Assembly (NCBI GenBank): GCA_012517355.1 | Contig: JAAYVD010000150.1 | Coordinates: forward strand, 1 to 64,000 | Origin: Candidatus Rifleibacteriota bacterium | GTDB lineage: Bacteria > Muiribacteriota > Ozemobacteria > Ozemobacterales > Ozemobacteraceae | Direction: 5' to 3' | DNA: 64,000 nucleotides | In this document: one piece after another, positions 1 to 64,000 of the stretch | Numbering within the stretch: position 1 is the first letter of the stretch | How the letters are laid out: every line of letters begins with the position of its first letter | The notes under the pieces: model-generated | Told to the model about the DNA's origin: nothing | The model's input: the letters and a program-made list of their open reading frames with translations, nothing else | Databases searched by the model: none | Program-made: the position numbers and the translations under genes

Positions 1-126
1 GTCGGCATGGGAACGATCATCGCGGCGAGGCCGGTCGTCAGGCCGGGAAGGGGCCGCACGGTGGGGCTGGCCGTCGTGGCGGTGATGGTCGGGGCGTGGC
101 CGGGGGTGGCGCGGACGTGGGTTCAT
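1..126 (-). CDS. 5' end of a probable 23S rRNA methyltransferase gene (RlmB/TrmH-like), partial
   Basis: An open frame of 42 codons starts with ATG at 126 and runs off the window without a stop. Its ATG overlaps the stop of mrnC in an ATGA junction, the usual sign of translational coupling. The peptide is low-complexity and rich in Arg, Pro, His and Asp, so nothing in it identifies a family. The guess of RlmB rests on gene order: in Bacillus and many relatives cysS, mrnC and rlmB follow one another, and some RlmB proteins carry a basic disordered N-terminal tail. The enzyme would methylate 23S rRNA. Only the reading frame and overlap are seen; the identity is inferred. Confidence 0.4.
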   Translation of the reverse strand, partial: MNPRPRHPRPRPDHHRHDGQPHRAAPSRPDDRPRRDDRSHAD

Positions 127-587
127 GGCGTCTGGTCCTGGGTGGGCGTGGGATGGGAGGTGGGCAGGGCCTGCTGCACCAGGGCCGCGCACCGTTCCTG
201 CTGGCCGGTCAGGAAGAGGAAGCCGACCCAGGCCTCGAAAGCGGTGGCCCGGGCATAGGCCCCGCGCGAGGCGCCGCTGGTGCGGTGCGGCATCTTGGCG
301 TTGCGCCAGGTGCGCAGGAGGGTCTGCTCGGCTTCCGACAGGGTCGGGAAGACCGCCTCGAACAGCTTCGCCTGCGAGTCGGCGCAGACGATGCCCACCA
401 CCGAGCTGTGGAGCCGGCCGCTCTCATCGACCCCCGTCTCGAGATGGTGCAGGCGCATGGCCAGCTCAAAGACCGAGTCGCCGATATACGCAAGCGTGCG
501 TGCGGGCAGACGGGCCGCCCGGTCGGTCGGCCACGGCCGGTTCAGCACCAGGCGGACCGCGGTGTCGGCGGAAGGCTGATCAGTCAT
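123..587 (-). CDS. mrnC: Mini-ribonuclease III
   Basis: This 154-residue protein matches the Mini-III family, dimeric RNase III-like enzymes without a dsRNA-binding domain that mature 23S rRNA precursor in Firmicutes and other bacteria. The RNase III signature is visible as LAYIGDSVFELAMRLHH (residues 32-48), with the catalytic Asp at 37. The second acidic residue is Glu118 in TAFEAWVGFL. The conserved RNAK segment lies near residue 96. Length is normal for the family. The gene follows cysS on the same strand with about 300 bp between them, filled by a multi-hairpin repeat. Its stop overlaps the start of the next gene. The cysS-mrnC neighbourhood supports the call strongly. Confidence 0.92.
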   Translation of the reverse strand: MTDQPSADTAVRLVLNRPWPTDRAARLPARTLAYIGDSVFELAMRLHHLETGVDESGRLHSSVVGIVCADSQAKLFEAVFPTLSEAEQTLLRTWRNAKMPHRTSGASRGAYARATAFEAWVGFLFLTGQQERCAALVQQALPTSHPTPTQDQTP

Positions 588-689
588 TTTCGGTGATCCG
601 GATTCGGGTGCGGTCAGAGTGGAGACCGGGGAATGACGAAGGGATCGGAGAGACCGAGGAGGCCGAAGGGGCTGAAGAGACCAAGGAGG

Positions 690-815
690 CCGAAGGGGAG
701 GGGCTCTGCCCCTCCCGGCCTCCCCGCCAAGGGCCGGGGGCCCTCGGATCCCCGGGTCTGGCGCGGCGAACGCTGGCGCGTTCGCCGCGTGGGGGTCCCG
801 CTTCGCGGGAAAGGG
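690..815 (+). repeat. Multi-hairpin intergenic element, copy 1 (120-bp family)
   Basis: The gap between cysS and mrnC (588-883) contains successive hairpins: one around GGGGCTCTGCCCC, one around AGGGCCGGGGGCCCT, one around GGCGAACGC/GCGTTCGCC, and CGCTTCGCG. The same order of hairpins with different bases recurs at 13052-13175 and 54715-54835. Compensating changes in the arms suggest the folded form matters. No coding sequence is visible in the gap. Confidence 0.7.
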
Positions 816-883
816 CGGCGGAGGCGCAAGACGCCATGAGTGGGGCCAATCCCGTGGTCATCGTCCGGTCCTGCGAAGACCGT

Positions 884-2326
884 TCACGCCTTGCGCCAGC
901 GGGTGCCGTCGCGGGTGTCCTCGAGGACGATGCCCGCGGTTTTGAGGCGGTCGCGGATCTTGTCGGCCAGGGAGAACTGTTTGGCGGCCTTCAGATCCTT
1001 GCGAAGTTCGATGACGAGGTCCATGATCGGGGCCAGGTCGACGTTGCCCTCGCCGGCGGCGGGTTCGGCCAGGATGCCCAGCAGGTCGCCCGCCCAGGTG
1101 TGCAGGAGCCGCGCGGCCTCGCGGGCGGCGGCGGCGGGCAGCGGGCCGGTGGTCAGGCGGCGGTTGACGGCGGTGACGAACTCGTAGATCTGGGCGATGG
1201 CTCCCGGGGTGTCGAGGTCGTTGTCCATCGCCTCGCCGAGGGCGCGGGCGGTGTCGGCGCACAGCCCGGCGATTGCGGGTTCCTCGCCGGGGGCGCCCCT
1301 CGTCTCGAGGTCGCGGAGGGTGGCGTAGCACTGGGTGAGGCGTCCGAGGCCGGTGGCGGCGGCGCCGATGGCCTCCTCGGTGTAATTGGTGGGCGAGCGG
1401 TAGTGGGTCGACAGCACGAAGACCCGGATCGCCTCGGGAGTGTGCTTCTGGAGCAGGTCCCGCACGGTGCGGAAGTTGCCGAGGGATTTCCCCATCTTGA
1501 CGCCATCGACGGTGACCATGTTGTTATGGACCCAGAAGCGGGCGAACGGCTTGCCGGTTTCGGCCTCGCTCTGGGCGATCTCGCACTCGTGGTGGGGGAA
1601 CATGTTCTCGAGCCCGCCGCCGTGGATGTCGAAGGTTTCGCCCAGGTACTTGGTGCTCATGACCGAGCACTCGATGTGCCAGCCGGGATAGCCGGGGCCC
1701 CAGGGCGAGTTCCAGCGCAGGATGTGGCCGGGTTCGGCGCGTTTCCAGAGGGCGAAGTCGCGGGGGTGGCGCTTTTCGGAACGGGCTTCGACCCGCACCG
1801 CCTCGCGTTGCTCGTCCATGACCCGGCCGGACAGCTTGCCGTAGCCGGCGAACGAGCCGACGTCGAAATACACGTTCCCGTCGACCTCGTAGGCGTGGCC
1901 CTTCTTCAGGAGGGCGACGACCGCCTCGATCTGTTCGCCGATGTGCTGGCTGGCACGCACGTAGAAGCTGGGGTGGGCGATGCGCAGGGCGGTCATGTCG
2001 TCGAAATACAGGCGCATGTAGCGGTCGACGACCTCCCAGGGGTGGACCTGGTCGAGGCGGGCCTGCTTGATGATCTTGTCCTCGCCGGCGTCGGCGTCGT
2101 CGGTGAGGTGACCGACGTCGGTGATGTTCTGCACGTAGCGGACCTTGAGGCCGGTCTGCCGGAGGTATTTGGCCAGCACGTCGAAGGTGAGGTAGCTCTT
2201 GGCATGGCCGAGGTGGGGCGGCCCGTAGACGGTGGGGCCGCAGACATACATGCCGACCTGCCCCTCGACCAGGGGCCTGAACTCCTCTTTGGTGCGGGTG
2301 AGCGAGTTGTAGAGATGGATGGCCAT
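884..2326 (-). CDS. cysS: Cysteinyl-tRNA synthetase
   Basis: A 480-residue class I aminoacyl-tRNA synthetase that charges tRNA-Cys. The class I 'HIGH' motif appears as HLGH (38-41) and the KMSKS loop as KMGKS (277-281). The four zinc ligands of the family are present with the correct spacing: Cys29, Cys220, His245 and Glu249; they give the enzyme its discrimination for cysteine. The start ATG at 2326 follows a GGAGGA ribosome-binding site, so longer upstream frames are rejected. A TATCAT -10 box lies 40 bp upstream. Length is typical and no key residue is missing. It heads the minus-strand group cysS-mrnC-(rlmB-like). Confidence 0.97.
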
Positions 2327-2364
2327 GGGGTCCTCCGGGAACGGGGTATGGAAGGTGGATGGGC

Positions 2365-2370
2365 ATGATA
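2365..2370 (-). promoter_or_regulatory. -10 box for cysS (TGTGGTATCAT type)
   Basis: On the minus strand the bases read TGTGGTATCAT about 40 bp before the cysS start. The same ATTGTGGTAYCATG string occurs upstream of the ATP-grasp gene at 28263. No good -35 box is visible. Confidence 0.45.
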
Positions 2371-2413
2371 CCACAATGGGCTGGTCTGACACTCCATCGT
2401 TTTCCCCGTTGGT

Positions 2414-2442
2414 TTGACCAGTGAACCGCTGGTGGGGTAGAA
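2414..2442 (+). promoter_or_regulatory. Possible promoter for the membrane protein gene at 2499
   Basis: TTGACC is followed after 17 bp by GTAGAA. The -35 fits the TTGAC box seen elsewhere in the window, but the -10 is poor. It points away from the cysS promoter. Confidence 0.3.
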
Positions 2443-2498
2443 GAAGGAGGCATCCCGGATGCCCTTGCCATTCCGGGTGGGACAGGAGGAGACGGCAG

Positions 2499-3134
2499 AT
2501 GCCGCGGATCTGGTGGCTGGCTCCCAACGTGGTGATCATGGCTCTGATCATCCTGTTTTTCGCCGTGTTCCTGGGAGGGCTCATCCTGACCAAGATCCTG
2601 CGGCCGTGGCTGTTGCCCTCCAAGGAGGAGGCGCAGGACCCCACCTTCAAGAACACCCGTCCGGTTCCGCTGCTGATCTGCCTGACCATCCTCTACGGCC
2701 CGTTTTTAGCCGGGCTGTGGTGGGCCTGGAACCGGCCTGCCCTGCTGACCATCGACCAGGCAGGGGGGTGGGCTTTCCGAAACGCGTATTTCCAGGCCCT
2801 TTTCCGGGTCGCCCCCGACCGGCCCCGCACCCTGGAGGCGCTCATCCAGCGTGTGGATTACGACCACCGAGGGACCTTCCCGCGGTATCTCTGCACCGGC
2901 GACCTCTGGGTGGAAACGGCGGCGGGGGAGCGGTTCGTCATGAACGTCCCCGTCTTTCCCGACGACGAGAACGACCAGCCGGTCTTTTTCGAGGGGCTGG
3001 GCTACACAGGGATAGCCTCTTGGAGCACAGGCCCTCACGGGGGGGCCATCACCCCTCTCCACACCTTCACCGCTTCCGGACCTGTCCTGGTCGGTCCCCT
3101 AGTGGCGGAGGAGGATCCTGCGGTCACCCATTAA
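2499..3134 (+). CDS. Membrane protein of unknown function
   Basis: I do not recognise this 211-residue protein. Its N-terminus holds one hydrophobic helix (about residues 8-30), then a basic Pro-rich linker and a second helix near residues 53-75. The remaining 130 residues look like a soluble domain, probably outside the membrane, with the acidic stretch FPDDENDQP. The start at ATG 2499 is chosen because AGGAGG sits 9 bases upstream; the frame is also open upstream to 2421 but that stretch is Arg-rich and unlikely. It is transcribed divergently from cysS. The next gene begins 120 bp downstream. Confidence 0.7.
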   Translation: MPRIWWLAPNVVIMALIILFFAVFLGGLILTKILRPWLLPSKEEAQDPTFKNTRPVPLLICLTILYGPFLAGLWWAWNRPALLTIDQAGGWAFRNAYFQALFRVAPDRPRTLEALIQRVDYDHRGTFPRYLCTGDLWVETAAGERFVMNVPVFPDDENDQPVFFEGLGYTGIASWSTGPHGGAITPLHTFTASGPVLVGPLVAEEDPAVTH

Positions 3135-3256
3135 CCCTTCCCGATTCTCTGGGAGCCGGTCTTTCCCTCACCAGGGGGGATTGGCGGCGGAGGCGGGGTA
3201 TGTCATGATGGAGGGAACGGTCAACCGGGGGGCGAGGTCTGCCGATACAGGATGGT

Positions 3257-3466
3257 ATGACCAAGTCGAAAGGGGGTATTTCCGTGCCTGGAAAAACCAA
3301 GTCTGAGATCATTCTCGACAAGATCGCCGACGGGATCCCGATCGCGCAGTTGAAGCGCGAGTATGGACTTTCCAAGGAAGACATCCTGACCGCCGCCCTG
3401 TTCGGGGTGGCCGAACTCCGCGAGGAGTACCTGTCCATTCTGGCCAAGAGGAAGAAGTTCCGGTGA
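3257..3466 (+). CDS. Small DUF433-like / helix-turn-helix protein
   Basis: This 69-residue protein has the pattern of the DUF433 family, small helical proteins sometimes found as antitoxin-like partners: a helix ending ILDKIADGIPIAQL, then a turn and a helix in the segment YGLSKEDILTAALFGVAEL. No toxin-like partner is adjacent. The first ATG (3257) has a weak AGGATGG site; a GTG at 3284 preceded by AAAGGGGG is an equally good start and would remove nine residues that look non-conserved. It lies just upstream of the HEAT protein and may be co-transcribed. Assignment to DUF433 is from memory of the sequence pattern. Confidence 0.65.
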   Translation: MTKSKGGISVPGKTKSEIILDKIADGIPIAQLKREYGLSKEDILTAALFGVAELREEYLSILAKRKKFR

Positions 3467-3537
3467 CCGGTGGCGGGCCGGGGGGGGCGGTTGGCACCGA
3501 CTCCCGGCGCCGCGGTCCGGGCCGGGAGGAGGGTGCA

Positions 3538-5007
3538 ATGGAAGCCTCCGGTGATTTGCGGACCCGGGTCGTCAAGCAGTTCGGGTTCGCCCTGCGGGAT
3601 ACCAATCCCAGCATCCGGTTTCTTGCGCTGGAAGGGGTTGAGCGGTTCCCCGACCCCTCGCTGACCGACCAGGTCCTGCCGCTCCTGGAGGACAAGGACA
3701 AATACGTCCGCTGGAAGGCCATCCAGGTGGCCGGGCTGCTCGGCCTGGCCGCCTTCCGCCCTCCCCTCGAGATGCTGCTGCAGTCGCCCGATCCGACCAC
3801 ACGGTCCCTGGCGGCGCAAGCCCTGGGCAACACCGGCCAGGTCGAGATCCTGCCCGCCCTTCTCGACCTGGCGGGGCGCGAAGGTTCCCCTCGCGTCCGG
3901 CAGACCGTGATCAAGAACCTGCATCGGTTCGGGGGGCAGATCCCCTGGAGCTACCTGGCCCAGGCCATCCGCGACCCCGACCTGGGGGTGCGGATCGACA
4001 CGGCCACGACGCTGGGCAATGCCGCCCCCCACGAGCAGGCCTGCGACATCCTGATCAACCTGCTCGAGCAGGAGTCGAACAACCACGTGTTTGCCACGGC
4101 GTTGATGTCGCTGGGCCGGTTCCGCAAGGAGATCCTGGTGGGATACTACCAGCACAGCCTGCTGCACCAGGAGCCGCGGATCCGGGCCAACGCGGTGGAA
4201 GCCATGGGGAACCTGCCGTTCCGGACGGTGGAGCAGCTGGTGCTGCCCTACCTGCGCGATCCCTCGAACCGGGTCAAGGCCAACGTGATGGGCATCTACC
4301 TGCAGAACGGCCTGGGACCGCGGGTCATCGGGGAAGTCCGGGCCTTGCTGGTCTCACCCCAGCGATGGGAACGGGCGAGCGGCGCGTGGCTGATCGGCAC
4401 CTACCGGGTGACCGAGCTGACCGCCTCGCTGTTCGGCCTGCTGAATGACGAGGAACCCGCGGTGGCGGAACGGGCGGCCTGGGCGCTTGGCCAGGTGCGG
4501 AGCCCCGGCCTGTTCGACGACCTGCTGCGCGAGTGGGGGAAGGCCCGCCAGTGGGCCATCCCGGCCTTCCTGTCGGCCTTCCGGCGGGTGGCCCGCCTGG
4601 AGAACGTTCCCGCCCTGGTCGCCCTGCTGGAGAAGGACCGCAACCCGCGCACGAAGGCGAGCATGATCGACAACCTGACGGCCTTGCGGGCGGTGATGGC
4701 CAAGCCCGCGGTGGAGAAGCTGATCTGGGACCCGGAGCAGCGGATCCGGCTGAGCGCCCTGCTGTTCATGGCATCGATCGGCGGTTCGTCGGCCAACGAC
4801 ATGCTGGTGCGGGCCCTCGACGACCCCTCGCCCCGGGTGCGTCAACTCTGTGCCGAGGTCCTGCTGGAAAAGGGGGACTTTCGGGCGTTGCGCACCCTGG
4901 CGGCGCTGCTGACCGACCCCGAAAAGCAGCAGCGCGTGATGGGAGGTCTGTCTTGGCGTGACCCGGTGGCGGGAGGCTCGGGCGTGATCAGGATCGCCGG
5001 AAAATGA
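3538..5007 (+). CDS. HEAT-repeat protein
   Basis: A 489-residue protein built almost entirely of HEAT / PBS-lyase-like helical repeats of about 30-40 residues. Each contains a variant of 'D-x-x-V-R-x-x-A-x-x-L', for example around PSIRFLALEGVERF, KYVRWKAIQVAGLLG, TRSLAAQALG and PRVRQLCAEVLLEKG. Such solenoids normally act as binding scaffolds; no catalytic domain, signal peptide or membrane segment is visible, so it is probably cytoplasmic. ATG 3538 is chosen because GGGAGGAGGG precedes it; the frame extends upstream to 3463 but through unlikely sequence. The stop codon region overlaps the terminator of the oppositely oriented small gene at 5053-5139. Confidence 0.85.
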   Translation: MEASGDLRTRVVKQFGFALRDTNPSIRFLALEGVERFPDPSLTDQVLPLLEDKDKYVRWKAIQVAGLLGLAAFRPPLEMLLQSPDPTTRSLAAQALGNTGQVEILPALLDLAGREGSPRVRQTVIKNLHRFGGQIPWSYLAQAIRDPDLGVRIDTATTLGNAAPHEQACDILINLLEQESNNHVFATALMSLGRFRKEILVGYYQHSLLHQEPRIRANAVEAMGNLPFRTVEQLVLPYLRDPSNRVKANVMGIYLQNGLGPRVIGEVRALLVSPQRWERASGAWLIGTYRVTELTASLFGLLNDEEPAVAERAAWALGQVRSPGLFDDLLREWGKARQWAIPAFLSAFRRVARLENVPALVALLEKDRNPRTKASMIDNLTALRAVMAKPAVEKLIWDPEQRIRLSALLFMASIGGSSANDMLVRALDDPSPRVRQLCAEVLLEKGDFRALRTLAALLTDPEKQQRVMGGLSWRDPVAGGSGVIRIAGK

Positions 5008-5036
5008 AAAACCGGGAAGCCGTTGCGCTCCCCGGT
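5006..5036 (-). terminator. Rho-independent terminator of the 28-residue gene
   Basis: On the minus strand a 10-bp stem (ACCGGGGAGC / GCTTCCCGGT, one mismatch) with a six-base loop is followed by TTTTT. The plus strand has no T-run after the stem, so it acts on minus-strand transcripts. Confidence 0.75.
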
Positions 5037-5052
5037 GTGCCGTGACCGTCGA

Positions 5053-5139
5053 TCAGTCGGACAGGTACCCGTAGACGTAGCCGGCGAAAGCGACCGCGCT
5101 GATGATCATGGCCCACCAGATGAAGCGGAAAATCGACAT
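5053..5139 (-). CDS. 28-residue single-span membrane protein
   Basis: A 29-codon frame begins with ATG at 5139. It is preceded at ideal distance by GGAGGAAGG, one of the strongest ribosome-binding sites in the window. The peptide starts MSIFRFIWWAMI, is hydrophobic through residue 23 and ends GYLSD, so one transmembrane helix is likely. A TTGACG-17-TATGAT promoter lies 37 bp upstream and an intrinsic terminator begins 17 bp after the stop, giving a complete monocistronic unit of about 160 bases. No family is recognised. It is too short for ordinary gene callers. The coding call rests on the agreement of promoter, ribosome-binding site, composition and terminator. Confidence 0.8.
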   Translation of the reverse strand: MSIFRFIWWAMIISAVAFAGYVYGYLSD

Positions 5140-5175
5140 ACCTTCCTCCGATACGAGATGTGTGAAGACGAAGCG

Positions 5176-5204
5176 ATCATAGCATACCCCCGGCGGGGCG
5201 TCAA
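5176..5204 (-). promoter_or_regulatory. Promoter of the 28-residue membrane protein gene
   Basis: Minus strand TTGACG (5204-5199), exactly 17 bp, then TATGAT (5181-5176). This is the closest match to the vegetative promoter consensus in the window. Confidence 0.8.
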
Positions 5205-5304
5205 AGCCCGCCGGCTTTCAGCGTTTCCCGGGAACTGCGGCCTTGCCGTCCCCCGGGTGCCGGTGCCGCGGGCCGGTGAACGGCCCGCCAGGAGGTCCTG
5301 AACC

Positions 5305-7005
5305 ATGCAGTCATGGAAACGTCTCGCCCTCGCCGCCCTGCTGGGCCTGGCCCTCGGGTCGCCCGGACCCGCCGTCGCCCAGTTCGACAACACCAACATC
5401 CTGGTCGAGGAGGCGGTCAACCACATCTACCAACAGCGGTTCAAGCAGGCCCATGCCCTCCTGAAACAGGCCTACGACCAGTCTCCCCGACATCCGGGGG
5501 TGCACTTCAACCTGGGCCGGCTGTTCGAGATGACCGGCAACTTCTCCGAGGCCTGCAAGGAATACCAGATGGCCGCGGTGCTCGACCCCTCCAACGTCGC
5601 GGCCCGCCGCGGCCTGGCCCGGTGCAGCGTCGAACTGAAGCGGACGCGCGGGGCGGAACAGGCCCGGGTGCTCGACGTGGCCGCCCAGGAGATCACCGCC
5701 ACCCGCGGCACCAGCCCCGTCCCGGCCCGCCCGGTCGTGGCCCGGCCCCCCGCGGCGCCGCCCCCCGCGCCGGTGATCAGTCAGGGCCGGGTGGCCGCGG
5801 TTTCCCTGCCGCGACCGCTGCCCGACATCGACGATGCCCCTTCCACCCCGGCCATCGACCTGCCGGCCATGCCGCCCTCGTCCCAGCTGCCCGCCGCCGC
5901 CTCCCTGCCCCCGATGCCGCAGGCGGTGCGGGAGCGGATGCGCGACATCCCCTACGACGAGGAGGAGAGCCGGGCCGAGGGCCTGATCGAGAAGGGGAGC
6001 TACGCGCAGGCCTTCGAACTGCTCGACCGGCTGTCCACGAACAATCCCGACAACCCGCGGGTGCTGTTCCTGCTGGGCAAGCTGTTCAGCCTGAAGGGCG
6101 AGATGTTCAACGGGATCAAGTATCTCGAGGAGGCGGTCAAGGTCGACGAGCGGATGTACCATGCCTACTACCTGCTGGCACAGGATTACTCGCGGGTGAA
6201 CCTGCTCGACGACGCGATCCGCAACTACCTGGTCTATTTCGGCGTCAAGCCCCAGGCCGGGGTCGCGGTGGAGATCGCCCGGGTCTACGAGCGGATGGGA
6301 CGGCAGGCCGAGGCGCGGGAATTCTACGCCAAGGCCAACGCCATGAACCCCGGCAACCCCAACCTGCAGGCGCATCTCACCCAGTCCGAGAACGACGTGG
6401 CCAACGACCTCTACCTGCGGGCCAACCATGCCTTCACCACGAACGATTTCGCGGGGGCGGCCACGCTGTTCGAGCAGGCCCTGAGTTCGCGCGGCCTCGA
6501 CGGCACCTACCGTCGCGACGCCGAGCGCAAGGTGCAGGCGGCCAAGCTGCGCGCCCGCGTCCAGAGCGAGGAGGCACGGCCGGCGGCGGAGGGGTTCCGG
6601 CAGACCCGCGCGACCTACGGCACCGTCAACCTGCTCTATCCGCAACTGGCCGACATCACCTTCAAGACCAAGTTCACCGGGCCAGTGGTGGCCGAATGGC
6701 GGGCCTACGTGGCCCGCAAGTTCACCCGCTACGGGCAGGATTTCCTGGTCATGATCAAGGATCTGACCCGCGACGAGCAGGACATGATGGGCAAGGAGCA
6801 GGCGGATTTCCGGCTCAACCCCAACTTCACCAACCAGCCCGTCTTCCTGCTCACGGCGCCGCGCGGCGCCTTCCCCCCCTTCGCCGACAAGGGGAAGTTC
6901 CTGACCTTCACCGGGCGGACCGAGTGGCGGTTCTACGACGTGATCAACGACCTCGGCCAGAGCATGAAGCTGCCCGCCTTCGAATACATGTCGGCGCATC
7001 CCTGA
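5305..7005 (+). CDS. Exported TPR protein
   Basis: A 566-residue protein with a signal peptide (residues 1-25, cut after AVA) and two blocks of tetratricopeptide repeats. The first spans about residues 30-105 (HPGVHFNLGRLFEMTGNF). A Pro/Ala-rich linker (about 130-210) follows, then a second block of about 220-375 (PRVLFLLGKLFSLKGEMF). The last 150 residues form an unrecognised domain containing aromatic and charged stretches. TPRs bind partner proteins, so a periplasmic scaffold or assembly role is likely. CAGGAGG precedes the start. The neighbour downstream is a peptidase gene with its own promoter. Confidence 0.85.
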   Translation: MQSWKRLALAALLGLALGSPGPAVAQFDNTNILVEEAVNHIYQQRFKQAHALLKQAYDQSPRHPGVHFNLGRLFEMTGNFSEACKEYQMAAVLDPSNVAARRGLARCSVELKRTRGAEQARVLDVAAQEITATRGTSPVPARPVVARPPAAPPPAPVISQGRVAAVSLPRPLPDIDDAPSTPAIDLPAMPPSSQLPAAASLPPMPQAVRERMRDIPYDEEESRAEGLIEKGSYAQAFELLDRLSTNNPDNPRVLFLLGKLFSLKGEMFNGIKYLEEAVKVDERMYHAYYLLAQDYSRVNLLDDAIRNYLVYFGVKPQAGVAVEIARVYERMGRQAEAREFYAKANAMNPGNPNLQAHLTQSENDVANDLYLRANHAFTTNDFAGAATLFEQALSSRGLDGTYRRDAERKVQAAKLRARVQSEEARPAAEGFRQTRATYGTVNLLYPQLADITFKTKFTGPVVAEWRAYVARKFTRYGQDFLVMIKDLTRDEQDMMGKEQADFRLNPNFTNQPVFLLTAPRGAFPPFADKGKFLTFTGRTEWRFYDVINDLGQSMKLPAFEYMSAHP

Positions 7006-7225
7006 CCCCGCGGGGGTTCGCGGGAAGGGCCCCATGACATGGGGCGAAGCGGGCGACCCGCGCTGCCAACCGGTGCGCCAGGATGCTCCTTCCGGCATCG
7101 TGGCGGACGGGTTGGGAAGCGCCCGGTGCTCAGGTGGAACCCTGCCGGCGGAGAATTCCCGGTGCCGCAGGGGTCGGCGAGGAACCTGAAGGCCCGGTCC
7201 TTCCGATGCCGGAGAAAGATCCGGT

Positions 7226-7254
7226 TTGACAGGAAGAGGCCGCTCCTCTAGCAT
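7226..7254 (+). promoter_or_regulatory. Promoter of the C11 peptidase gene
   Basis: TTGACA (7226-7231), 17 bp, TAGCAT (7249-7254). The rest of the 7006-7341 gap holds a small hairpin (CCCCAT/ATGGGG near 7030) and nothing else that I can see. Confidence 0.75.
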
Positions 7255-7341
7255 TGACTGTGTACGGTCCCCGACCACGGATTTTCCCCCTGTTTCCTTC
7301 CCTCGGGGCGCCCCATTTTCATTCCGGAGGCAACCGAAATC

Positions 7342-8559
7342 ATGACCCGATGTTGTCTGGTGTTCTTCCTTGTTTGCCAGTTTGTGTTTCCTTCCTGGGT
7401 CGGGGCCCTCAACGAATGGACCATTCTGGTCCACATGAGCAGCGATGACACCACGCAGCTCGTCGAGGACATCAACCGGTTCAGCCTCGCGGCGATGAAG
7501 ACCATCAGCCTTCCGCCCGGGTGCGAGATGGTGGTCCTGGAGGATTGCAGCAAGCCGGATACCCTTCACCGGCTTCTGGGAAAGGTCATGAAGAGCCAGG
7601 GCCAGCCGTCAGGTGGCGCGACCATGTACTGCCTCGGTGGTCGGACCATGACCGTCGAACAGACCCTGGGGGAAGTGAACATGGGGTCCCCCGCGGTGTT
7701 GTGGAACTTTCTCGTGGCGGCCACCCGGAAGCACCCCGCCCGGCGGTATGCCCTCATCTTCAACGGTCACGGCAGCGGGATCTTCTCCTTCGCGGGGAGC
7801 GGAGACGTCCGTTCCCCCGACCCCGGCACCGTCGACTTCAACCCGGATCGTTTCGTCGCCTACGATGCCACCGATCGGGATTGTCTGACGGTGTTCGAAC
7901 TCGGGGCCGTCCTGAGGGCGTTCCGCGACCGGCTCAACCAGGGGCGGAAGCTTGAGGTCATGGCCTTCGACGCCTGTCTGCCGGGGTCGATCGAGGCCCT
8001 GTGCCAGCTTCACGATGTCTGCGAGGTGTTCGTCGGGTCGGCGGACTCGATTCCGGTCCTGGGGTTTCCCTATGTCGGGTTCATGGCCAGGATCAACCGT
8101 CACCTTCCCGCCAACGGCGAGGAATTTGCCGCCGCCCTCCGGGCGGTCATCATGCGGAAACTCGGCTACTGGCGGACGAAACAGGTTCCTGAACTGGTGT
8201 CCGGTTTCGACCGGTTGTCGGTCGCGATCCTGCAATCCCTGGAAGGAGAGACCCCGGTGAAGCTTGCCCTGGGGTCGTTCCTCACCGCCAAGGAGCTGTA
8301 CCAGGATATCCGCCCGCTCCTGAAGAGGCTTGCCCGGGAACCGGTTCCCGGGCCGGGTGGGGCCGCCATCCGGCAGCTGGCCGCCGACACGAGCGACTCT
8401 CTCCAGCGCTGTTGGGCGCTTCCCGGGGGGAATCCGGCCAAGCTGTCGATCACCGCCCCTCCGGCCCGGGCCTGGAAAAACCTGAGGAAGTTCTATTCGC
8501 ACCTGGCATTTGCCAAAGCCACCCATTGGGACGAAATCCTGGACCGGTTGAACCCCTGA
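7342..8559 (+). CDS. Clostripain-like cysteine peptidase (family C11), secreted
   Basis: A 405-residue protein with a signal peptide (about 1-22). It has the catalytic pair of clan CD peptidases: His143 in IFNGHGSG and Cys212 in AFDACLPG. Family C11 enzymes usually cleave after Arg or Lys and are activated by self-cleavage. The region after the Cys contains GFPYVGFM, in the position where the second C11 protein in this window has DGYPYHLL, consistent with the fold. No sorting signal is visible, so it is probably periplasmic or secreted. CGGAGGC precedes the start, and a strong promoter lies 90 bp upstream. Substrate is unknown. Confidence 0.85.
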   Translation: MTRCCLVFFLVCQFVFPSWVGALNEWTILVHMSSDDTTQLVEDINRFSLAAMKTISLPPGCEMVVLEDCSKPDTLHRLLGKVMKSQGQPSGGATMYCLGGRTMTVEQTLGEVNMGSPAVLWNFLVAATRKHPARRYALIFNGHGSGIFSFAGSGDVRSPDPGTVDFNPDRFVAYDATDRDCLTVFELGAVLRAFRDRLNQGRKLEVMAFDACLPGSIEALCQLHDVCEVFVGSADSIPVLGFPYVGFMARINRHLPANGEEFAAALRAVIMRKLGYWRTKQVPELVSGFDRLSVAILQSLEGETPVKLALGSFLTAKELYQDIRPLLKRLAREPVPGPGGAAIRQLAADTSDSLQRCWALPGGNPAKLSITAPPARAWKNLRKFYSHLAFAKATHWDEILDRLNP

Positions 8560-8776
8560 TCGCCGGTCCTCCCTCCCACCCCGAATGCCACGGTCGCGGC
8601 CATCGGGACCAGGTCCGGGGGAGGAGTGGGCTCCAGGTTCCAGTGACTGAGCCGGGCGGGGTCGGCCGGTTCAGGCCGGCCAGTATTCCTGCTGGGGCGG
8701 GGGTCCGCCGGAATCGTTGCCCGGGCAGGACAGCCCCCGATGGCTGGATGAACGGCCGCTTTCGGGACCCTCGGGT

Positions 8777-8805
8777 TTGACGGGTCCCTTGTCGGTCCTT
8801 ACAAT
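8777..8805 (+). promoter_or_regulatory. Promoter of the phospholipase D-like gene
   Basis: TTGACG (8777-8782), 17 bp, TACAAT (8800-8805). Transcription should begin near 8812, which excludes a start codon at 8805 and fixes the ATG at 8835. Confidence 0.75.
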
Positions 8806-8834
8806 TGGAGAGAATCACGACCGGAGGGTGGGGT

Positions 8835-10430
8835 ATGCGACGTTCCCTGTGGATCAGTCTGGGCCTGGGTTGCCTGCTGGCAACCGTTTCCGGGCTGCCG
8901 GCGAGCGGGGCGACCGATCTTGCCGACGCCTACCGGGAGATGCAGGAGGCCCTCGACGGCTACCAGGCGGCCGTGCTCCAGCCGACGCCCGATGCCCGGG
9001 CGGTGGCCGCCCGCCGCGACCAGTACCAGGCCGCCAGGCGCGAATTCGAGCGGCTCAAGGCCGCAGGGGCCGCCCCGGGCGTGCCGACGCCCGCTGCGGC
9101 GGTGGCCCGGCCGATCACCGCCGGCCCCGCCTCCCCCTCCGGTTCTTCGGCCGCTGCCCCGGCTGCCGCCGCCGCCGCCGCGGCTCCGGCCCGGCTGACC
9201 ACGGCCCAGGGGGTCGACCGGGCGGTGCGGAAGATCGTGTCGGGGGGGAAGGTCACCGAAGCCGACCTCGACCTGTCGTTCCTGGAGACGAATGACAACT
9301 CGCTCGAACTGCAGACGGGCGAGGATTTCTGGCAGTCGGTGACGCGCGACATCCAGGGGGCGAAGAAGAGCATCACCATCCAGATGTTCGGCATGGAAGG
9401 CGACAAGACGGGCTGGGAGTTTGCCCGGATGCTGGCGGCCAAGGCCAAGGCCGGGGTCGAGGTCGTGCTGGTCGCCGACCGGTCGGGGGCGCGCATGGCG
9501 GGGCCCAAGACCCTGCTGTCGACCACCGAGGAGGAGAAGCTCTTCCAGTTCTACAAGGACAACGGGGTCAAGGTCGTCTTCTACGACCGGGTGAGCAAGG
9601 CGACGTCGCTGGGGCAGAAGCTCGACTTCTTCCATTACGACCATCGCAAGAAGTTCATCATCGACGGCACGATCGGCTATGTGGGGGGCTATACGCTGCA
9701 GCAGGCCTCGCGCGAAACGAAGCACGACATGATGGTCAAGTGCCACGGGTCGGTCGTGCAGCAGATGCAGAGCGGGTTGCTGCTGAGCTACCTCTACAGC
9801 GGGGGCAAGCTGGCCACGAGCGATGAAGCGGCCCTGCGGGAGCGGTTCTTCCCCGCCCCGGCGAACAAGGGCCGGTCGAACGCGCGGCTGGCTTACAACA
9901 TCCCCCGCGGGGTCCACGACGTGCACGACGGCTACGTGTCGGCCATCGACAACGCGAAGAAGTCCCTGTTCGTGATCAACCCCTACATCACGAACAACGA
10001 CCTGATCGACCGGCTGTGTGCCGCGGCGAAGCGCGGGGTCGACGTCCGCATCGTCCATCCCGGCAGTGCCGAGAACCCGCTCAACGACGCCAACACCCGC
10101 TTCCACTTCGAGAAGCTGCAGAGGGCGGGGGTGAAGATCTACCTCTACCAGGGCGAGAAGGGGCTGGGGAAACTGCACGCCAAGGGCCTCATCGCCGACG
10201 ATGCGTTCGCCTCGATCGGCAGCTGCAACATGGACACCATGGCCCTGCGGCACAACTACGAGTCGAACATCGAGTCGAAAGACCCCGACTTCGTGCGGAA
10301 GGTGCGGGCCGAGTTGTTCGAGCGCGACTTCCAGGTCAGCACCTTGTACGAACCCCCGAAGACCTGGTGGGAACGGGCGAAGCTGAAGATCAAGGGCGGC
10401 CTGACCGAGCTTCTCGACCGCTGGGATTGA
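8835..10430 (+). CDS. Exported phospholipase D-like protein (cardiolipin synthase-like)
   Basis: A 531-residue protein with a signal peptide or anchor (1-26), an Ala-rich linker (about 90-115) and two HKD motifs that mark the phospholipase D superfamily. The first is HRKKFIID beginning at His270 and the second HAKGLIAD beginning at His448; each keeps the H-x-K-x4-D pattern. The two halves form one active site. In bacteria the closest architecture is cardiolipin synthase, but the exported N-terminus and Ala linker differ from the membrane-spanning Cls proteins, so the substrate is uncertain. GGAGGGTGGGG precedes the chosen ATG; the mapped promoter rules out the upstream start. Confidence 0.85.
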   Translation: MRRSLWISLGLGCLLATVSGLPASGATDLADAYREMQEALDGYQAAVLQPTPDARAVAARRDQYQAARREFERLKAAGAAPGVPTPAAAVARPITAGPASPSGSSAAAPAAAAAAAAPARLTTAQGVDRAVRKIVSGGKVTEADLDLSFLETNDNSLELQTGEDFWQSVTRDIQGAKKSITIQMFGMEGDKTGWEFARMLAAKAKAGVEVVLVADRSGARMAGPKTLLSTTEEEKLFQFYKDNGVKVVFYDRVSKATSLGQKLDFFHYDHRKKFIIDGTIGYVGGYTLQQASRETKHDMMVKCHGSVVQQMQSGLLLSYLYSGGKLATSDEAALRERFFPAPANKGRSNARLAYNIPRGVHDVHDGYVSAIDNAKKSLFVINPYITNNDLIDRLCAAAKRGVDVRIVHPGSAENPLNDANTRFHFEKLQRAGVKIYLYQGEKGLGKLHAKGLIADDAFASIGSCNMDTMALRHNYESNIESKDPDFVRKVRAELFERDFQVSTLYEPPKTWWERAKLKIKGGLTELLDRWD

Positions 10431-10542
10431 CCCCGGCGACCGCCATGGTGGGGGAATCGTGGCGATGAACCTGGTCGACGATCGCGGATCGGTCTTGCCC
10501 TGGAGGAGGGCATCGTGACGGATTCCGGGTCGTGGCCGGTGC

Positions 10543-10571
10543 TTGACAGACCGGCGGTTGCTCCGGATACT
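10543..10571 (+). promoter_or_regulatory. Promoter of the LysM-SGNH gene
   Basis: TTGACA (10543-10548), 17 bp, GATACT (10566-10571). The start codon follows 51 bp later. Confidence 0.7.
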
Positions 10572-10622
10572 TGAAGGAGTACAAGACGTTTCCGACTGGC
10601 AGGGAACCTGGGGAGGGAAGAC

Positions 10623-11828
10623 ATGATCTGGCAACGCACATTCTGGAGGGTGGTGGTGGCAGGAGGAATGCTCCTCGGGACTCTTGGAACGGCCTTCGGC
10701 CAGGCCGGCACCTTCGCCGACGAACCTCTCGACCTGTCGCGGCAGCAGTCTTCGACCGTCGTGGCGGGAGACCAGGCGGCGGCGCCGGGGGCCCCGGCCG
10801 CCGCGGAGGGCGAAACCTCCGCTCCCGCCCCGGCAGCTGCAGAGCAGGAATACACGGTGAAGCGGGGCGACACCCTGAGCCAGATCGCCAAGCGGTTTCT
10901 GGGGAACCCGTCGCTCTACCGGGAGATCGTCCGGTTGAATGCCGACCGCTACCCGTCGCTCATGAAGAATCCGAATCTGATCCTGGTCGGCTGGACCCTC
11001 CGTTTGCCCGGTGCGGCAGCGGAAACGGCGGCCCCGACGCCTGCCGCGACGGTCGCGGCCGGGGAGCGGGCGGCTGGTGAGACCGGGGTTACCCCGGTGG
11101 CGCCGGCCGGTCCCACGACCACCCGAGCGCCGGCCGCCACCGCCGCGGTCCCGGCGGGCACCACGACGGCGGCCTCGGCCGCCACTCCCGGCGGCCCTCT
11201 GTTGGGGCCGGGCCAGCGGGTGTTGCACATCGGCGACTCGCACACGGTGGGTGTCTACGGGTCGACCATCGACGAGGCCATGCGCGGGACCGGCGCCCAG
11301 GTGCGCACTATCGGGGTGGCGGGCAGTTCCCCGCGTTGGTGGTACAACGGGACGGTGACCAAGTGCGGGTATTACGCCCGCGACGAGAAGGGGAAGGTCG
11401 ACCGGCCGGCCGACTGGCGCACGCCGCGGGCCACCCCTTCCCTGCCCGACATGATCAAGGAATACAAGCCGACCGTGCTGGTGGTCTCGCTCGGGGCCAA
11501 CCTGTTCGGGGCTTCCGAGGCGACGGTGAAGGCCGAGACCCAGCGCATCATCGACACCGCCAAGGCGGCGGGGTGCACGCTGGTCTGGGTGGGGCCGCCG
11601 CGGGCCCGGGAATCGGTGAAATCCATCCCCGCGCAGGACCGGCTGTGCGAGACGATCAAGGCCACGGTGGGCAACCAGGGCACCTTCGTCGATTCGCGGC
11701 CGTTCACGAAGTATCCGGCGAGCGGCGGCGACGGGCTGCACTACTGGGGGACCGAAGGCACCCGCACGGCGAAGGCCTGGGCGGGCAGCGTGCTCGGGGC
11801 CATCCAGACGTCCGGCCCGAAGAAGTGA
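10623..11828 (+). CDS. LysM domain protein with SGNH/GDSL hydrolase domain
   Basis: A 401-residue exported protein. A signal peptide (1-26) leads to a LysM peptidoglycan-binding domain at about 76-130 (EYTVKRGDTLSQIAKRFLG), an Ala/Thr/Pro linker, and an SGNH hydrolase domain from about 200. The nucleophile is Ser206 in GDSH, block III is SLGANLFG, and the last block is DGLHYWG with Asp370 and His373. SGNH enzymes remove acyl groups; joined to LysM the likely target is O-acetylated peptidoglycan or another wall-linked ester, an inference. It is monocistronic with a TTGACA promoter. The 500-bp gap downstream holds a dispersed repeat. Confidence 0.85.
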   Translation: MIWQRTFWRVVVAGGMLLGTLGTAFGQAGTFADEPLDLSRQQSSTVVAGDQAAAPGAPAAAEGETSAPAPAAAEQEYTVKRGDTLSQIAKRFLGNPSLYREIVRLNADRYPSLMKNPNLILVGWTLRLPGAAAETAAPTPAATVAAGERAAGETGVTPVAPAGPTTTRAPAATAAVPAGTTTAASAATPGGPLLGPGQRVLHIGDSHTVGVYGSTIDEAMRGTGAQVRTIGVAGSSPRWWYNGTVTKCGYYARDEKGKVDRPADWRTPRATPSLPDMIKEYKPTVLVVSLGANLFGASEATVKAETQRIIDTAKAAGCTLVWVGPPRARESVKSIPAQDRLCETIKATVGNQGTFVDSRPFTKYPASGGDGLHYWGTEGTRTAKAWAGSVLGAIQTSGPKK

Positions 11829-12070
11829 CCGGTGCCTGCCGCCCGGCCGTCGGTTGAGTGGCGGGGCGGTTCGGGGCGGCCGTTCCGGGCGGCTGCGGCC
11901 AGCAGGGTTCCCGGGCCTGGTCTCCAACCCGGGTGTTCTCTGTCCTTCAGTGGGGATTTCCCACGCTCCGGCACTCTGGCAGAGGGAATTCCGCGGGCAA
12001 GCCGTCCGGTGGCTTTCCAGCCATCCCCGGGCTGTCGGAGATCATCAGCCGTTCGCTCTGCTTCCCATCA

Positions 12071-12228
12071 GGATGGACACTCCAGCATTTCGACGGACGC
12101 ACCAATCCACGTTCTTCATCCACCCATCGATGCTGATTGCGCAGATCGTGCTGGCGACCCCTTGGCCATTTCCCCCCTTTCTCCTCTTCCCCTGCCGCCC
12201 TCGAGGGTTCTGTCGAAATGCTGAAGTC
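12071..12228 (-). repeat. 160-bp dispersed repeat, copy 1
   Basis: Read on the minus strand this matches 17788-17950 and 32912-33079 over its whole length. All share TTCGACAGAA near one end, CTCGAGG and CGGCAGGGG next, a middle block ending CAGCACGATC, then ATCGATGGG, and a distal block. Nothing else is visible in 11829-12330 and no ORF is plausible. Confidence 0.75.
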
Positions 12229-12330
12229 TCTCGGTATGTTTGCTGGAGTCTCCCATTTGGTCATGTGTCCCCGAAATTTCCCGAATTTTCCTCAGTGACG
12301 CCGTGGTGAATCCTTCCGAGGTTTCCGGAC

Positions 12331-12933
12331 ATGGAATGGTTGCCGTCTGAACTCGATGTCACGGAGGTCCGGCGCGACCGGGAGGCGGAAAAGCGGTTCC
12401 TGGCCTACCTGGCCGCCACCGGGCAGCCGCCTCCCCATCGCCGGGTCGACATCCAGGAGCGGGAGAACCGGCTGTCGGCGCTGACCCTGGCGCACACCAT
12501 CGCCTTCCTGCTCTACTCGCTGCTGGTGCCGCTGATCGTGCTGAGCCTGATGGTGCTCACCCCGTTGGAGCGGCTGACCGTGGAAGGGCGGTCGCTGGCG
12601 GCCGTGGTGCTGTTCGTGGGCATGGAATGGCTCCTGTTCCGCGGCGTCAGCCGTGGGTGGCTGCCCTGCCCCGACCCGAAGAACGTGCATCCCTTCAACG
12701 AGCGGCAGCTGGAGATCGGGGTTGCCGTTCTCTCGTTCGGGCCATGGCTGCTGCGGTTCGACCCCCAGATGTTCTTCGTCTTCCACGTGGTGATCAACTC
12801 ACTGCTGGTCATTGGCGTGCTGGTGTTCTTCCTGACCAAGTCCTTCATCAGCCGGACCTGGCGGTGGGGGGTGCTGCGCGTGCTGCTGCTGCCGGTCCTG
12901 CAGTTCTGGCTGGTCTGGCGGTTCCTGCGCTGA
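12331..12933 (+). CDS. Multi-span membrane protein of unknown function
   Basis: A 200-residue protein. Its first 50 residues are charged and probably cytoplasmic. Four or five hydrophobic segments follow: LTLAHTIAFLLYSLLVPLIVL, LAAVVLFVGMEWLLF, a weaker segment LEIGVAVLSFGPWLL, FFVFHVVINSLLVIGVLVFF and VLRVLLLPVLQFWLVW. No family is recognised and no catalytic motif is seen. The start is supported only by a weak CCGAGG site. It lies alone between two repeat-rich gaps; an 81-bp element begins four bases after its stop codon. Confidence 0.75.
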   Translation: MEWLPSELDVTEVRRDREAEKRFLAYLAATGQPPPHRRVDIQERENRLSALTLAHTIAFLLYSLLVPLIVLSLMVLTPLERLTVEGRSLAAVVLFVGMEWLLFRGVSRGWLPCPDPKNVHPFNERQLEIGVAVLSFGPWLLRFDPQMFFVFHVVINSLLVIGVLVFFLTKSFISRTWRWGVLRVLLLPVLQFWLVWRFLR

Positions 12934-12936
12934 CGG

Positions 12937-13017
12937 CGCGCGGGCGGTGCGCGAAACGGGCGTCTCGCCTCCTCATCCGGGGCGGCAAGGGGCCCCCCGG
13001 CCACGCCCCGAGGTACC
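12937..13017 (+). repeat. 81-bp palindromic element, diverged intergenic copy
   Basis: The core CGCGAAACGGGCGTCTCGC and the GGGGCGGCAAGGGGCC segment match the element seen inside genes at 20396-23549 and 60720-62916. This copy sits directly after a stop codon and has lost part of its terminal palindrome. Confidence 0.55.
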
Positions 13018-13051
13018 CAGGGCGCATGCCCGCCTTGGAAACGCTGTCAGA

Positions 13052-13175
13052 TCCGGAGGAGCGGAGCTCCTCCCGACCACCTCGCCAGGGGCCGCAGGCC
13101 CCTGGTCCCGCCAATTTCTGCCTGCCGATCGCGGAGCGTTCGGCAGGCGGGCTGCCCGCTTCGCGGGCCGGCAAG
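13052..13175 (+). repeat. Multi-hairpin intergenic element, copy 2
   Basis: Hairpins GGAGGAGC/GCTCCTCC, CCAGGGGCC/GGCCCCTGG, GCCTGCCGA/GCGTTCGGCAGGC and CCCGCTTCGCGGG occur in the same order as at 690-815 and 54715-54835. The rest of the 12934-13427 gap shows nothing further except the -10 box at 13376. Confidence 0.7.
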
Positions 13176-13375
13176 GCCGTGCGTCTCTTCTGACAATGCG
13201 GGTTTCAACCGTGCGTTTGCCCTGGGACACCACCAAAGGCCTCCGTATGCGGCGAAAGCGCTTGCGAGAAGCTTGGAGCACTGATTACATCAGAAAGTCT
13301 GATCTTTGGCTGATCTGATTCCCGTACGCCCTGGCAAGGTACCGGGTTGGGTTCCGGAGTCCATGGGCTGGCTGG

Positions 13376-13381
13376 TATAAT
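13376..13381 (+). promoter_or_regulatory. Extended -10 promoter of the phosphodiesterase gene
   Basis: TGGTATAAT, a perfect -10 hexamer with a TG extension, lies 47 bp before the ATG at 13428. The -35 region (TTCCGG) is poor. It rules out start codons upstream of about 13388. Confidence 0.7.
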
Positions 13382-13427
13382 GAAAGGCACTACCCCGCAG
13401 ATCGGGAGTTTCCCCAGGAGGAACGCC

Positions 13428-15023
13428 ATGGTGAAGACCTGTCGCTGGTTCCGGTGGTTCGGGTTCCTGTGTGGTCTGCTGCTGCTCGCCGTGGCCCCGG
13501 TGGCGGCGGTCGAGGTGGCGGGGTCGGAAGCGGCGACGTCGGCGGTTGGACCGGGCAAGGTGATCTTCATCCTGCTGGACGGGTGCCGGGCCGACGCCTT
13601 CCATCGGCTGTGCGACCAGGGCAAGACCCCGACCTTCGCCTGGCTGCGGAAGGGCGGACTGTCGGTCGACCACGCCGTCTCGGTCTGGCCTTCCACCACC
13701 GGTCCCGCCTACGCGCCGTTCATCAGCGGCACGTATCCCTTCCAGTCCAACCTGACCGGCATCCGGCAGTATCTGCGCGCCTCGGGCACCTATCGCAGCT
13801 ACTGCGGCACCGACGTGAAGAAGATCAAGGAAGACCTGTCGAAGGACTTCCCCACCATTTTCGAGTTGTTGCCCGACGACAGCCTGGCGCTGGTGGCCAT
13901 GCTCGACCGCGGGGCCAAGCGGTCGTTCAACCCGCCCATCGATTTCTTCCTCAAGAACTTCCAGAAGAAGTATGTGGAGTGTGACCGGGCCATCTTCCGG
14001 GAGCTCGAGGACCAGCTCGGGAAGGGGCTCCCCCGCTTCACCTTCGTGAGCTTCCACGGACCCGACTCGGTCGGGCATCGCACCGGAGCCGACGGGCCCG
14101 CCTACGACGAGACGATCGTCAACCTCGACAGGCTGGTCAACCGGTTGATCCACCGGCTGAAGGCCTGCGGGGAACTGGAGCGGACGACGATCATCCTGAG
14201 CGCCGACCACGGGTCGCAATCGACGACCAAGAGCGGCGACCTGGCTCCCGCCCTGGGCGGGCTCGGTCTCAAGGTGCGCGATGCCATCGGCCGCAGCACC
14301 TTCGGGTTCAACTTCGACAAGAAGGGGAATGCCGAGGAGAACGACGCCATCGTTTGCGTCAGCGGCAACGCCTGCGTGGCGCTGTATCTCAAGGGGCGTT
14401 CCGAGTATGACCGCGAGGCGGTCCCCTCCTTCAAGGTGCGGCCGACGCTGGCCCAGATGCGGGCCTACCGGCGGGGAGGCGATTCCCGCGAGGTGGGCGA
14501 CGTGATCGCTACCCTGCTGGCCCAACCGTGCGTCGGTTTTCTGGCGGTGCGTGACGGGCGCGGCACCTACCGGGTGCTGGCGCGCGGCGGCGAGGCGGTG
14601 ATCACCCGCGTGGACGACCGGCTCGGGTACAAGGTGGTGTCGGGGGCCGACCCGTTGCAGCTGGGGATCGCCGCCCGCAAGGTGTCCGACGGCCGGCTGC
14701 TCCACGAGCGGAAGTGGCTGCGGCTGACCGGCGCGGACCCGTATCCCGACGCGGTGTTCCAGATCGCGCAGCTGCTCGAGGCCGAGAACGCCGGCGACAT
14801 CATGGTCAACGCCGCGCCCGGCTACGAGCCCTGGCACGAAGGGCAGAAGGGCGTGCACGGGGGGCTCGATGCCGCCCAGATCGCGGTGCCGATGGTCCTG
14901 TGGGGGCGCGGGGTGCCGGCCGGCCGGCTGCCGTGCGCGCGCACCGTCGACCTCTACCAGACCATGCTGAAACTCCTGGGCGTCGCTTCGCCCAAGGGCC
15001 TGCTGGGTCTTCCCCTCTTCTGA
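13428..15023 (+). CDS. Exported alkaline phosphatase / phosphodiesterase superfamily protein
   Basis: A 531-residue protein with a signal peptide (about 1-28) and the metal-binding pattern of the type I phosphodiesterase / nucleotide pyrophosphatase family. The first metal ligand is Asp51 in IFILLDGCRAD. The nucleophile threonine lies in PSTTGPAYAPFISGTYP (about residue 90). The remaining ligands are in FHGPDSVGHR and LSADHG, plus a late His in GVHGG. Family members cleave phosphodiester or phosphonate bonds or act on lipid head groups; the substrate here is unknown. CAGGAGGAA precedes the chosen ATG. A convergent gene and a terminator-like hairpin follow. Confidence 0.82.
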   Translation: MVKTCRWFRWFGFLCGLLLLAVAPVAAVEVAGSEAATSAVGPGKVIFILLDGCRADAFHRLCDQGKTPTFAWLRKGGLSVDHAVSVWPSTTGPAYAPFISGTYPFQSNLTGIRQYLRASGTYRSYCGTDVKKIKEDLSKDFPTIFELLPDDSLALVAMLDRGAKRSFNPPIDFFLKNFQKKYVECDRAIFRELEDQLGKGLPRFTFVSFHGPDSVGHRTGADGPAYDETIVNLDRLVNRLIHRLKACGELERTTIILSADHGSQSTTKSGDLAPALGGLGLKVRDAIGRSTFGFNFDKKGNAEENDAIVCVSGNACVALYLKGRSEYDREAVPSFKVRPTLAQMRAYRRGGDSREVGDVIATLLAQPCVGFLAVRDGRGTYRVLARGGEAVITRVDDRLGYKVVSGADPLQLGIAARKVSDGRLLHERKWLRLTGADPYPDAVFQIAQLLEAENAGDIMVNAAPGYEPWHEGQKGVHGGLDAAQIAVPMVLWGRGVPAGRLPCARTVDLYQTMLKLLGVASPKGLLGLPLF

Positions 15024-15086
15024 TCGTCTGACCAGGCCCCAGCCGGCCGGCAGGGCCGGCGGGCGGTCAGGTCACCACGGATGTCG

Positions 15087-15110
15087 CGCGGGCCGATCTG
15101 GCCCGCGTTT
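15087..15110 (+). terminator. Terminator-like hairpin between convergent genes
   Basis: A perfect 8-bp stem (CGCGGGCC / GGCCCGCG) with loop GATCT is followed by TTTCC. The T-run is short. Confidence 0.45.
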
Positions 15111-15125
15111 CCGCTTCTGGCGCGC

Positions 15126-15893
15126 TCAGCGGGTGCCGAGGCCGGTCAGGATGGCGGCCACCCCGCCGAGGAAGGCCAGGACGGCGCCGGTGGTGAGGAG
15201 GCCGATCTGCCAGCGGAGGCCGGAGACCAGCTCCTCTTCGCTCTTGCGGGAGATCAGGAAGACCCCGTCGGCGGTCACGGGCTTGCGGACGGCGGGCTTG
15301 CCATCGACCAGGCCGAGCGCCCCGAGGATGTAGACGGGCCGGTTGAGGGGAAGGATGGTCTCGGTGAAGCGGACCCCGAGGATGCGCGTGCCTTCGGCGC
15401 GGCCGAAGAGGGAGCCGAAGAACCCTTCCCCGCCCCCACCGGTGCTCTGGAAGCGGTCGACCACCTGGTCGCCCTCGATCTCGGCGCCCTCGGGGATGAC
15501 CTGGACGCGGCCGGTGTGGTCCTCGACCTCGAAGGCGACGCGATGCGTGGCCTCGCGGAGGGTGCGGTACGAGGTGGATGTGGAGTGCCGGCGCCTTCCC
15601 TTGTGGTAGGAGACGCGGGTCGTCTCGGTCTTCTCGGACTCCCGGGCGTGGTAGTACACGCAGGGTTGGCGTGACATCTCGCCGGTCAGGGGGCGGTCGC
15701 ACCGGACCGTTCCCTTGACCTCGACGGTGGTCTGGCCCTGTCCGGCGCCCGGGCGGCAGCGGTCGGCGAGTTCCCGGGCGCTGGAAGTGCGGGTTTCCTG
15801 GATCTTCGCCAGTTTCCCCCGGGAACTGCCGGTGAGCCAGAGAAAGAGCATGCCGAGAAGGAACAACAGGCTACCGATCACGATGCCGCCCAT
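15126..15893 (-). CDS. GIDE-domain membrane protein
   Basis: A 255-residue protein with a hydrophobic helix at each end (about 4-22 and 228-252) and a central domain resembling the GIDE domain of mitochondrial MUL1-type ubiquitin ligases and their bacterial relatives. Visible hallmarks are the segment around CDRPLTGEMSRQPCVYYHA, the basic loop that follows, and VRFTETILPLNRPVYILG. Bacterial versions are of unknown function and are often found with LemA-type membrane proteins; no lemA is present here. AGGGAG precedes the ATG at 15893. It converges with the phosphodiesterase gene and diverges from the subtilase gene. Confidence 0.75.
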   Translation of the reverse strand: MGGIVIGSLLFLLGMLFLWLTGSSRGKLAKIQETRTSSARELADRCRPGAGQGQTTVEVKGTVRCDRPLTGEMSRQPCVYYHARESEKTETTRVSYHKGRRRHSTSTSYRTLREATHRVAFEVEDHTGRVQVIPEGAEIEGDQVVDRFQSTGGGGEGFFGSLFGRAEGTRILGVRFTETILPLNRPVYILGALGLVDGKPAVRKPVTADGVFLISRKSEEELVSGLRWQIGLLTTGAVLAFLGGVAAILTGLGTR

Positions 15894-16040
15894 GGATTTC
15901 TCCCTTTCCGCGGAATTGACGGCACCATGGTAACACGGCAGGAGGGGCCTGCCGACATCCGTGCCAGGTAGGAAAGCCCCGGATTGCTGAGCGAGAACTG
16001 CTGGGCCACAGGAGGGGTCGGAAAAAACGCGGAAATGCGG

Positions 16041-16046
16041 TATCAT
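16041..16046 (+). promoter_or_regulatory. -10 box giving a probable leaderless subtilase mRNA
   Basis: GGTATCAT ends six bases before the ATG at 16053 and no ribosome-binding site fits between. Transcription would start at or next to the A of the ATG. Confidence 0.5.
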
Positions 16047-16052
16047 GGTGGC

Positions 16053-17567
16053 ATGAACCGTCGGTTGTGGGTGGTTGTCCTGCTGGTGATGGCGGCGCTT
16101 CCTGTCTTGGGAGGCGAGATTCCCTACCGGCCGTACGAGCCGGTCGAGATCGGGGCCCCGTTCACCGACGCCGACGCCGCGGGAAGGCGGCCGGCCCGTT
16201 GCCCCCACGGGCATACGGTCGACGATCCCTTCCTCGACAAGCAATATCCGCTCTGCAACCATGGCCAGGCCGACGACAAGGGCCAGACCGGTTCGGCGGG
16301 ATGTGACATCGGCGGGCTCGAGGCCCGGCTGGCGTTCAAGCCACAGCAGGAGATCATCCTGGCCATCGTCGATTCGGGGCTCGAGCTGAACCATCCCGAC
16401 GTCGATCCCGCGGTGCTCTGGACCAACCCCGGCGAGAGCGGCACCGACGCCGAAGGCCGGGACAAGGCGGCCAACGGCGTCGACGACGACGGCAACGGGT
16501 ATATCGACGACGTGCACGGCTGGAATTTCTGCCGCAACAGCCCCGACATCAACGAGGACCACTACCACGGCACGCACGTCGGCGGCCTGCTGTGCGCTCC
16601 GGCGAACAACGGTACGGGGATCGCCGGCGCCTGCCCGGGCGTGAAGATCATGCTGGTGAAGATCTTCGGGTTGGGCAGCTCGCTGGGCTCGGAGCAGATC
16701 GCCACGGCCATCCGCTACGCGGTCGACAACGGCGCGCGGGTGCTGTCGAACAGTTATGGCAGCCCGAGTTTCACCCAGGCCATGAAGGACGCGATCGCCT
16801 ACACGGCGCAGAAGGGGGCCCTGTTCGTCTGCGCCTCGGGAAACTCGCGCAAGAACATGGACCTGGAGGAGGAGCAGGACTACCCGAGCTGCTACGGCGT
16901 CGAAAACCAGCTGGTGGTGGGTGCCACCAACAACCGCGACCTGTCGACGTTCTGCAACTTCGGGTCGATGGTGGAGATCGCCGCCCCCGGCGAAAACATC
17001 TTCTCCCTGTTCCCCAAGGGGCAATACCGCTCGTTTTCGGGCACCTCGCAGGCCTGTCCGCTGGTCGCCGGCGCCGCCACCATGGTCTGGATGCAGCACC
17101 CCGACTGGACCTGGCGGCAGGTCAAGCGGGCCGTCCTCGACAGCGCCGACCAGGTGCGCGGGTTGTCGCGGTACGTGGTGGGCGGGCTGCGGCTCAACCT
17201 GTTCAACGCCCTGACCGGCCGACCGGGTCGCCGCCTGCCCGCCGAGGATTTCAGCCAATGGCGGGAAGAGGCGCGCACCCTGGAGTCGCCGCACCCCTAC
17301 CCGAACCAGAAAACGCTCACCTTCGATCTGGCCGTGCCGGGCGCGAGGAAGCTGCGCGTGCACTTCGCGCGGCTGGCCATCGACCATTTCGGCGACAGCC
17401 TCACCCTGCGCGACGGCGGCGGGGGGCTTGTCGAGTACATCAACGGCATCCATGCGGCCGGCTGGTCCGAGGTGATCGAGGGCGACCGCGTGCAGCTCGT
17501 GCTCGAAGCCGGCGACTACATCAACGAGTTCGGCTTCGTCATCGACGCCGTCCAGTGGCTGCCCTGA
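16053..17567 (+). CDS. Subtilisin-like serine protease (S8), exported
   Basis: A 504-residue protein with a signal peptide (about 1-20). The catalytic triad is Asp107 (AIVDSGLELNHPDV), His172 (HGTHVGG) and Ser332 (FSGTSQACPLVAG), with the oxyanion Asn264 in ASGNS. A Cys-containing segment (50-85) precedes the catalytic domain and may be a short propeptide or disulfide loop. After the protease domain a beta-rich module of about 120 residues (LRVHFARLAIDHFGDSLTLRDG) resembles a CUB-like domain, usual for substrate binding in secreted proteases. The ATG at 16053 lies only six bases after a -10 box, suggesting leaderless translation. The frame is open further upstream but not transcribed if that promoter is right. 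Confidence 0.9.
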   Translation: MNRRLWVVVLLVMAALPVLGGEIPYRPYEPVEIGAPFTDADAAGRRPARCPHGHTVDDPFLDKQYPLCNHGQADDKGQTGSAGCDIGGLEARLAFKPQQEIILAIVDSGLELNHPDVDPAVLWTNPGESGTDAEGRDKAANGVDDDGNGYIDDVHGWNFCRNSPDINEDHYHGTHVGGLLCAPANNGTGIAGACPGVKIMLVKIFGLGSSLGSEQIATAIRYAVDNGARVLSNSYGSPSFTQAMKDAIAYTAQKGALFVCASGNSRKNMDLEEEQDYPSCYGVENQLVVGATNNRDLSTFCNFGSMVEIAAPGENIFSLFPKGQYRSFSGTSQACPLVAGAATMVWMQHPDWTWRQVKRAVLDSADQVRGLSRYVVGGLRLNLFNALTGRPGRRLPAEDFSQWREEARTLESPHPYPNQKTLTFDLAVPGARKLRVHFARLAIDHFGDSLTLRDGGGGLVEYINGIHAAGWSEVIEGDRVQLVLEAGDYINEFGFVIDAVQWLP

Positions 17568-17618
17568 CCCGGTGACCGGGGCCCGGAAAACGCGGCCATC
17601 ATGCCATGTTCCAGGTTG

Positions 17619-17739
17619 GCTCTGGATGCGGGTCGGCTGCGGGCAAGGGATCCCTCCTGTCGGGGCGGCGAAAACAGGTACCACCCTGCCATTGCCGTGA
17701 TCCGCTTTGGATGGCGGTTTGCCAAGGGGAAGGGGTCCC
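17619..17739 (-). repeat. 36-bp dispersed repeat, two copies
   Basis: On the minus strand, 17739-17704 and 17654-17619 both read GGGAYCCCTTSC..., then a GC-rich centre, then CCGCATCCARAGC. The same unit occurs at 28185-28221 and 54652-54687. Between the two copies lies GGTACCACC (17677-17685), a relative of the motif at 18005, 28052 and 28239. Confidence 0.6.
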
Positions 17740-17787
17740 TTTTGCCCGTTTGCCCGAAGAACCGAAACCGGCGGGAAAGAAAAGAGA

Positions 17788-17950
17788 GACTTCCGGATTT
17801 CGACAGAACCCTCGAGGACGGCAGGGGAAAGGGAAAGCGGGGGGAAGTGGCGAAGGGAGTCGCCAGCACGATCGGCATGGTCGGAATCGATGGGTTGATG
17901 CAGAAAGAGGAACGGATGCGTCAGTCGGGATGCTGGAATGTCAGAAAAGA
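17788..17950 (+). repeat. 160-bp dispersed repeat, copy 2
   Basis: Same element as 12071-12228 (opposite strand) and 32912-33079 (same strand). With the 36-bp repeats it fills the 17568-18041 gap, which has no plausible ORF. Confidence 0.75.
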
Positions 17951-18004
17951 GGGGACACCGTGGCCCGGGCGAACCCGTGTCAAAGGCTGATGAGAACATA
18001 GCAG

Positions 18005-18013
18005 GGTGGCACC
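18005..18013 (+). promoter_or_regulatory. GGTGGCACC motif upstream of the thioredoxin-fold gene
   Basis: GGTGGCACC followed by ATTTTTCC lies about 30 bp before the start codon. The same motif and T-run occur upstream of both divergent genes at 28052 and 28239. It is an imperfect palindrome (GGTG/CACC) and may be an operator. Confidence 0.4.
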
Positions 18014-18041
18014 ATTTTTCCATTTCGGAGGGAGAACTCGT

Positions 18042-19286
18042 ATGCGGCAGACGTTGGTGATCGTGGTCCTGGTCCTGGTGCTGGGGATGGCGATGTCGGT
18101 GGCGGCGGAGGAGGCGAAGCAGCCGCCGGTGTTTTCGCCGTTGCCCTTCGCGCAGGCCCTGCAGGAGGCGTCGGCCTCGGGGAAGCTGCTGCTGGTCGAT
18201 GCCATGGCCTCGTGGTGTCCGCCCTGCCGGAAGATGGACGAGACGACCTGGCGGGATCCCAAGGTGCTGGCCTGGGTGGCGTCGCATGCGCTGGCCATCC
18301 AGATCGACGTCGATGAAGTGGCGACCCTGGCCCAGGAGCTGCGCATCGAGGCGATGCCGACGATGCTGCTGTTCCGGTCCGGGAAGGAACTCGACCGCCT
18401 GATGAGCTACCAGGACCCCGACACCCTGATCGGCTGGCTGGACGGGCTGGCGGCCGGGAAGACCCGTCTGCAGACCCTGAGCGACCGCGCCGCACGGCTC
18501 GCGGGGAAGGGCCGGGAAGAGGTCAAAGCCCGCTACGACCTGGCCCGGGCCGCGAAGGGTGCGGGGGACCACGCCCGTGCGGTCGAGGAGTTCACCTGGT
18601 TGTGGGAGCATGCGTTGGAGGCCAGCCCGGCCTTCCGTGGCGTGCGGCTGTCCTTCATGGTCGAGGAGATGCGGCAACTCGCGCTCTCTTTTCCCCCCGC
18701 CCGGGCGAAGTTCCAGGAGCTGCGCGACCGGCTGACCCCGGCCCTCACCGCGATGACCTGCGACCGTGAGCAGTATGCCGACTGGCAGGCCCTCTGCCGG
18801 ATCATCAACGACGAGCAGGCGATCCTGGACTGGTATGGCAAGGCGAAGGGCGACCCGCGGGCCAAGGATCTGCTGTTCACGATCGGGGGCGACCTCGCCG
18901 AGATCCTGGCGGCCCACGGGCGGTGGGGGGAGGCCGGCTCCCTGCTGCGCGACCCGGTGACCGACGTGCGGGGGCTGCTGTTCATGGGGAAGTCGATGGC
19001 GACCTCACCCGATTACCGGTCCATGACCCTGGCCGGCGTCGGACCCATTTATGCCATGCTCCTGGCGGCGGGCCGCACCGCGGAAGCCGAGACCATCGGC
19101 CGGGAGATCCTGGCCGAGGTGGGGGATGTCCCCCAGTCGCGGGCCGAGCTGGTTCGGTATGCCCTGTCGGCCAGCGCGACGGCCCCCATCCACGAGGCCT
19201 GGCTGGCCGAGGCCGCCTCTGCCGGGGTGGAGGTCGCCGACCTCCTGGCCGGTCGGGCCGCTGTCCTGCGGGAAGGGAAACGTTGA
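18042..19286 (+). CDS. Exported thioredoxin-fold protein
   Basis: A 414-residue protein with a signal peptide (1-22) and an N-terminal thioredoxin fold. The active-site motif is C59-P-P-C62 in MASWCPPCRKMDE, and the cis-proline segment is EAMPTMLLF. After about residue 140 comes a helical domain of 270 residues with TPR-like pairs, as in some DsbD-gamma or thiol-disulfide interchange proteins with solenoid tails. It probably reduces or oxidises thiols in the periplasm. GGAGGGAG precedes the ATG at 18042. It stands alone; the downstream gene is convergent. Confidence 0.85.
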   Translation: MRQTLVIVVLVLVLGMAMSVAAEEAKQPPVFSPLPFAQALQEASASGKLLLVDAMASWCPPCRKMDETTWRDPKVLAWVASHALAIQIDVDEVATLAQELRIEAMPTMLLFRSGKELDRLMSYQDPDTLIGWLDGLAAGKTRLQTLSDRAARLAGKGREEVKARYDLARAAKGAGDHARAVEEFTWLWEHALEASPAFRGVRLSFMVEEMRQLALSFPPARAKFQELRDRLTPALTAMTCDREQYADWQALCRIINDEQAILDWYGKAKGDPRAKDLLFTIGGDLAEILAAHGRWGEAGSLLRDPVTDVRGLLFMGKSMATSPDYRSMTLAGVGPIYAMLLAAGRTAEAETIGREILAEVGDVPQSRAELVRYALSASATAPIHEAWLAEAASAGVEVADLLAGRAAVLREGKR

Positions 19287-19317
19287 TCCTTCCCCGTCCC
19301 GATGGGGCCTGGGCGGG

Positions 19318-19398
19318 CCGACGGACCCGAGGTCGGCGGAGCGGCCTTGCGGTCGGGGCCGGCGGCGCGAGGGCGGGTTTCGCCCATCGGCCGGGGGC
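19318..19398 (-). repeat. 81-bp palindromic element, diverged intergenic copy
   Basis: The core reads CGCGAGGGCGGGTTTCGCCC, with the terminal CCGAGGTCGG palindrome on its left. It lies between two convergent genes. The rest of 19287-19493 shows nothing. Confidence 0.5.
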
Positions 19399-19493
19399 GG
19401 TCCGGCCCGATGCCGGTCACGCCCATATGCCGCCGAGGATGGCCGGTCAGGCCGGCGGGTTCGCGCCCTGACAGGGGCACCCTGCCTGGCGCG

Positions 19494-20543
19494 TCAGCGC
19501 TCCTGAGGGGTGGCCGGGGCGTAGGGGGGAAGGGGGGCGGCCAGGACGATCCGGCCCCGCCAGCGGGTCTTTCGGGCCTGGGCGGGGTTCAGCTGTCGCA
19601 GGGTGTCGGAGGCCAGGCCGAAACGGGTGGCGATCTCTTCGACGGGAAGCGCCTGTCGGCCGGTTTCGAAGAAGCGGTGGCCGCCGAGGCAGGTCCAGGT
19701 GCCGGTGTCGATCTGATACTGCCATTCCTCGACGGTGCGGAGGCTGGCGAAGAACCGCTTCCCGCCCCCGCGCCAGGGCCGGCGGACGAGGGTCGTCCAG
19801 ACGGGGGGCTTTCCTTCCGACCATTCCTCTTCGACATGGACTTTGCTCAGGGAGAGGGCCTGGCCCTGGCGGGCGATGGACATCCGGGTGGTGACGAACT
19901 CCCCGTCGTCGAAGCGGTCAAGGGCTCCGAAGCGGTCGCGGAGGAGTTCGATCCAGTCGGAGCCGCTGGCCAGGAGAAGAAGGTGGCCTTCCTCGATGAA
20001 CCGTCCGGTTCCTTCGGCGCAGGTGGTCCAGCGGACCCAGAGCAGGCGGTCGGGCAGGAGCCAGGTGGCGGTGACCGTTTCGGGGGCGAGGCCCCGCCGT
20101 TCGGTCATGTCGGGGTCCTTCCCGGGCGGGGGGGCGGGGTCCCAGGCGAAGAAGGTGCGGTCGAGGTCGAACTCGATGGCCGTGGCCGGGGGGGCGGCGG
20201 GGTCGGAGGGGTCGGGGGCAGCGGCTGTCGGGGCCGGGCCTGCGAAGGGAGGCGGGGCGTGGAGAGTCAGGACGGTGTCGGCGAACGAAGGGGGGGAATC
20301 GGGGGCGGGCCGGCTGATGAAGGAGAGCCTGGTGGGGCGGTTGCGGGGGCGGGGAACGGGGCGGGTCGGCCGGGTGGCGGTGGGTGTCGTGGCGGCCCCC
20401 TGGCGATGCGCGAAACGGTCGCTTGGCGCCGTCATCCGTGGCGGCATCGGGGAAGCCCTTCCGACATCCTGTCGGGCGGGTGGATGGGGCGGACCAGCCC
20501 AGGCGGCCGCGGCGGCGAGGGCGAAGCCGACGACGACGGCCAT
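19494..20543 (-). CDS. Exported protein with C-terminal LysM-like domain, carrying an in-frame 81-bp element
   Basis: A 349-residue protein starting at ATG 20543 with a clear signal peptide (1-17, MAVVVGFALAAAAAWAG). Residues about 22-50 are encoded by one copy of the palindromic element and read as QDVGRASPMPPRM followed by the DRFAHRQG type of peptide. A Pro/Thr-rich stretch follows. The middle 150 residues are an unrecognised domain rich in Trp and Arg. The end (EEIATRFGLASDTLRQLNPAQ) resembles a LysM peptidoglycan-binding repeat. It is the last gene of the minus-strand group that includes an ABC transporter, separated from the permease by another element copy. Confidence 0.75.
   Translation of the reverse strand: MAVVVGFALAAAAAWAGPPHPPARQDVGRASPMPPRMTAPSDRFAHRQGAATTPTATRPTRPVPRPRNRPTRLSFISRPAPDSPPSFADTVLTLHAPPPFAGPAPTAAAPDPSDPAAPPATAIEFDLDRTFFAWDPAPPPGKDPDMTERRGLAPETVTATWLLPDRLLWVRWTTCAEGTGRFIEEGHLLLLASGSDWIELLRDRFGALDRFDDGEFVTTRMSIARQGQALSLSKVHVEEEWSEGKPPVWTTLVRRPWRGGGKRFFASLRTVEEWQYQIDTGTWTCLGGHRFFETGRQALPVEEIATRFGLASDTLRQLNPAQARKTRWRGRIVLAAPLPPYAPATPQER
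20396..20479 (+). repeat. 81-bp palindromic element inside the LysM protein gene
   Basis: Contains GCGCGAAACGG, GTCATCCGTGGCGGC and the terminal palindrome CCGACATCCTGTCGGGCGG. About 84 bp here. It sits directly after the signal-peptide codons of the gene, which it crosses without a stop. Confidence 0.8.
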
Positions 20544-20553
20544 GCGCGGACGG

Positions 20554-20634
20554 CCCCTTTGCGATGCGCGAAACTGCCGTTTCGCGCCGCCATCCGTGGC
20601 GGCAAAGGGGCCCTTCCGACATCGTGTCGGTCGG
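20554..20634 (+). repeat. 81-bp palindromic element, best-preserved intergenic copy
   Basis: An outer stem pairs CCCCTTTGC with GCAAAGGGG. It encloses hairpin GCGCGAAAC/GTTTCGCGC and hairpin GCCGCCA/TGGCGGC. The unit ends with the palindrome CCGACATCGTGTCGGTCGG. Exactly 81 bp. It lies between the permease stop (20660) and the LysM gene start (20543). Confidence 0.85.
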
Positions 20635-20659
20635 GGGCCGCGGTTCCCTTCCCTTCCCT

Positions 20660-21427
20660 TCATTTGACGAGGCGGAGCAGCATGCGCCGGCGCGCGTACC
20701 AGACGGTGCCGACGAGCCAGGTGGCCAGGATCGGCACCGCGCGCCAGTAGACCGGGGTGCCGAGGGTCAGACTGCGCAGGAGCGAGACGACGGGGGTCAG
20801 GGGGAGGGCCCAGACGGCGGTCTGCAGCCAGTCGGGCAGTTGGGACAGGGGGAAGAAGACGCCGCAGAAGAGGAACATCGGGAAGATGAACAGGAACTGC
20901 GGGTAGGAGATCTCGTCGATCGAGGCGGAGACGGCGGCGGCCAGCAGGCCGAGGGCCCCGAACAGGAAGGCGCAGAGGAAGGCGACGGGCAGGGCGGCCA
21001 GGGCGCCGAGGGGCCGGAAGTCGCCGGTGACGGCCCCGATGAGCAGCACGGCCGTGGCGGCGATGGTGCCCTTGGTGGCGTCCCAGAGCAGTTCTCCCCA
21101 GAGGACCTCGGAGAGGGTGATGGGGGTCATGGCCATGGCCTGGTAGATGCGCTGGTAGTACATGCGCACGAAGCTGCCGTAGGCCGCCTCGAAGAACCCC
21201 TGGAACAGCAGGGTCTGGGCGGCGATGCCGGCGAAGATGAACTGGCGGTAGGTCAGGGCGATCCCGTCCACCTCGATGGCCCCGACCATCGTTCCCAGGC
21301 CGTACCCGAACGAGAGCAGGTAGAGGATGGGCTCGACGAAGGTGGTGGTCAGCCCGAACCGGATGTCCTTGCGGTAGATCGCGAAATACCGCAGCCAGAC
21401 GATGCGGATGGCCCAGCCGTCGATCAT
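20660..21427 (-). CDS. ABC-2 type transporter permease
   Basis: A 255-residue membrane protein of the ABC-2 permease family (NodJ-like), with about six hydrophobic segments: near 28-45, 66-85, 110-135, 145-170, 180-200 and 225-245. It would form the channel for the ATPase encoded just upstream, exporting a polysaccharide, lipid or drug; the substrate cannot be read from the sequence. The ATG at 21427 is chosen because GGGAGG sits five bases before it; a GTG two codons upstream would overlap that site. An 81-bp element separates it from the ATPase gene. Confidence 0.88.
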   Translation of the reverse strand: MIDGWAIRIVWLRYFAIYRKDIRFGLTTTFVEPILYLLSFGYGLGTMVGAIEVDGIALTYRQFIFAGIAAQTLLFQGFFEAAYGSFVRMYYQRIYQAMAMTPITLSEVLWGELLWDATKGTIAATAVLLIGAVTGDFRPLGALAALPVAFLCAFLFGALGLLAAAVSASIDEISYPQFLFIFPMFLFCGVFFPLSQLPDWLQTAVWALPLTPVVSLLRSLTLGTPVYWRAVPILATWLVGTVWYARRRMLLRLVK

Positions 21428-21523
21428 GGGCACCTCCCGGGGGTCGGAGCAAAATGGTACCCAATATAAGAATATGAATTGTACAATTCATGATGGGCCT
21501 GCCCCGCGCGGGGCCGGTGTCGG

Positions 21524-21604
21524 CCGCCCGGCGGGGCGCGAAACCCGCGTTCCGCACCGCCATCCGTGGGGGCGAGGGGGGCCGGCCGCCATCGTGCCGG
21601 TTGA
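21524..21604 (+). repeat. 81-bp palindromic element between ABC transporter genes
   Basis: A diverged copy with core GCGCGAAACCCGCGTTCCGC and end CCGCCATCGTGCCGGTTGA. The rest of the 21428-21665 gap shows only a short AT-rich stretch near 21460-21490. Confidence 0.7.
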
Positions 21605-21665
21605 GGGGGGCCAAGGGCGGCTTTGCCCCGGGGCGTCGTGGCCCGGATGACCCGGCCGGTCCCGG

Positions 21666-22529
21666 TCATGCCGGGGTCTCCCCGGCCCCGTCTCCCGATT
21701 CCTCCAGGGAAAGGCCGGTCAGTTTCAGGTAGACGTCCTCGAGATTGGGGGGACGCTCCCAGTGGACGCCCGGGCGGATCTCCTCGCGCACGGCGGCCTG
21801 GCCGATGTGGCGGGCGATCAGGTCGGCGGGCGGGGCCACGTCGAGCAGAAGGCCCTGATGGATGATGGCCACCCGGTCGCACAGGCGCTCGGCCTCCTGC
21901 ATGTAGTGGGTCGAGAGCAGGACGGCCCCGCCGCCCGCCCGGAACCGGTCGATGACCCCCCAGACCACCCGGCGGGCCTCGGGGTCGAGGCCGGTGGTCG
22001 GCTCGTCGAGCACCAGCACCCGGGGTTCCGACACCAGGGCGCGGGCCACCTGCAACCGGCGCCGCATGCCTCCCGACAGGGATTCCACCGGTTCCTTCGC
22101 CTTGGCCGCCAGGCCGAACTGGTCGAGCAGGTGGCGGGTGCGGCCTTCCGCCTCTGCCTCGGGGATGCGGAAGAACGAGGCGTAGAGCACCATCTGGTCG
22201 AAGACGGAGAAGTCGGTGTCGAGGGTGTCGTCCTGCGAGCAGACTCCGAGGTGGGCCCGGGCCTTCTTCGGCTCGGCGTGCACGTCGATGCCCAGCAGGC
22301 GCACCTGGCCGGTCGAGGGAGGGTAGAAGCCGACGATGCAGTTCATCGAGGTCGATTTCCCCGCGCCGTTGGGGCCGAGCAGGCCGAAACACTCGCCGGT
22401 CCCGATCGTGAAGGAGATGCCCTTGACGGCAGGGAAGGGGTCGCCGCCCGGGACGCGGTAGGACTTGGCCAGGTTCTCGACCGCCAGGGGCGGGGCGGGG
22501 GAAGGGGGGATGGCGTCGGCTGGTGTCAT
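21666..22529 (-). CDS. ABC transporter ATP-binding protein
   Basis: A 287-residue ATPase subunit. Walker A is GPNGAGKST (52-60), the signature is LSGGM (151-155), and Walker B is VLVLDEPTTGLD with Asp175-Glu176. The switch His is in LLSTHYM. The end carries a short acidic tail after the NodI-like C-terminal region (HWERPPNLEDVYLKLTG). It pairs with the ABC-2 permease downstream. It starts 21 bp after the ankyrin gene, so the two genes are probably co-transcribed. Confidence 0.93.
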   Translation of the reverse strand: MTPADAIPPSPAPPLAVENLAKSYRVPGGDPFPAVKGISFTIGTGECFGLLGPNGAGKSTSMNCIVGFYPPSTGQVRLLGIDVHAEPKKARAHLGVCSQDDTLDTDFSVFDQMVLYASFFRIPEAEAEGRTRHLLDQFGLAAKAKEPVESLSGGMRRRLQVARALVSEPRVLVLDEPTTGLDPEARRVVWGVIDRFRAGGGAVLLSTHYMQEAERLCDRVAIIHQGLLLDVAPPADLIARHIGQAAVREEIRPGVHWERPPNLEDVYLKLTGLSLEESGDGAGETPA

Positions 22530-22550
22530 GGGTGGAGGGTCATCGGCGGT

Positions 22551-23588
22551 TCAGGGGGTGGCGCCCCGGGACCGCAGCCAGTCGCAGAACCGGCGGGGGC
22601 AACGGTGGGCGATGGCCAGGGTCAGGACCGTGTCACCCTGGGCATCGCGGGCGCTGAGGCTGGCGCCGGCGGCGACCAGCCGGCTGGCGGCCTCCAGGTA
22701 GGGTTGCTGGCCGGCCGCGGCCGCCGGGTCGTCGTCCTCCTGGCCCAGGAGGACGGCCTCGTGGAGCGGGGTGCGGTCCCACATGTTGGCGGGGTCGATG
22801 GCCGCCCCGTGTTGGAGGAGAATCGTCACGAGGTCGGGCTTGCCCGCCCTGGCCGCCAGGTGCAGGGGGGTGTTGCCCTGGCGGTCGGGCAGCACCAACT
22901 GGGCGCCCCGGGCCAGCAGGAATTTCGCGATGCCCGGAAACCCGAGCCGGGCGGCTTCGTGCAGCGGGGTCCGGCGGTGCAGCCCATCGACGGCATCGAC
23001 GTTGGCCCCGTGCTGGACGAGAAACTCCACCATGGATTGGGAACCGCCCTGCACGGCGAGGTGAAGGGGTTCCCGGCCAAGGGGGTCGGGCCAGCGCACG
23101 GCATCGGGGAACCGGCGCAGCAGGGGCAGGAGCCGGCGATGATCGCCCTGGCCGGCCAGGGCATGGATGTCGTCCTGGTCGGCGGTGGCGGGGAAGGCCG
23201 GGGTGACTCTCAGACCGGTCAGGACGGTCAGGCCCAGGAAGAGGACGGCGGCCAGGACGGTCGTCCGGGGCGCCGGTCGGGGTCGGGGGGGAGAGGTGGA
23301 TGGCCTCCTGCGGAGGCGTGAAGCGAGCGTTCCGCCCCGCTCCCCGGGCCGGCAGAGGGGCCTCTCCGATGTCGTGACGGTCGGCCCCCCCTGTGCGGTG
23401 GGCGAAAGGGGCTTTTCGCGCCGTCCCTCGCGGCGGTCAGGGGGGGGGGCCGACAGCGCGTCGGTCGGCCCCTGTGCGATTCGCGAAACTCGCGTTTCGC
23501 GCCGCCGTCCATGGCGGCAAAGGGGCCCTACCGACATCGTGTCGGTCGGGTCGTGCGTGTGGCTGGAAGGGGTACGGCTGACGGTCAT
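22551..23588 (-). CDS. Ankyrin-repeat protein with three in-frame 81-bp elements
   Basis: A 345-residue protein. Residues about 14-95 are encoded by three tandem palindromic units and read as repeats of the type PTDTMSVGPLCRHGRRRE and SRIAQGPTD. A hydrophobic segment follows (TTVLAAVLFLGLTVL, about 108-125), then ankyrin repeats to the end (GREPLHLAVQGG, RTPLHEAARLG, NTPLHLAARAG, RTPLHEAVLLG, DTVLTLAIAH). Ankyrin domains bind proteins; the hydrophobic segment suggests a membrane anchor or signal facing the periplasm. Without the element peptide the protein would begin just before its hydrophobic segment, as expected for an exported protein. Its ATG overlaps the previous stop (ATGA). Confidence 0.82.
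   Translation of the reverse strand: MTVSRTPSSHTHDPTDTMSVGPLCRHGRRRETRVSRIAQGPTDALSAPPPDRREGRREKPLSPTAQGGPTVTTSERPLCRPGERGGTLASRLRRRPSTSPPRPRPAPRTTVLAAVLFLGLTVLTGLRVTPAFPATADQDDIHALAGQGDHRRLLPLLRRFPDAVRWPDPLGREPLHLAVQGGSQSMVEFLVQHGANVDAVDGLHRRTPLHEAARLGFPGIAKFLLARGAQLVLPDRQGNTPLHLAARAGKPDLVTILLQHGAAIDPANMWDRTPLHEAVLLGQEDDDPAAAAGQQPYLEAASRLVAAGASLSARDAQGDTVLTLAIAHRCPRRFCDWLRSRGATP
23304..23549 (+). repeat. Three tandem 81-bp palindromic elements inside the ankyrin gene
   Basis: Units at 23304-23384, 23388-23468 and 23469-23549 are each 81 bp and head to tail, with three extra C residues between the first two. The third is nearly identical to 20554-20634; the first two are more diverged. All are open in the frame of the gene on the minus strand. 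Confidence 0.85.
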
Positions 23589-26500
23589 CGGCTCTTTCCC
23601 CGTTTCTTCAATCGGCGGTATTCCTCGAACAGCCGGGCACTGGTGGTATACGTGGCCGGGGCGGCGTCGGGGAGATTGCCGGGGCGGATCTCCGTGGTGC
23701 CGGGCGGGAGCGGTGGGGCCACCGGCTCCTCGCTTCCGCCGTGGAAGGAGGAGGTGAGGAGGGCGAAGACGAGAAGGAGGCCGATCCCCCCGCCGGCCGC
23801 CAGCACGGCGGGATTTGCCCACCACGCGGTTTCGGCGGCCCGGTCGGCGGCCCGGCGGGATGGGGGCGTGGTCGTCGGCGGGGCGGTCCGGGTCGGGGTG
23901 GGGCGGCGCGTTCCGGCCGGCGGCGGAGCCCCCGGCGGGAGCGTGGCGGGGCCCTTCGGGGTGGTTCCTGGCGTCCGCGGCAGGGGCGCCGGGGTGGGGG
24001 CCGCCCGGGTGGGGGCCCCCCGGGCGGGTTGGCCTGCGGCCGCCGCCGCCGGGGGGGATGTCGGGGGAGTTGTGGGGAGGCGGCCGAATCGGGCCAGCAT
24101 GGTTTCGGTCTTGCCCTGCACCTCGGCGACCGCTCCCGCCAGGTCGGCGGGCAGGGACTTGCGCACCGTGGCGAGGAGAGGCAGGTTGTCGGGGTCGGGA
24201 TTGGCCAGGAACAGGCAGAGAGCGGCCTCCAGCAGGTCGCGGGTGCGGACCTCGGTCAGGAAAGCGGTCAACTGGTCGCGCACCAGGGGAAAATCGACGT
24301 AGACCATGCATCCCAGGGCCATCTTCTGGGTCGCCGCCTGACGGTCCTTCAGCATGGCGACCAGGTAGGAGATGGCCATGGCCTGGTCGGCCTGGCGGAG
24401 GGCCTTGACGGCCGCGGTCACCACGCGCTGGGAAGGCTGCCGGAAGAACTGGCCGATCAAGGGGAACAGTCGGTCGGGGTCAAAGGCCGCCAGATACTCG
24501 ATGGAAGCGGCGACCAGGGCTTCGCAGGGGTGCTTCAGCCAGCCCCGGCACAGGGCGGTGAAATCCCGGATCCCGAGACGCAGGGCGGCCCGCAGCAGGG
24601 CCCCCTTGCCGCGATCCGACCAGGCCGGGTCGTTCAGCCCCTTCTGCAGCGCGGCCCGGGCCACATCCTGGTCGCCCTTTTCCCAGGAGGCGGCCTGCGT
24701 CAGCAGGATCTCCTCGGGGGAAGGCGGCAAGGCCCCGTCTTCCGGGGCCCCGGCAGGAGAGGGACCGGGGATGGATGGGGAGGCGGAGGGGGCCGGGGGC
24801 AGGCCGGGGGCGGCCGGGGACGGTCCGGCGGGGGGCGTCGGGGCGGGGAAAACGGCGGCGGGGTCGGCCTCGCGGGGGCTGACGGCGGGGGTGACCTCGC
24901 GGGGGCTGACGGTGTGGCCGGCGCGAGGGCTGATAGCGGGGGCAGCTTCGCGGGGAGTGGCTGGGGGTGCGGTGGCTTCGCGGGGGTGGGCCGTGGGCGG
25001 CGGGGGGCCGGCGGCGATGTCTGCGGCTGGCGGGGTCGTGCCCGGTGTGGAGCAGGATGCGGGGGTGGTGGCCCCAGCGGTGGTTCCTGGCACGGTGGGG
25101 TGGCCTGTGCCCTCCCCACCCGTCGGTTCGGGGCCGGTTCCGGTTGCCGGGGCCCTGGCGGATCCTGAGGAACCGGTGGTCGCGGTGCGGGCGGAATCGG
25201 GCCTGGGGGCTGCCTCCGGCCGGTCGGCAGGGACGGCGCCCGGGGCGACCGGTGCGGCGGGGGCGACCGGGGGAGGGCCGCCGGCGGCCGAGACCTGGCC
25301 GCTTGCGGGAACGGGTTCCGGGGTGGACGGGACGAGGTCGGCGGTCTCTTGCAGCCAGTTGCGCAGGCGGTTCCGCAAGGAGTCGGGCAGGGGCCAGCCG
25401 AGCGCCTCCTCGAACGCGGCCCGGACCGGGGCGGACCGCATGTTCTTCTTGATGGCCCCGACGAGTTCGGGGGCTTCGGCGGCATCGGCCTGGTCCAGGC
25501 GGGCGAGGCAGTCCTGCACGAACCGGCTGGCCGCTTTGCGGTAGATCCATTCCTGGAGCTGCCGGTAGTATTCGTGGAACTTGCGGTCTTCGCCCAGGAG
25601 ATTGGATTCGCTGATCGCCTCGCAGGTGCTCTGCAGGACGCGGCGCAGCACGGCCGCCTTGGCAGGGACGCTTTCCTCGGCGATCTCCCACAGGTGATAG
25701 GGCGAGTCGATATCGGGGTTGAGCTTGAAATAGCGGCCGGCCTGCTCGAGCAGCTCGAGATCGGTCTCGATGGCCAAAAACCTCAGGACGAGCGGTTTGA
25801 CCTGGTCGAAGGGCAGGGCCAGGCAGACGTTCAGCCCGGTGCGGCGCTGGGGCGGGTCGGGACTCAGCAGCATGTTAGACAGGTGCGACAGGGCCTGCGC
25901 CGGGTCGAGGGCGAACAGGCCACGGATGGCCAGGGCCCGCAGCCCGGGGTCGTCGTCGGCGACCAGGGCGGCCAGGTCGTCGGCGATCAGGTGGGGGGCG
26001 CGCTTGACCAGCAGGCCGAGGGCGGCCATGCGTGTGCCCAGGGAAGGGTCGTGCAGGCGGCCGGCGGCCGCGTCGAGCCGCTCGAGGGGCCAGAACTCGC
26101 CGAAGATCCGCAGCAGGGCGGCCACCACCGACGCCTCCCGCTCGTGGACGAACCAATCGAGGGCGCGGCCGGCCAGGGCGCTGCGCTGCATGGTGTCGAG
26201 GTCCTCCAGCAGGTGGAGCCGGTCGGCGGGGGTGACCGCCTGGTACCGCTGATGGAAGGCAGCCGGGTCGAAGCTGGCGAAGGACTCGGCAACGACCTTG
26301 CCGAGGCGGCGTCGCACCGCCTGGATGGCCTGCTTGACCAGCAGGCGGCACTCCTCGTCCTCCTCGAGCAGCTCGCGCAGTTCGAGAGCGGTCAGCACCT
26401 CTTCGCTGTTCCCCTCGAAGAACGCCTTCTGCAGGGCCAGCAGCCGGGCGGACCGGACCGGCGACTCCAGTTCCCGGAGGACGAACGACGAGGCTTCCAT
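23585..26500 (-). CDS. Large HEAT-repeat protein with proline-rich linker and C-terminal membrane helix
   Basis: A 971-residue protein. Residues 1-390 are helical HEAT-like repeats (ESPVRSARLLALQKAFFEG, DPGLRALAIRGLFAL, PPQRRTGLNVCLALP). A Pro/Ala/Thr linker spans about 395-600 and contains short repeats of the form AxSPREx (encoded around 24850-24980). A second HEAT block covers about 605-790. After another Pro-rich stretch there is one hydrophobic helix (about residues 895-918, VLAAGGGIGLLLVFALL) and a short tail. The bulk is therefore probably cytoplasmic and tethered near the C-terminus. No catalytic motif is seen. A 44-residue ORF ends three bases upstream and the ankyrin gene overlaps its stop. 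Confidence 0.8.
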   Translation of the reverse strand: MEASSFVLRELESPVRSARLLALQKAFFEGNSEEVLTALELRELLEEDEECRLLVKQAIQAVRRRLGKVVAESFASFDPAAFHQRYQAVTPADRLHLLEDLDTMQRSALAGRALDWFVHEREASVVAALLRIFGEFWPLERLDAAAGRLHDPSLGTRMAALGLLVKRAPHLIADDLAALVADDDPGLRALAIRGLFALDPAQALSHLSNMLLSPDPPQRRTGLNVCLALPFDQVKPLVLRFLAIETDLELLEQAGRYFKLNPDIDSPYHLWEIAEESVPAKAAVLRRVLQSTCEAISESNLLGEDRKFHEYYRQLQEWIYRKAASRFVQDCLARLDQADAAEAPELVGAIKKNMRSAPVRAAFEEALGWPLPDSLRNRLRNWLQETADLVPSTPEPVPASGQVSAAGGPPPVAPAAPVAPGAVPADRPEAAPRPDSARTATTGSSGSARAPATGTGPEPTGGEGTGHPTVPGTTAGATTPASCSTPGTTPPAADIAAGPPPPTAHPREATAPPATPREAAPAISPRAGHTVSPREVTPAVSPREADPAAVFPAPTPPAGPSPAAPGLPPAPSASPSIPGPSPAGAPEDGALPPSPEEILLTQAASWEKGDQDVARAALQKGLNDPAWSDRGKGALLRAALRLGIRDFTALCRGWLKHPCEALVAASIEYLAAFDPDRLFPLIGQFFRQPSQRVVTAAVKALRQADQAMAISYLVAMLKDRQAATQKMALGCMVYVDFPLVRDQLTAFLTEVRTRDLLEAALCLFLANPDPDNLPLLATVRKSLPADLAGAVAEVQGKTETMLARFGRLPTTPPTSPPAAAAAGQPARGAPTRAAPTPAPLPRTPGTTPKGPATLPPGAPPPAGTRRPTPTRTAPPTTTPPSRRAADRAAETAWWANPAVLAAGGGIGLLLVFALLTSSFHGGSEEPVAPPLPPGTTEIRPGNLPDAAPATYTTSARLFEEYRRLKKRGKSR

Positions 26501-26503
26501 GGC

Positions 26504-26638
26504 TCAGGCCGGCGACCCTGGCCGGCTGTGGTGGCGCAGCCCGGCGATGATGTCCGAGCGCGAGGCGGCCGAGCCGGCGCCGGTGTACCCCTGGGTGCCG
26601 GGCATCATGATCGACAGGTTCTGCGAGGAAATCTTCAT
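26504..26638 (-). CDS. Small 44-residue protein upstream of the HEAT gene
   Basis: A 45-codon frame starts at ATG 26638 and stops three bases before the HEAT protein start. Almost every codon ends in G or C, as in real genes here. GAAGGAAC lies about 10 bases upstream and a TAGAAT -10 box about 25 bp upstream (26668-26663). The peptide starts MKISSQNLSIMM and contains GYTGAGSAASRSDIIAGL. No family is recognised. It could be a functional peptide or a leader coupling translation to the HEAT gene. Confidence 0.55.
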   Translation of the reverse strand: MKISSQNLSIMMPGTQGYTGAGSAASRSDIIAGLRHHSRPGSPA

Positions 26639-26685
26639 GGGTGCCGTGTTCCTTCGGGGCCCATTCTAGCCGAAACCGGTCGCGA

Positions 26686-26766
26686 GTGCGAGAGGTTCGC
26701 GCCCGTCCTGTCGCGCCGCCATCCGTGGCGGCAAAGGGGAACCCCTGCCGAGGTCGGGTTGGCCGG
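26686..26766 (+). repeat. 81-bp palindromic element, intergenic copy
   Basis: Its right part (GCCGCCATCCGTGGCGGCAA and terminal CCGAGGTCGG) is well kept, its left arm diverged. It ends four bases from the stop codon of the metallophosphoesterase gene. Confidence 0.7.
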
Positions 26767-26770
26767 GTCG

Positions 26771-28030
26771 TTACCGGTCGCTTCCGTTCTCCGGGGAAGG
26801 GCCCGCGGAACGGAATCCGTCCGGCGTCCGGCCACCTCCGCCGGCGGTGGTTCCCTCGCGGCCCGGCATCCCGGTGGCGGCGGCCACAGGCCCGGCCACC
26901 TGGGGAACCAGGTCGATGATGACGATCTCGGGGGGGGCGAAGATCCGGATGGGTGGCCCCCAGGTGCCGGTTCCGCGGGTCAGGAAGAGGTGGCTGCGCC
27001 CGCCCAGGGGAGTCAGGCCGGGCCAGAAGCCGAAGGTGAGGCGGGGAACCACCGCGAAGGGGAAGATCTGCCCGCCGTGGGTGTGCCCCGACAGTTGCAG
27101 GTCGAAGTGGTCGCGGGCGGCCGGGTCGATCAACGGCTGGTGTTTGAGCAGGAGGCGGAACCCGGGAGAGGCGAGGGTGGCCAGCAGGCCAGCCTCGTCG
27201 GCCGTGGGCAGGCCAAGGCGCTGGGCCGTCGGGTCGTCGACCCCGATCACCCCGAGGAAGGGCGTGATCTGCCTCGCCTCGCCCCGCAGGAGGGTGAAAC
27301 CGCCGGCGATGTAGAGGGGAAGGATCTCCCCGAGCCCCGCGTAGAACTCATGGTTGCCCGTGACGGCCAGCTTGCCGGCGGGCGGGGTGATCGAGGCCCA
27401 GAGGGCGGCCACCTCCTCCCGCTCGTGGAGGAAGGAGTCGAACAGATCCCCGGTTCCCACGAGGAGATCGGGGGCCATCTCCCGGGCGAGGCGGGCGACG
27501 TTCTGCAGGCGGTGGTCGGGCTCGACCATGCCCAGGTGCAGGTCGGAGACCTGCATGATGCGGAACCGGGCAACGTCGGGGGGCAGGCCCGCCACCGGGA
27601 AGGTCAGGGTCCGGATGGCCACCTGGCGGGCTTCCCAGAAGCCATAGAGGGTCAGGGTGACGACGATGGCGAAGGGCAGCACGAACAGGGCGCGGGGGGT
27701 CGAAACCGTGGCGGCCCAGGGGCCGACCGGGTTTCCCAGGCGGCGCCCGAGGGTGAGCAGGAGGCGGGTGAACACCGACCAGCAGAAGAACTGGAAGACG
27801 CCCGCCATCCACAGGTAGGTGAAGAGTGCGGCCAGCCGCCGGGCCGGCACCGGCAAGGGGCCTGCGATCTGCATGAGCAGGATGGGGGACAGGGTCATGA
27901 CGACGAACAGGTATGCCGCCGGCCGGCCGGCCAGGGCCATTGGCAGCAGATCGGCCAGGCGCAGTCGCCACCAGGCATACCCGTTGAACCCGCCGTAGAT
28001 GGTGAGAAAAGCCAACGCGAAGAGGGCCAT
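26771..28030 (-). CDS. Membrane metallophosphoesterase (YkuE/YaeI-like)
   Basis: A 419-residue protein with about four N-terminal transmembrane helices (residues 1-20, 36-58, 65-90, 115-135) and a calcineurin-like phosphoesterase domain. The metal-binding motifs are in order: MQVSDLHLG, GTGDLFD, GNHEFY and SGHTHGGQ. Relatives (YkuE, YaeI, LpxG) act at the membrane surface; some cleave UDP-diacylglucosamine, but the substrate here is unknown. The last 40 residues are a Gly/Pro-rich tail ending beside an 81-bp element. The ATG at 28030 follows a TACCAT -10 box by only six bases, so the mRNA may be leaderless. Confidence 0.87.
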   Translation of the reverse strand: MALFALAFLTIYGGFNGYAWWRLRLADLLPMALAGRPAAYLFVVMTLSPILLMQIAGPLPVPARRLAALFTYLWMAGVFQFFCWSVFTRLLLTLGRRLGNPVGPWAATVSTPRALFVLPFAIVVTLTLYGFWEARQVAIRTLTFPVAGLPPDVARFRIMQVSDLHLGMVEPDHRLQNVARLAREMAPDLLVGTGDLFDSFLHEREEVAALWASITPPAGKLAVTGNHEFYAGLGEILPLYIAGGFTLLRGEARQITPFLGVIGVDDPTAQRLGLPTADEAGLLATLASPGFRLLLKHQPLIDPAARDHFDLQLSGHTHGGQIFPFAVVPRLTFGFWPGLTPLGGRSHLFLTRGTGTWGPPIRIFAPPEIVIIDLVPQVAGPVAAATGMPGREGTTAGGGGRTPDGFRSAGPSPENGSDR

Positions 28031-28036
28031 CCCCCT

Positions 28037-28060
28037 ATGGTATCGGAAAAAGGTGCCACC
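28037..28060 (-). promoter_or_regulatory. Promoter and GGTGGCACC motif of the metallophosphoesterase gene
   Basis: On the minus strand GGTGGCACC (28060-28052), TTTTTCCGA, then TACCAT (28042-28037), ending six bases before the ATG. The divergent ATP-grasp gene has the same motif followed by TACCAT. Confidence 0.5.
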
Positions 28061-28184
28061 GGAGCATTTTTTTCCGGGGCTCCTGGTGAGGGTTTGTGGC
28101 CATCGAGGTGTCCCGGTTTGTCCGGTGGGCGGGCCGGACGGAAGGCGGGTCGGGCGGAAGGGCGGCGGGCGGCGTCGACCAGCA

Positions 28185-28221
28185 GGGACTCCTTGGCCCG
28201 CCGTCAACCCGCATCCAGAGC
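28185..28221 (+). repeat. 36-bp dispersed repeat
   Basis: GGGACTCCTTGGCCCG..., ending CAACCCGCATCCAGAGC. It matches the two copies at 17619-17739 and the one at 54652-54687. Nothing else is seen in the 28061-28238 part of the gap. Confidence 0.6.
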
Positions 28222-28238
28222 GGGCCAGAAAAATGCAT

Positions 28239-28268
28239 GGTGGCACCATTTTCCGATTGTGGTACCAT
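28239..28268 (+). promoter_or_regulatory. Promoter and GGTGGCACC motif of the ATP-grasp/esterase operon
   Basis: GGTGGCACC (28239-28247) followed by ATTTTCCGATTGTGG and TACCAT (28263-28268). It mirrors the divergent promoter at 28037-28060, so the two genes may share a regulator. Confidence 0.45.
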
Positions 28269-28329
28269 GGGGGCCACCGCGGGGCGGGGTCTGTCGCCCT
28301 GAACGATCGTCCGGTCCGGAGAAACCGCC

Positions 28330-29490
28330 ATGAATCTCGTCCATCTGTCGGCGCATTTTCCGCGCCATTACGCGCTGTTCACGCAGCGACTGGCCGAGCA
28401 CGGGGTGAAGGTGTTCGGCGTCACCGACCAGCCCGACGAGGCGCTGCCCGACGACCTGCGCCGGGCGTTGACCGGGCATTACCGCGTCGACCGGCTCGAC
28501 GACACCGGGCAGGTGCTGCAGGCCTGCCGCCATTTCCGCGATCACTGGGGCCGGATCGACCGGGTCGAGTCGCACCTCGAGCCCTGGATCGAGCTGGAGG
28601 CGGCGGTGCGCGAGGCCTTCGACATTCCGGGCCTCCGCCCCGGCGACCTGCAGTTCATGAAGCGGAAATCGCTGATGAAGCAGGTCTTCGCGCGGGCCAA
28701 GGTGCCCACGGCGCGGGGCGTGCTGGTCGGCACGTTCGGACAGTGCCGCGATTTCATCAGGGGCCGGTTCCCCGCCTTCATCAAGCCCGATTCCGGGGTC
28801 GGGGCGGGCGACACCTACACCATCCGTTCCGAGGACGATCTCCGCGACTTCTTCGCGAAGAAGGGGGATTACCCCTACTTCCTCGAAGAGTATCTGGAAG
28901 GGGTCATCGAGTCGTTCGACGGGCTCACCGACCGCGAGGGGGAGCTGGCATTCTGCACGGGCCACGTCTTCAACAACGACATCCACAAGATCGTGAAGCT
29001 CAACCAGAACCTGAACTACTACAATTTCCGGCAGGTGCCGGCCGATCTCGAGCGGCTGGGCCGGGCCGTCGTGGGTGCTGCGGGCATCCGGGAGAAGTTC
29101 TTCCACATCGAGTTCTACCGGCAGCCTGACGGGCAGCTGCGGGGCCTGGAGATCAACATGCGGCCGCCGGGCGGGCTGACCACGCACATGTTCAACTATT
29201 CGTCCGACATCGACGTCTACGACTGGTGGGCGGCGGTCGTCGCCCAGGGCCGGCGCGAGTTCACGTATGAGCGCCGGTATCACTGCGCCTATGTCGGCCG
29301 CAAGAACGATCGCGAGTACCGCCATTCCCACGACGACATCGTGCGGCGATGCGGCCCCGGCCTGGTCCACCACCAGCCCATGAACCCCATCGAATACCCG
29401 GTCATGGGGCATGTGGCCTACCTGGTCCGTTCCCCCGACGAGGGAGAGGTCAGGGACATGATCGCCTACATCCAGCAGGAGGCCGTATGA
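28330..29490 (+). CDS. ATP-grasp family ligase
   Basis: A 386-residue protein with the ATP-grasp fold. It has an N-terminal Rossmann-like domain, the nucleotide-binding strand FPAFIKPDSGVGAGDTYTI (the catalytic Lys binds ATP phosphate), the adenine-contact segment YFLEEYLEG, and the metal ligands in EINMRPPGG. The family joins a carboxylate to an amine or thiol through an acyl-phosphate. The substrate is unknown. Its stop overlaps the start of an esterase gene (ATGA), so the two proteins are made together and probably act in one pathway. The upstream gap holds a promoter and a repeat. Confidence 0.85.
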   Translation: MNLVHLSAHFPRHYALFTQRLAEHGVKVFGVTDQPDEALPDDLRRALTGHYRVDRLDDTGQVLQACRHFRDHWGRIDRVESHLEPWIELEAAVREAFDIPGLRPGDLQFMKRKSLMKQVFARAKVPTARGVLVGTFGQCRDFIRGRFPAFIKPDSGVGAGDTYTIRSEDDLRDFFAKKGDYPYFLEEYLEGVIESFDGLTDREGELAFCTGHVFNNDIHKIVKLNQNLNYYNFRQVPADLERLGRAVVGAAGIREKFFHIEFYRQPDGQLRGLEINMRPPGGLTTHMFNYSSDIDVYDWWAAVVAQGRREFTYERRYHCAYVGRKNDREYRHSHDDIVRRCGPGLVHHQPMNPIEYPVMGHVAYLVRSPDEGEVRDMIAYIQQEAV

Positions 29491-30293
29491 AGCGGACCTA
29501 TCTGTCCATTCCCAGCAAGGCCGTCGGTCGCCCGCTCGAGATGCTCGTGTTTGGCCACCGGGGCAAGCCGCTGCTCGTCTTTCCCAGCAGCAGCGGACGG
29601 TTCTTCGATTTCGAGAACTTCGCGATGATCGAGACCATCGGCCCCTTCATCCATGACGGGAAGGTGCAGGTCTACTGCGTCGACGGCCTCGATCACGAAT
29701 CGTGGTTCGCCAACGCGCACCCGGCCGACAAGGCGCGACGGGCCAACGACTACGATTGGGCCATCACCCACGACGTGGTGCCCTTCATCATCGAGGACGG
29801 CCACCCGGGGGCCGGCATCGCGGTCACCGGCGTCAGCTTCGGGGCCTACCACTCGGCCAACTTCTTCCTGCGACACCCGGACCTGTTCGACATCGCCCTG
29901 TGCATGAGCGGGAACTACTCGATCTCCTTCGCGGTCGGCGATTTCCGCAACGACGACGTGTTCTACAACGACCCGCTGATGTACCTGCCGGGGCTGCAGG
30001 ACCCCTGGTATCTCGACAACCTGCGGCGGGACCTGCTGATCATGTGCGCCGGGCAGGGCCCCTGGGAGGAATGGAACGGGGAGGCGGCCGCCGTGTCGGC
30101 CCACCTCAACGCCAAGAACGTGCCGCACCTGTTCGACCTGTGGGGCCCTGACGTGGCCCACGACTGGCCATGGTGGAAGCGGATGATCGTGCACTTCCTG
30201 GGCAAGCTCGACCGGGCGGGGTTCCTGACGAACAACGGGCGGCTGACCCGGCTCGACGTCACCGGCTTCCTCAACAACTACCCCCACCTCTGA
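29487..30293 (+). CDS. Esterase-like alpha/beta hydrolase
   Basis: A 268-residue alpha/beta hydrolase of the putative-esterase type (esterase D / PF00756-like). The nucleophile elbow is G-V-S-F-G in VTGVSFGAYHSANFFL (Ser about 117). A late Asp and His are available in DLWGPDVAHDWPWWKRM. No signal peptide is present, so it is cytoplasmic. AGGAGG precedes the start, which overlaps the stop of the ATP-grasp gene. The pairing suggests it hydrolyses or edits the product or substrate of the ligase; this is inference. Confidence 0.83.
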   Translation: MKRTYLSIPSKAVGRPLEMLVFGHRGKPLLVFPSSSGRFFDFENFAMIETIGPFIHDGKVQVYCVDGLDHESWFANAHPADKARRANDYDWAITHDVVPFIIEDGHPGAGIAVTGVSFGAYHSANFFLRHPDLFDIALCMSGNYSISFAVGDFRNDDVFYNDPLMYLPGLQDPWYLDNLRRDLLIMCAGQGPWEEWNGEAAAVSAHLNAKNVPHLFDLWGPDVAHDWPWWKRMIVHFLGKLDRAGFLTNNGRLTRLDVTGFLNNYPHL

Positions 30294-30353
30294 TCGCCCG
30301 ACCGGAATCTGGGTTTTTCGAACCGCGCCGCTGACCGCCCGATCGGAATCTGG
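30293..30353 (+). repeat. Pair of 21-bp direct repeats after the esterase gene
   Basis: GATCGCCCGACCGGAATCTG at 30293 and GACCGCCCGATCGGAATCTG at 30333, 40 bp apart, differ by two opposite C/T changes. The rest of 30294-30456 shows nothing. Confidence 0.6.
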
Positions 30354-30456
30354 TCCATCCGGCCGGCGTCGGGGGATCCTGCCCGGCGGGGAGGGGCGGC
30401 GGAGGAACCGTTCCTTCGGAACGTCGGAGGGGTCGTGGTTGGGGGGCGCCCGACCT

Positions 30457-31812
30457 TCAGGCGGGCCAGCGGGCGAGGAAGTCGGGGACGCGGAACTTGG
30501 AGCGGCAGCCGTTGGCCGTCATGCAGCGGATGGTGCCGAAGATGGGCCGGTTGGCCCAGGGGCGGTCGTGGACGCCGCCGAGGCTCCAGGCGACGCCGAC
30601 GTAGCCGTTGGGGTCGCGGCCGTCGAGTTCCCAGGTGTCGTTGAGGGTGAGGGCGATGCGGTGGGCCTCGGCCACGGTCGGGGTCCATTCCAGGATCTTC
30701 TTGGCCCAGTACATGCGGAGGTAACCGTGCATCTTGCCGGTGCGGATCATCTGGCGCTGGGCGGCGTTCCACAGGTCGTCGTGGGTGCGGGCGGCGGCGA
30801 AGGTGTCGAGGTCGTAGAGGTGCTCGCGGGGATCGTGGGCGTGCAGGGCCAGGGTCTTTTTCGCCCAGGCCGGATAGCCTTCGGGCGTGTCGTAGGACGG
30901 GTTGTACAAACAGAAATTGTCTGACAATTCGCGGCGGACCACCAGTTCTTCGAGGAAGGCCAGCCGCGCTTCGTCGGGCGCGGCCGCGGGGCCGGCGGCC
31001 AGGGCGGCGCGCTGGGCGGAGAGGTGGCCGAAGTGCAGCCACGGGGAGAGGTTCGAGGTGCCGTCGCGGGTCGGGTCGTTGCGGGTCAGGGCATAGGTGC
31101 GCAGGGGGCCGGCCACGAACCGCTGCAGGTGGGCCCGGGCGGCGGCCGGGCCGGGGTCGAGCCAGTCGACCGGGGGGACGGGGCGGGCTCCGGCCACCGC
31201 CTGCCGCACCCCCTCCCAGTCGGTCGGGGGGGGCAAATGGGAGGGCGCGGAAGGAGGATCGAGGGGGGGGAACTCCTCGAGCCAGTCGGACAGGGACCGG
31301 TTGAGTTTGAGACGGAGGGTGCGGGCGGCGAACTCCTGCTTGGGCGAGGCCAGCCAGCACGGCACGATGTTGTGGGCATCGGCCTCGACCACGGGCAGGC
31401 CGGTGGCCTCGGCCAGACCGGCCATCCATCGGCGTTTGTGACGCAGGGGGCTGAAGTCGGTGACGACCTCGCCTATCTTGTACTTTCGGCAAAAACGTAT
31501 CAATTCCGCCGGCGGATCACCGGTGAGCAGGTGGAAGGGGATGCCCTGGCGGCGCAGGGTGGCCTCGACCTCCTCCAACCCCCGCACCAGGAAGTCCCAG
31601 GCCCGGCGGGTGGCACCGGGGAAGGCCGGGTCGAGGGCGAAGGCCACGTGCAGGGTTGTGCGGCGCTGCCGGGCGAGGTCGGCGGCATGGAGGAGGGCCC
31701 AGTTGTCATCGACCCGCTGATCGCGGGACATCCAGTGGAGGACGGGGCCAGGGCGGCGGTTCCCCTCGTGCAGGAGGCGGGCCCGGCGGGCGGGATCGCC
31801 CGGGCGGGTCAT
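30457..31812 (-). CDS. Class II deoxyribodipyrimidine photolyase
   Basis: A 451-residue protein with all the marks of class II CPD photolyases, which use FAD and light to split cyclobutane pyrimidine dimers. Near the N-terminus it has LHWMSRDQRVDDNWALLHA. The C-terminal FAD domain carries RRELSDNFCLYNPSYD, QMIRTGKMHGYLRMYWAKK, LDGRDPNGYVGVAWSLGGVHD and CRSKFRV, matching the class in order. Length is typical. Its ATG overlaps the stop of lgt (ATGA), an unusual pairing of DNA repair with lipoprotein processing. The stop is followed by a 160-bp gap. Confidence 0.94.
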   Translation of the reverse strand: MTRPGDPARRARLLHEGNRRPGPVLHWMSRDQRVDDNWALLHAADLARQRRTTLHVAFALDPAFPGATRRAWDFLVRGLEEVEATLRRQGIPFHLLTGDPPAELIRFCRKYKIGEVVTDFSPLRHKRRWMAGLAEATGLPVVEADAHNIVPCWLASPKQEFAARTLRLKLNRSLSDWLEEFPPLDPPSAPSHLPPPTDWEGVRQAVAGARPVPPVDWLDPGPAAARAHLQRFVAGPLRTYALTRNDPTRDGTSNLSPWLHFGHLSAQRAALAAGPAAAPDEARLAFLEELVVRRELSDNFCLYNPSYDTPEGYPAWAKKTLALHAHDPREHLYDLDTFAAARTHDDLWNAAQRQMIRTGKMHGYLRMYWAKKILEWTPTVAEAHRIALTLNDTWELDGRDPNGYVGVAWSLGGVHDRPWANRPIFGTIRCMTANGCRSKFRVPDFLARWPA

Positions 31813-32864
31813 GGGGTGGGCCGGGCCGGGGGCGGTTGGCGCGGCGAGTCGGCCGTTCCTGTGCCTGGCGGCGGGTTCCCGGGCGGCTGGCCGGGGGCCG
31901 CCGGGGTCGGGGGTGGCACCTCGCCGTGATCCGGCGACAGGTCGGGGCTGATGGTTCCCGGGCCGGCGACGGGCAGGGCGGTGGGACCGGCGGGGCCGGC
32001 GCCCGGGTCGGCGGGGCCGCCGGGCCCGGTCGTGACGGCTTCGGGTGCCGGGGAAGGAGAGGTCGTGTCCCCGACCGCCAGCACCAGGAGGCTCAGGGCC
32101 ATCAACCCGATCGATCCGAGCTGGCCCGAGGTGAACCCCCCCCACATGGCGGGGTTGAGGCGGATGAACTCCACGGCGAAGCGCGCCGCTCCGAACCAGG
32201 CCAGGAAGGCGGCGAAACGCCGCCCCGGGCCGATCCGCCACCGGAAGGCGAGGAGGACGGCGAGGAGGGCGAAGGCTGACAGCGATTCATACAGGGGGGT
32301 CGGGTGGACGGGAATGTCGACCGGGACGGGCTGGCCGGGGAACCGTTCCATGAACCGCTTCACCAGGAGCTGGTTCTGAGCCGCCAGGGTGGGCACCAGG
32401 CCATGGGGGAAGGTCATGCCGCACCAGGACAAGGTGGGGATTCCGTAGCAGCCGTCGCCCGCGGCGATGCATCCGAGGCGGCCCACCGCGTACCCGACGG
32501 CCAGGCCGGGGGAGCAGAGGTCGGCGATTTTCAGGAACGGCTGGTCCTCGCGCCGGATGCGGATCCAGCAGAGGGAGATGGCCAGGACGTAGCCGCCGAT
32601 GACCGAGAAACCGGTGGCTGAAAACAGATAGGGAACCGGGTTCCGCAGGAAATCGGCGAAATTCTCCACGATGTACAGGAGCCGCGAGCCGACCAGCCCG
32701 CCGACGATGGCGAGGAGGTAGATGTCCCAGGCCAGCACGGTGTCGAGGGCGTTGCGACGGAATTCGCGGTTGGTGATCAGGATGGCGGATCCGAACGCCA
32801 GCGCCAGGAGGACGCCGTACGAGCCGATCCGGATGGGGCCCCACTCGAAAAGAATCGGATGCAT
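31809..32864 (-). CDS. lgt: Prolipoprotein diacylglyceryl transferase
   Basis: A 351-residue multi-span membrane enzyme that moves diacylglycerol onto the lipobox cysteine of exported lipoproteins; two lipoprotein substrates are encoded in this window. The family signature appears as GRLGCIAAGDGCYG (128-141), with the N-terminal HPILFEWGPIRIGSYGVLLA and the HPTPLYES motif. About seven helices are visible. After residue 270 there is an 80-residue Pro/Gly-rich tail not found in typical Lgt. The start ATG lies seven bases after a TGCTATCCT extended -10, suggesting a leaderless message. Confidence 0.95.
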   Translation of the reverse strand: MHPILFEWGPIRIGSYGVLLALAFGSAILITNREFRRNALDTVLAWDIYLLAIVGGLVGSRLLYIVENFADFLRNPVPYLFSATGFSVIGGYVLAISLCWIRIRREDQPFLKIADLCSPGLAVGYAVGRLGCIAAGDGCYGIPTLSWCGMTFPHGLVPTLAAQNQLLVKRFMERFPGQPVPVDIPVHPTPLYESLSAFALLAVLLAFRWRIGPGRRFAAFLAWFGAARFAVEFIRLNPAMWGGFTSGQLGSIGLMALSLLVLAVGDTTSPSPAPEAVTTGPGGPADPGAGPAGPTALPVAGPGTISPDLSPDHGEVPPPTPAAPGQPPGNPPPGTGTADSPRQPPPARPTP

Positions 32865-32871
32865 GGCGTGC

Positions 32872-32880
32872 AGGATAGCA
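32872..32880 (-). promoter_or_regulatory. Extended -10 box giving a probable leaderless lgt mRNA
   Basis: TGCTATCCT on the minus strand ends seven bases before the lgt ATG at 32864. No ribosome-binding site fits between. Confidence 0.5.
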
Positions 32881-32911
32881 CCTGGCAGGGGAATGGGAAA
32901 GCGAAAATGGC

Positions 32912-33079
32912 GACTTCAGCCTTTCGACAGAAACCTCGAGGGCGGCAGGGGAACGGGGGAGGGGGGGGGAAGGGGCGAAGGGAGTCGGCAGCACGATCGG
33001 CACGGTCAGAATCGATGGGTGGATGATGAACGGGCCATCGATGCGTCAGTCGAAACGCTGGGGTGTCCGGAAATGAGGA
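32912..33079 (+). repeat. 160-bp dispersed repeat, copy 3
   Basis: Matches 17788-17950 on the same strand and 12071-12228 on the other. The remaining 33080-33307 stretch is purine-rich on the plus strand and holds nothing that I recognise. Confidence 0.75.
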
Positions 33080-33307
33080 AGTGTTGAGGAAGCGGGGAAA
33101 AGGGGGAATGGGCCCTTGGAGATGTGGGGAAGAGGGGAAATGACGAAGAGTGGCCAAGCGGAGGGGGAGAAGCGCCAGGAGCCTGGGGTTGGGGCTCGGG
33201 GGATGGGGCAAGGAGGTGGGAGGAAAGATCGGGTGGGGGGTTGCCAGCGAGGGCCGGGTGGAAGTACAAAGAGGAAGCAGGCATCGACCGTTCCGGGAGC
33301 GATGATT

Positions 33308-33388
33308 CCGCCCGCAGGATGTCGGAAGGGCTTCCCCCTTGCGGCCATGGCTGGCGGCCCGAAACCCCCGTTCCGCGCATGGCCAGGG
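33308..33388 (-). repeat. 81-bp palindromic element upstream of the cyclase gene
   Basis: Reverse orientation: terminal palindrome CCGCCCGCAGGATGTCGG, then CTTGCGGCCATGGCTGGCGG, then the core GAAACCCCCGTTCCGCGC. It lies 50 bp upstream of the cyclase start. Confidence 0.7.
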
Positions 33389-33437
33389 GGCTGCCCGAGG
33401 GGCCGTCCGGACGGGAAAGCCGGCGAGGAGGAACACC

Positions 33438-34163
33438 ATGGGATTCACCCGCAGCGTGGGCATCAGCGCTTCCGAGGACCGTCTGGGCAAGCTCATCCAG
33501 GAGCGGTTGCGGCCGGGCGCCGACAAGGAGAGCATCGACCGGCGCATCTGGAACCTGTTCGGCGAGGAATGGTGCGTCATGTTCACCGACCTGTCCGGCT
33601 TCTCGCGCGGGGTGGCCGAATTCGGCATCATCCACTTCCTGCAGATCATCTACGAGTCGCAGCGCATCCTGATCCCCATCATCGAAAACCATGAGGGCAT
33701 CCTGTTGAAGACCGAGGGCGACAGCCTGCTGGTCATCTTCCGCAAGGTCGACCGCGCCCTCGAGGCCGCCGTCGCCATGCAGATGGCCCTGCACCTCTAC
33801 AACGTCGACCGGGACGAAACCGAGAAGGTGCTCCTGTGCGTCGGTCTCGGGTTTGGCAAGGTGCTGCGGATCGGGGATGCGGACGCCTTCGGGGCCGAGG
33901 TGAACGCGGCCAGCAAGCTGGGCGAGGATTCGGCCAAGCCCTGGGAGATCCTGGTCACCGAGGCGGTGCAGGCGGCCGGCGCTCCGCCCGCTGGCGTGGC
34001 CTTCCTGCCCACCGACATGGAGGTGCCCGGCGGGGGGAAGGTCTTCCGGGTCGAGTATGCCCTCGACGGCTCCTCCACCCGTCCGGCCGGAGGGACCATC
34101 GTTCCCCCGCGCCCGAAGGTCCTGCACAGCCCTCCCACCGCCCGGGATCTCAAACACCGCTGA
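33438..34163 (+). CDS. Class III adenylate/guanylate cyclase domain protein
   Basis: A 241-residue cytoplasmic protein with one class III nucleotidyl cyclase domain. The metal-binding aspartates are Asp51 in VMFTDLSGFS and Asp95 in KTEGDSLLVIF. The segment GFGKVLRIGDADAFGAEVNAASKL matches the later conserved part of the fold. No sensor or membrane domain is attached, so regulation must come from elsewhere. Base-specifying residues cannot be assigned confidently, so cAMP or cGMP are both possible. GGAGGAA precedes the start. An 81-bp element lies just upstream. Confidence 0.88.
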   Translation: MGFTRSVGISASEDRLGKLIQERLRPGADKESIDRRIWNLFGEEWCVMFTDLSGFSRGVAEFGIIHFLQIIYESQRILIPIIENHEGILLKTEGDSLLVIFRKVDRALEAAVAMQMALHLYNVDRDETEKVLLCVGLGFGKVLRIGDADAFGAEVNAASKLGEDSAKPWEILVTEAVQAAGAPPAGVAFLPTDMEVPGGGKVFRVEYALDGSSTRPAGGTIVPPRPKVLHSPPTARDLKHR

Positions 34164-34330
34164 ACGGCCGCACCGTCCGGTGAGCAGGTCTCCCGGCAAG
34201 CGGGCCAGCGGGCAGGGCATCGCCTGCCGGTGGCACGATTCCGGAGAAGCACCCGGGGTGGTCCCCTGTTGCAATCGGCCGACCGCCCGTGGTGGTCGCG
34301 CCTGGAAGTCGTGCCGGCCCAGAATCTGCG

Positions 34331-35215
34331 CTATTCCTTCTCCTCGCGCTTGACCTGGTCGCCGAGACTCAGGAAGCCGCGACCCAACACCTGCCGCGCG
34401 TCGCCGACGATGACGAAGGCCTGCGGGTCGAACTCGTAGATGAGCTTGCGAACCTGCGGCAGTTCCATGCGCCGCACCGCCACCACCAGGATGTTGGTCG
34501 GCTGGCTCGTGTACATGCCGCGGGCGTCGAGGCAGGTGACCCCGCGGTGCAGCTCCTCCATGATGGCCCAGGAGACCTCCTGGGCGTTGTGGGTGATGAT
34601 GAGCACGCTGCGGTAGACGGCCGTCCCCTCGAGCACGGCGTCGATGACATACCCGCTGAAGAAGACCGTGATCAAACCGTACAGGGCCAGTTGCGGGCCG
34701 AAGACGAACCCGGCCCCCACCGTGATCAGGAAGTTGGTCAGCAGGATCACGTCGCCGATCGGCCAGTGGAACAGGTGGTGGGCGATCTGGGCCACGATGT
34801 CGACGCCCCCGGTGGTGCCGCCCCCGCGAAAGACGATGCCGGTGCCGATGCCGCTCAGCAGGCCGCCGTAGAGGCAGGCCAGCAACGGGTCGGTGGCGAG
34901 GGGGGGAAGGGGCCAGACCCGCATCAGCAGCTCGATCAGGATCGACATGAGGCCGACCGCCAGCACCGTCTTCCCGGCCGACCGGAAACCGACGAGCTTC
35001 GACTGGACCCCGATCAGCAGCAGGTTCCCCAACAGCACCACCACCCCGACGGGCAGACCGACGGCGAAATACAGCACGGTGGCCAGGCCCGTCAGGCCGC
35101 CCGCGGCGATCTTGTTGGGAATGGTGAAACAGACCAGGCCGAGGGTCGAGACCGTCGACCCCAGCACGACCAGGAAGATATCGAACGCCCGCACCGGGCG
35201 CGGTGAAGATGCCAT
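34331..35215 (-). CDS. YitT family membrane protein
   Basis: A 294-residue protein with five hydrophobic segments in the first 200 residues (for example FLVVLGSTVSTLGLVCF and VGVVVLLGNLLLIG), and the family segments GGLTGLA and GIGTGIVFRGGGTTGGVD. A C-terminal DUF2179 domain follows (TCLDARGMYTSQPTNILVVAVRRMEL, ending GDARQVLGRGF). The function of YitT proteins is poorly known. GAGGAGGCAG precedes the ATG at 35215. The gene follows the SpoIIE phosphatase gene with only 19 bp between them, suggesting one transcript. The 34164-34330 gap shows nothing. Confidence 0.9.
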   Translation of the reverse strand: MASSPRPVRAFDIFLVVLGSTVSTLGLVCFTIPNKIAAGGLTGLATVLYFAVGLPVGVVVLLGNLLLIGVQSKLVGFRSAGKTVLAVGLMSILIELLMRVWPLPPLATDPLLACLYGGLLSGIGTGIVFRGGGTTGGVDIVAQIAHHLFHWPIGDVILLTNFLITVGAGFVFGPQLALYGLITVFFSGYVIDAVLEGTAVYRSVLIITHNAQEVSWAIMEELHRGVTCLDARGMYTSQPTNILVVAVRRMELPQVRKLIYEFDPQAFVIVGDARQVLGRGFLSLGDQVKREEKE

Positions 35216-35234
35216 GGCTGCCTCCTCGGCGGAA

Positions 35235-37871
35235 TCAGGCCCGCAGCATAGCATCCGCCGGAGCGGGCGTAAACCCCGGAACCTCGCGGTATTCCACCAG
35301 CAGGAGGGTCAGGTCGTCGGCGGGCGGGGTTCCCTCCTGGAAGCGGGCGAGATGGTCGGCCAGTTCGGGAAGGGCGGCGTGGGGGAAGGAGGCCAGCAGG
35401 GCTTCCAGGCGATCCTGGCCGAAGGACTCGCCGCGGGGGTTGCGGGCGTCGGTGACCCCGTCGGTGAAGAGGACCAGCCGGTCGCCGCGCCGGAACGGCA
35501 CGACCTGCTCCTCGTAGTGGTGGTCCTCGCTCAGGCCGAGGGGGAGGGCAGGATACGACAGGACCTGCACGGTCGCGGGCGGGGTGGAAGCCGTCGCGGA
35601 CCGGGGATCGGAGGATGCCCCGGTGCCGGAAACCAGCAGGGCGGGGGTGTGGCCGGCCGAGCAGAGGGTGACCTGGGCCCGGGCGGGATCGACGATGGCG
35701 AAGACCAGGGTGATGAAATGGCTGGGGGGAAGCAGTTCGCGCAGGACCCGGCTCAGGCGGCTCACCAGGGCTTTCGGGGAGAAGCTCCGGACCGGCAGGG
35801 AATGCAGGGTGGCGCGCAGGACCATGGTCAACAGGGCGGCCGAGACGTTCTTGCCGCTGACGTCGGCGATCAGCAGCCCCAGCCGCCCGTCGTCGCCCGG
35901 GAAGAAATCGTAGTAGTCGCCGCCGACCTCGCTGGCCATCCGGATCTGGGCCTCGACCCGCAACTCCCGCGTCTGGGGGACCCCGGTGGGAAGGGCCCCT
36001 TCCTGGATCTCCTTGGCGATGCGGAGCTGGAAGGACATTTCCCGCTCCTTCTGGGAGATGGCCAGCAAACCGGCGATGTCCAGCAGGGTGGCCAGGTTCT
36101 GGGCGATGATCGACAGGAACAGGTGGTCGGCCGGCCGCAGGTGGGCCTGGGCGGGCGAGATCACCAGGTAGAGAAGGCCATCGATCGGCCCTCCTGGAGC
36201 GGTCCGGCCCTGGCGGGGCAGGCGGATGCCCAGGAACGCGGCGGCTCCGTCCGGGGGGCGCAGCTCCGGAGGAAGGTCATGGGCAGGGGTCATGGGCAAC
36301 GGTTCGGGGGACGTCCCTTCGGGAGATTCGACGATGAGAGGCGGCCGGACCTGGTTGGCCCACAACCAGGCGGCGATGGCCTGATGACGCTCAGGGGGGA
36401 TGGCCGGCACCGGCCGGGCGCCACTCACGACGGAGGGAGGCACGAAGGCATTGCCCAGAGGCTGCATGTCCTCGGCATCGACCCGAAACACCTGGGCGTG
36501 GGTCAGGTCGGGCATCTGGGACCCCAACAGGTCGAGGAGCCGGTGGATGGACAGCCCGAGCGTGATGCCTGGGGCTTCTCCGGGAACCGTGGGAACCTCG
36601 TACAGGGTCGAGAAGATCTGGCGGATCCGGGTGATGGTCTGGAAATACCGGTCCTGGAGGCGGATGTGCTGGTTGACCTGGCCGACCATGGCGAGGAAGG
36701 AGCGGTCCAGGTCCTCGAACTCGGTCACGATGCAGGGCGGCGCCGGGGATGGCGGCTCTCCCGGCTGCAGATCGAGGAACCGCCGGCGCAAGCGGTCGAC
36801 GGGATCGCCGAGCAGCGGGGGCAGCAGGGCCAGGCCGAGCAGGGCGATCACCAGCGACAGGGCGAGGAAGGCGAACCGCCAGCCGAACTTCACGCGGATG
36901 TCGGCGAGCAGGCGCTCGGCATCTCCCTCGATCGCCTCCCACAGAACGTCCGATTCGGTGACGCACAGATCCACCCCCGCCGCCCGCCGGTCGCGCAAGG
37001 ACTCGTACAGGTCGCCGAGCTCCCGGTCCATCGCCGCGAACGTGCGTTGCCGGGTTTGGACATGCTCGCGGAATGTCTGGAAATCCCGCTGGAGGTCTTC
37101 CGCCTCCCGGGTCAAGGTCTGGGCCAGGTCGGGGGGGATCAGGCCGAGGGCCACGGTGGTCACGGCGGGGACGAGCAGGGAAATGGTCTGGAACCTGGAC
37201 TCGATCAGGGTGTCCCAGGCCGCCAGGGTGGCGGGCTGGCTCAGGGGGCTGACCAATCCAGGCCGGGAGGGCCCCGGGTTGGTGGCCAGGGCGCCGTCGA
37301 GGGTTTCGAGGACGGCTTGGACCATCTGCCGAAGGGAGGCTTCCGGCGAGGCCGTTCCCGGTTCCGTGGGCATCTGGGCCAGGAGCAGGGTCAGGGTTCC
37401 GACCCGCCGCATGAAGGTCTCCCGCCATTCCAGGCGGACCTGCCGTTCTCTCTGGACCTCCCCGGCCCAGTCGGACATGAGTCCATCGAGCCGGCGGAGG
37501 TCGGCGGTGTAGCTGCCCAATGATTCCCGGATGGTTTCCCAGAATTGGCGGCGGGGATGGTCCGTGGTCGCTGCATCGATGGCGGCGCTGATGCTGGCGG
37601 CCGCCTCCAGGAGGTCCTCCTTCCGGTCGCCGGGCAGGGGCTGCCCTTGCAGGAACGACTCCTTCACCAGGTTGCCCATCTCGAACCAATGATCCATGAG
37701 CCGCTCATAGAGACGGCCCAGAACCAGTTCCTGCCGTTGATCCGTTTCGATGAAGGTCGAGAAGGCCTGGAACGACCAGGTGCTGAGCAGCAGGAAGGCG
37801 ACGATGATCACCAGGATCATGGTCAACAGGAGGGTCATGATCCTGCGGAAGGACATGGGCCAGATGGTCAC
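35235..37871 (-). CDS. Membrane sensor with SpoIIE-type PP2C phosphatase
   Basis: An 878-residue protein. A transmembrane helix (about 11-33) leads to a helical periplasmic sensor region (35-330), a second helix (about 333-355), a HAMP-like linker, a GAF-like region (about 410-590), a short coiled coil, and a PP2C/SpoIIE domain from about 640. The phosphatase keeps its metal ligands in GGDYYDFF, LIADVSGKN and LFTDGVTDARN. Such RsbU-like proteins dephosphorylate an anti-sigma-factor antagonist; no partner is nearby. A GTG start is used, with AAGGAG seven bases upstream; the next in-frame ATG would remove only five residues. Confidence 0.9.
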   Translation of the reverse strand: MTIWPMSFRRIMTLLLTMILVIIVAFLLLSTWSFQAFSTFIETDQRQELVLGRLYERLMDHWFEMGNLVKESFLQGQPLPGDRKEDLLEAAASISAAIDAATTDHPRRQFWETIRESLGSYTADLRRLDGLMSDWAGEVQRERQVRLEWRETFMRRVGTLTLLLAQMPTEPGTASPEASLRQMVQAVLETLDGALATNPGPSRPGLVSPLSQPATLAAWDTLIESRFQTISLLVPAVTTVALGLIPPDLAQTLTREAEDLQRDFQTFREHVQTRQRTFAAMDRELGDLYESLRDRRAAGVDLCVTESDVLWEAIEGDAERLLADIRVKFGWRFAFLALSLVIALLGLALLPPLLGDPVDRLRRRFLDLQPGEPPSPAPPCIVTEFEDLDRSFLAMVGQVNQHIRLQDRYFQTITRIRQIFSTLYEVPTVPGEAPGITLGLSIHRLLDLLGSQMPDLTHAQVFRVDAEDMQPLGNAFVPPSVVSGARPVPAIPPERHQAIAAWLWANQVRPPLIVESPEGTSPEPLPMTPAHDLPPELRPPDGAAAFLGIRLPRQGRTAPGGPIDGLLYLVISPAQAHLRPADHLFLSIIAQNLATLLDIAGLLAISQKEREMSFQLRIAKEIQEGALPTGVPQTRELRVEAQIRMASEVGGDYYDFFPGDDGRLGLLIADVSGKNVSAALLTMVLRATLHSLPVRSFSPKALVSRLSRVLRELLPPSHFITLVFAIVDPARAQVTLCSAGHTPALLVSGTGASSDPRSATASTPPATVQVLSYPALPLGLSEDHHYEEQVVPFRRGDRLVLFTDGVTDARNPRGESFGQDRLEALLASFPHAALPELADHLARFQEGTPPADDLTLLLVEYREVPGFTPAPADAMLRA

Positions 37872-37901
37872 ATGGCGCTCCTTCCGCGGGGGATTTTCCC
37901 C

Positions 37902-37910
37902 ATTCTACCA
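37902..37910 (-). promoter_or_regulatory. Extended -10 promoter of the SpoIIE phosphatase gene
   Basis: TGGTAGAAT on the minus strand, 30 bp before the start codon. It resembles TGGTATAAT at 13376. No clear -35. Confidence 0.5.
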
Positions 37911-38062
37911 GAAATCGAAATGCCCCAGGAGGTCCGAGCGGCACAGCCTCCGGAAGTGCCCCTCGGCCGGCACGGAAGGCGACGCGAGCCGCGATGTTCA
38001 GGCACGGCCGGGAGGTCTGGCGATCCGGGGAGGTGCCTGCCAGGTCCGGACGGGCGGCCGGG

Positions 38063-39211
38063 TCAGGCGTGGAGGGAAAGGAACAGCCCCAGGTACAGCA
38101 GGCCCAGCAAGGACGGCACCAGGAACTTGTGGACGAGCCGGACCTGGGCTTCCCGCTCCGCACTCCCGGTCTTGTGGGCGAGGAAGGCGGCGATCAGCAG
38201 GACCAGGTGGACGAAGATCAGGGAATAGTGCCCCAGCATCATCTTGTCGATGAAGGTGAGGTAGCCCAGCGGTGGCACAGTCTGGGACAGGGAGAGGTGA
38301 TAGGCGACCGAGCTGAACAGCGAGGCCACCGACAGGCTGATCTTCTGGGAGATCTGGTCCGACGGGAGCGGTCCCCCCAACAGGGCGACCAGCACGAACA
38401 GCAGGGCGGGGACGACGACCTTGACGAAGATCAGGAACTTGTCCCGGGTGATGTGCATGCTCAGCGTGACCTGCGAGTAGGGGTCTTTCATCACCTTCTC
38501 GCTGAGAAGGGGCGAGCCGAAGTTGCAGTCGTAGGTGTGGACGGTCGAAGTGAGATCGAACCGTGCGATATCCCAGCCGGTGATGTGGAAGGCGGGATCG
38601 AACCCGGTCTTGGAATTGTTGTGCAGGTAGGTGCGTTCGTCGAGCTTGTACTCGGTGTCCTCGAACACGATCTTGATGACGAAGTTGCTGAACGGATAGT
38701 CGGTCAGATCGAGAACCTGCTCGAACGTCCCCTGGATGCGATAGACGCAGTGGGAGACGTTGCTGCCGGGATACGGGCACTTCATGGTTTTGTTGATGAT
38801 GGTGAACTGCTTGCAGTTCATGAACTCGAAGCTGGGCTCCTTCGGGCCCAGCCAGTTGAGCCACATGTAGAAGTCGAGCACGATCGAGGTCGAGGGCAGG
38901 TCGAGTTTGCCGCCCGAGACCATGTAGAACCCGATGTCGACCGTCCTGTCGTCGAGGGGTATGGTCGGCTGCAGCAGGGCGGCGGGGGGAAGGGACGCGG
39001 TGCCGGTGTCCAATCCGGAGGTGGGGGTGGGGACGGGGTCGGAACCGGCCGTCGGCGGCAGTCCGGCCACCGGGGCGGGCGTGCTTCCCGGAGCCTGGGC
39101 CCACAGCGGGGCGCCGCTTCCGCTTGCCAGGACGAGCGTGCCGGCAAGGCCGATCGCGATCAGCACCCGGGTTGTCCAGGCCCATCGTTTCCCACCAGAC
39201 ATGGATTTCAT
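38063..39211 (-). CDS. Pentameric ligand-gated ion channel homologue
   Basis: A 382-residue protein that looks like a bacterial Cys-loop-type receptor subunit. After an N-terminal signal or anchor (about 8-38) and a Pro-rich linker comes a beta-rich extracellular domain. The segment DLTDYPFSNFVIKIVFED matches the conserved 'FPFD' loop of the family. Four helices follow: M1 with its Pro (LIFVKVVVPALLFVLVALL), M2 (ISLSVASLFSSVAYHLSLSQ), the PPLGY loop and M3 (KMMLGHYSLIFVHLVLLIAAF), and a C-terminal M4 ending at the last residue. The known bacterial channels GLIC and ELIC have similar length. AGGAG precedes the ATG at 39211. Ligand and ion selectivity are unknown. Confidence 0.75.
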   Translation of the reverse strand: MKSMSGGKRWAWTTRVLIAIGLAGTLVLASGSGAPLWAQAPGSTPAPVAGLPPTAGSDPVPTPTSGLDTGTASLPPAALLQPTIPLDDRTVDIGFYMVSGGKLDLPSTSIVLDFYMWLNWLGPKEPSFEFMNCKQFTIINKTMKCPYPGSNVSHCVYRIQGTFEQVLDLTDYPFSNFVIKIVFEDTEYKLDERTYLHNNSKTGFDPAFHITGWDIARFDLTSTVHTYDCNFGSPLLSEKVMKDPYSQVTLSMHITRDKFLIFVKVVVPALLFVLVALLGGPLPSDQISQKISLSVASLFSSVAYHLSLSQTVPPLGYLTFIDKMMLGHYSLIFVHLVLLIAAFLAHKTGSAEREAQVRLVHKFLVPSLLGLLYLGLFLSLHA

Positions 39212-39293
39212 TCCCCTCTCCTGCATTCCCTGTTCCGCCACGGAGCCGGCCAGCCCCCTCCCGTCCGACCGGGGCGGAACGGGGCGCGGCTCC

Positions 39294-39322
39294 AAGATAT
39301 TCCGTGGCGGTGCCGAATGCAA
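39294..39322 (-). promoter_or_regulatory. Promoter of the ion channel gene
   Basis: Minus strand TTGCAT (39322-39317), 17 bp, TATCTT (39299-39294). It lies just downstream of the terminator that ends the envelope cluster. Confidence 0.6.
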
Positions 39323-39346
39323 CGCCCGGGGCCGGCGGCTGTCCCC

Positions 39347-39382
39347 GAAAGGAAAACCGGGCCACGATCCGGCGCGGCCCGG
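39347..39382 (-). terminator. Terminator at the end of the envelope cluster
   Basis: On the minus strand a 10-bp stem (CCGGGCCGCG / CGTGGCCCGG, one G-T pair) with a six-base loop is followed by TTTTCCTTTC. Confidence 0.75.
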
Positions 39383-39410
39383 CGGGAAGGACGGGAACGG
39401 GGGAAAGGGC

Positions 39411-40376
39411 CTACTTCCGGTTGATCAGGACCCCGAGGACCTTGACGTCACTGGTGACGATCAGATCGAGGATCGTGCCTTCGGGCAGCGCGACGTCCTC
39501 GCCCTTGATGAAGGCGCCGCCGACCAGGCCGACCGGGCCCATGACGAGGTAGCCGAGGGCGGAAGCCCCGGCCGCCATGCCGATCTTCTTCTTGTTGAAC
39601 TCCTCGCCCAGGCCGGTGATCCTGACCGGGACGGGCGTGGCGTCGATGGCGGCGATCTCGGTGATGGCCAGCTTGGCGAATCCCGACCGGCCGAACCGGC
39701 GGCCGCGGCGCACCTGTTCCAGTTCTCCCGACAGCAGCGCCCCCTTGCCGATGGCGAGGATGTTGCCGTCGACGAACAGGTCGGAGCAGATGGTCATGGG
39801 CACCATCTCGCCCTGCCGCGAATCCTTGCTGGAGATGGTCTTCCCCAGCCGCACCTTGACCGCCGTCCCGGCGGTGATGCGCACCTGGTGCAACGAGATG
39901 ATGCCGTTCTCGATCGTCAGGTGGACCAGCTGCTCGACCCGGAAGGCCAGCGGCTCGGTCGAGGGGGAGCCGATGACGAAGGTGTCGAGCGCCGCGATGC
40001 GGTCGGCCAGCTTCCCCTGGCGGGTCTCGTTGAAGACCTTCCATTCGAGGTAGTTCAGCTTCATGTCCAGGGAGGGGGCCTGGGCGGTTCCCTGGAAAAC
40101 GAAGGAGAACAGCGTCTGGGCCTTGTCGGGCGGCCGCTGGCCGGTGCGGCGGCCGAACAGGTCCTTCTCGAGGCGCTCCAGCCGGGGGGCGGCCTCCCCC
40201 TCCTGGACGGCCCCGTAGACGAACCGCTCCAGGCGGTCGAGGCGGCGGGCGAGCTGGGCATCCAGGGGAGCGGGTTTGGCGGCCGGGGCGGCGGCGGTGG
40301 CCGTCGTTGCGGCGGCGGCGGTCAGGAGCAGGGCCAGGAACAGGGCGGCGCGGACGCGCCCGGTGCGGATGTTCAT
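39411..40376 (-). CDS. Exported protein of unknown function with LERxxxG repeats
   Basis: A 321-residue protein with a signal peptide (about 1-28). Residues 40-130 contain three imperfect repeats of the form LxRLExxxxG: RLDRLERFVYG, RLERLEKDLFG and KLNYLEWKVFN. The C-terminal half is beta-rich and hydrophobic in places (MAAGASALGYLVMGPVGLVGG). No enzyme motif is seen. AAGGAGA precedes the start. It is the last gene of the minus-strand envelope cluster and is followed by the terminator at 39347-39382. Confidence 0.75.
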   Translation of the reverse strand: MNIRTGRVRAALFLALLLTAAAATTATAAAPAAKPAPLDAQLARRLDRLERFVYGAVQEGEAAPRLERLEKDLFGRRTGQRPPDKAQTLFSFVFQGTAQAPSLDMKLNYLEWKVFNETRQGKLADRIAALDTFVIGSPSTEPLAFRVEQLVHLTIENGIISLHQVRITAGTAVKVRLGKTISSKDSRQGEMVPMTICSDLFVDGNILAIGKGALLSGELEQVRRGRRFGRSGFAKLAITEIAAIDATPVPVRITGLGEEFNKKKIGMAAGASALGYLVMGPVGLVGGAFIKGEDVALPEGTILDLIVTSDVKVLGVLINRK

Positions 40377-40425
40377 CGGTGGTCTCCTTGGCGGGGGATG
40401 GTCGGACGGGGCATGGGGAAGGGGC

Positions 40426-41763
40426 TCACCGCCGGGCGGGCTTGGCGCCGGTCTTCCCCGGGCGGGCGGGCTTGTCCTTGGCGGCGGCGGAAGCCTTGGG
40501 CAGCAGGCCGCCGGCGAAGGGGGAGTCGCCGTAGATGATCAGGATCTCGCGCCCGCCGAGCGGGTTGGCGGCGAGGTGGCGGCAGAACGCCAGGAAGGCG
40601 GTGGCTTCGGCCGCGGCGATCTTGACGTCGCGATGGGCCAGCGGGGGCAGAAACGCGGCGATGTACATCACCTCGGTGCTGGCGAGACCTTCCTCGGCCG
40701 CGCCGATGTCGCGGGTGAACCGGATGGCGGGCCGGCTGAACCGTTCGGGGCCGGGAATCTGCGCCTCCTGGAAGAGCAGGTGGCCGTCTTCGGCGAAGAA
40801 GCGGGGGAACAGCGAGGGCTCGAACGCCGTGCGGCGCAGGTCGAGGACCAGCCGGCGGACGGCGGGCCCGTCCGGCTGGTCGGGCAGGGGCAGGGAACCG
40901 GTGCGCGCCGTGCGGGTGGCGGCCGGAGGAGCCTCCCGGCCGGCCACCGGTTCCGAAGCCGCCCGGTCTGTGCCCTGGCCGGTTCCCGGGGCGGTTTCGA
41001 GGGAGGCAGGGCCGGTCGCGGCGGCGTCTGCCTCGCGGTAGAGATGGCGGATCGTTCCCGAGCGGGTGGCGGCCGCGGTGGGCGGGGCGGCGTCCGACCC
41101 GGCCTGGTCGCCGGCGGGGGCCGGCGTAGGAAACCGGCTGGCGAGGGGGGCCGGCCCCGTCACTGCCACCGGCGAGGTGGCAGGCACCGCCCACGAGGCG
41201 AGCAGCGACTGGGGTTCCATGGGCTGGGGTCGCAGGGCGGCCAGGTAGAGGGCCGAGCGCAGGCTGAGCGGCCCGCTGAAGGGGACCTCGAGGCGGCAGC
41301 GCAGCAGCCCGGTCAGGTCGGGCTCGAAGAAGGTCTTGGGGGCAGACAGCAGGACCATGCCCAGACGTTCCTTGAGGGCCGGGTTCATCGGCAACGCCTG
41401 CCGGACCACCAGCCCCTCCATCAGGGGGATGTCCAGCACGGCCTCGTAGCCTTGATGGAGGGCGTGCATCCAGGCCCGGGCCTTCTCCTCCTCGTAGGAG
41501 GTCTCGGTTTCCCAGGGCATGCCGGCCAGGCCCCAGACGGTCACCAGCTGCCGGTCGAAATCGACCGCCGAGGAGGCGGCGGGGGCCGGCACCGGCACCA
41601 GGCGGTCGATGATCCGCGGCGGGGCCTGGACGACGGGGGGGGGGACCGCCCGCCGTTTCGCGGCCCGGCCGATCACGCCGGAACCATCGGCCAGCAGGAC
41701 CGCCGCCGGCCCGCCCCACAGGAGGGCGACGGCCAGCGGCAGCAGGAGGGCGCGGCGGAACAT
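40426..41763 (-). CDS. Exported protein of unknown function
   Basis: A 445-residue protein with a signal peptide (about 1-25). Two regions look folded: about 60-200 (TVWGLAGMPWETETSYEEEK, and the segment around PLMEGLVVRQALP) and about 300-420 (VRRLVLDLRRTAFEPSLFP, SRPAIRFTRDIG, REILIIYGDSPFAGGLLPK). A long Pro/Ala/Thr linker joins them. The last 20 residues are basic. It resembles small secreted LPP20-type or flagellar-associated proteins only vaguely; I do not assign a family. It begins five bases after the barrel-protein gene, so the two are co-transcribed. Confidence 0.7.
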   Translation of the reverse strand: MFRRALLLPLAVALLWGGPAAVLLADGSGVIGRAAKRRAVPPPVVQAPPRIIDRLVPVPAPAASSAVDFDRQLVTVWGLAGMPWETETSYEEEKARAWMHALHQGYEAVLDIPLMEGLVVRQALPMNPALKERLGMVLLSAPKTFFEPDLTGLLRCRLEVPFSGPLSLRSALYLAALRPQPMEPQSLLASWAVPATSPVAVTGPAPLASRFPTPAPAGDQAGSDAAPPTAAATRSGTIRHLYREADAAATGPASLETAPGTGQGTDRAASEPVAGREAPPAATRTARTGSLPLPDQPDGPAVRRLVLDLRRTAFEPSLFPRFFAEDGHLLFQEAQIPGPERFSRPAIRFTRDIGAAEEGLASTEVMYIAAFLPPLAHRDVKIAAAEATAFLAFCRHLAANPLGGREILIIYGDSPFAGGLLPKASAAAKDKPARPGKTGAKPARR

Positions 41764-41768
41764 GGGGC

Positions 41769-42758
41769 TCAGTCGAAGGTCAGGTGTGCACCGACGTGGT
41801 GCTCCTTGACGATCTCGCCGTTGTAGTAGGCGTAGTCGAACCGGACGTTGGGCAGGATGTGCATGCCGAACCCCAGGGTCAGGGTGCCGTTCCAGGTGCC
41901 CATCCGCAGCGTGAAGTCGTTCTCGATGAACTTCTTCTCGACCCCGATGCGGTACTGCTGCTGGGACGATCGGCCGGAGTTGGTGATGTTCGTGGTGTCG
42001 GCCGAGATCAGCACGCCCTTGGTCAGGCGCAGGGCGCCGCCGAGGTTGAGGGTCACGCCGTCGCGTTCCGACCCTTCGTCGCCGTCGACGCGCTGCACGA
42101 GGTTGTCGACGGTGAGGCCGCCGGAGATGCGGTCGTTGTAGTGATACATCAGGCCGATGCCCAGCGACTGGGTGTCGCGGTTGGCGTGGGTGCCCAGGGC
42201 GTAGATCCAGCGGTCGAGGCTGGCGAACCGCAGCTTGATGCCGCCGTAGAGCTGCTCGCGGGCCAGCATGCGGCGGGCGATGGGGAAGCGGGTGCCGAAG
42301 GCCAGCTGCAGGTCCTTGACCTGCCGCTTGACCCCGGCGAACTCGCCGCCCACCAGCTTGCCGAACCCGCGCGACCGGTAGTCCTCGGTGTAGGCGCAGC
42401 CGTAGCTGTACTTGGGCCGTCGGGGAATGGGTTCCTCGAGGACGTTGTGCTCGAGGTAGTCGGTGACCGAGAAGGTGTCCTTGGGGTTGTCCTCGTAGAT
42501 GTGGCCGGTGAAGGCCAGCGAATCCCAGTGGTAGATGTCGCGGTCGTCGACCTTCGACTGCAGCGAGGCCTCGCGGCCCTCGATCTGCGACAGGCCGGCG
42601 GGGTTGTAGTAGGTGGCCGTCTCGTCGTCCGACACGCCGAGGAAGGCGCCGCCCATGCCGCGGGCGCGCGCCGACTGGGCCGACGCGCTGCCGGCCGCGG
42701 CCAGCAGCAGGATGCAGACGAACATCCCGGCTTTCAGGAATGTGTGGTGTCGGTTCAT
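41769..42758 (-). CDS. Outer-membrane beta-barrel protein (PorV/FadL-like)
   Basis: A 329-residue exported protein (signal 1-28). The mature N-terminus has the pattern of the PorV/UPF0164 branch of the FadL superfamily: ARGMGGAFLGVSDDETATYYNPAGLSQ. Alternating hydrophobic strands fill the rest and the protein ends in a beta-strand signature (HVGAHLTFD). FadL-type barrels move hydrophobic compounds; PorV-type barrels serve secretion systems, so the role is open. AGGAGGTCGCC precedes the start. It lies in the middle of the envelope cluster. Confidence 0.82.
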   Translation of the reverse strand: MNRHHTFLKAGMFVCILLLAAAGSASAQSARARGMGGAFLGVSDDETATYYNPAGLSQIEGREASLQSKVDDRDIYHWDSLAFTGHIYEDNPKDTFSVTDYLEHNVLEEPIPRRPKYSYGCAYTEDYRSRGFGKLVGGEFAGVKRQVKDLQLAFGTRFPIARRMLAREQLYGGIKLRFASLDRWIYALGTHANRDTQSLGIGLMYHYNDRISGGLTVDNLVQRVDGDEGSERDGVTLNLGGALRLTKGVLISADTTNITNSGRSSQQQYRIGVEKKFIENDFTLRMGTWNGTLTLGFGMHILPNVRFDYAYYNGEIVKEHHVGAHLTFD

Positions 42759-42849
42759 GGGCGACCTCCTCGTGGGGGAACCTGGTCCCTCTCTCCTTCC
42801 TTCGTCATCAGCGGCGGAAAAGGTAAGACTCCGGGGGTGGGAAATCGTC

Positions 42850-44184
42850 TCATGGGTTCTCTCCCGATGGTTTGAGGGGAACGAAGCCGGCGGGGGTGGT
42901 CGCCGCCCCGGTCGTCTTTTTCGTGGTCTTCTTCAGGGGCAGGAAACCGGTGGCCGAGGCCGCGGTGGTCGTGGCCGCGGTGGCGGTGGGGCGGGGTTTC
43001 GCCGGTGCCTTTACCTTGGGGGCGGGGGCGGGTGCCGGGGCCGGGGCGGACGGCAGCGGCAGGAATCCCGTGCCCGTGTCGTCGTACTCTTCGGGGGCGG
43101 GGGAGACGATCCGCGGCGCGGGCGGGCGGAGATCCTTCCTGGCCGAGGTCACGGGCGCGGCCGCGGGGAAGACCCGCGGGGCCGGCAGAGGAGCGGGGCG
43201 CGGCGTGACGGCGGGAACGGTCAGGGGTCTGGCCGCCTGCGGGGCGGCTCCCAAGGGATGGATCGGGATGTCCGGGATGGCCGGGGTGTTCTTCCGGTTG
43301 GGGAAGAGGAAGGGGATCTTCGCCCGGACGATGTCCTCCCGGTTCGGCTGCGAGCGGTAGGTGCGCAGGATCTCGAACTGGTCCTGCCCGTCGGGCATCA
43401 ACAGGTCCATCACGGGCGGGTCCCCGTAGGTGTCCCAGCCACCCCCGAAATCCGTCTTGGTGGCGAACCCGCGCACGTCCATGTTCAGCAGGCGGTGGGG
43501 CGAGACGACGCGGGAGAATCCCAGGGCCAGGCACTGGAAGCCGGTGTCGGGGCCGATGTTGCCGATGTGGTCTTTGCTGATTTTGATGATGAGCTTGTCG
43601 CGCTGAACGAGGACGTAGTCGGGCAGGATGATGTCCTCGACCCGGTCCTGGAAGCTCAGTTCGTCGGTCTTGTCCTTGAGGATGTCGTAGGCGCGGAACT
43701 GCGACAGGGGGGTGACCAGGACCACCTTTTCCCACCCCATGTTGTCCGCGAACTCGAGTTCGCGGCCGGGCAGCGCGTCGTGATAGCCGGAGCCGGGCCG
43801 GCCGTCGAGGTCGAGGTAGATGTCGAAGGCGTTGGCGACGAAGCCCTGTTCCTCGCTCTTGTGCGTGTCGGGCCACTCGGTCATGAAGTATTCACGGATC
43901 TGGATGACGAAGGTGACGGCCTTCCCTTCCTCGTAGACGCTGAACCGCTTCAGGTCGAAGGTGCCGCGGCGGAGGCGCTTGTCGAGGGGATACTGGTAGA
44001 ACCCCGGGCCCTTGTCGTCGCCGAGGGGGTCGGCCCGGTCGATCAGCGAGCCGGTCTCGTTGAAGAAGTTGACCGGGGGCGGGGCGGCGGGGGCGGGCCG
44101 GGCGCCGGCCAGGCCGAGAACGGCCAGGGCCGAGGCCAGGAGCAGGAGCCCGGGAAGCCGGGCCGGGTGGTGGTGGCGGGTCAT
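42850..44184 (-). CDS. Exported protein with glucodextranase-type C-terminal module
   Basis: A 444-residue protein with a signal peptide (about 1-33) and a domain at about 35-250 resembling the C-terminal module of glucodextranase and of several SLH-bearing amylopullulanases. Visible matches are the segments FDLKRFSVYEEGKAVTFVIQ, AFDIYLDLDGRPGSGYHDA and GWEKVVLVTP. That module is linked to alpha-glucan binding and surface attachment. The Pro/Ala-rich tail contains three copies of a short motif: TGFLPLPS, TGFLPLKK and AGFVPLKPS at the very end. The gene starts two bases after the stop of the lipoprotein gene. Confidence 0.72.
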   Translation of the reverse strand: MTRHHHPARLPGLLLLASALAVLGLAGARPAPAAPPPVNFFNETGSLIDRADPLGDDKGPGFYQYPLDKRLRRGTFDLKRFSVYEEGKAVTFVIQIREYFMTEWPDTHKSEEQGFVANAFDIYLDLDGRPGSGYHDALPGRELEFADNMGWEKVVLVTPLSQFRAYDILKDKTDELSFQDRVEDIILPDYVLVQRDKLIIKISKDHIGNIGPDTGFQCLALGFSRVVSPHRLLNMDVRGFATKTDFGGGWDTYGDPPVMDLLMPDGQDQFEILRTYRSQPNREDIVRAKIPFLFPNRKNTPAIPDIPIHPLGAAPQAARPLTVPAVTPRPAPLPAPRVFPAAAPVTSARKDLRPPAPRIVSPAPEEYDDTGTGFLPLPSAPAPAPAPAPKVKAPAKPRPTATAATTTAASATGFLPLKKTTKKTTGAATTPAGFVPLKPSGENP

Positions 44185-44186
44185 CG

Positions 44187-45353
44187 TCACTTCACCTGCA
44201 GGATGGAATACTGGGAATCGCCGGATTCCTGGTAGGGGTCGCGCACCTGGTTGGTGGCGGTGATGTTGAAGGCATACTTGTGGTAGCCCGGGGCCACGCC
44301 GGTCACCAGCAGGGTGTAGACGCCGTCGCCCTTCACCTCGTCGCCGTGGGTGGCGTCGTCGTAGAGGGCCTGTGGTTGCCAGTTGGTGAAGTCGGCGACC
44401 ACGGTGGGGTTCACCACGGTCTGGAAGTCGTTCTGGATCAGGATGAACTTGGCCTCCCCGCCGCCCTTGGCGGTCAGGGTCACGGGCGGCACGTCGTAGA
44501 TGGGGATGGTGGTCAGGTCGACGGGGATGGCGCGGATGTGGAAGGTGGGGCTGCGGAAGACCAGGTATTCCTTGCCGTTGCCTTCCATGGTCATGGCGTA
44601 GTGGCCGTCGGAGTCGAGGAAGATCTTGCGGGCGCCCTGCTTGGTGGCCAGCACGACCTCGCTGTAGTTGACCCCGGTGAGCGCGCTGGTCACGGTGCCG
44701 CGGGCCACCTTGCTGTCGGCTTCGCGGATGATGATCTCGGACTTGCCGTTGCGCTCGAACTCCTGGTGCGGGTCCTTCTTCTCCTCGTGGGTTTCGCCGT
44801 CTTTCGTCCAGACGATCGTGTAGAGCTGGGAACCGGTGTAGATGTTCTGCACGCGGGTGGTGTAGATGCCGTCGTTGGCGACCTTGTCGTCGTGGGTGCC
44901 GTCGTCGTACATGTCGACCGTGTCGGTGGCCCACTTCGGGTCGAGGCTCTTGATCTTGAACCCGGTGGCATCGGGGAAGTCGACGATGGTGGCGATCCAC
45001 TTGGCTTCGCCGACGATCTTCTCGTTGAGGGAGATGTTCCCCACGTCGACGGTCTCCTCGAGGACGGCCTCGACCCAGACGAAGTCGACGTCGTAGTTCT
45101 GGCCGCGGCAGATCAGCAGGTAGCGGCCCGGCTCGCGGAACTCCAGCTTGAAGGCGCCCGTCTCGTTGACGTAGGTGCTGACCCCCGACTTCCCCGCCAC
45201 GGTGATGTGGACGCCCAGCGGGTTTTTGGCGGGGGGCACCACGATCTTCCCGGTGACGGTGGCGACGGGGATGACCAGCTTTTCCTGGACGCAGCCGGTG
45301 CCCAGGGTCATCAGGCAGAGGGCCAGGAGGATCAGGTTCAGCCGCAGTTTCAT
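44187..45353 (-). CDS. Lipoprotein with two E-set/CBM48-like modules
   Basis: A 388-residue lipoprotein; the lipobox is LGTGC with the lipidated Cys at 21. Two modules share the pattern (D/Y)DDxTHxDxVxxDGxYT: MYDDGTHDDKVANDGIYT near residue 155 and LYDDATHGDEVKGDGVYT near 338. The second continues into HKYAFNITATNQVRDPY, typical of glycogen-binding E-set (CBM48-like) domains. Carboxypeptidase-regulatory-like beta folds precede them. It is probably anchored in the outer membrane and binds a glycan or another cluster protein. It starts ten bases after the SLH porin gene. Confidence 0.78.
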   Translation of the reverse strand: MKLRLNLILLALCLMTLGTGCVQEKLVIPVATVTGKIVVPPAKNPLGVHITVAGKSGVSTYVNETGAFKLEFREPGRYLLICRGQNYDVDFVWVEAVLEETVDVGNISLNEKIVGEAKWIATIVDFPDATGFKIKSLDPKWATDTVDMYDDGTHDDKVANDGIYTTRVQNIYTGSQLYTIVWTKDGETHEEKKDPHQEFERNGKSEIIIREADSKVARGTVTSALTGVNYSEVVLATKQGARKIFLDSDGHYAMTMEGNGKEYLVFRSPTFHIRAIPVDLTTIPIYDVPPVTLTAKGGGEAKFILIQNDFQTVVNPTVVADFTNWQPQALYDDATHGDEVKGDGVYTLLVTGVAPGYHKYAFNITATNQVRDPYQESGDSQYSILQVK

Positions 45354-45363
45354 GGTGGGCTCC

Positions 45364-47727
45364 CTAGAAGTTGGCCCTGGCTTCGAAGGTCACCACCTTC
45401 TGGGTGTAGATGCTCTTCTTGTCCCGGCCGTTGTCGTAGCTCGAGATGTCCCAGCGCCACTCGTCGGGGTAGTCGTAGCCGAACTTGAAGCGGATGCGGG
45501 CATCCTTGCTGATGTCGTAGATCAATTCGCCGTAGATGTTCTCGCGGTCGATGGTGTCGGACAGGCCGTCCTTGAAATCGATGACGCCGCGGGTGTAGAG
45601 GGCGCGGCCGCGGAACTTGTGGGTGAAGTTCTTCTTCAGTTCGGCCAGGATGGCGTTGGCCAGGCTGGACTTCGCCGGCGTGCCGCGGTCCTCGTAGTCG
45701 ATGTGCTGGACGCCGCCGGTGAGCGAGGTGGTCGGGGTGAAGTTGTAGGTCGCCTCCCCGATGTAGTCGATGCGCAGGTTTTCCTTGGGGGCGCTGACCC
45801 ACCGGACCTGGTGCTCGACGCTGCCCTTGGCGTAGACGCGGGGGTTGATGTTGCTGTTGACCTCGAAGTAGCCGACGCGCTCGTTGTATTTGTAGGTCTC
45901 GCCGTCGACGGTGTCGATGTCGTCGTGGTCGGTCAGGACGAAGATCTTGCCCTTGGTGCTGACCGAGTCGTTGAGCTTGAGGTTCAGCTCGAGGGTGTTC
46001 TCGATGGTGCCGTTCTCGTCGGGCAGGGCGTCGAGCTTCTGGGCGAAGTCCCACTTGAGGGTGGTGCTGTCGGTGAAGTCGGAGAGGATCTGGTAGGTGA
46101 ACTTGCGGCCGCTGTAGCCGTCGGTCGGCTGGGCGGCGAACTGGTCGACCTCCCAGGTCTTGCTCAGCCAGGTGGCCTCCATCGACAGGTTCTTGGCGAT
46201 CGACAGCAGCTTGTTGCCGAAGTCGTAGTTGGCCGAGAAGCGGGTCAGCTTCTCGCCCCAGAACCCGACGTGCTTGTAGTTGTCCTCGTAGACGGGGTCT
46301 TCGTAGGGATACCAGTTGCCGTTGTCGTCGCCCACGTCGTAGGCCCAGACCGGGGCCATGTTGGCGCGGAAATCCTTGCCCATGTCGTAATGCTTGACGG
46401 TGCCGGTGAACCCGCCGTTCTGCAGGCTGACGTCGAACTTGGTGCCCTCGTCGCCGAGGTTGCGGCTCTTTCCGTCGCGGGTGTCCTTGTGGTAGTCGGT
46501 CGAGGTGAGGAACTCGGCGGTCGCCTGGATCTTGCCGGCGCGCTCGGTGGTATAGCTGATGTCGGCGCCCCGGACGGTGTTCGAGTCGCCGCGGATCTTG
46601 TAGCCGTTGATCTTCTCGGCGTAGGTGGTGCCCACGGTCAGGGCGTCGGGGCTGAACTTGGAGGGGAGCTTCCAGAGGAGGCGGCCGGCCAGCATCTCGT
46701 GCAGGTCGGAACTGCTGATGTTCCAGTCGCTCTTGTAGATCGCCCCCTGGTAGGTCAGGTCGCGGTCGGTTCCCGACAGTTCGACGCCCTGGAAGGGGTC
46801 GACGATGCCGGTGTCCTCGGTCATGGCGTTGAGGGGGTCGTCGAGGCCGGTGATCGACTCGCCGGCGAAGACGCGCACCTTCATGGAGCGGGCGTTGCTG
46901 ACGAAATGCAGCTTGTTGGTCTGCACGTAGCGGTCGTTCTGCACCTTGGTGACGTAGTCGTCGATGCTGTCGAACGGGTTGGCCCCGTAGTTCTTGCCGA
47001 CGTCGTTGTAGACGAGCTTGTTCCAGGTCTGCCCGCTGACGTAGCCGAGCAGTTCGTAGTAGATCTCGATCTTGTCGTCGAGGGGCTTGCCGGTGAACTG
47101 CAGGTAGATCTGCTGGTAGAAGGAGCGGAGCCCGGGATCGGTGTAGGTGACCGGGTCGCCGGCCTCGTTCTTGGTGATCGTGGAGGGCTCGATGACGAAC
47201 TGGCCGCGGCCGCGGTAGAACCCGCCCACCTTGACCTTCGGGAAGTTGTCCTCCAGGGTCTTGATCTTGCCTTCGGCCTCGGTCTGCCGGCGCTCGAGGG
47301 TGTCGACGCGAACGCCCAGCAGGCCCAGCTCGTCCTTGAACTCCTTGGTCAGCCGGCCCAGGGCGGCGCGCTCGGCCTCGGTGGCCTCGTCGACCGCGTC
47401 CTTCTTGCCCTCCATGCGCCGCAGGATGCGGGCGAGGATCAGGGCCACGTCGTACCGGGTGGTGACCTTGCGGCCTTTGAAGGTGCCGTCGGGATACCCT
47501 TCCATATACCCCTGTTTGATGAGGAAGTTGACGTCCTTGAAGGCCCAATGGTCCTTGGGGAGGTCCTGGAAGGAGACCGCCCCCGAGGAGTCGCCGGCCG
47601 CGGGGGCGGGCGAGGGTTGATCAGTGGTGTCCTGACCCCGGGCGAGCCCGGGGAGCAGGAGCAGGAAGGCCACCACCCACGCGAGGTGGCGCCCGAAAGC
47701 CCATTGCGATGCGGTTGTTTGCCTCAT
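45364..47727 (-). CDS. SLH-domain outer-membrane porin (OmpM/SomA-like)
   Basis: A 787-residue exported protein. After a signal peptide (about 1-31) there is one S-layer homology domain (about 51-108, FQDLPKDHWAFKDVNFLIKQ, then YMEGYPDGTFKGRKVTTRYD), a coiled coil (about 112-165), and a long beta-barrel of about 600 residues ending in phenylalanine (VTFEARANF), the signal for outer-membrane assembly. In Negativicutes and cyanobacteria such proteins hold the outer membrane to the cell wall through the SLH domain and act as general porins. It heads the envelope cluster; the next gene starts ten bases after its stop. Confidence 0.9.
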   Translation of the reverse strand: MRQTTASQWAFGRHLAWVVAFLLLLPGLARGQDTTDQPSPAPAAGDSSGAVSFQDLPKDHWAFKDVNFLIKQGYMEGYPDGTFKGRKVTTRYDVALILARILRRMEGKKDAVDEATEAERAALGRLTKEFKDELGLLGVRVDTLERRQTEAEGKIKTLEDNFPKVKVGGFYRGRGQFVIEPSTITKNEAGDPVTYTDPGLRSFYQQIYLQFTGKPLDDKIEIYYELLGYVSGQTWNKLVYNDVGKNYGANPFDSIDDYVTKVQNDRYVQTNKLHFVSNARSMKVRVFAGESITGLDDPLNAMTEDTGIVDPFQGVELSGTDRDLTYQGAIYKSDWNISSSDLHEMLAGRLLWKLPSKFSPDALTVGTTYAEKINGYKIRGDSNTVRGADISYTTERAGKIQATAEFLTSTDYHKDTRDGKSRNLGDEGTKFDVSLQNGGFTGTVKHYDMGKDFRANMAPVWAYDVGDDNGNWYPYEDPVYEDNYKHVGFWGEKLTRFSANYDFGNKLLSIAKNLSMEATWLSKTWEVDQFAAQPTDGYSGRKFTYQILSDFTDSTTLKWDFAQKLDALPDENGTIENTLELNLKLNDSVSTKGKIFVLTDHDDIDTVDGETYKYNERVGYFEVNSNINPRVYAKGSVEHQVRWVSAPKENLRIDYIGEATYNFTPTTSLTGGVQHIDYEDRGTPAKSSLANAILAELKKNFTHKFRGRALYTRGVIDFKDGLSDTIDRENIYGELIYDISKDARIRFKFGYDYPDEWRWDISSYDNGRDKKSIYTQKVVTFEARANF

Positions 47728-48102
47728 TCTCTGCGGGTCTCTGCCTTATGCTGGAATAACCCATCAACTTCATCGGCAGTTCCCTTCGGTTTGCTGAGAG
47801 ATATCCGCCCCGCCCGTGGCACCCGGTGAGACGGTCCGCCTCCCGGGCCCCGCCGTGGTCGGGGCGGTGGCCCCTCCTTTGACGCCGATGACTTTGGAGG
47901 GACCGGACGGGAAAGGGGGAATCGCTGATGGAAGCTGACGGACGCGGACGGACGCGGATGAGGGCGGGGGGTATCAGCGTTCATCAACGGCAAACCATCG
48001 GTTCCGGATTCCGGTGGGAAGAGGCCATCCCGTCGATCCGCCTGAAGATCCGTCGGTGACTGAGGGGCCAGGGAATGGTTGGCCTTTCGAGGCTGCCATG
48101 GC
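47728..48102. other. Divergent intergenic region with little recognisable content
   Basis: No ORF is convincing. There is a perfect 10-bp tandem duplication (CGGACGCGGA twice, from about 47939) and a possible hairpin CCTCC/GGAGG around 47875-47907. No promoter for the SLH porin gene is clear. Confidence 0.4.
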
Positions 48103-48131
48103 TTGACTCGGCGGCTCAGGAGGAGTACGGT
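48103..48131 (+). promoter_or_regulatory. Possible promoter of the lipoprotein gene
   Basis: TTGACT (48103-48108), 17 bp, TACGGT (48126-48131). Good -35 and spacing, weak -10. Confidence 0.45.
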
Positions 48132-48178
48132 TTTCTCTGGCATTCACCGGATTGTCACACTTTTTGTCGAGGTGCAAG

Positions 48179-49201
48179 ATGAAGCAAAACAGCCATGGTT
48201 GGGTTCTCGTGTGGGGTCTTCTCGCGCTTTTCGCGGTCGGGTGCGGTGGCGGTGGCGGCGGTGGTGACGGGGCGGTCACCCTTCCCGCGACCAACACCAC
48301 GATCGCCGGCCAGGTGACGGTGCCCAGTGTGACCGCGACCGGCATCGTATCGTCGATCGCCGAAACCAACGATGCTGCCCTGCTCGAGAAGCTGGCCACC
48401 GGTGGAACCTGCACCGTCAACGGACAGTCCTACGCGTTCAGCCTGGCCACGGCCACCCGCTACTACCAGGTCACCGACGTGCCGCCCGCCGGGTCATACG
48501 ACGTGCGGCTGAAATACCAGAATCTCGAACTGCGTACCACCTTCGCGGGTGGAAGTTCCTTCAACTACAGCAAGAACATCAACATCGACTCGACGGTGAA
48601 GGCCTGGATCATCGAGAAATACGCCTTCACCCCCGCCCAGATGTCCTCCTGGGAGATCGATCAGACCTATGTGGATGGATTGGCGCAGAAGTTCCAGACC
48701 TGGCTGCAGACCCCCACCATCGATTTCACGAAGTTCCAGAGTGACTGGGCGGGTGAGTTGGCCAGCCTGACGGCCAATGTTCCCGTGGGATCCCTCACTT
48801 CCGACCTCACCCCGGCGGTCGACCTGACCGGGAAATGGAAGGGGACCAACTGCATCTTCTACAACCTGAACCTGTATGGGGAACGCGCCTACAAGGTGAC
48901 CGCGGATGTCACGATGGATCTCAAGCAAAACGGCCGCTCCGTGACCGGCGTGATGGACATCTACCCGCGGTCGCAGGAGCGGCTGCCCGGCATCGATCTC
49001 GGCGTGCCGGAACCGGAGCACCACTCCAGCATCGACGGCACCATCTCCTCGACGCGGTTCTCGTTCACCGTCGGCAAGGGAGAGAAGTGGGAATTCCAAT
49101 GCCTGTCCCGCTCGATGCGCGGCAAGGTGAGCAACCTCGATCTCAATTACTTCCTCGGCGTCGAGTCCGAGGAAGGGGCCTTCCTGCTCATCATGGAATA
49201 G
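48179..49201 (+). CDS. Lipoprotein of unknown function
   Basis: A 340-residue lipoprotein. The signal ends in LFAVGC (Cys about 22), followed by a run of glycines and then a carboxypeptidase-regulatory-like beta region (TIAGQVTVPSVTATG). The middle is helical; the end (VDLTGKWKGTNCIFY, KVTADVTMDLKQNGRSVTGV) resembles a lipocalin-like or ligand-binding beta barrel domain. GAGGTG precedes the ATG at 48179. It stands alone between a promoter and a terminator-like hairpin. Confidence 0.8.
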   Translation: MKQNSHGWVLVWGLLALFAVGCGGGGGGGDGAVTLPATNTTIAGQVTVPSVTATGIVSSIAETNDAALLEKLATGGTCTVNGQSYAFSLATATRYYQVTDVPPAGSYDVRLKYQNLELRTTFAGGSSFNYSKNINIDSTVKAWIIEKYAFTPAQMSSWEIDQTYVDGLAQKFQTWLQTPTIDFTKFQSDWAGELASLTANVPVGSLTSDLTPAVDLTGKWKGTNCIFYNLNLYGERAYKVTADVTMDLKQNGRSVTGVMDIYPRSQERLPGIDLGVPEPEHHSSIDGTISSTRFSFTVGKGEKWEFQCLSRSMRGKVSNLDLNYFLGVESEEGAFLLIME

Positions 49202-49216
49202 CCCGGCCTGAACGGA

Positions 49217-49251
49217 GGGCCGCTCCGCCCACCAGACGCGGGGCGGCCCTT
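49217..49251 (+). terminator. Terminator-like hairpin after the lipoprotein gene
   Basis: A 12-bp stem (GGGCCGCTCCGC / GCGGGGCGGCCC, one G-T pair) starts 16 bases after the stop; only two Ts follow directly. Confidence 0.4.
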
Positions 49252-49296
49252 GCCGTCTCCGGGACAGTTCCGGTGTCGCACCGGGGCGGTTTGCGG

Positions 49297-49302
49297 TATG
49301 AT
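49297..49302 (+). promoter_or_regulatory. -10 box for the 49341 gene (TGCGGTATGAT)
   Basis: TGCGGTATGATGG resembles the -10 sites at 16041 and 2365. No -35 is visible. Confidence 0.4.
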
Positions 49303-49340
49303 GGGGCGGTGAACCCCATGTTGCGCCAGGAAGGAGACCC

Positions 49341-49769
49341 ATGGTCAAGGCCAACCCCCAAGCTGATGTCGAACTGTTGATCGCCCGCCTGCTCGATCCG
49401 GTGCGCAAGCTGCTGCGCGCCAGTGGCGGGTTCCTGCCCTTCGCCGCCTACCTCGACACTGCCCGCCGGGTCCGCAAGTTCGCGGCTAAGGCCGCGGCGG
49501 ATGCCGACCCCGAGGAACTGGCGGCCTTCCTGGAAGGCCGGATGCGCGAGTTCGCCTCGGCGAAAAAAGCCATCGCCACCGCCATCGTCAGCGACACCAG
49601 GGCCGTGCCGCCAGGCACGAGGAAACGGCAGGATTGCGTCGCCTTCGCGCTCGACCACCGGGCCGACTATTCCGTCATCGTCCTGCTGCCCTACACCCTC
49701 GACGACAAGGGTGCCGCCACGTTTGGCGAACTGTTCGCCATCGACGGCGGGAACCGCATCTTCTCCTGA
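49341..49769 (+). CDS. Small soluble protein of unknown function
   Basis: A 142-residue protein without signal or membrane segment. It begins helical (VELLIARLLDPVRKLLRASGGFLPFAAYLD), continues with a helical stretch, and ends in a beta-rich part (DCVAFALDHRADYSVIVLLPYTL). The 'FLPFAAYL' pattern resembles small uncharacterised proteins of 130-150 residues in several phyla. AGGAAGGAG precedes the start. The YkgJ-type gene follows and may overlap it in another frame. Confidence 0.75.
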   Translation: MVKANPQADVELLIARLLDPVRKLLRASGGFLPFAAYLDTARRVRKFAAKAAADADPEELAAFLEGRMREFASAKKAIATAIVSDTRAVPPGTRKRQDCVAFALDHRADYSVIVLLPYTLDDKGAATFGELFAIDGGNRIFS

Positions 49770-50251
49770 GCCGGGTCACGGGCAAGAAGACCGCCGTCCG
49801 ACCGGCGCCTGATCGGAAGGGCCCCCCTGCCGCCACGTCTGGCCCCGCGGGACATCCGTCGCCCGCCCGGCCGGGGGACCCGCTCCCGGACCGCGACGAT
49901 CCCGGGGTCTGCCGGACCTGCGGCGCTTGTTGCGCCCATTTTCGCATCCTGGTCAACTGGACCGAGGTCGACGACTTCGCGCCGGGCGGCATCCCCGCCG
50001 CGATGACGGTCCGGTTGGGTGAGCACGTGCGCATCATGTCCGGCACCGAGGGCCCGCCGGGGCGTTGTGTGGCGCTCGAGGGCCGGATCGGGCATCAGGT
50101 CACCTGTTCGATCTATGAATGCCGCGGCTCCTTGTGCCGCGAGTTCAACCCGAACAATCCTGATGGGGAGCCCAACGACGCCTGTGACGAGGCGCGGCGG
50201 GCCCACGGTCTTCCCCCCCTCCCCCGGAAGGAGCCGGCCCGAGGCCGGTAG
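49634..50251 (+). CDS. YkgJ-type cysteine-cluster protein
   Basis: The C-terminal 110 residues carry the YkgJ pattern: CRTCGACC (CxxCxxCC) near 49915 and later cysteines in PGRCVALEG, VTCSIYECRGSLCREF. The family probably binds zinc or an iron-sulfur cluster; its role is unknown. No ATG or GTG exists between the preceding stop and the Cys cluster in this frame. The only standard start is TTG at 49634, with GAGGA about 10 bases upstream, inside the previous gene. That would give 205 residues with a basic, Pro-rich N-terminal region. A CTG start near 49765 is the alternative. The domain is certain, the start is not. Confidence 0.72.
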   Translation: MRRLRARPPGRLFRHRPAALHPRRQGCRHVWRTVRHRRREPHLLLSRVTGKKTAVRPAPDRKGPPAATSGPAGHPSPARPGDPLPDRDDPGVCRTCGACCAHFRILVNWTEVDDFAPGGIPAAMTVRLGEHVRIMSGTEGPPGRCVALEGRIGHQVTCSIYECRGSLCREFNPNNPDGEPNDACDEARRAHGLPPLPRKEPARGR

Positions 50252-50309
50252 CCCGGCCGGTCCGGCGCCGGGCAGGAGGAGGTTGTTGGGTCCGGTCCCG
50301 GCTCCGGTC

Positions 50310-50930
50310 TCAGCGGGTGGCGGCCGGGACAGGTGGCGCCGCAGGGACCTGAGGGGCGCCGGCCGGATACGCCGGGGCGGCCGGGTAGGCCGGATACGCC
50401 GTGGTCGGGTAGGCGGGATACGCGGTGGCCTGGTACGCGGCGGGTGCCGGAAGGGCGGGGTAGACGGTCGTGGGGGCCACGCCGAGGACGGGAGCCCGCG
50501 GGATGGCGGCCACGTAATACGGGATCCACAGGCATTGCCAGGAACTGCGATGGAACAGTCCACGCGATGCCCGGTAGGTGGTGTGGGTCCAGTAGGGGCC
50601 CTGGAAGTTCAGGCGGTATTCCTGCTGACAGGCGCACCGGCGGTGGGTCGACCACCGGTACCGGTCGGCGAACCGGAAGTCCGGCCCGACACCGGAATAG
50701 AGGACGTGGCGGTGGACCGACCGGGGGAACCCGTAGGGGAACCAGTAGACCCGCTCTCCGTCGGAGGTGAAGAACCCGTTGCCATGTTGATGGTAGCACC
50801 CGCACGGATAGTACAGATACGGGGTCTGGACGACCTGGGCCCCGACGGGGGCAGCGGCCAGGCCAAGGACGATCACCGTCAGAACGAGACAGGGGAACAG
50901 ATTTCCGAAGGTACCCTTGCTGGTGGGCAT
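50310..50930 (-). CDS. Exported aromatic- and cysteine-rich protein with AYPAYP tail
   Basis: A 206-residue protein with a signal peptide (about 1-31). The mature part is rich in Tyr, Phe, His and Trp with scattered cysteines (YYPCGCYHQHG, RRCACQQEY, SSWQCLW). The last 60 residues are repeats of the form AYPAYP / TAYPAYP. No family is recognised; the composition suggests a surface or cross-linked structural protein. A promoter lies 80 bp upstream. It converges with the YkgJ gene. Confidence 0.75.
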   Translation of the reverse strand: MPTSKGTFGNLFPCLVLTVIVLGLAAAPVGAQVVQTPYLYYPCGCYHQHGNGFFTSDGERVYWFPYGFPRSVHRHVLYSGVGPDFRFADRYRWSTHRRCACQQEYRLNFQGPYWTHTTYRASRGLFHRSSWQCLWIPYYVAAIPRAPVLGVAPTTVYPALPAPAAYQATAYPAYPTTAYPAYPAAPAYPAGAPQVPAAPPVPAATR

Positions 50931-51007
50931 CGCCCAACCTCCTTGTCGTGATGGGAGTCCCCGGTCCTGGGCGCGGGCGACGAGTTCCCGGCGGGGTACC
51001 CCGTCCG

Positions 51008-51036
51008 ATTGTACACTGAGTCGTCAGGTCGGTCCA
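51008..51036 (-). promoter_or_regulatory. Promoter of the aromatic-rich exported protein gene
   Basis: Minus strand TGGACC (51036-51031), 17 bp, TACAAT (51013-51008), with a TG just before the -10. Confidence 0.6.
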
Positions 51037-51257
51037 GCCCTTCGTATGGGAGACGGCAAATCCCGGCGAGGGAAGGTCACGGTGGCTTGTGGGTGGTGGG
51101 CGACCGTCCGGTATGAACATCCGGCGGTGAGAGGAGTCGCCCCCCCGATGGAATCCCTCCGCAGCGGTTCCGGGGATCCGGCGGGGATTTACGCGAACCC
51201 GGATCGTCCGGGGTGTCGGTGTCGCGTGGAGTGAGGGAGGCAGGACCATTGGCGTGC

Positions 51258-51286
51258 TTGACCCGCCCGGGCGGTGCCGGTATGCT
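51258..51286 (+). promoter_or_regulatory. Promoter of the PilZ gene
   Basis: TTGACC (51258-51263), 17 bp, TATGCT (51281-51286), followed by GGGGAGGAG and the ATG at 51305. The 51037-51257 stretch shows nothing else. Confidence 0.7.
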
Positions 51287-51304
51287 TCCCGGGGAGGAGA
51301 GCGC

Positions 51305-52765
51305 ATGGGATTCCAGGACCTGCTGAACTGGATCACCGGCCGGCGGCCCCCCGGGGAGCCGACGCCGGCGGCCGCGGCGCGCGAGCGGCGGCGGTTCCAG
51401 CGGATCGACCTGTCGGATGGTGTTCTGACCACCGACGAGGCCGGTCCCTTCCCCGTCACCAACCTCAGTTACGGCGGCCTGCGCTTCGACCTGAAGGGGA
51501 CCGACCAGCCGCCGGCCTTCCCGGCCGGCCGGGTGTTCACCGCCCGGATCACCCTCTTCCAGAGCCAGATGACGGTCTCCCTCAAGGTGTGCAACGTGTT
51601 GGGCACGCTGGTGGGGTGTTCCTTCGACAGCCTCTCGCCGGCGCATTCCCGGCTCATCGGCGATTTCCTCAAGCCCCGCATCATCGGGGCCTCCCTGCAG
51701 GAGATCAATGCCTCGACGCTGCAGAACCGTGAGCCGGGCCTCCGGTTGCGATGGTTCCAGGGCGACGACGGGGCGCAGGTGTTCCTGTGGCAGACCCTCG
51801 AGGGCGAGGCGGTCAAGCAGGAATACTACTTCCTCGATTACGTCATCACCTGGGACAACCGGCAGCGCGTGCTGCAGACGGGAAAGATGCGGGCGGAGGC
51901 CGGGAAGGCCGGCTACGGCCGCATCGACCCTTCCGCCGTGGCCTTCTTCCAGGTGCCGTCGCACCGGGCCCTCAAGATGGGGAAGGTGATCCTCGAGAAC
52001 TCCGCCCTGCCGCCCGAGGCCCGCGACCCGCTGTTGAACGGGATCGTGCGCGAGGAGCGGCGCCTCTACCAACGGTATGTCCTGAAGGAGACCGACGCGG
52101 GGCTGCGCTTCTTCCCCGGGAAGGCGCGGGAAAAGGCGCTGCCGGTGGCCAACCTCAGCTTCAACGGCCTGGCCGTCGCCCGGCCCGAGGCAGCTTCGCC
52201 CCGGGCCATGGAGCGCGGGCAGACGCTCGAGGGGGAACTGCAGATCGGCGACCGGTTCCTGCCGGTGCGCGTGGTGCTGGCCTACGTCACACCGCAGGTG
52301 GCGGGCGGGTTCATGAAGGTGCTCGACGAGTCGCAGGGCGAGGTGCTGGCCGCCTACCTGGCCCCCCGCCTGCTCGGGCAGGCCCTCGAGGAGATGCCCG
52401 CCCCCGTCGATGAAACCCCGTTCGCCCCTTCAGGGGCGCGCAGCTACCTGTTCGTCGGCCTCCACAACACCCACCTGCTGACCATGGTGGCCCCGGGCCC
52501 GGGGGGTTCCCCCGGCGGCCCCCGGCTCGTCCATGGCCGCATCGCCTTCATGGACAAGGTGCTGAGCTGGGAACGCAACGCCCTGGTGGCCTATACCTGC
52601 CCATGTGGCGTGGTCTTTCCGCGCGACTGGGACCTGCCGCCCGACCTGGTCGAGCGGTTGCCGGCGGTGCCGGCCGATCTCGCCGAGATGTGCCGCCTGA
52701 TGGTCGAGGCCGCCCCCCTTCCCGAAGAGGTCAGATCGGTCTGGGCCAAAGCCCTTGGAGGGTGA
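51305..52765 (+). CDS. Protein with two PilZ domains
   Basis: A 486-residue cytoplasmic protein with a duplicated PilZ (cyclic di-GMP receptor) architecture. The first copy begins ERRRFQRIDL (residues 26-35) and has the second motif NLSYGGLRFDL. The second begins EERRLYQRYVL (about 253) with NLSFNGLAVAR. Both keep a basic RxxxR-like lead and a (N)xSxxG motif, though the second has RLYQR in place of the usual RxxxR spacing. Between them is a domain of about 120 residues with no assignment. It probably responds to c-di-GMP; no cyclase for that signal is in the window. A clear promoter and ribosome-binding site lie upstream. Confidence 0.8.
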   Translation: MGFQDLLNWITGRRPPGEPTPAAAARERRRFQRIDLSDGVLTTDEAGPFPVTNLSYGGLRFDLKGTDQPPAFPAGRVFTARITLFQSQMTVSLKVCNVLGTLVGCSFDSLSPAHSRLIGDFLKPRIIGASLQEINASTLQNREPGLRLRWFQGDDGAQVFLWQTLEGEAVKQEYYFLDYVITWDNRQRVLQTGKMRAEAGKAGYGRIDPSAVAFFQVPSHRALKMGKVILENSALPPEARDPLLNGIVREERRLYQRYVLKETDAGLRFFPGKAREKALPVANLSFNGLAVARPEAASPRAMERGQTLEGELQIGDRFLPVRVVLAYVTPQVAGGFMKVLDESQGEVLAAYLAPRLLGQALEEMPAPVDETPFAPSGARSYLFVGLHNTHLLTMVAPGPGGSPGGPRLVHGRIAFMDKVLSWERNALVAYTCPCGVVFPRDWDLPPDLVERLPAVPADLAEMCRLMVEAAPLPEEVRSVWAKALGG

Positions 52766-53024
52766 CCCCCGGGGTGTCCTGGTGACATTCGGGCGGGGAT
52801 GGAAACGCCGTGCCTCCTTGATTCCCTGGATGGGTTCGGCCACGGTCGCACCCCGACCGCAATCTTCCCACTGCCTTGGACCAACCGCGGGGTGGGGCCC
52901 GGGAAACCTCTTTGCGGCCGGCCTTCCCCGCAGAGCGGAGACGCGGGGACCGTGGTTCCCGGCCGGACAGGAGAAAACCCCTTCGGATGGGCTTCCGGGA
53001 GGGGCTTGTCCGGGGGAAGGCGGT

Positions 53025-54515
53025 CTACCAGGTGGTGGCGGGTTCCCGGCGGGAATTGGCGAGGGTCTGCCCGATCAGGGCGCGGAACCGGTCCTGGTCG
53101 ATGGGGGCGCGCGGGGTTTCCGCGAAGGCGGCGAAGTTGAGGGCGGCGACGAGGCGCAGGGCGAGGTCGCGGTTGTTGCGTGAGGTGGCGGCGGCGAACT
53201 CCTGCAGGCGGTCGAGGCGGCCGGCGGCCACCTCGGCGACGATGGCGGGGATCTCGTTCTTGCGGTAGAAGTCCTGGACCAGCTCGTCCCACCGGGAGTC
53301 GCGGGCGAAGGCGAGGTCGAAGTATTCCTGGGCGAAACCGGAGGCCTTCTCGGGGAAGTACACGGCCAGCCCGCAGGCGTCGATCGGGTAGCCGGGCCAA
53401 CGCGGGCGGCGGTCGGGGTCGTACTCGTCGCCCCAGCCTCCGTCGTCGGAAGGGTTGGTACCGGTGGTGCCGTTGGCGATGATGGCCCCGGCGAGGGCGG
53501 CATCGGCCTCCCGGGCGGCGGCGGCGAGGGCGGGGTCGGTGGTTCCCTTGGCCAGAAGCCTCAGGAAGTGGGGAAGGTCCATGTTGCTCCAGTAGTAGAA
53601 ACGCTGGGCTTCGCTCATGGCCTGGCGGATGGCGGGGGCCTGCTGGCCGGCCATGGCGACGGCGGCGAAGCGGTCGAGGGCATCCTTGGCGGCATCCAGG
53701 CGGTCGGCGCGGAGGGCCGACTGGGTGGTCTTCTTGGCCCGCCGGAAGGGGGCGCGGCCCCAGCCGCCGTCGTCCTCGGGTTCGTTGGCGTAGAATTCGG
53801 CGTAGGTCTTGACGATGATGGCGGCGAACTCCGCCGGGGTGGTGGTCTTCTGGAGCCGCCCCAGCAGCAGGTGGTAGGGATACCCGTCACCGGGTTCGGT
53901 CTCCTCGGAGCCGACGATGAAGTCGCAGCAGGTGCGCACCGGCCAGGCCACCTCGAACATCTGCATCAGGCAGGCGTCCATGCACAGCAGGTCGAGGTTG
54001 CGGCCGAGGATGCCTTTGATCTCGGTCATCGCCTCGCCGAGCTGGGCGGTGGTGATGTGGTTGCCCGACTGGTCGTCGTAGGAGATGCCCTTCAGCGAGC
54101 CGTGTGCCTTGCTCCAGCCCGAGCCGTGGTTCCAGATGACCAGGGCGTAGTGGCGGGCGGGGAAGGCGGCGGCGGTGTCGCGGACGAAGGCGGTCAGCTG
54201 CCGCCAGTCGCCCATATCGATCTCGCCCATCTCACGGACGAGGGTGACCTTCCCCTTCTCGATGTAGTTGAGCGAGGCGGGGCCGTCGACGCGGTCGATC
54301 AGGGTGACGACGTTCAGCCAGTCGTTGCTGCCGACGGTGGCCATCTCGCCCTGGTCGTCGACTCCGCACCCGTCGAGGTTGTTGTCGGCGTTCAGGAAGA
54401 CCAGGAAGGTCCATTCCTTGACCGGGGGACGACCGCTCTGGGCGGCGGGGGCCGGCAGGGCGGCCAGCACGGCGAACACCAGCAGCAGGGACAGGGACCG
54501 TGACCACGACGACAT
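53025..54515 (-). CDS. Clostripain-like cysteine peptidase (family C11), secreted
   Basis: A 496-residue protein with a signal peptide (about 1-25). The catalytic residues are His130 (VIWNHGSGW) and Cys182 (CMDACLMQM). The N-terminal segment EWTFLVFLNADNNLDG and the later segment EETEPGDGYPYHLLLG are classical C11 marks. A middle insertion contains two DDGGWG motifs (about residues 280 and 410). It is longer and closer to typical clostripain-like proteins than the one at 7342. AAGGAGGTCCTG precedes the ATG at 54515. It is convergent with the PilZ gene; the 52766-53024 gap shows nothing. Confidence 0.9.
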   Translation of the reverse strand: MSSWSRSLSLLLVFAVLAALPAPAAQSGRPPVKEWTFLVFLNADNNLDGCGVDDQGEMATVGSNDWLNVVTLIDRVDGPASLNYIEKGKVTLVREMGEIDMGDWRQLTAFVRDTAAAFPARHYALVIWNHGSGWSKAHGSLKGISYDDQSGNHITTAQLGEAMTEIKGILGRNLDLLCMDACLMQMFEVAWPVRTCCDFIVGSEETEPGDGYPYHLLLGRLQKTTTPAEFAAIIVKTYAEFYANEPEDDGGWGRAPFRRAKKTTQSALRADRLDAAKDALDRFAAVAMAGQQAPAIRQAMSEAQRFYYWSNMDLPHFLRLLAKGTTDPALAAAAREADAALAGAIIANGTTGTNPSDDGGWGDEYDPDRRPRWPGYPIDACGLAVYFPEKASGFAQEYFDLAFARDSRWDELVQDFYRKNEIPAIVAEVAAGRLDRLQEFAAATSRNNRDLALRLVAALNFAAFAETPRAPIDQDRFRALIGQTLANSRREPATTW

Positions 54516-54651
54516 GACAGGACCTCCTTCCACGCGGCGGCCGTTGCGGCCGACGCTCACCACTGTATCAGAAAACGGTGATACCCTACCAGTTTTCAGG
54601 CCCTCTCTGGCAGCGGGTTCCCAAGGGGCAAGGGGGCCATCTTTTTCCGGA

Positions 54652-54687
54652 GGGACCCCTTGCCTCGCGGCAACCCGCACCCAGAGC
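54652..54687 (+). repeat. 36-bp dispersed repeat
   Basis: GGGACCCCTTGCCTCGCGG, ending CAACCCGCACCCAGAGC. Other copies are at 17619-17739 and 28185-28221. It lies upstream of the C11 peptidase gene. Confidence 0.6.
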
Positions 54688-54714
54688 GAGAGAAAAATCG
54701 ATGATCCGCAGGCA

Positions 54715-54835
54715 GGCTCGCCGAAGGGGCGTTGTCCCTTCACCCCACTAGGGCCGAGGGCCCTGGACCCTTTCTGCTGGTGAGGTGAACGCTGACGCGT
54801 TCACCTCGCGGGAGCTCCGCTTCGCCGTCGTTTGG
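54715..54835 (+). repeat. Multi-hairpin intergenic element, copy 3
   Basis: Hairpins AAGGGGC/GTCCCTT, TAGGGCC/GGGCCCTGG, GGTGAACGC/GCGTTCACC and CGCTTCGCCG, in the same order as at 690-815 and 13052-13175. It lies downstream of the response regulator gene. Confidence 0.7.
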
Positions 54836-54883
54836 TCCTGGAACGGATCAGACAAAAAAAACAGGATGGCGGCGCCATGGTCC

Positions 54884-55546
54884 TCAGGGAGGGGTGAGGC
54901 CTTCGCGGATGGCATACTTGGTGAGTTCGGCGATGCTGAACAGCTTCAGCTTGTGCATGATCTGCTTGCGGTGGGTTTCGACCGTTTTGGCGCTGATGCC
55001 CAGGTCGGCGGCGATCTCCTTGGTGGAGCGGCCCTCCGCGATCAACTGCAGGACCTCCCGTTCGCGGGAGCTGAGGAGGCCGAAGGCGCCCGGGGCGCGG
55101 GCGGGTTGCTCGCGTTGCAGGAAGTCGCGGACCACCAGGTCGGTGGCGGCGGGGCTCAGGTAGATCCGGCCGAGCCGGACTTCGCGGATGGCAGCGGCCA
55201 GTTCCTCGAAGGCGGAGTCCTTCAGCAGGTAGCCCCGGGCCCCGGCCTTGAGGGTTTCGAGGACGAACCGGCAGTCGGCGTGCATCGAGAGGCCGACGAT
55301 GAAGGTGTCGGGGTTGTCGGCCAGGATCTGGCGCGAGGCCTCGATGCCGTTCATGACCGGCATCGAGATGTCCATGACGACGAGGTCGGGTTGCAGCCTG
55401 GCGGCCAGCCGCACCGCTTCGCGGCCGTCGGCCGCCTCGCCGACCACGCGGGTGGCGGGTTGCTTTTCGAGCAGGGTCCGCAGGCCTTCGCGGAAGATCT
55501 GATGGTCATCCGCGAGGATGATCCGGAGGGGTTTTTCCTGGGCCAT
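54884..55546 (-). CDS. NarL/FixJ-type response regulator
   Basis: A 220-residue two-component regulator. The receiver domain (1-120) has Asp12-Asp13 and the phospho-acceptor Asp59 in LVVMDISMPVMNG. A LuxR-type DNA-binding domain follows at about 152-205 (SREREVLQLIAEGRSTKEIA, then KTVETHRKQIMHKL). AAGGAGAA precedes the ATG at 55546. The gene overlaps the end of the histidine kinase gene by about 40 bases, so the two form a pair. Target genes are unknown; the MATE exporter upstream in the same transcript is an obvious candidate. Confidence 0.95.
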   Translation of the reverse strand: MAQEKPLRIILADDHQIFREGLRTLLEKQPATRVVGEAADGREAVRLAARLQPDLVVMDISMPVMNGIEASRQILADNPDTFIVGLSMHADCRFVLETLKAGARGYLLKDSAFEELAAAIREVRLGRIYLSPAATDLVVRDFLQREQPARAPGAFGLLSSREREVLQLIAEGRSTKEIAADLGISAKTVETHRKQIMHKLKLFSIAELTKYAIREGLTPP

Positions 55547-56888
55547 CGGTTTTCTCCTTGTCATAGGGTACGGTCATCCGCACCCGGGTGCCGGTGCCGG
55601 GTGCCGACCGGATCTCGCACCGGCCGCCGAGGGAGCGGAGGCGTTCCTGGAGGTTGAACAGGCCGAAGCAGTCGCCCTGCAGCAGGCGGGTGCGCAGGGC
55701 GGCGCGGGGGAAGCCCCGGCCGGAATCGGCCACCTCCAGGCGGAGCCGGGTGCGGCCCCAGGTGGCGATGACCCGGGCCTGGCCGACGCCGGCGTGCTTG
55801 ACCACGTTCGTCAACAGTTCGCGGACCGCCGCGAACAGGATGCCGCAGGTCTCGGGAGGGAGATGGACGGCGGTGCCGGTCTGGGCGACCGTCACGTGCA
55901 GGCCACCGCGGTCCCGGAAGCGGTCGGCCAGCCATGGCAGGGCCGCGGGAAGGCCGAGTTCGTCGAGGATGGGGGAGCTGATCTCGCTGGTGATCGAGCG
56001 GGTGGCGGCGATGGTCTCCTTCAGGTGGCCGGCGAGGGCGGCCACCCGGGGTCCGAACCCGTGGGGGGCGACCTCCTGCTGCAGTTCGAGCAGCTTGAGT
56101 TGAAGGAAGGCCAGAGACTGGCCGATGTGGTCGTGGACGTGCGAGGCGATCTGGCGCCGCTCGCGCTCGCCGGTGAGGCCGATGGCCAGGACCAGCTTCT
56201 GCAGCTTGGCCTGGGTACGCCGGATCTGGCCCTCGGCGCGGCGGCGCCGGCCGATTTCGGCCATCAGGGACCGGTTGGCGTCCTCCCATTGCCGGGTCCG
56301 TTCCCGGACGAGGTCCTCGAGCCGCTCGTTGGCCTTGCGCAGGGCTCTGCGGAAGAGGCGGCGGGTGAGAAAGGCCTGGAGGATGCCGGTGAGGGAATGC
56401 AGGAGCCAGCGTTCCTCCTTGAGGAAGGGACCTTCCGCGGCGGGCGGGCATTCCTCGAGGTAGGCGACTTCGAGCAGGCCCCGGGGTTTCCCCGCCACCT
56501 GGATGGGGGACCGCTGCACCCACGGGGTTTCGCGGAAGGCGGCGGTCTGGAAGGTGCGGGTGCCGACGGTCAGGCGGGCGGCGGCAACGGTGGGGTGCTG
56601 CCAGGCCTGGGGCAATATGTCGACCAGGCGCTGGAGGGTGGCGGCCAGGGGGCGCCGGTCGTCCTCGAGGAGCCGGGAGGCGCGGTGGAGGGCGGTCAGT
56701 TCCTTGAGGCGTTCGCGGAGTCTCCACAGGAGGCCGGCCCGGGATCTGGGGGACGGGCCGCCGGTCGCCGGCCTGCCCGGGGTTGGCGTTGCCCGCGGTG
56801 TCAGGTGGGAAGGCGGGGCTTTTCCCGCCGTTCGGGTCCGGCCGCCGGGGTCGCGGCGGCGGGAATCCTTGATGGATGGACGTTTCAA
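55506..56888 (-). CDS. Cytoplasmic histidine kinase (HisKA_3)
   Basis: A 460-residue sensor kinase without membrane helices. Residues 55-175 form a GAF-like region, 180-235 a coiled coil (ANERLEDLVRERTRQWED), then a HisKA_3 dimerisation domain with His252 in ASHVHDHIGQSL. The ATPase domain has the N box RELLTNVVKHA, the G1 box VADSGRGF and the later GLFNLQERLRSLGG. It phosphorylates the response regulator next to it. The start is TTG, overlapping the stop of the MATE gene (TTGA) with GGAGAG upstream. The signal is probably intracellular. Confidence 0.92.
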   Translation of the reverse strand: MKRPSIKDSRRRDPGGRTRTAGKAPPSHLTPRATPTPGRPATGGPSPRSRAGLLWRLRERLKELTALHRASRLLEDDRRPLAATLQRLVDILPQAWQHPTVAAARLTVGTRTFQTAAFRETPWVQRSPIQVAGKPRGLLEVAYLEECPPAAEGPFLKEERWLLHSLTGILQAFLTRRLFRRALRKANERLEDLVRERTRQWEDANRSLMAEIGRRRRAEGQIRRTQAKLQKLVLAIGLTGERERRQIASHVHDHIGQSLAFLQLKLLELQQEVAPHGFGPRVAALAGHLKETIAATRSITSEISSPILDELGLPAALPWLADRFRDRGGLHVTVAQTGTAVHLPPETCGILFAAVRELLTNVVKHAGVGQARVIATWGRTRLRLEVADSGRGFPRAALRTRLLQGDCFGLFNLQERLRSLGGRCEIRSAPGTGTRVRMTVPYDKEKTDGPGKTPPDHPRG

Positions 56889-58405
56889 GGCTTTCTCTCC
56901 GGTGAACTGGCTGATTGGCCGTCGGTCGGGGTGGGCGGGGCGGATGGATTGACGGTCGGGGCTGGCGGAACGTTGGCCGGGGGGAGCTGGCGGCCATTCG
57001 GGTCGAGGGTGGCGGCGGCCCGGGCGGCCGGGGCGGCCATCCCGGCGCCGGCGGGTTGGCCCACGGGCCCGGAAATGCCCGGATGGGTGGCGAGCAGGCG
57101 GGTGACCCAGGCGAGTCCGATGCTGCCGACGGCGAGGTCGGTGGCCAGCCTTCCCCAGAAGATGCCGCGGATGCCGCCCAGCCAGGCGCCGAGGAAGGAG
57201 AGGGGCAGCAGGAGCACGAGGACGCGGATGCCGTTGAGGGTGGTGGCGGCGGCCGGGCGTTGCAGCCCGGTCATGATGAACCCGCAGTAGCGGTGGACCT
57301 CCATCATGCCGTAGCCCCAGGCGATGATGCGCACGTAGGAGACGAGAATGCCGGTGACGGCCGGGTCATCGGTGAAGAACCCGGCCAGGTGGCGGGCGGC
57401 CAGGAAGAAGAGGACCGCGTTGCCCAGTCCGTAGGCGAGGGCGAAGCGCATGGCCAGGGATTTGGCCTCGCGGATGCGGTCGAGGCGGCCGGCCCCGAAG
57501 TTCTGGCTGATGAAGGGGGTGAGCGAAATGCCGAGGGCCATGGGGATGACGAAGGCGACCATCTCGAGCCGGCTGGCGGCGCCGCAGGCGGCGACCGCCT
57601 CGGTTCCGAAGCGGCTGACCAGGCCGGTGATGACCGCCGAGCTGATGGGCATGAGCATCATGCTGATGACGGCGGGGACGGCGAACCGCATGATGTTCCG
57701 CCAGGATTCGGGGATCAGGGCGATTTCGGCGGGCCGGAAGGCCAGCAGCCTGTGTTTCACGATGAGCAGGTGGAACAGCCAGGCGGTTCCCACCCCCTGG
57801 GATATGACCGTGGCCAGGGAGGCTCCGAAGATGCCCCAGGCCGGGCAGCCCAGCCAGCCGAAGATCATGATGGGGTCGAGGACGAGGTTGAGGAGGGTGC
57901 CGATCATGATGAACTGGCTGGCCGCCCGCGAGTCCCCAAGGGCGATGAGGATGCCGTTGCCGAGCATGGGCAGGGTCATGGTGGCGGCGCCGGCGTACCA
58001 GGTGCGCATGTAGTCGCCGATCAGGGGGAGGGTGCGGGCATCGGCGCCCAGGGCGGAGAAGACGGGGGTGATGGTGTGGTAGCCGACGAGGGCCATCAGG
58101 CCGGCGATCAGCATGGACAGGGCGAATCCGTGGGAGACCAGGCGGGAGGCGGCCGCGCGGTCCTGGCGGCCGAGGGCGTGCGAGGTCAGGGTGGTGACGC
58201 CGGTGCCGATGCCACCGGCGACGAAGGTGAGGAGCATGACCACCGGGAAGGTGAAGCCCATGGCGGCCAGGGACAGGGTTCCCAGGCGGGCCACGAACCA
58301 GGTGTCGGCCAGGTGGTAGGCGTTCATGGCGAAGGTGCCCGCCAGCATGGGAAAGGCGGTGCGGAACAACGTGCGTTTGACGCTTCCCTGGACGAGGACG
58401 GACAT
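56885..58405 (-). CDS. MATE family efflux transporter
   Basis: A 506-residue transporter with twelve hydrophobic segments and the duplicated halves of the MATE family. Characteristic segments are MLAGTFAMNAYHLADTWFVA at the start of helix 1, GIGTGVTTLTSHALGR, and ISLTPFISQNFGAGR in the second half. Such proteins export drugs or metabolites using a Na+ or H+ gradient. The last 50 residues are a Pro/Ala-rich cytoplasmic tail. ATG 58405 is preferred because the alignable part begins there, although its ribosome-binding site is weak. It is followed directly by the kinase and regulator genes. Confidence 0.9.
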   Translation of the reverse strand: MSVLVQGSVKRTLFRTAFPMLAGTFAMNAYHLADTWFVARLGTLSLAAMGFTFPVVMLLTFVAGGIGTGVTTLTSHALGRQDRAAASRLVSHGFALSMLIAGLMALVGYHTITPVFSALGADARTLPLIGDYMRTWYAGAATMTLPMLGNGILIALGDSRAASQFIMIGTLLNLVLDPIMIFGWLGCPAWGIFGASLATVISQGVGTAWLFHLLIVKHRLLAFRPAEIALIPESWRNIMRFAVPAVISMMLMPISSAVITGLVSRFGTEAVAACGAASRLEMVAFVIPMALGISLTPFISQNFGAGRLDRIREAKSLAMRFALAYGLGNAVLFFLAARHLAGFFTDDPAVTGILVSYVRIIAWGYGMMEVHRYCGFIMTGLQRPAAATTLNGIRVLVLLLPLSFLGAWLGGIRGIFWGRLATDLAVGSIGLAWVTRLLATHPGISGPVGQPAGAGMAAPAARAAATLDPNGRQLPPANVPPAPTVNPSAPPTPTDGQSASSPERKP

Positions 58406-58603
58406 GGCGCGGGGGGGAACCCTTTCGTGCGGGCGGGCGGCGGGAAAGGTCGGGCCCAGGCGCGACAGCCGTGCCGTGGGCCTGGCCCTTCCCCTCGCCG
58501 AGAGGTCGGGAGCCCGGTGTGTCCGCGGAACAACGCGGCCCGCCATGCATAGCACGATTCCCCTGCCGCCGTAAACCCCTGCGGAGAGCCAGGGAAGCGG
58601 CAT

Positions 58604-58632
58604 TTGCCAAACCGGGGATCGGTGGATATATT
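58604..58632 (+). promoter_or_regulatory. Promoter of the 50-residue ORF and repeat-containing transcript
   Basis: TTGCCA (58604-58609), 17 bp, TATATT (58627-58632). It points away from the MATE gene; the 58406-58603 stretch otherwise shows nothing. Confidence 0.65.
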
Positions 58633-58732
58633 CGTCTTGTCAGAGGATCTGCCCCGGTAGGCGGATGATTTGCCTTTCCTTCGATTCCGGTATCAGCCCA
58701 GAAGTCGGGAAGACCGTTCGGGGAGGCAATGT

Positions 58733-58885
58733 ATGCAAGGCTTTTTCCCCATCAACCACCCGGACCTGTCCGGGCATTCCCCCACGGGTGTCGTCCATCA
58801 CGGGGTCGAATGTGGGCGCCTGTTCTGGAAGTGGTTTCACGCCCTCGCCCATTGGGTCTGGAGAGGCCTCTGGACCCACATCTGA
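58733..58885 (+). CDS. Aromatic- and histidine-rich 50-residue protein
   Basis: A 51-codon frame starts at ATG 58733 with GGGGAGG seven bases upstream and a promoter about 100 bp upstream. About 80 percent of third positions are G or C, close to other genes here. The peptide starts MQGFFPINHPDL, has one Cys, and ends in a Trp/His/Phe-rich amphipathic stretch (FWKWFHALAHWVWRGLW). That end could insert in a membrane or bind metal through its histidines. No family is recognised. The 100-nt leader contains a hairpin-prone GC segment. Confidence 0.5.
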   Translation: MQGFFPINHPDLSGHSPTGVVHHGVECGRLFWKWFHALAHWVWRGLWTHI

Positions 58886-59484
58886 TTCGACGATCGGGTG
58901 TCCTGCCCGTGTCGGGAATGGCCCTTGTCCCCGGGGCGGCGGCTGTCCGGTCCTGGTTCCGGTCCCGGTTCTGGCCCTGGTCGTGTTCCGGTTGCCACGG
59001 GTGATTCCGGTTTTCTGACCGAGGTTTCGTGGTCCTGGTTCCGGCGGTCTTTCCTGTCGTTTCCGTTTTTCCGGTTCTTCCTGTTCTTCCTGTTCTTCCT
59101 GTTTTTCCAGCTCTTCCTGTTCTTTCTGGTCCTTCTGTTCTTCCTGTTCCTCCTGATCTTGCGGTTCTTCCCGTTCCGGCCGCGTCCTTCCGGTCCTGAC
59201 CGTGTCCCGGGCCTGGCCCGTGATCTCCGGGATTCCCGTTCCAATCCCTGATAGGTTCCAGATTGAGGGTTCTCCGGGTTTGACCCTGGTTCCATCCCTG
59301 TCCGGGTTTCCAGTGGCTGGCGATGTTGTCCCGGTTCCCCTCCTGTCCGATCCGGTTCATTCCTCCTGCTTCGCCTGGTGTGACCGTCCGGTCCGTTCGT
59401 TTCGTCTGCCCTGGTTGCCATGGTGTTCTTCAGGTGGTTCCCAACCCCGGTGTCCTGCCGCCGCCTCGTCCTTTCTTCCAACGT
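58886..59484 (+). repeat. Pyrimidine-rich degenerate tandem repeat
   Basis: About 600 bp dominated by variants of CCGGTTCCTG and, at 59060-59190, by a 9-bp TTCTTCCTG repeat. Open frames occur in several phases simply because the repeat lacks stops. On the plus strand it would give Phe/Leu runs and on the minus strand Arg-Lys-Asn or Thr-Gly-Arg runs. I see no ribosome-binding site for any of them and treat it as non-coding, transcribed from the promoter at 58604 up to the terminator at 59485. Confidence 0.6.
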
Positions 59485-59530
59485 GGGCGCCCACGGGATC
59501 GCGGAGTCGTGGGCGCCCTTCCCTTTTTCC
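59485..59530 (+). terminator. Strong intrinsic terminator
   Basis: A perfect 11-bp stem (GGGCGCCCACG / CGTGGGCGCCC) with a 12-base loop is followed by TTCCCTTTTT. Confidence 0.75.
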
Positions 59531-59567
59531 TGGAGTTTGGCCGTGGAATGTGCTTGGATAGAGGGCC

Positions 59568-60290
59568 ATGGGCAAGGGCGAGGGAAGGGACGAAACGGCG
59601 GCAACCGTGCACCGGACCACGGTCGGACCCATCGTGGAAGGTGGCCCGGTGGCTTGGCGCGCCGACCACGCCACCGCGTTCTTCCACCAGCACCTGGTGG
59701 TGCGGCCCGGGGAGCGGGTGGCCGAGCCGGGGTGCGGAACCGGGGTTCTCAGCCTGTTCTGCGCCAGGGCAGGGGCGGCCACCGTCGTCGGCACCGATCT
59801 CGACCCGGTCGCCCTGGCGGCGGCCCGGCAGAACGCCGTCGCCAACGGCCTGGCGGACCGGGTGGAATTCCGCGAGGGCTCGCTGCTGGAGCCGGTGACC
59901 GGGCCTCTCGACCTGGTGGTGGCCTTGCTGCCCCACCGGCCCGCCCCCCGGCCCATCAATCCGCGCCTCTATGGCGGCCCCGACGGCACCGATCTGCTGC
60001 TGGCCGTGATCGTCCAGGCGGCGGCCCGCCTGGTGGCGGGTGGCCGGCTGGTGCTCTACCTCAACAGCATCGCCAACCCACGGCGGGTGCTGGCCGCCTT
60101 CGGGCAGACCTTCGCCGTGCGACGGCTGGCCGGCAAACCGAGGCCATTCACCCGGGAGGAGTTCGACGCGCTGACCCCGGGGCTGTTCGACCATCTCGTC
60201 GCCCAGAAGGCGCGCGGCGAGGCCGAGTTCACCGAGGACGGGCCCGTCCCGGCCTTCACGGCCGACCTGTATGAAGGCACCCGGCGATGA
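59568..60290 (+). CDS. SAM-dependent methyltransferase (HemK/PrmC-like fold)
   Basis: A 240-residue class I methyltransferase. Motif I is VAEPGCGTGVLSLFCA, the acidic loop is GTDLDPVALAAARQN, and the post-motif LDLVVALLPHRPAP occupies the position of the NPPY motif in HemK-type enzymes, with the first residues changed. The target could be a protein or a small molecule. The start at 59568 follows GAGGGCC; a second start option is 24 codons further. Its stop lies 145 bp before the YdjC start on the same strand. Confidence 0.82.
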   Translation: MGKGEGRDETAATVHRTTVGPIVEGGPVAWRADHATAFFHQHLVVRPGERVAEPGCGTGVLSLFCARAGAATVVGTDLDPVALAAARQNAVANGLADRVEFREGSLLEPVTGPLDLVVALLPHRPAPRPINPRLYGGPDGTDLLLAVIVQAAARLVAGGRLVLYLNSIANPRRVLAAFGQTFAVRRLAGKPRPFTREEFDALTPGLFDHLVAQKARGEAEFTEDGPVPAFTADLYEGTRR

Positions 60291-60435
60291 TGGGGCCCTC
60301 CGTTTCCCCGGCACCGGCTCCAATCACGCCCTCCCGGCCCGCGGCGAATCCCGGTCCAGATGCGGCTTTGGTTGCCCGGGCGGGGTTCGGCCCGGTCGCG
60401 GCAACCCGCCGTTTTCCGGAGGCAGGGGGCGCGCC

Positions 60436-61320
60436 GTGATCGGTTCCACAGGCGGGACAGGCCCGGCCGCCCTGATCGTCACGGCCGACGACCTGGGCCT
60501 GTGTGCCGAGGTCGATGCGGGAATCCTCGACCTGGTGAGGGCCGGAATGGTCACCGCGGTGGCGGTCCTGGTGAACGAGCCGCACCGGCCCGACCTTTCC
60601 CCCTTCCTGGCGGCGGGAACCAGCCTCGGTCTGCACGTCAATCTTTCCCTGGGCCGCCCGGTGGCGCCGGCGGGCGAGGTGCCGTCGTTGGCGGGGCCAG
60701 ACGGGTGCTTCGCGGGGGGGCCGACCGACACGACGTCGGAAGTGCCCCTTGGCCGCCATGGAGGGCGGCGCGAAACGCCCGTTTCGCGCACCGCCAGGGG
60801 ATCGGCGGGGTTGGCGCGGGGTTGGGCGATGGAAGAGGTCCGGCGCGAGCTGGCCGCCCAGGTCGAGGCCTTCCGCCGGCTGGCCGGCCGGGACCCGGCG
60901 CATCTGACCAGCCACAAACACCTGGCCGAAGCCGACCCCCTCCTGTTCGAGGTGTTTCTCGACGCGGCGGCCGGCCTCCGGTGCCCGGTCCGGACCCGGG
61001 GCGATGCCGCCCGGCGGCGGTGCTGCGAGCGGGGGATCGCCACTCCCGACAGGTTTCTTGGTGACGTCTGTCGCGGGGGATACTGGACGGAGGAACGGCT
61101 GGCGCGGGAACTGGGCCGGCCGGCGGCAGGGGTGACCGAACTGATGTGCCACCCGGGGCGGGCGATGGCGGCCCGGCCTGGCATCTGGTATGCGGAGGAG
61201 CGTGAGGTCGAGCGGCAAGGCCTGTTGGCGGCGGCCGCAACGGTCACGGCGGGTCGGTGGCGGGGGTGGTCCCTGGTGGGTTTCGAGAGCCTGCACCCGG
61301 CCGGGCGGGAGGGGGAATGA
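60436..61320 (+). CDS. YdjC/ChbG-family deacetylase carrying an in-frame 81-bp element
   Basis: A 294-residue protein. The family's metal site is visible: TADDLGLC (Asp-Asp) near residue 18, LGLHVNLSLG near 62, TSHKHL near 157 and ELMCHPG near 236. ChbG/YdjC enzymes remove acetyl groups from N-acetylated sugars such as chito-oligosaccharides. Residues about 95-122 (PTDTTSEVPLGRHGGRRE and SRTARGS) come from one palindromic unit placed between two conserved parts, so the fold should tolerate it as a loop. The GTG start at 60436 is chosen by homology; the open frame extends to 60271 but that part is not family-like. Its stop overlaps the next ATG. Confidence 0.82.
   Translation: MIGSTGGTGPAALIVTADDLGLCAEVDAGILDLVRAGMVTAVAVLVNEPHRPDLSPFLAAGTSLGLHVNLSLGRPVAPAGEVPSLAGPDGCFAGGPTDTTSEVPLGRHGGRRETPVSRTARGSAGLARGWAMEEVRRELAAQVEAFRRLAGRDPAHLTSHKHLAEADPLLFEVFLDAAAGLRCPVRTRGDAARRRCCERGIATPDRFLGDVCRGGYWTEERLARELGRPAAGVTELMCHPGRAMAARPGIWYAEEREVERQGLLAAAATVTAGRWRGWSLVGFESLHPAGREGE
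60720..60800 (-). repeat. 81-bp palindromic element inside the YdjC gene
   Basis: Reverse orientation: CCGACCGACACGACGTCGG, then CCCCTTGGCCGCCATGGAGG, then the core GCGCGAAACGCCCGTTTCGC, ending CCAGGGG. Open in the gene frame. Confidence 0.85.
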
Positions 61321-62435
61321 ACCTGGTCGTCCTCGATTTCAGCGGGTATGGGAACCCCTTCGACCCGCTCAGCGACGCGCTGATCGTCGAGGCCTGCCGC
61401 CGGCGGGGGTGGGCGGCGGAGATCCGGGCGGCCGGGTGCGGGAAGGTGGCGCACGGGTGCCGCGGTCGGCCCAGCCGGCCAGGCCGGCCGGCGACCGGCG
61501 CGGAGCCATTCCCGGAGCCGACCGGCACGATTTCGGCCACACCCCTTTGCCGCCACGAAGGGCGGCGCGAAACGCCCGTTTCGCGCATCGCAAAGGGGCC
61601 GACCGGCACGCGGTCGGAAGGGCTGCCCCGTGGCCATCACGGAGGGCGGCGCGAAACGCCCGTGACGCGCACCGTCAAGGGGCTGTCCGGCCGGGACGGG
61701 GTTTCTGTCTGGTTGAGGTATGACCTGCGGACGCCGGAAGATCTCGCCTGGGTGGTGCAGGTGGCGCGTGACCTGAAGCAGTCGGGAGTCCGGGTGTTCC
61801 CTCGGTCGGAGGCGATCGAAGGGTCGGAGGACAAGTGGCTGACCGCCCGGGCCCTGGCAAAGGCCGGGATCCCCATTCCCCCCACCGCTCTGGGAACCGG
61901 GGTGGCGGCCGGCTCCCTGGCGAAGCGGGAAACGGAGGGGCCGCGCCGCCGGCCCTGGCAGCCTGGGGGCCTTACCGACGTGGGTTCGGTCCCGTTCCCG
62001 CTCATCGTGAAGCCGCGGGTCGGCTGGGGGGCTCGCCAGACGCAGGTCTTCCGGTCGGCGGCCGAGCCCGGCCTGGCGGAGGCGGTGACTGGCGAGGCCG
62101 TGGTCCAGCCCTTCCTGCCCCATGACCGGACGCTGATTGCGGCGGTGGCGGCGGGTCGCCCTCTCGCCTGCATCGAGGACATCGGCGGGGGGCTGCGGGC
62201 GGAGGGACGTGTGGGGACGATCGCCTTTCCGCCCGGCGCGGCCGACCTCGCGGCGAGGGCTTTGGCGGCGGTGGGGCTGGTCACGGGAACGGTCGACCTG
62301 ATCGAGACCGTCGACGGTCTGCGGGTCCTCGAGGTGAATTCCGCGCCCCGGCTGACCTATCCGCACCTGCCGGAGATCGATCTGGCCGGGCCGATGGTCG
62401 AGGCGGTGCTGGCGTGGTGGGGGTCGGAACCATGA
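61317..62435 (+). CDS. ATP-grasp ligase carrying three in-frame 81-bp elements
   Basis: A 372-residue protein of the RimK-like ATP-grasp group. Core segments are SEDKWLTARALAKAGIPIPPT, FPLIVKPRVGWGARQTQVF (ATP-binding Lys), VVQPFLPHDRTLI and VLEVNSAPRLTYPH (metal ligands). Residues about 68-122 come from two tandem reverse-oriented units (PLCRHEGRRETPVSRIAKGP type), placed between the N-terminal domain and the central domain. A third, diverged, forward unit encodes about 200-226 just before the ATP-binding strand. Family members form amide bonds with amino acids. It overlaps its neighbours by four bases on both sides (ATGA), so all three proteins are co-translated. Confidence 0.82.
   Translation: MNLVVLDFSGYGNPFDPLSDALIVEACRRRGWAAEIRAAGCGKVAHGCRGRPSRPGRPATGAEPFPEPTGTISATPLCRHEGRRETPVSRIAKGPTGTRSEGLPRGHHGGRRETPVTRTVKGLSGRDGVSVWLRYDLRTPEDLAWVVQVARDLKQSGVRVFPRSEAIEGSEDKWLTARALAKAGIPIPPTALGTGVAAGSLAKRETEGPRRRPWQPGGLTDVGSVPFPLIVKPRVGWGARQTQVFRSAAEPGLAEAVTGEAVVQPFLPHDRTLIAAVAAGRPLACIEDIGGGLRAEGRVGTIAFPPGAADLAARALAAVGLVTGTVDLIETVDGLRVLEVNSAPRLTYPHLPEIDLAGPMVEAVLAWWGSEP
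61518..61682 (-). repeat. Two tandem palindromic elements inside the ATP-grasp gene
   Basis: Units 61518-61598 (81 bp) and 61599-61682 (84 bp) lie head to tail without spacer. Each starts with a CCGACCGGCACG palindrome arm and contains GCGCGAAACGCCCG. Both lengths are multiples of three. Confidence 0.88.
61913..61993 (+). repeat. Diverged 81-bp element inside the ATP-grasp gene
   Basis: Contains GCGGGAAACGGAGG and ends CCGACGTGGGTTCGGTCCC. The palindromic arms have decayed but length and order fit the family. Confidence 0.55.
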
Positions 62436-63712
62436 AGATCCTGCTGTGCTGTCCGTATCCCCTCGCCGAGGCGCGGGGGAACAGCGTGGCGGCCAGCCGC
62501 CTGGCGGCGGGGTTCCGGCGGGCGGGGCACGCGGTCGCCGTCCTGGCGCCTCCGGAGGTCGATGACCCGGCGGCGGTGCGGAGCCTGGCCGGCCGGTTCC
62601 GACCGGACGTCGTCCTGGTCATGCATGCGTGGCGGTGTGCCCGGGCCTTCGAGGCCCTCGGCGGAGAGGGCTTCCTGGCAGGCAGGGAAACGGACGATCC
62701 CTGCGATCGTCCGCGGCGGGCAGGCGGTGAGGCTGACCGCACGCCGGCCGGCCCCTTTGCGGCGCGCGAAACGGGCGTTTCGCGCGGCCATCCGTCGCGG
62801 CCTGGGTACCCTTCCGAACTCGTGCCGGTCGGCCGCCCCCCGACCAGGCGGGAAACCGACAGGGCGCGCGGCCATCCGGGGGGGCTAGGGGAGCCTGCCG
62901 ACCTCCTGGCCGCCGGGGCGCCGCCCCGGGTGGTCTCCCTGCGGGGGACCGACCTCAACGAGATGTTCGACCGGCCCGACACCGCCGCGGTGGTGCGGGC
63001 GGTGCTGGATGCCAGCGCCGCCATCGCGGTCTTCCATGCCGAGGCGCACCAGCGCCTGGTGCGGGCGGGCCCTGGGTGGGCGGGGAAGGCGCGCCTGATC
63101 GCCAACGGCGTGTCCCTGGGGTGTTCGGAGGTCGATTTCCGGGGCCGGCTGGGGATTCCGCGTGGGGCGTTCGTGTTCGGAGCGGTGGCGGGATTGCGGG
63201 AGGTGAAGCGTCCTCTGCTGGTGTTGCCCTGGCTGGAGCGGTTGCGCGGGTCGGAGCCGCGGGTGGCCTGGATGCACGCGGGCGGGCCGCAGGAGCCGGC
63301 GATGGCGGAAGAACTGCGGGCCTTCGCCCGGGGCCGGCCCTGGGTGTTCCACCTGGACCACGTGCCGCCGGCCGAGATCGATTCCTTCCTGCGCGCCGCC
63401 GACGTGTTCGTGGCGGCCAGCCGGTCGGAAGGGATGCCCCACGCGGTGCGCGAGGCGATGCTGGCCGGCCTTCCCCTGCTGTTGTCGGACATCGACGGGC
63501 ACCGGGCCATGGCCGTTCCCGAGCGGGAGGCCCTGTTCTTCACCGACGAGGCCGGGTTCCTCGGACAGGCCCGCCGGCTGCTGACCGATGCCGGGGAATG
63601 CCGGCGGCTGGGTTCCGCTGCCCGGGCCCGCGTCGAGGCAGACCTGGCCCGGGATGACGAGATCGGTTCCTACCTGGCCCTGTTCTCGGAGGTGCTCGGA
63701 CGCGCTTGTTGA
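62432..63712 (+). CDS. GT4-family glycosyltransferase carrying three in-frame 81-bp elements
   Basis: A 426-residue retaining glycosyltransferase of the GT4/GT-B type. The first Rossmann domain starts MKILLCCPYPLAEARGNSV and includes SLRGTDLNEMF. The nucleotide-sugar half has ANGVSLG, FVFGAVAGLREVKRP and the E-x7-E motif SRSEGMPHAVREAM. Residues about 81-162 are encoded by three tandem palindromic units (for example GPFAARETGVSRGHPSRPG), inserted in the N-terminal half between MHAWRCARAFEAL and PRVVSLRGTD. This makes the protein about 80 residues longer than a plain GT4. It closes the deacetylase-ligase-transferase cassette; its ATG overlaps the ATP-grasp stop. Confidence 0.85.
   Translation: MKILLCCPYPLAEARGNSVAASRLAAGFRRAGHAVAVLAPPEVDDPAAVRSLAGRFRPDVVLVMHAWRCARAFEALGGEGFLAGRETDDPCDRPRRAGGEADRTPAGPFAARETGVSRGHPSRPGYPSELVPVGRPPTRRETDRARGHPGGLGEPADLLAAGAPPRVVSLRGTDLNEMFDRPDTAAVVRAVLDASAAIAVFHAEAHQRLVRAGPGWAGKARLIANGVSLGCSEVDFRGRLGIPRGAFVFGAVAGLREVKRPLLVLPWLERLRGSEPRVAWMHAGGPQEPAMAEELRAFARGRPWVFHLDHVPPAEIDSFLRAADVFVAASRSEGMPHAVREAMLAGLPLLLSDIDGHRAMAVPEREALFFTDEAGFLGQARRLLTDAGECRRLGSAARARVEADLARDDEIGSYLALFSEVLGRAC
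62671..62916 (+). repeat. Three tandem 81-bp palindromic elements inside the glycosyltransferase gene
   Basis: Units 62671-62751, 62752-62832 and 62836-62916, with three bases between the last two. The middle unit keeps the core GCGCGAAACGGGCGTTTCGC and the end CCGAACTCGTGCCGGTCGG; the outer two are decayed. Confidence 0.75.
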
Positions 63713-63982
63713 CCTGCCCGGGATCGGCGACCTGGCCGGGGTGGCCGGGCGCCAGGCGCTTGCGGCGGTCCGGGTGCAGGTTTTCGCCGGAGGGTCCCCC
63801 CGCGTGGCCCTTGGCGGGATGGGGCGGGTTCCCGCCTGTGACCCGCCAGGAGCCCTGGAGTCGGGCCTGGAACCGGGCGAGGGTTTCCCGCCGGGTTGGG
63901 TGGTGATACCATGACGGGGCTGGGTGCGGGGGAACCGTGGCCGAACCCCGGACGGGTACACCACAGGGAGGGGAAGGAAATC
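63713..63982. other. Intergenic stretch with a possible -10 box
   Basis: Nothing is recognised except GGTGATACCATG at 63902-63913, which resembles the TACCAT -10 sites used elsewhere, about 70 bp before the next start. Confidence 0.35.
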
Positions 63983-64000
63983 ATGGACGGCAGGACGGTC
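63983..64000 (+). CDS. Start of an unidentified gene, cut by the window end
   Basis: ATG at 63983 follows GGGAGGGGAAGG at a good distance. Only six codons (MDGRTV) are visible, so no function can be given. Confidence 0.5.

What the first reader, a model, noticed from the sequence alone, without database searches (positions are those of the whole stretch)
60720..61682. The element core encodes nearly the same peptide in both orientations
Because GCGCGAAACxxxGTTTCGCGC is an inverted repeat whose centre sits on a codon boundary, both strands read Arg-Glu-Thr-x-Val-Ser-Arg. Reverse copies in the ATP-grasp gene give RRETPVSR and a forward copy in the glycosyltransferase gives RETGVSR. A unit of 27 codons with open frames in both directions can land in a gene in either orientation and leave the frame intact. 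This looks selected rather than accidental.
Basis: seen in the sequence. Interest (0 to 1): 0.75.

Follow-up and report, generated by a model that had tools for sequence, protein, structure and literature searches.

The report
Palindromic repeat inserted inside bacterial genes
A bacterium of the Ozemobacter group carries hundreds of copies of an 81-letter hairpin-forming DNA repeat, some of which sit inside working genes without breaking their reading frame, much like elements known from Rickettsia; the evidence does not show that this coding ability was itself selected.

Summary
The three sites are copies of a hairpin-forming ~81-nt element with roughly 860 copies expected in this 7.1-Mb Ca. 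Ozemobacter genome (333 in the 2.75 Mb read, 0 in the reversed control). At least 47 copies in 35 genes lie inside coding sequence, in either orientation. Related genomes have several of these genes without the inserts; in MutM and one other gene the difference is exactly 27 codons. Four other repeat families here have 0 of 237 copies inside genes. The likely reason: the unit adds a multiple of three bases and its consensus has no stop in any frame.

"Both strands encode nearly the same peptide" is arithmetic for a palindrome and holds in every frame. Its centre is not on a codon boundary; only 7 of 47 copies encode RETxVSR. Intergenic copies are not stop-depleted in the frames genes use. Genic copies show no codon-position constraint. 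The frame bias can be explained by a GG target. It works like Rickettsia palindromic elements and intragenic REPs: a new member of a known kind. All three length classes (60, 81, 84) being 3n leaves element-level selection open but unproven.

The parts
60717..60803 (-). 81-nt element, reverse copy inside the YdjC-family deacetylase gene (60436-61320 +), frame rev2: PTDTTSEVPLGRHGGRRETPVSRTARG
   Evidence: Profile hit 1e-20; residues absent from O. sibiricus and G003 orthologues
61514..61599 (-). Element, reverse copy 1 of a tandem pair inside the ATP-grasp gene (61317-62435 +), frame rev2
   Evidence: Profile hit 9e-19; absent from orthologues
61598..61683 (-). Element, reverse copy 2 of the tandem pair (3-nt longer subfamily), frame rev2, GRRETPVTR
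   Evidence: Profile hit 4e-13; absent from orthologues
61908..61994 (+). Element, forward copy in the same ATP-grasp gene, frame fwd1: GSLAKRETEGPRRRPWQPGGLTDVGSV
   Evidence: Profile hit 9e-9; about 26 residues absent from orthologues
62666..62746 (+). Probable degenerate forward copy in the glycosyltransferase gene (GEGFLAGRETDDPCDRPRRAGGEADRT)
   Evidence: Seen by eye in the translation; below the profile threshold
62747..62833 (+). Element, forward copy in the glycosyltransferase gene (62414-63712 +), frame fwd1: GPFAARETGVSRGHPSRPGYPSELVPVG
   Evidence: Profile hit 4e-15; region absent from the G003 orthologue
62831..62917 (+). Element, second forward copy in tandem in the glycosyltransferase gene
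   Evidence: Profile hit 3e-6
20391..20480 (+). Element, 84-nt class, reverse to and inside gene 19494-20663 (-)
   Evidence: Profile hit 8e-15, coding signal on both sides
20547..20635 (+). Element, near-consensus copy at the 5' end of the same gene
23297..23550 (+). Array of three element copies in and at the 5' end of gene 22551-23537 (-)
21517..21605 (+). Intergenic element copy
33306..33398 (-). Intergenic element copy
   Evidence: weaker intergenic copies also at 7032, 12939, 19400, 26685, 37937 and 49800

Best explanation
This is a high-copy, non-autonomous, hairpin-forming mobile repeat of the REP/RPE kind. The unit (81 nt, with an 84-nt subfamily and a 60-nt cousin) folds as a long closing stem enclosing two hairpins (one is GCGCGAAAC..GTTTCGCGC), followed by a terminal hairpin, and is bounded by GGNNGG on the left and a near-invariant GGTCGG on the right. 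It inserts next to G-rich GGNNGG-like sites, including the end of an older copy, which builds tandem arrays. It lands in genes and intergenic DNA in both orientations. Most genic insertions are purged; survivors are those that add 3n nucleotides and no stop, probably in loops or variable regions. The encoded 27-residue peptide is neutral filler that decays at the intergenic rate. Shown: copy number, in-frame genic copies in both orientations, orthologues without the insert, net +27 codons in two genes, no codon-level constraint, arrays of unlike neighbours. Inferred: transposition as the mode of spread, the exact target, an unidentified enzyme, purging, and tolerance by loops.
For: 333 copies against 0 in the reversed control. 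Strong folding of the consensus (z=-6.4). 47 deep-genic copies in 35 genes, all with net lengths 74/77/80 in the 77-position profile, i.e. differing by multiples of 3, while 22% of intergenic copies do not; keeping one open frame was part of the definition of deep-genic, so part of this contrast is built in. Orthologues without the insert in O. sibiricus, G002 and G003, with exactly 27 residues difference in MutM and the contig-101 gene. Genic copies drift without codon-position bias. Array neighbours are hardly more alike than matched random copies (0.685 against 0.668). Frame usage fits the codon phase of GG. Four other repeat families never lie in genes (0 of 237).
Against: No transposase could be tied to it: the only Y1/RAYT-type gene found has unrelated repeats beside it. 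No same-species empty site was available, so target and duplication are not proven. Stem covariation among copies is weak: above all shuffles only for one hairpin. The GG fit was the best of nine motifs tried.
Confidence: 0.8

Rival explanations
1. Reader's reading, recast at the level of the element: variants that keep a 3n length and open frames leave more viable insertions in an 86%-coding genome, so frame compatibility was selected among element lineages.
For: All three amplified length classes, 60, 81 and 84, are 3n; +1/+2 variants are scattered singletons, not amplified; consensus stop-free in six frames in all classes; stop trinucleotides about 3-fold rarer than in GC-matched intergenic DNA, and rarer than in other repeat families; other families are absent from genes.
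Against: No depletion specific to the frames used; openness alone has a 7-21% chance in the more realistic shuffles; the length classes share ancestry, so few independent events; only 14% of copies (47 of 333) are deep in genes, so the gain in viable targets is modest.
Confidence: 0.22
2. The encoded peptide is a functional module (exapted linker or motif) that is selected in proteins.
For: Recurrent RETxVSR-like peptide in unrelated proteins.
Against: No codon-position constraint; five different frames are used; only 7 of 47 copies keep RETxVSR.
Confidence: 0.03
3. A structured RNA or DNA element acting where it lies (terminator, mRNA stabiliser, gyrase or recombination site), with genic copies as accidents.
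For: Intergenic enrichment (208 of 333 copies in about 13.5% of the DNA); strong hairpins.
Against: Density is similar between tandem, divergent and convergent gene pairs (0.53, 0.49 and 0.76 per kb); weak stem covariation; no Rfam match in the window; absent from the congener O. sibiricus at the sensitivity used.
Confidence: 0.07
4. Spread by local duplication and gene conversion, not by transposition.
For: Tandem arrays with 81-nt period; a few neighbours 97-99% alike.
Against: Most of 50 neighbour pairs are no more alike than matched random pairs; most clusters are single copies (132 of 177 clusters in the first 1.66 Mb) scattered over many contigs.
Confidence: 0.08

Closest known systems
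Rickettsia palindromic elements (RPE; Ogata et al. 2000 and 2002, as described in PMC10969869 and PMC3767692)
   Same: Dispersed palindromic elements inserted in frame into unrelated, apparently functional genes as well as intergenic DNA; some occur at neighbouring sites in orthologues; losing repeat identity over time (PMC6649704).
   Different: A different phylum (Ozemobacter group); 60/81/84 nt against about 100-150 nt; far more copies; all consensus lengths 3n and six frames open; both orientations and five frames used here (RPE frame usage was not checked here).
Intragenic GTAG/CGTC-tagged REPs (PMC3733652)
   Same: Hairpin repeats within coding regions encoding about 20-30 extra residues, often as dimers or groups, in repair genes among others (here MutM).
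   Different: No fixed GTAG or CGTC tag; a compound unit of three hairpins plus closing stem; head-to-tail arrays where CGTC REPs are mostly head-to-head; no linked RAYT.
ERIC/RU elements with open reading frames (PMC2759123)
   Same: Small mobile repeats whose translated frames, including shifted and reverse-complement frames, are fused into genes.
   Different: Those have an inverted-repeat MITE form of 103-168 bp and few intragenic cases.
Coding palindromes of Nematomorpha mitochondria (PMC6649704)
   Same: Palindromic DNA inside translated genes.
   Different: There the inverted repeats encode conserved parts of the proteins and are not a dispersed inserted repeat.

Membership tests
Rickettsia palindromic elements (RPE) | Palindromic element inserted in frame into unrelated protein genes | tested here: met
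   47 deep-genic copies in 35 genes; orthologues without insert
Rickettsia palindromic elements (RPE) | Sequence homology to RPE families | not tested
   RPE sequences were not at hand; the founding paper is not in the library; window search of Rfam gave nothing
REP (GTAG/CGTC) | Invariant unpaired GTAG or CGTC tag at one end | tested here: not met
   Left end is variable (GACGGC, GTCGGC, GAGGGC...), right end is GGTCGG
REP mobilised by RAYT | RAYT gene flanked by the repeat | tested here: not met
   One Y1 transposase gene in the genome; no element copy in the 3.3 kb around it
MITE | Terminal inverted repeats | tested here: not met
   Ends GGNNGGCCCC and GTGTCGGTCGG are not inverted repeats of each other (sequence)
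MITE | Target-site duplication | tested here: inconclusive
   GGNNGG-like sequence at both ends could be element, target or duplication; no same-species empty site to decide
IS200/IS605-like single-strand element | Subterminal hairpins, no inverted repeats, insertion beside a short fixed target | tested here: inconclusive
   Hairpins and lack of inverted repeats fit; the target is only inferred; no enzyme was found

The most novel reading that the evidence does not exclude
A bacterial mobile repeat whose length (always a multiple of three: 60, 81, 84) and sequence (no stop in any of six frames) were shaped by selection among element lineages for harmless insertion into genes, in either orientation and nearly any phase, in a gene-dense genome.
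Probability: 0.22. Interest if true: 0.72.

Novelty: new member of a known kind. Interest (0 to 1): 0.42.

Why it matters
In-frame palindromic insertions are best known from Rickettsia. A genome with hundreds of copies, dozens inside conserved genes, plus relatives with orthologues lacking the insert, is a good natural experiment on how proteins take up 27 extra residues and on whether mobile DNA evolves to be harmless. It also warns annotators that some of these proteins carry repeat-derived inserts.

Tried and rejected
Stop depletion in gene-used frames: not found. Peptide properties (net charge, Cys) as the cause of the frame bias: Spearman -0.71, p=0.11 over six frames, and not needed once a GG target is considered; nine target motifs were tried, so the GG fit is post hoc. 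A first run of the target test used a wrong offset and was redone. RAYT as mobilizer: no link. Half-elements bracketing a longer autonomous element: none within 6 kb. Stem covariation: weak (the closing-stem register was off, so its P1 figures are ignored). AlphaFold of the YdjC protein from 3 sequences: mean pLDDT 40, uninformative. Pattern scan of named genomes for the element: 0 hits, with the tool's warning that near records may be left out. The copies in the DegT aminotransferase and ABC1 kinase genes sit in linkers that vary in length in congeners too, so they are weaker cases of insertion.

Full report
Host and feature. The window is contig 50 of a 7.11-Mb, 184-contig, 68% GC genome. 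Its nearest named relative is Candidatus Ozemobacter sibiricus BY5, in the same genus: contig QOQW01000017.1 has the same length as contig 6 of the congener G001 and holds the orthologous gene. Profile searches of 2.75 Mb (39% of the genome) found 333 copies at E<1e-3 and none in the reversed sequence, so about 860 are expected genome-wide. The palindromic core alone occurs at about 410 places with up to two mismatches, against 2-5 for the control. Contigs were partly chosen because they held hits, so the extrapolation is rough.

Anatomy. The consensus is GGNNGGCCCCTTTGCGATGCGCGAAACGGGCGTTTCGCGCCGCCATCCGTGGCGGCAAAGGGGCACTTCCGACATCGTGTCGGTCGG. It folds as a closing stem around two hairpins, followed by a terminal hairpin (-33.5 kcal/mol as DNA, z=-6.4). 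Tandem copies repeat every 81 nt. A subfamily of 61 copies has three more bases (mostly GAA) between the closing stem and the last hairpin. A 60-nt cousin without the GCGCGAAAC hairpin is the common form found in the congener G002 and also occurs in this genome, with divergent relatives in G004. Tandem 60-nt copies are spaced exactly 60 in G002 and in this genome.

Insertion into genes. A codon-usage gene finder that ignores the element itself classed 208 copies as intergenic, 47 as deep inside genes (coding signal in one open frame on both sides; 35 genes), 61 as otherwise within called genes and 17 at gene ends. The syntenic ydjC - ATP-grasp - glycosyltransferase operon of O. sibiricus and of G003 lacks the inserts while the flanking residues align, most clearly for ydjC and the ATP-grasp gene. 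MutM and a gene on contig 101 are exactly 27 residues longer than in O. sibiricus or G002. In MutM the extra residues 67-94 fall between residues 68 and 69 of the solved MutM 1l1t; that this is a surface turn is inference. Four other dispersed repeat families of this genome (105, 76, 31 and 25 copies) have no copy inside a gene.

Is coding capacity selected? The palindrome has 22 nt, its axis lies within a codon, and such a palindrome gives near-identical peptides from both strands in every frame. About half of the gene-level uses (fwd1 8 and rev2 13 of 40) read the RETxVSR frame; the rest use rev0 (11), fwd2 (5) and fwd0 (3). Exact RETxVSR is in 7 of 47 copies. The uneven frame usage (p=0.003 against uniform) is matched by the codon phases of GG dinucleotides at the insertion point (fit p=0.34), though this was the best of nine motifs tried.

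The proposed test. Among 119 intergenic copies of the main length class, the fraction with a stop is 0.10 (fwd1), 0.05 (rev2) and 0.11 (rev0) in the three most used frames, and 0.12 (fwd0), 0.09 (fwd2) and 0.08 (rev1) in the little-used ones. Column-shuffled copies have more stops in all six frames, not only in the used ones, so there is no frame-specific depletion. The consensus is open in six frames, which 21% of dinucleotide shuffles, 7% of structure-preserving shuffles, 2% of plain shuffles and 9-16% of genome 81-mers of similar GC also achieve. Within genes, differences from consensus at codon positions 1, 2 and 3 are 0.99, 1.02 and 0.98 of those expected from the same columns in intergenic copies, so no protein-level constraint is seen.

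What remains for selection. The length classes 60, 81 and 84 are all multiples of three, and the +1/+2 variants at the same place are scattered and not related to each other. Stop trinucleotides are about three times rarer than in GC-matched intergenic DNA and rarer than in the other repeat families. These are too few independent events for a verdict; selection among element lineages stays possible (about 0.2).

How it works. The most likely account is a non-autonomous mobile repeat that inserts at G-rich GGNNGG-like sites. Arrays arise because the element's own end, GGTCGG, is such a site: neighbours in arrays are hardly more alike than matched random copies (0.685 against 0.668). Genic copies are about 12-fold rarer per kb than intergenic ones (from the counts), so most genic insertions are probably removed, and survivors keep the frame. 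No enzyme was identified; the only Y1/RAYT-type transposase gene has other repeats beside it. Hairpins without terminal inverted repeats recall single-strand transposition, but that is inference.

Comparison. In-frame insertion of palindromic elements into genes is known as Rickettsia palindromic elements (PMC10969869, PMC3767692), as intragenic GTAG/CGTC REPs (PMC3733652) and as ERIC/RU fusions (PMC2759123). The present family works like these. It fails the REP tag and RAYT tests and the MITE inverted-repeat test, and its sequence kinship with RPE was not tested. It is therefore best filed as a new family of a known kind, notable for abundance, use in both orientations and lengths that are all multiples of three.

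Noticed in passing
window 12110-12232, 17784-17948, 32912-33073: Copies of a second dispersed repeat family; it appears to be the most abundant of four other intergenic families in this genome (105, 76, 31, 25 copies in 2.75 Mb), none of which lies in genes.
   Followed up: partly
window 59015-59185: A 9-bp tandem repeat (TTCCTGTTC-like, at least 13 overlapping copies listed) that reads as Arg-Lys-Asn repeats on the minus strand.
   Followed up: no
L149 1171-1962 (-): A lone RAYT/Y1-type transposase gene, the only Y1_Tnp match in the genome, with GTTCGGTATCATGTCCCCGGAACTC-like repeats beside it.
   Followed up: partly
L210, L214, L211, L223: In the DegT aminotransferase and ABC1 kinase genes the site carrying the element here is also a linker of very different length in O. 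sibiricus and G002, as if it were a hotspot for insertions of different origin.
   Followed up: no
L033 27-131 (G002 contig 204): Identical 60-nt units in tandem at a contig end; similar arrays near contig ends in this genome (C168, C30) suggest that the repeats break the assembly.
   Followed up: no
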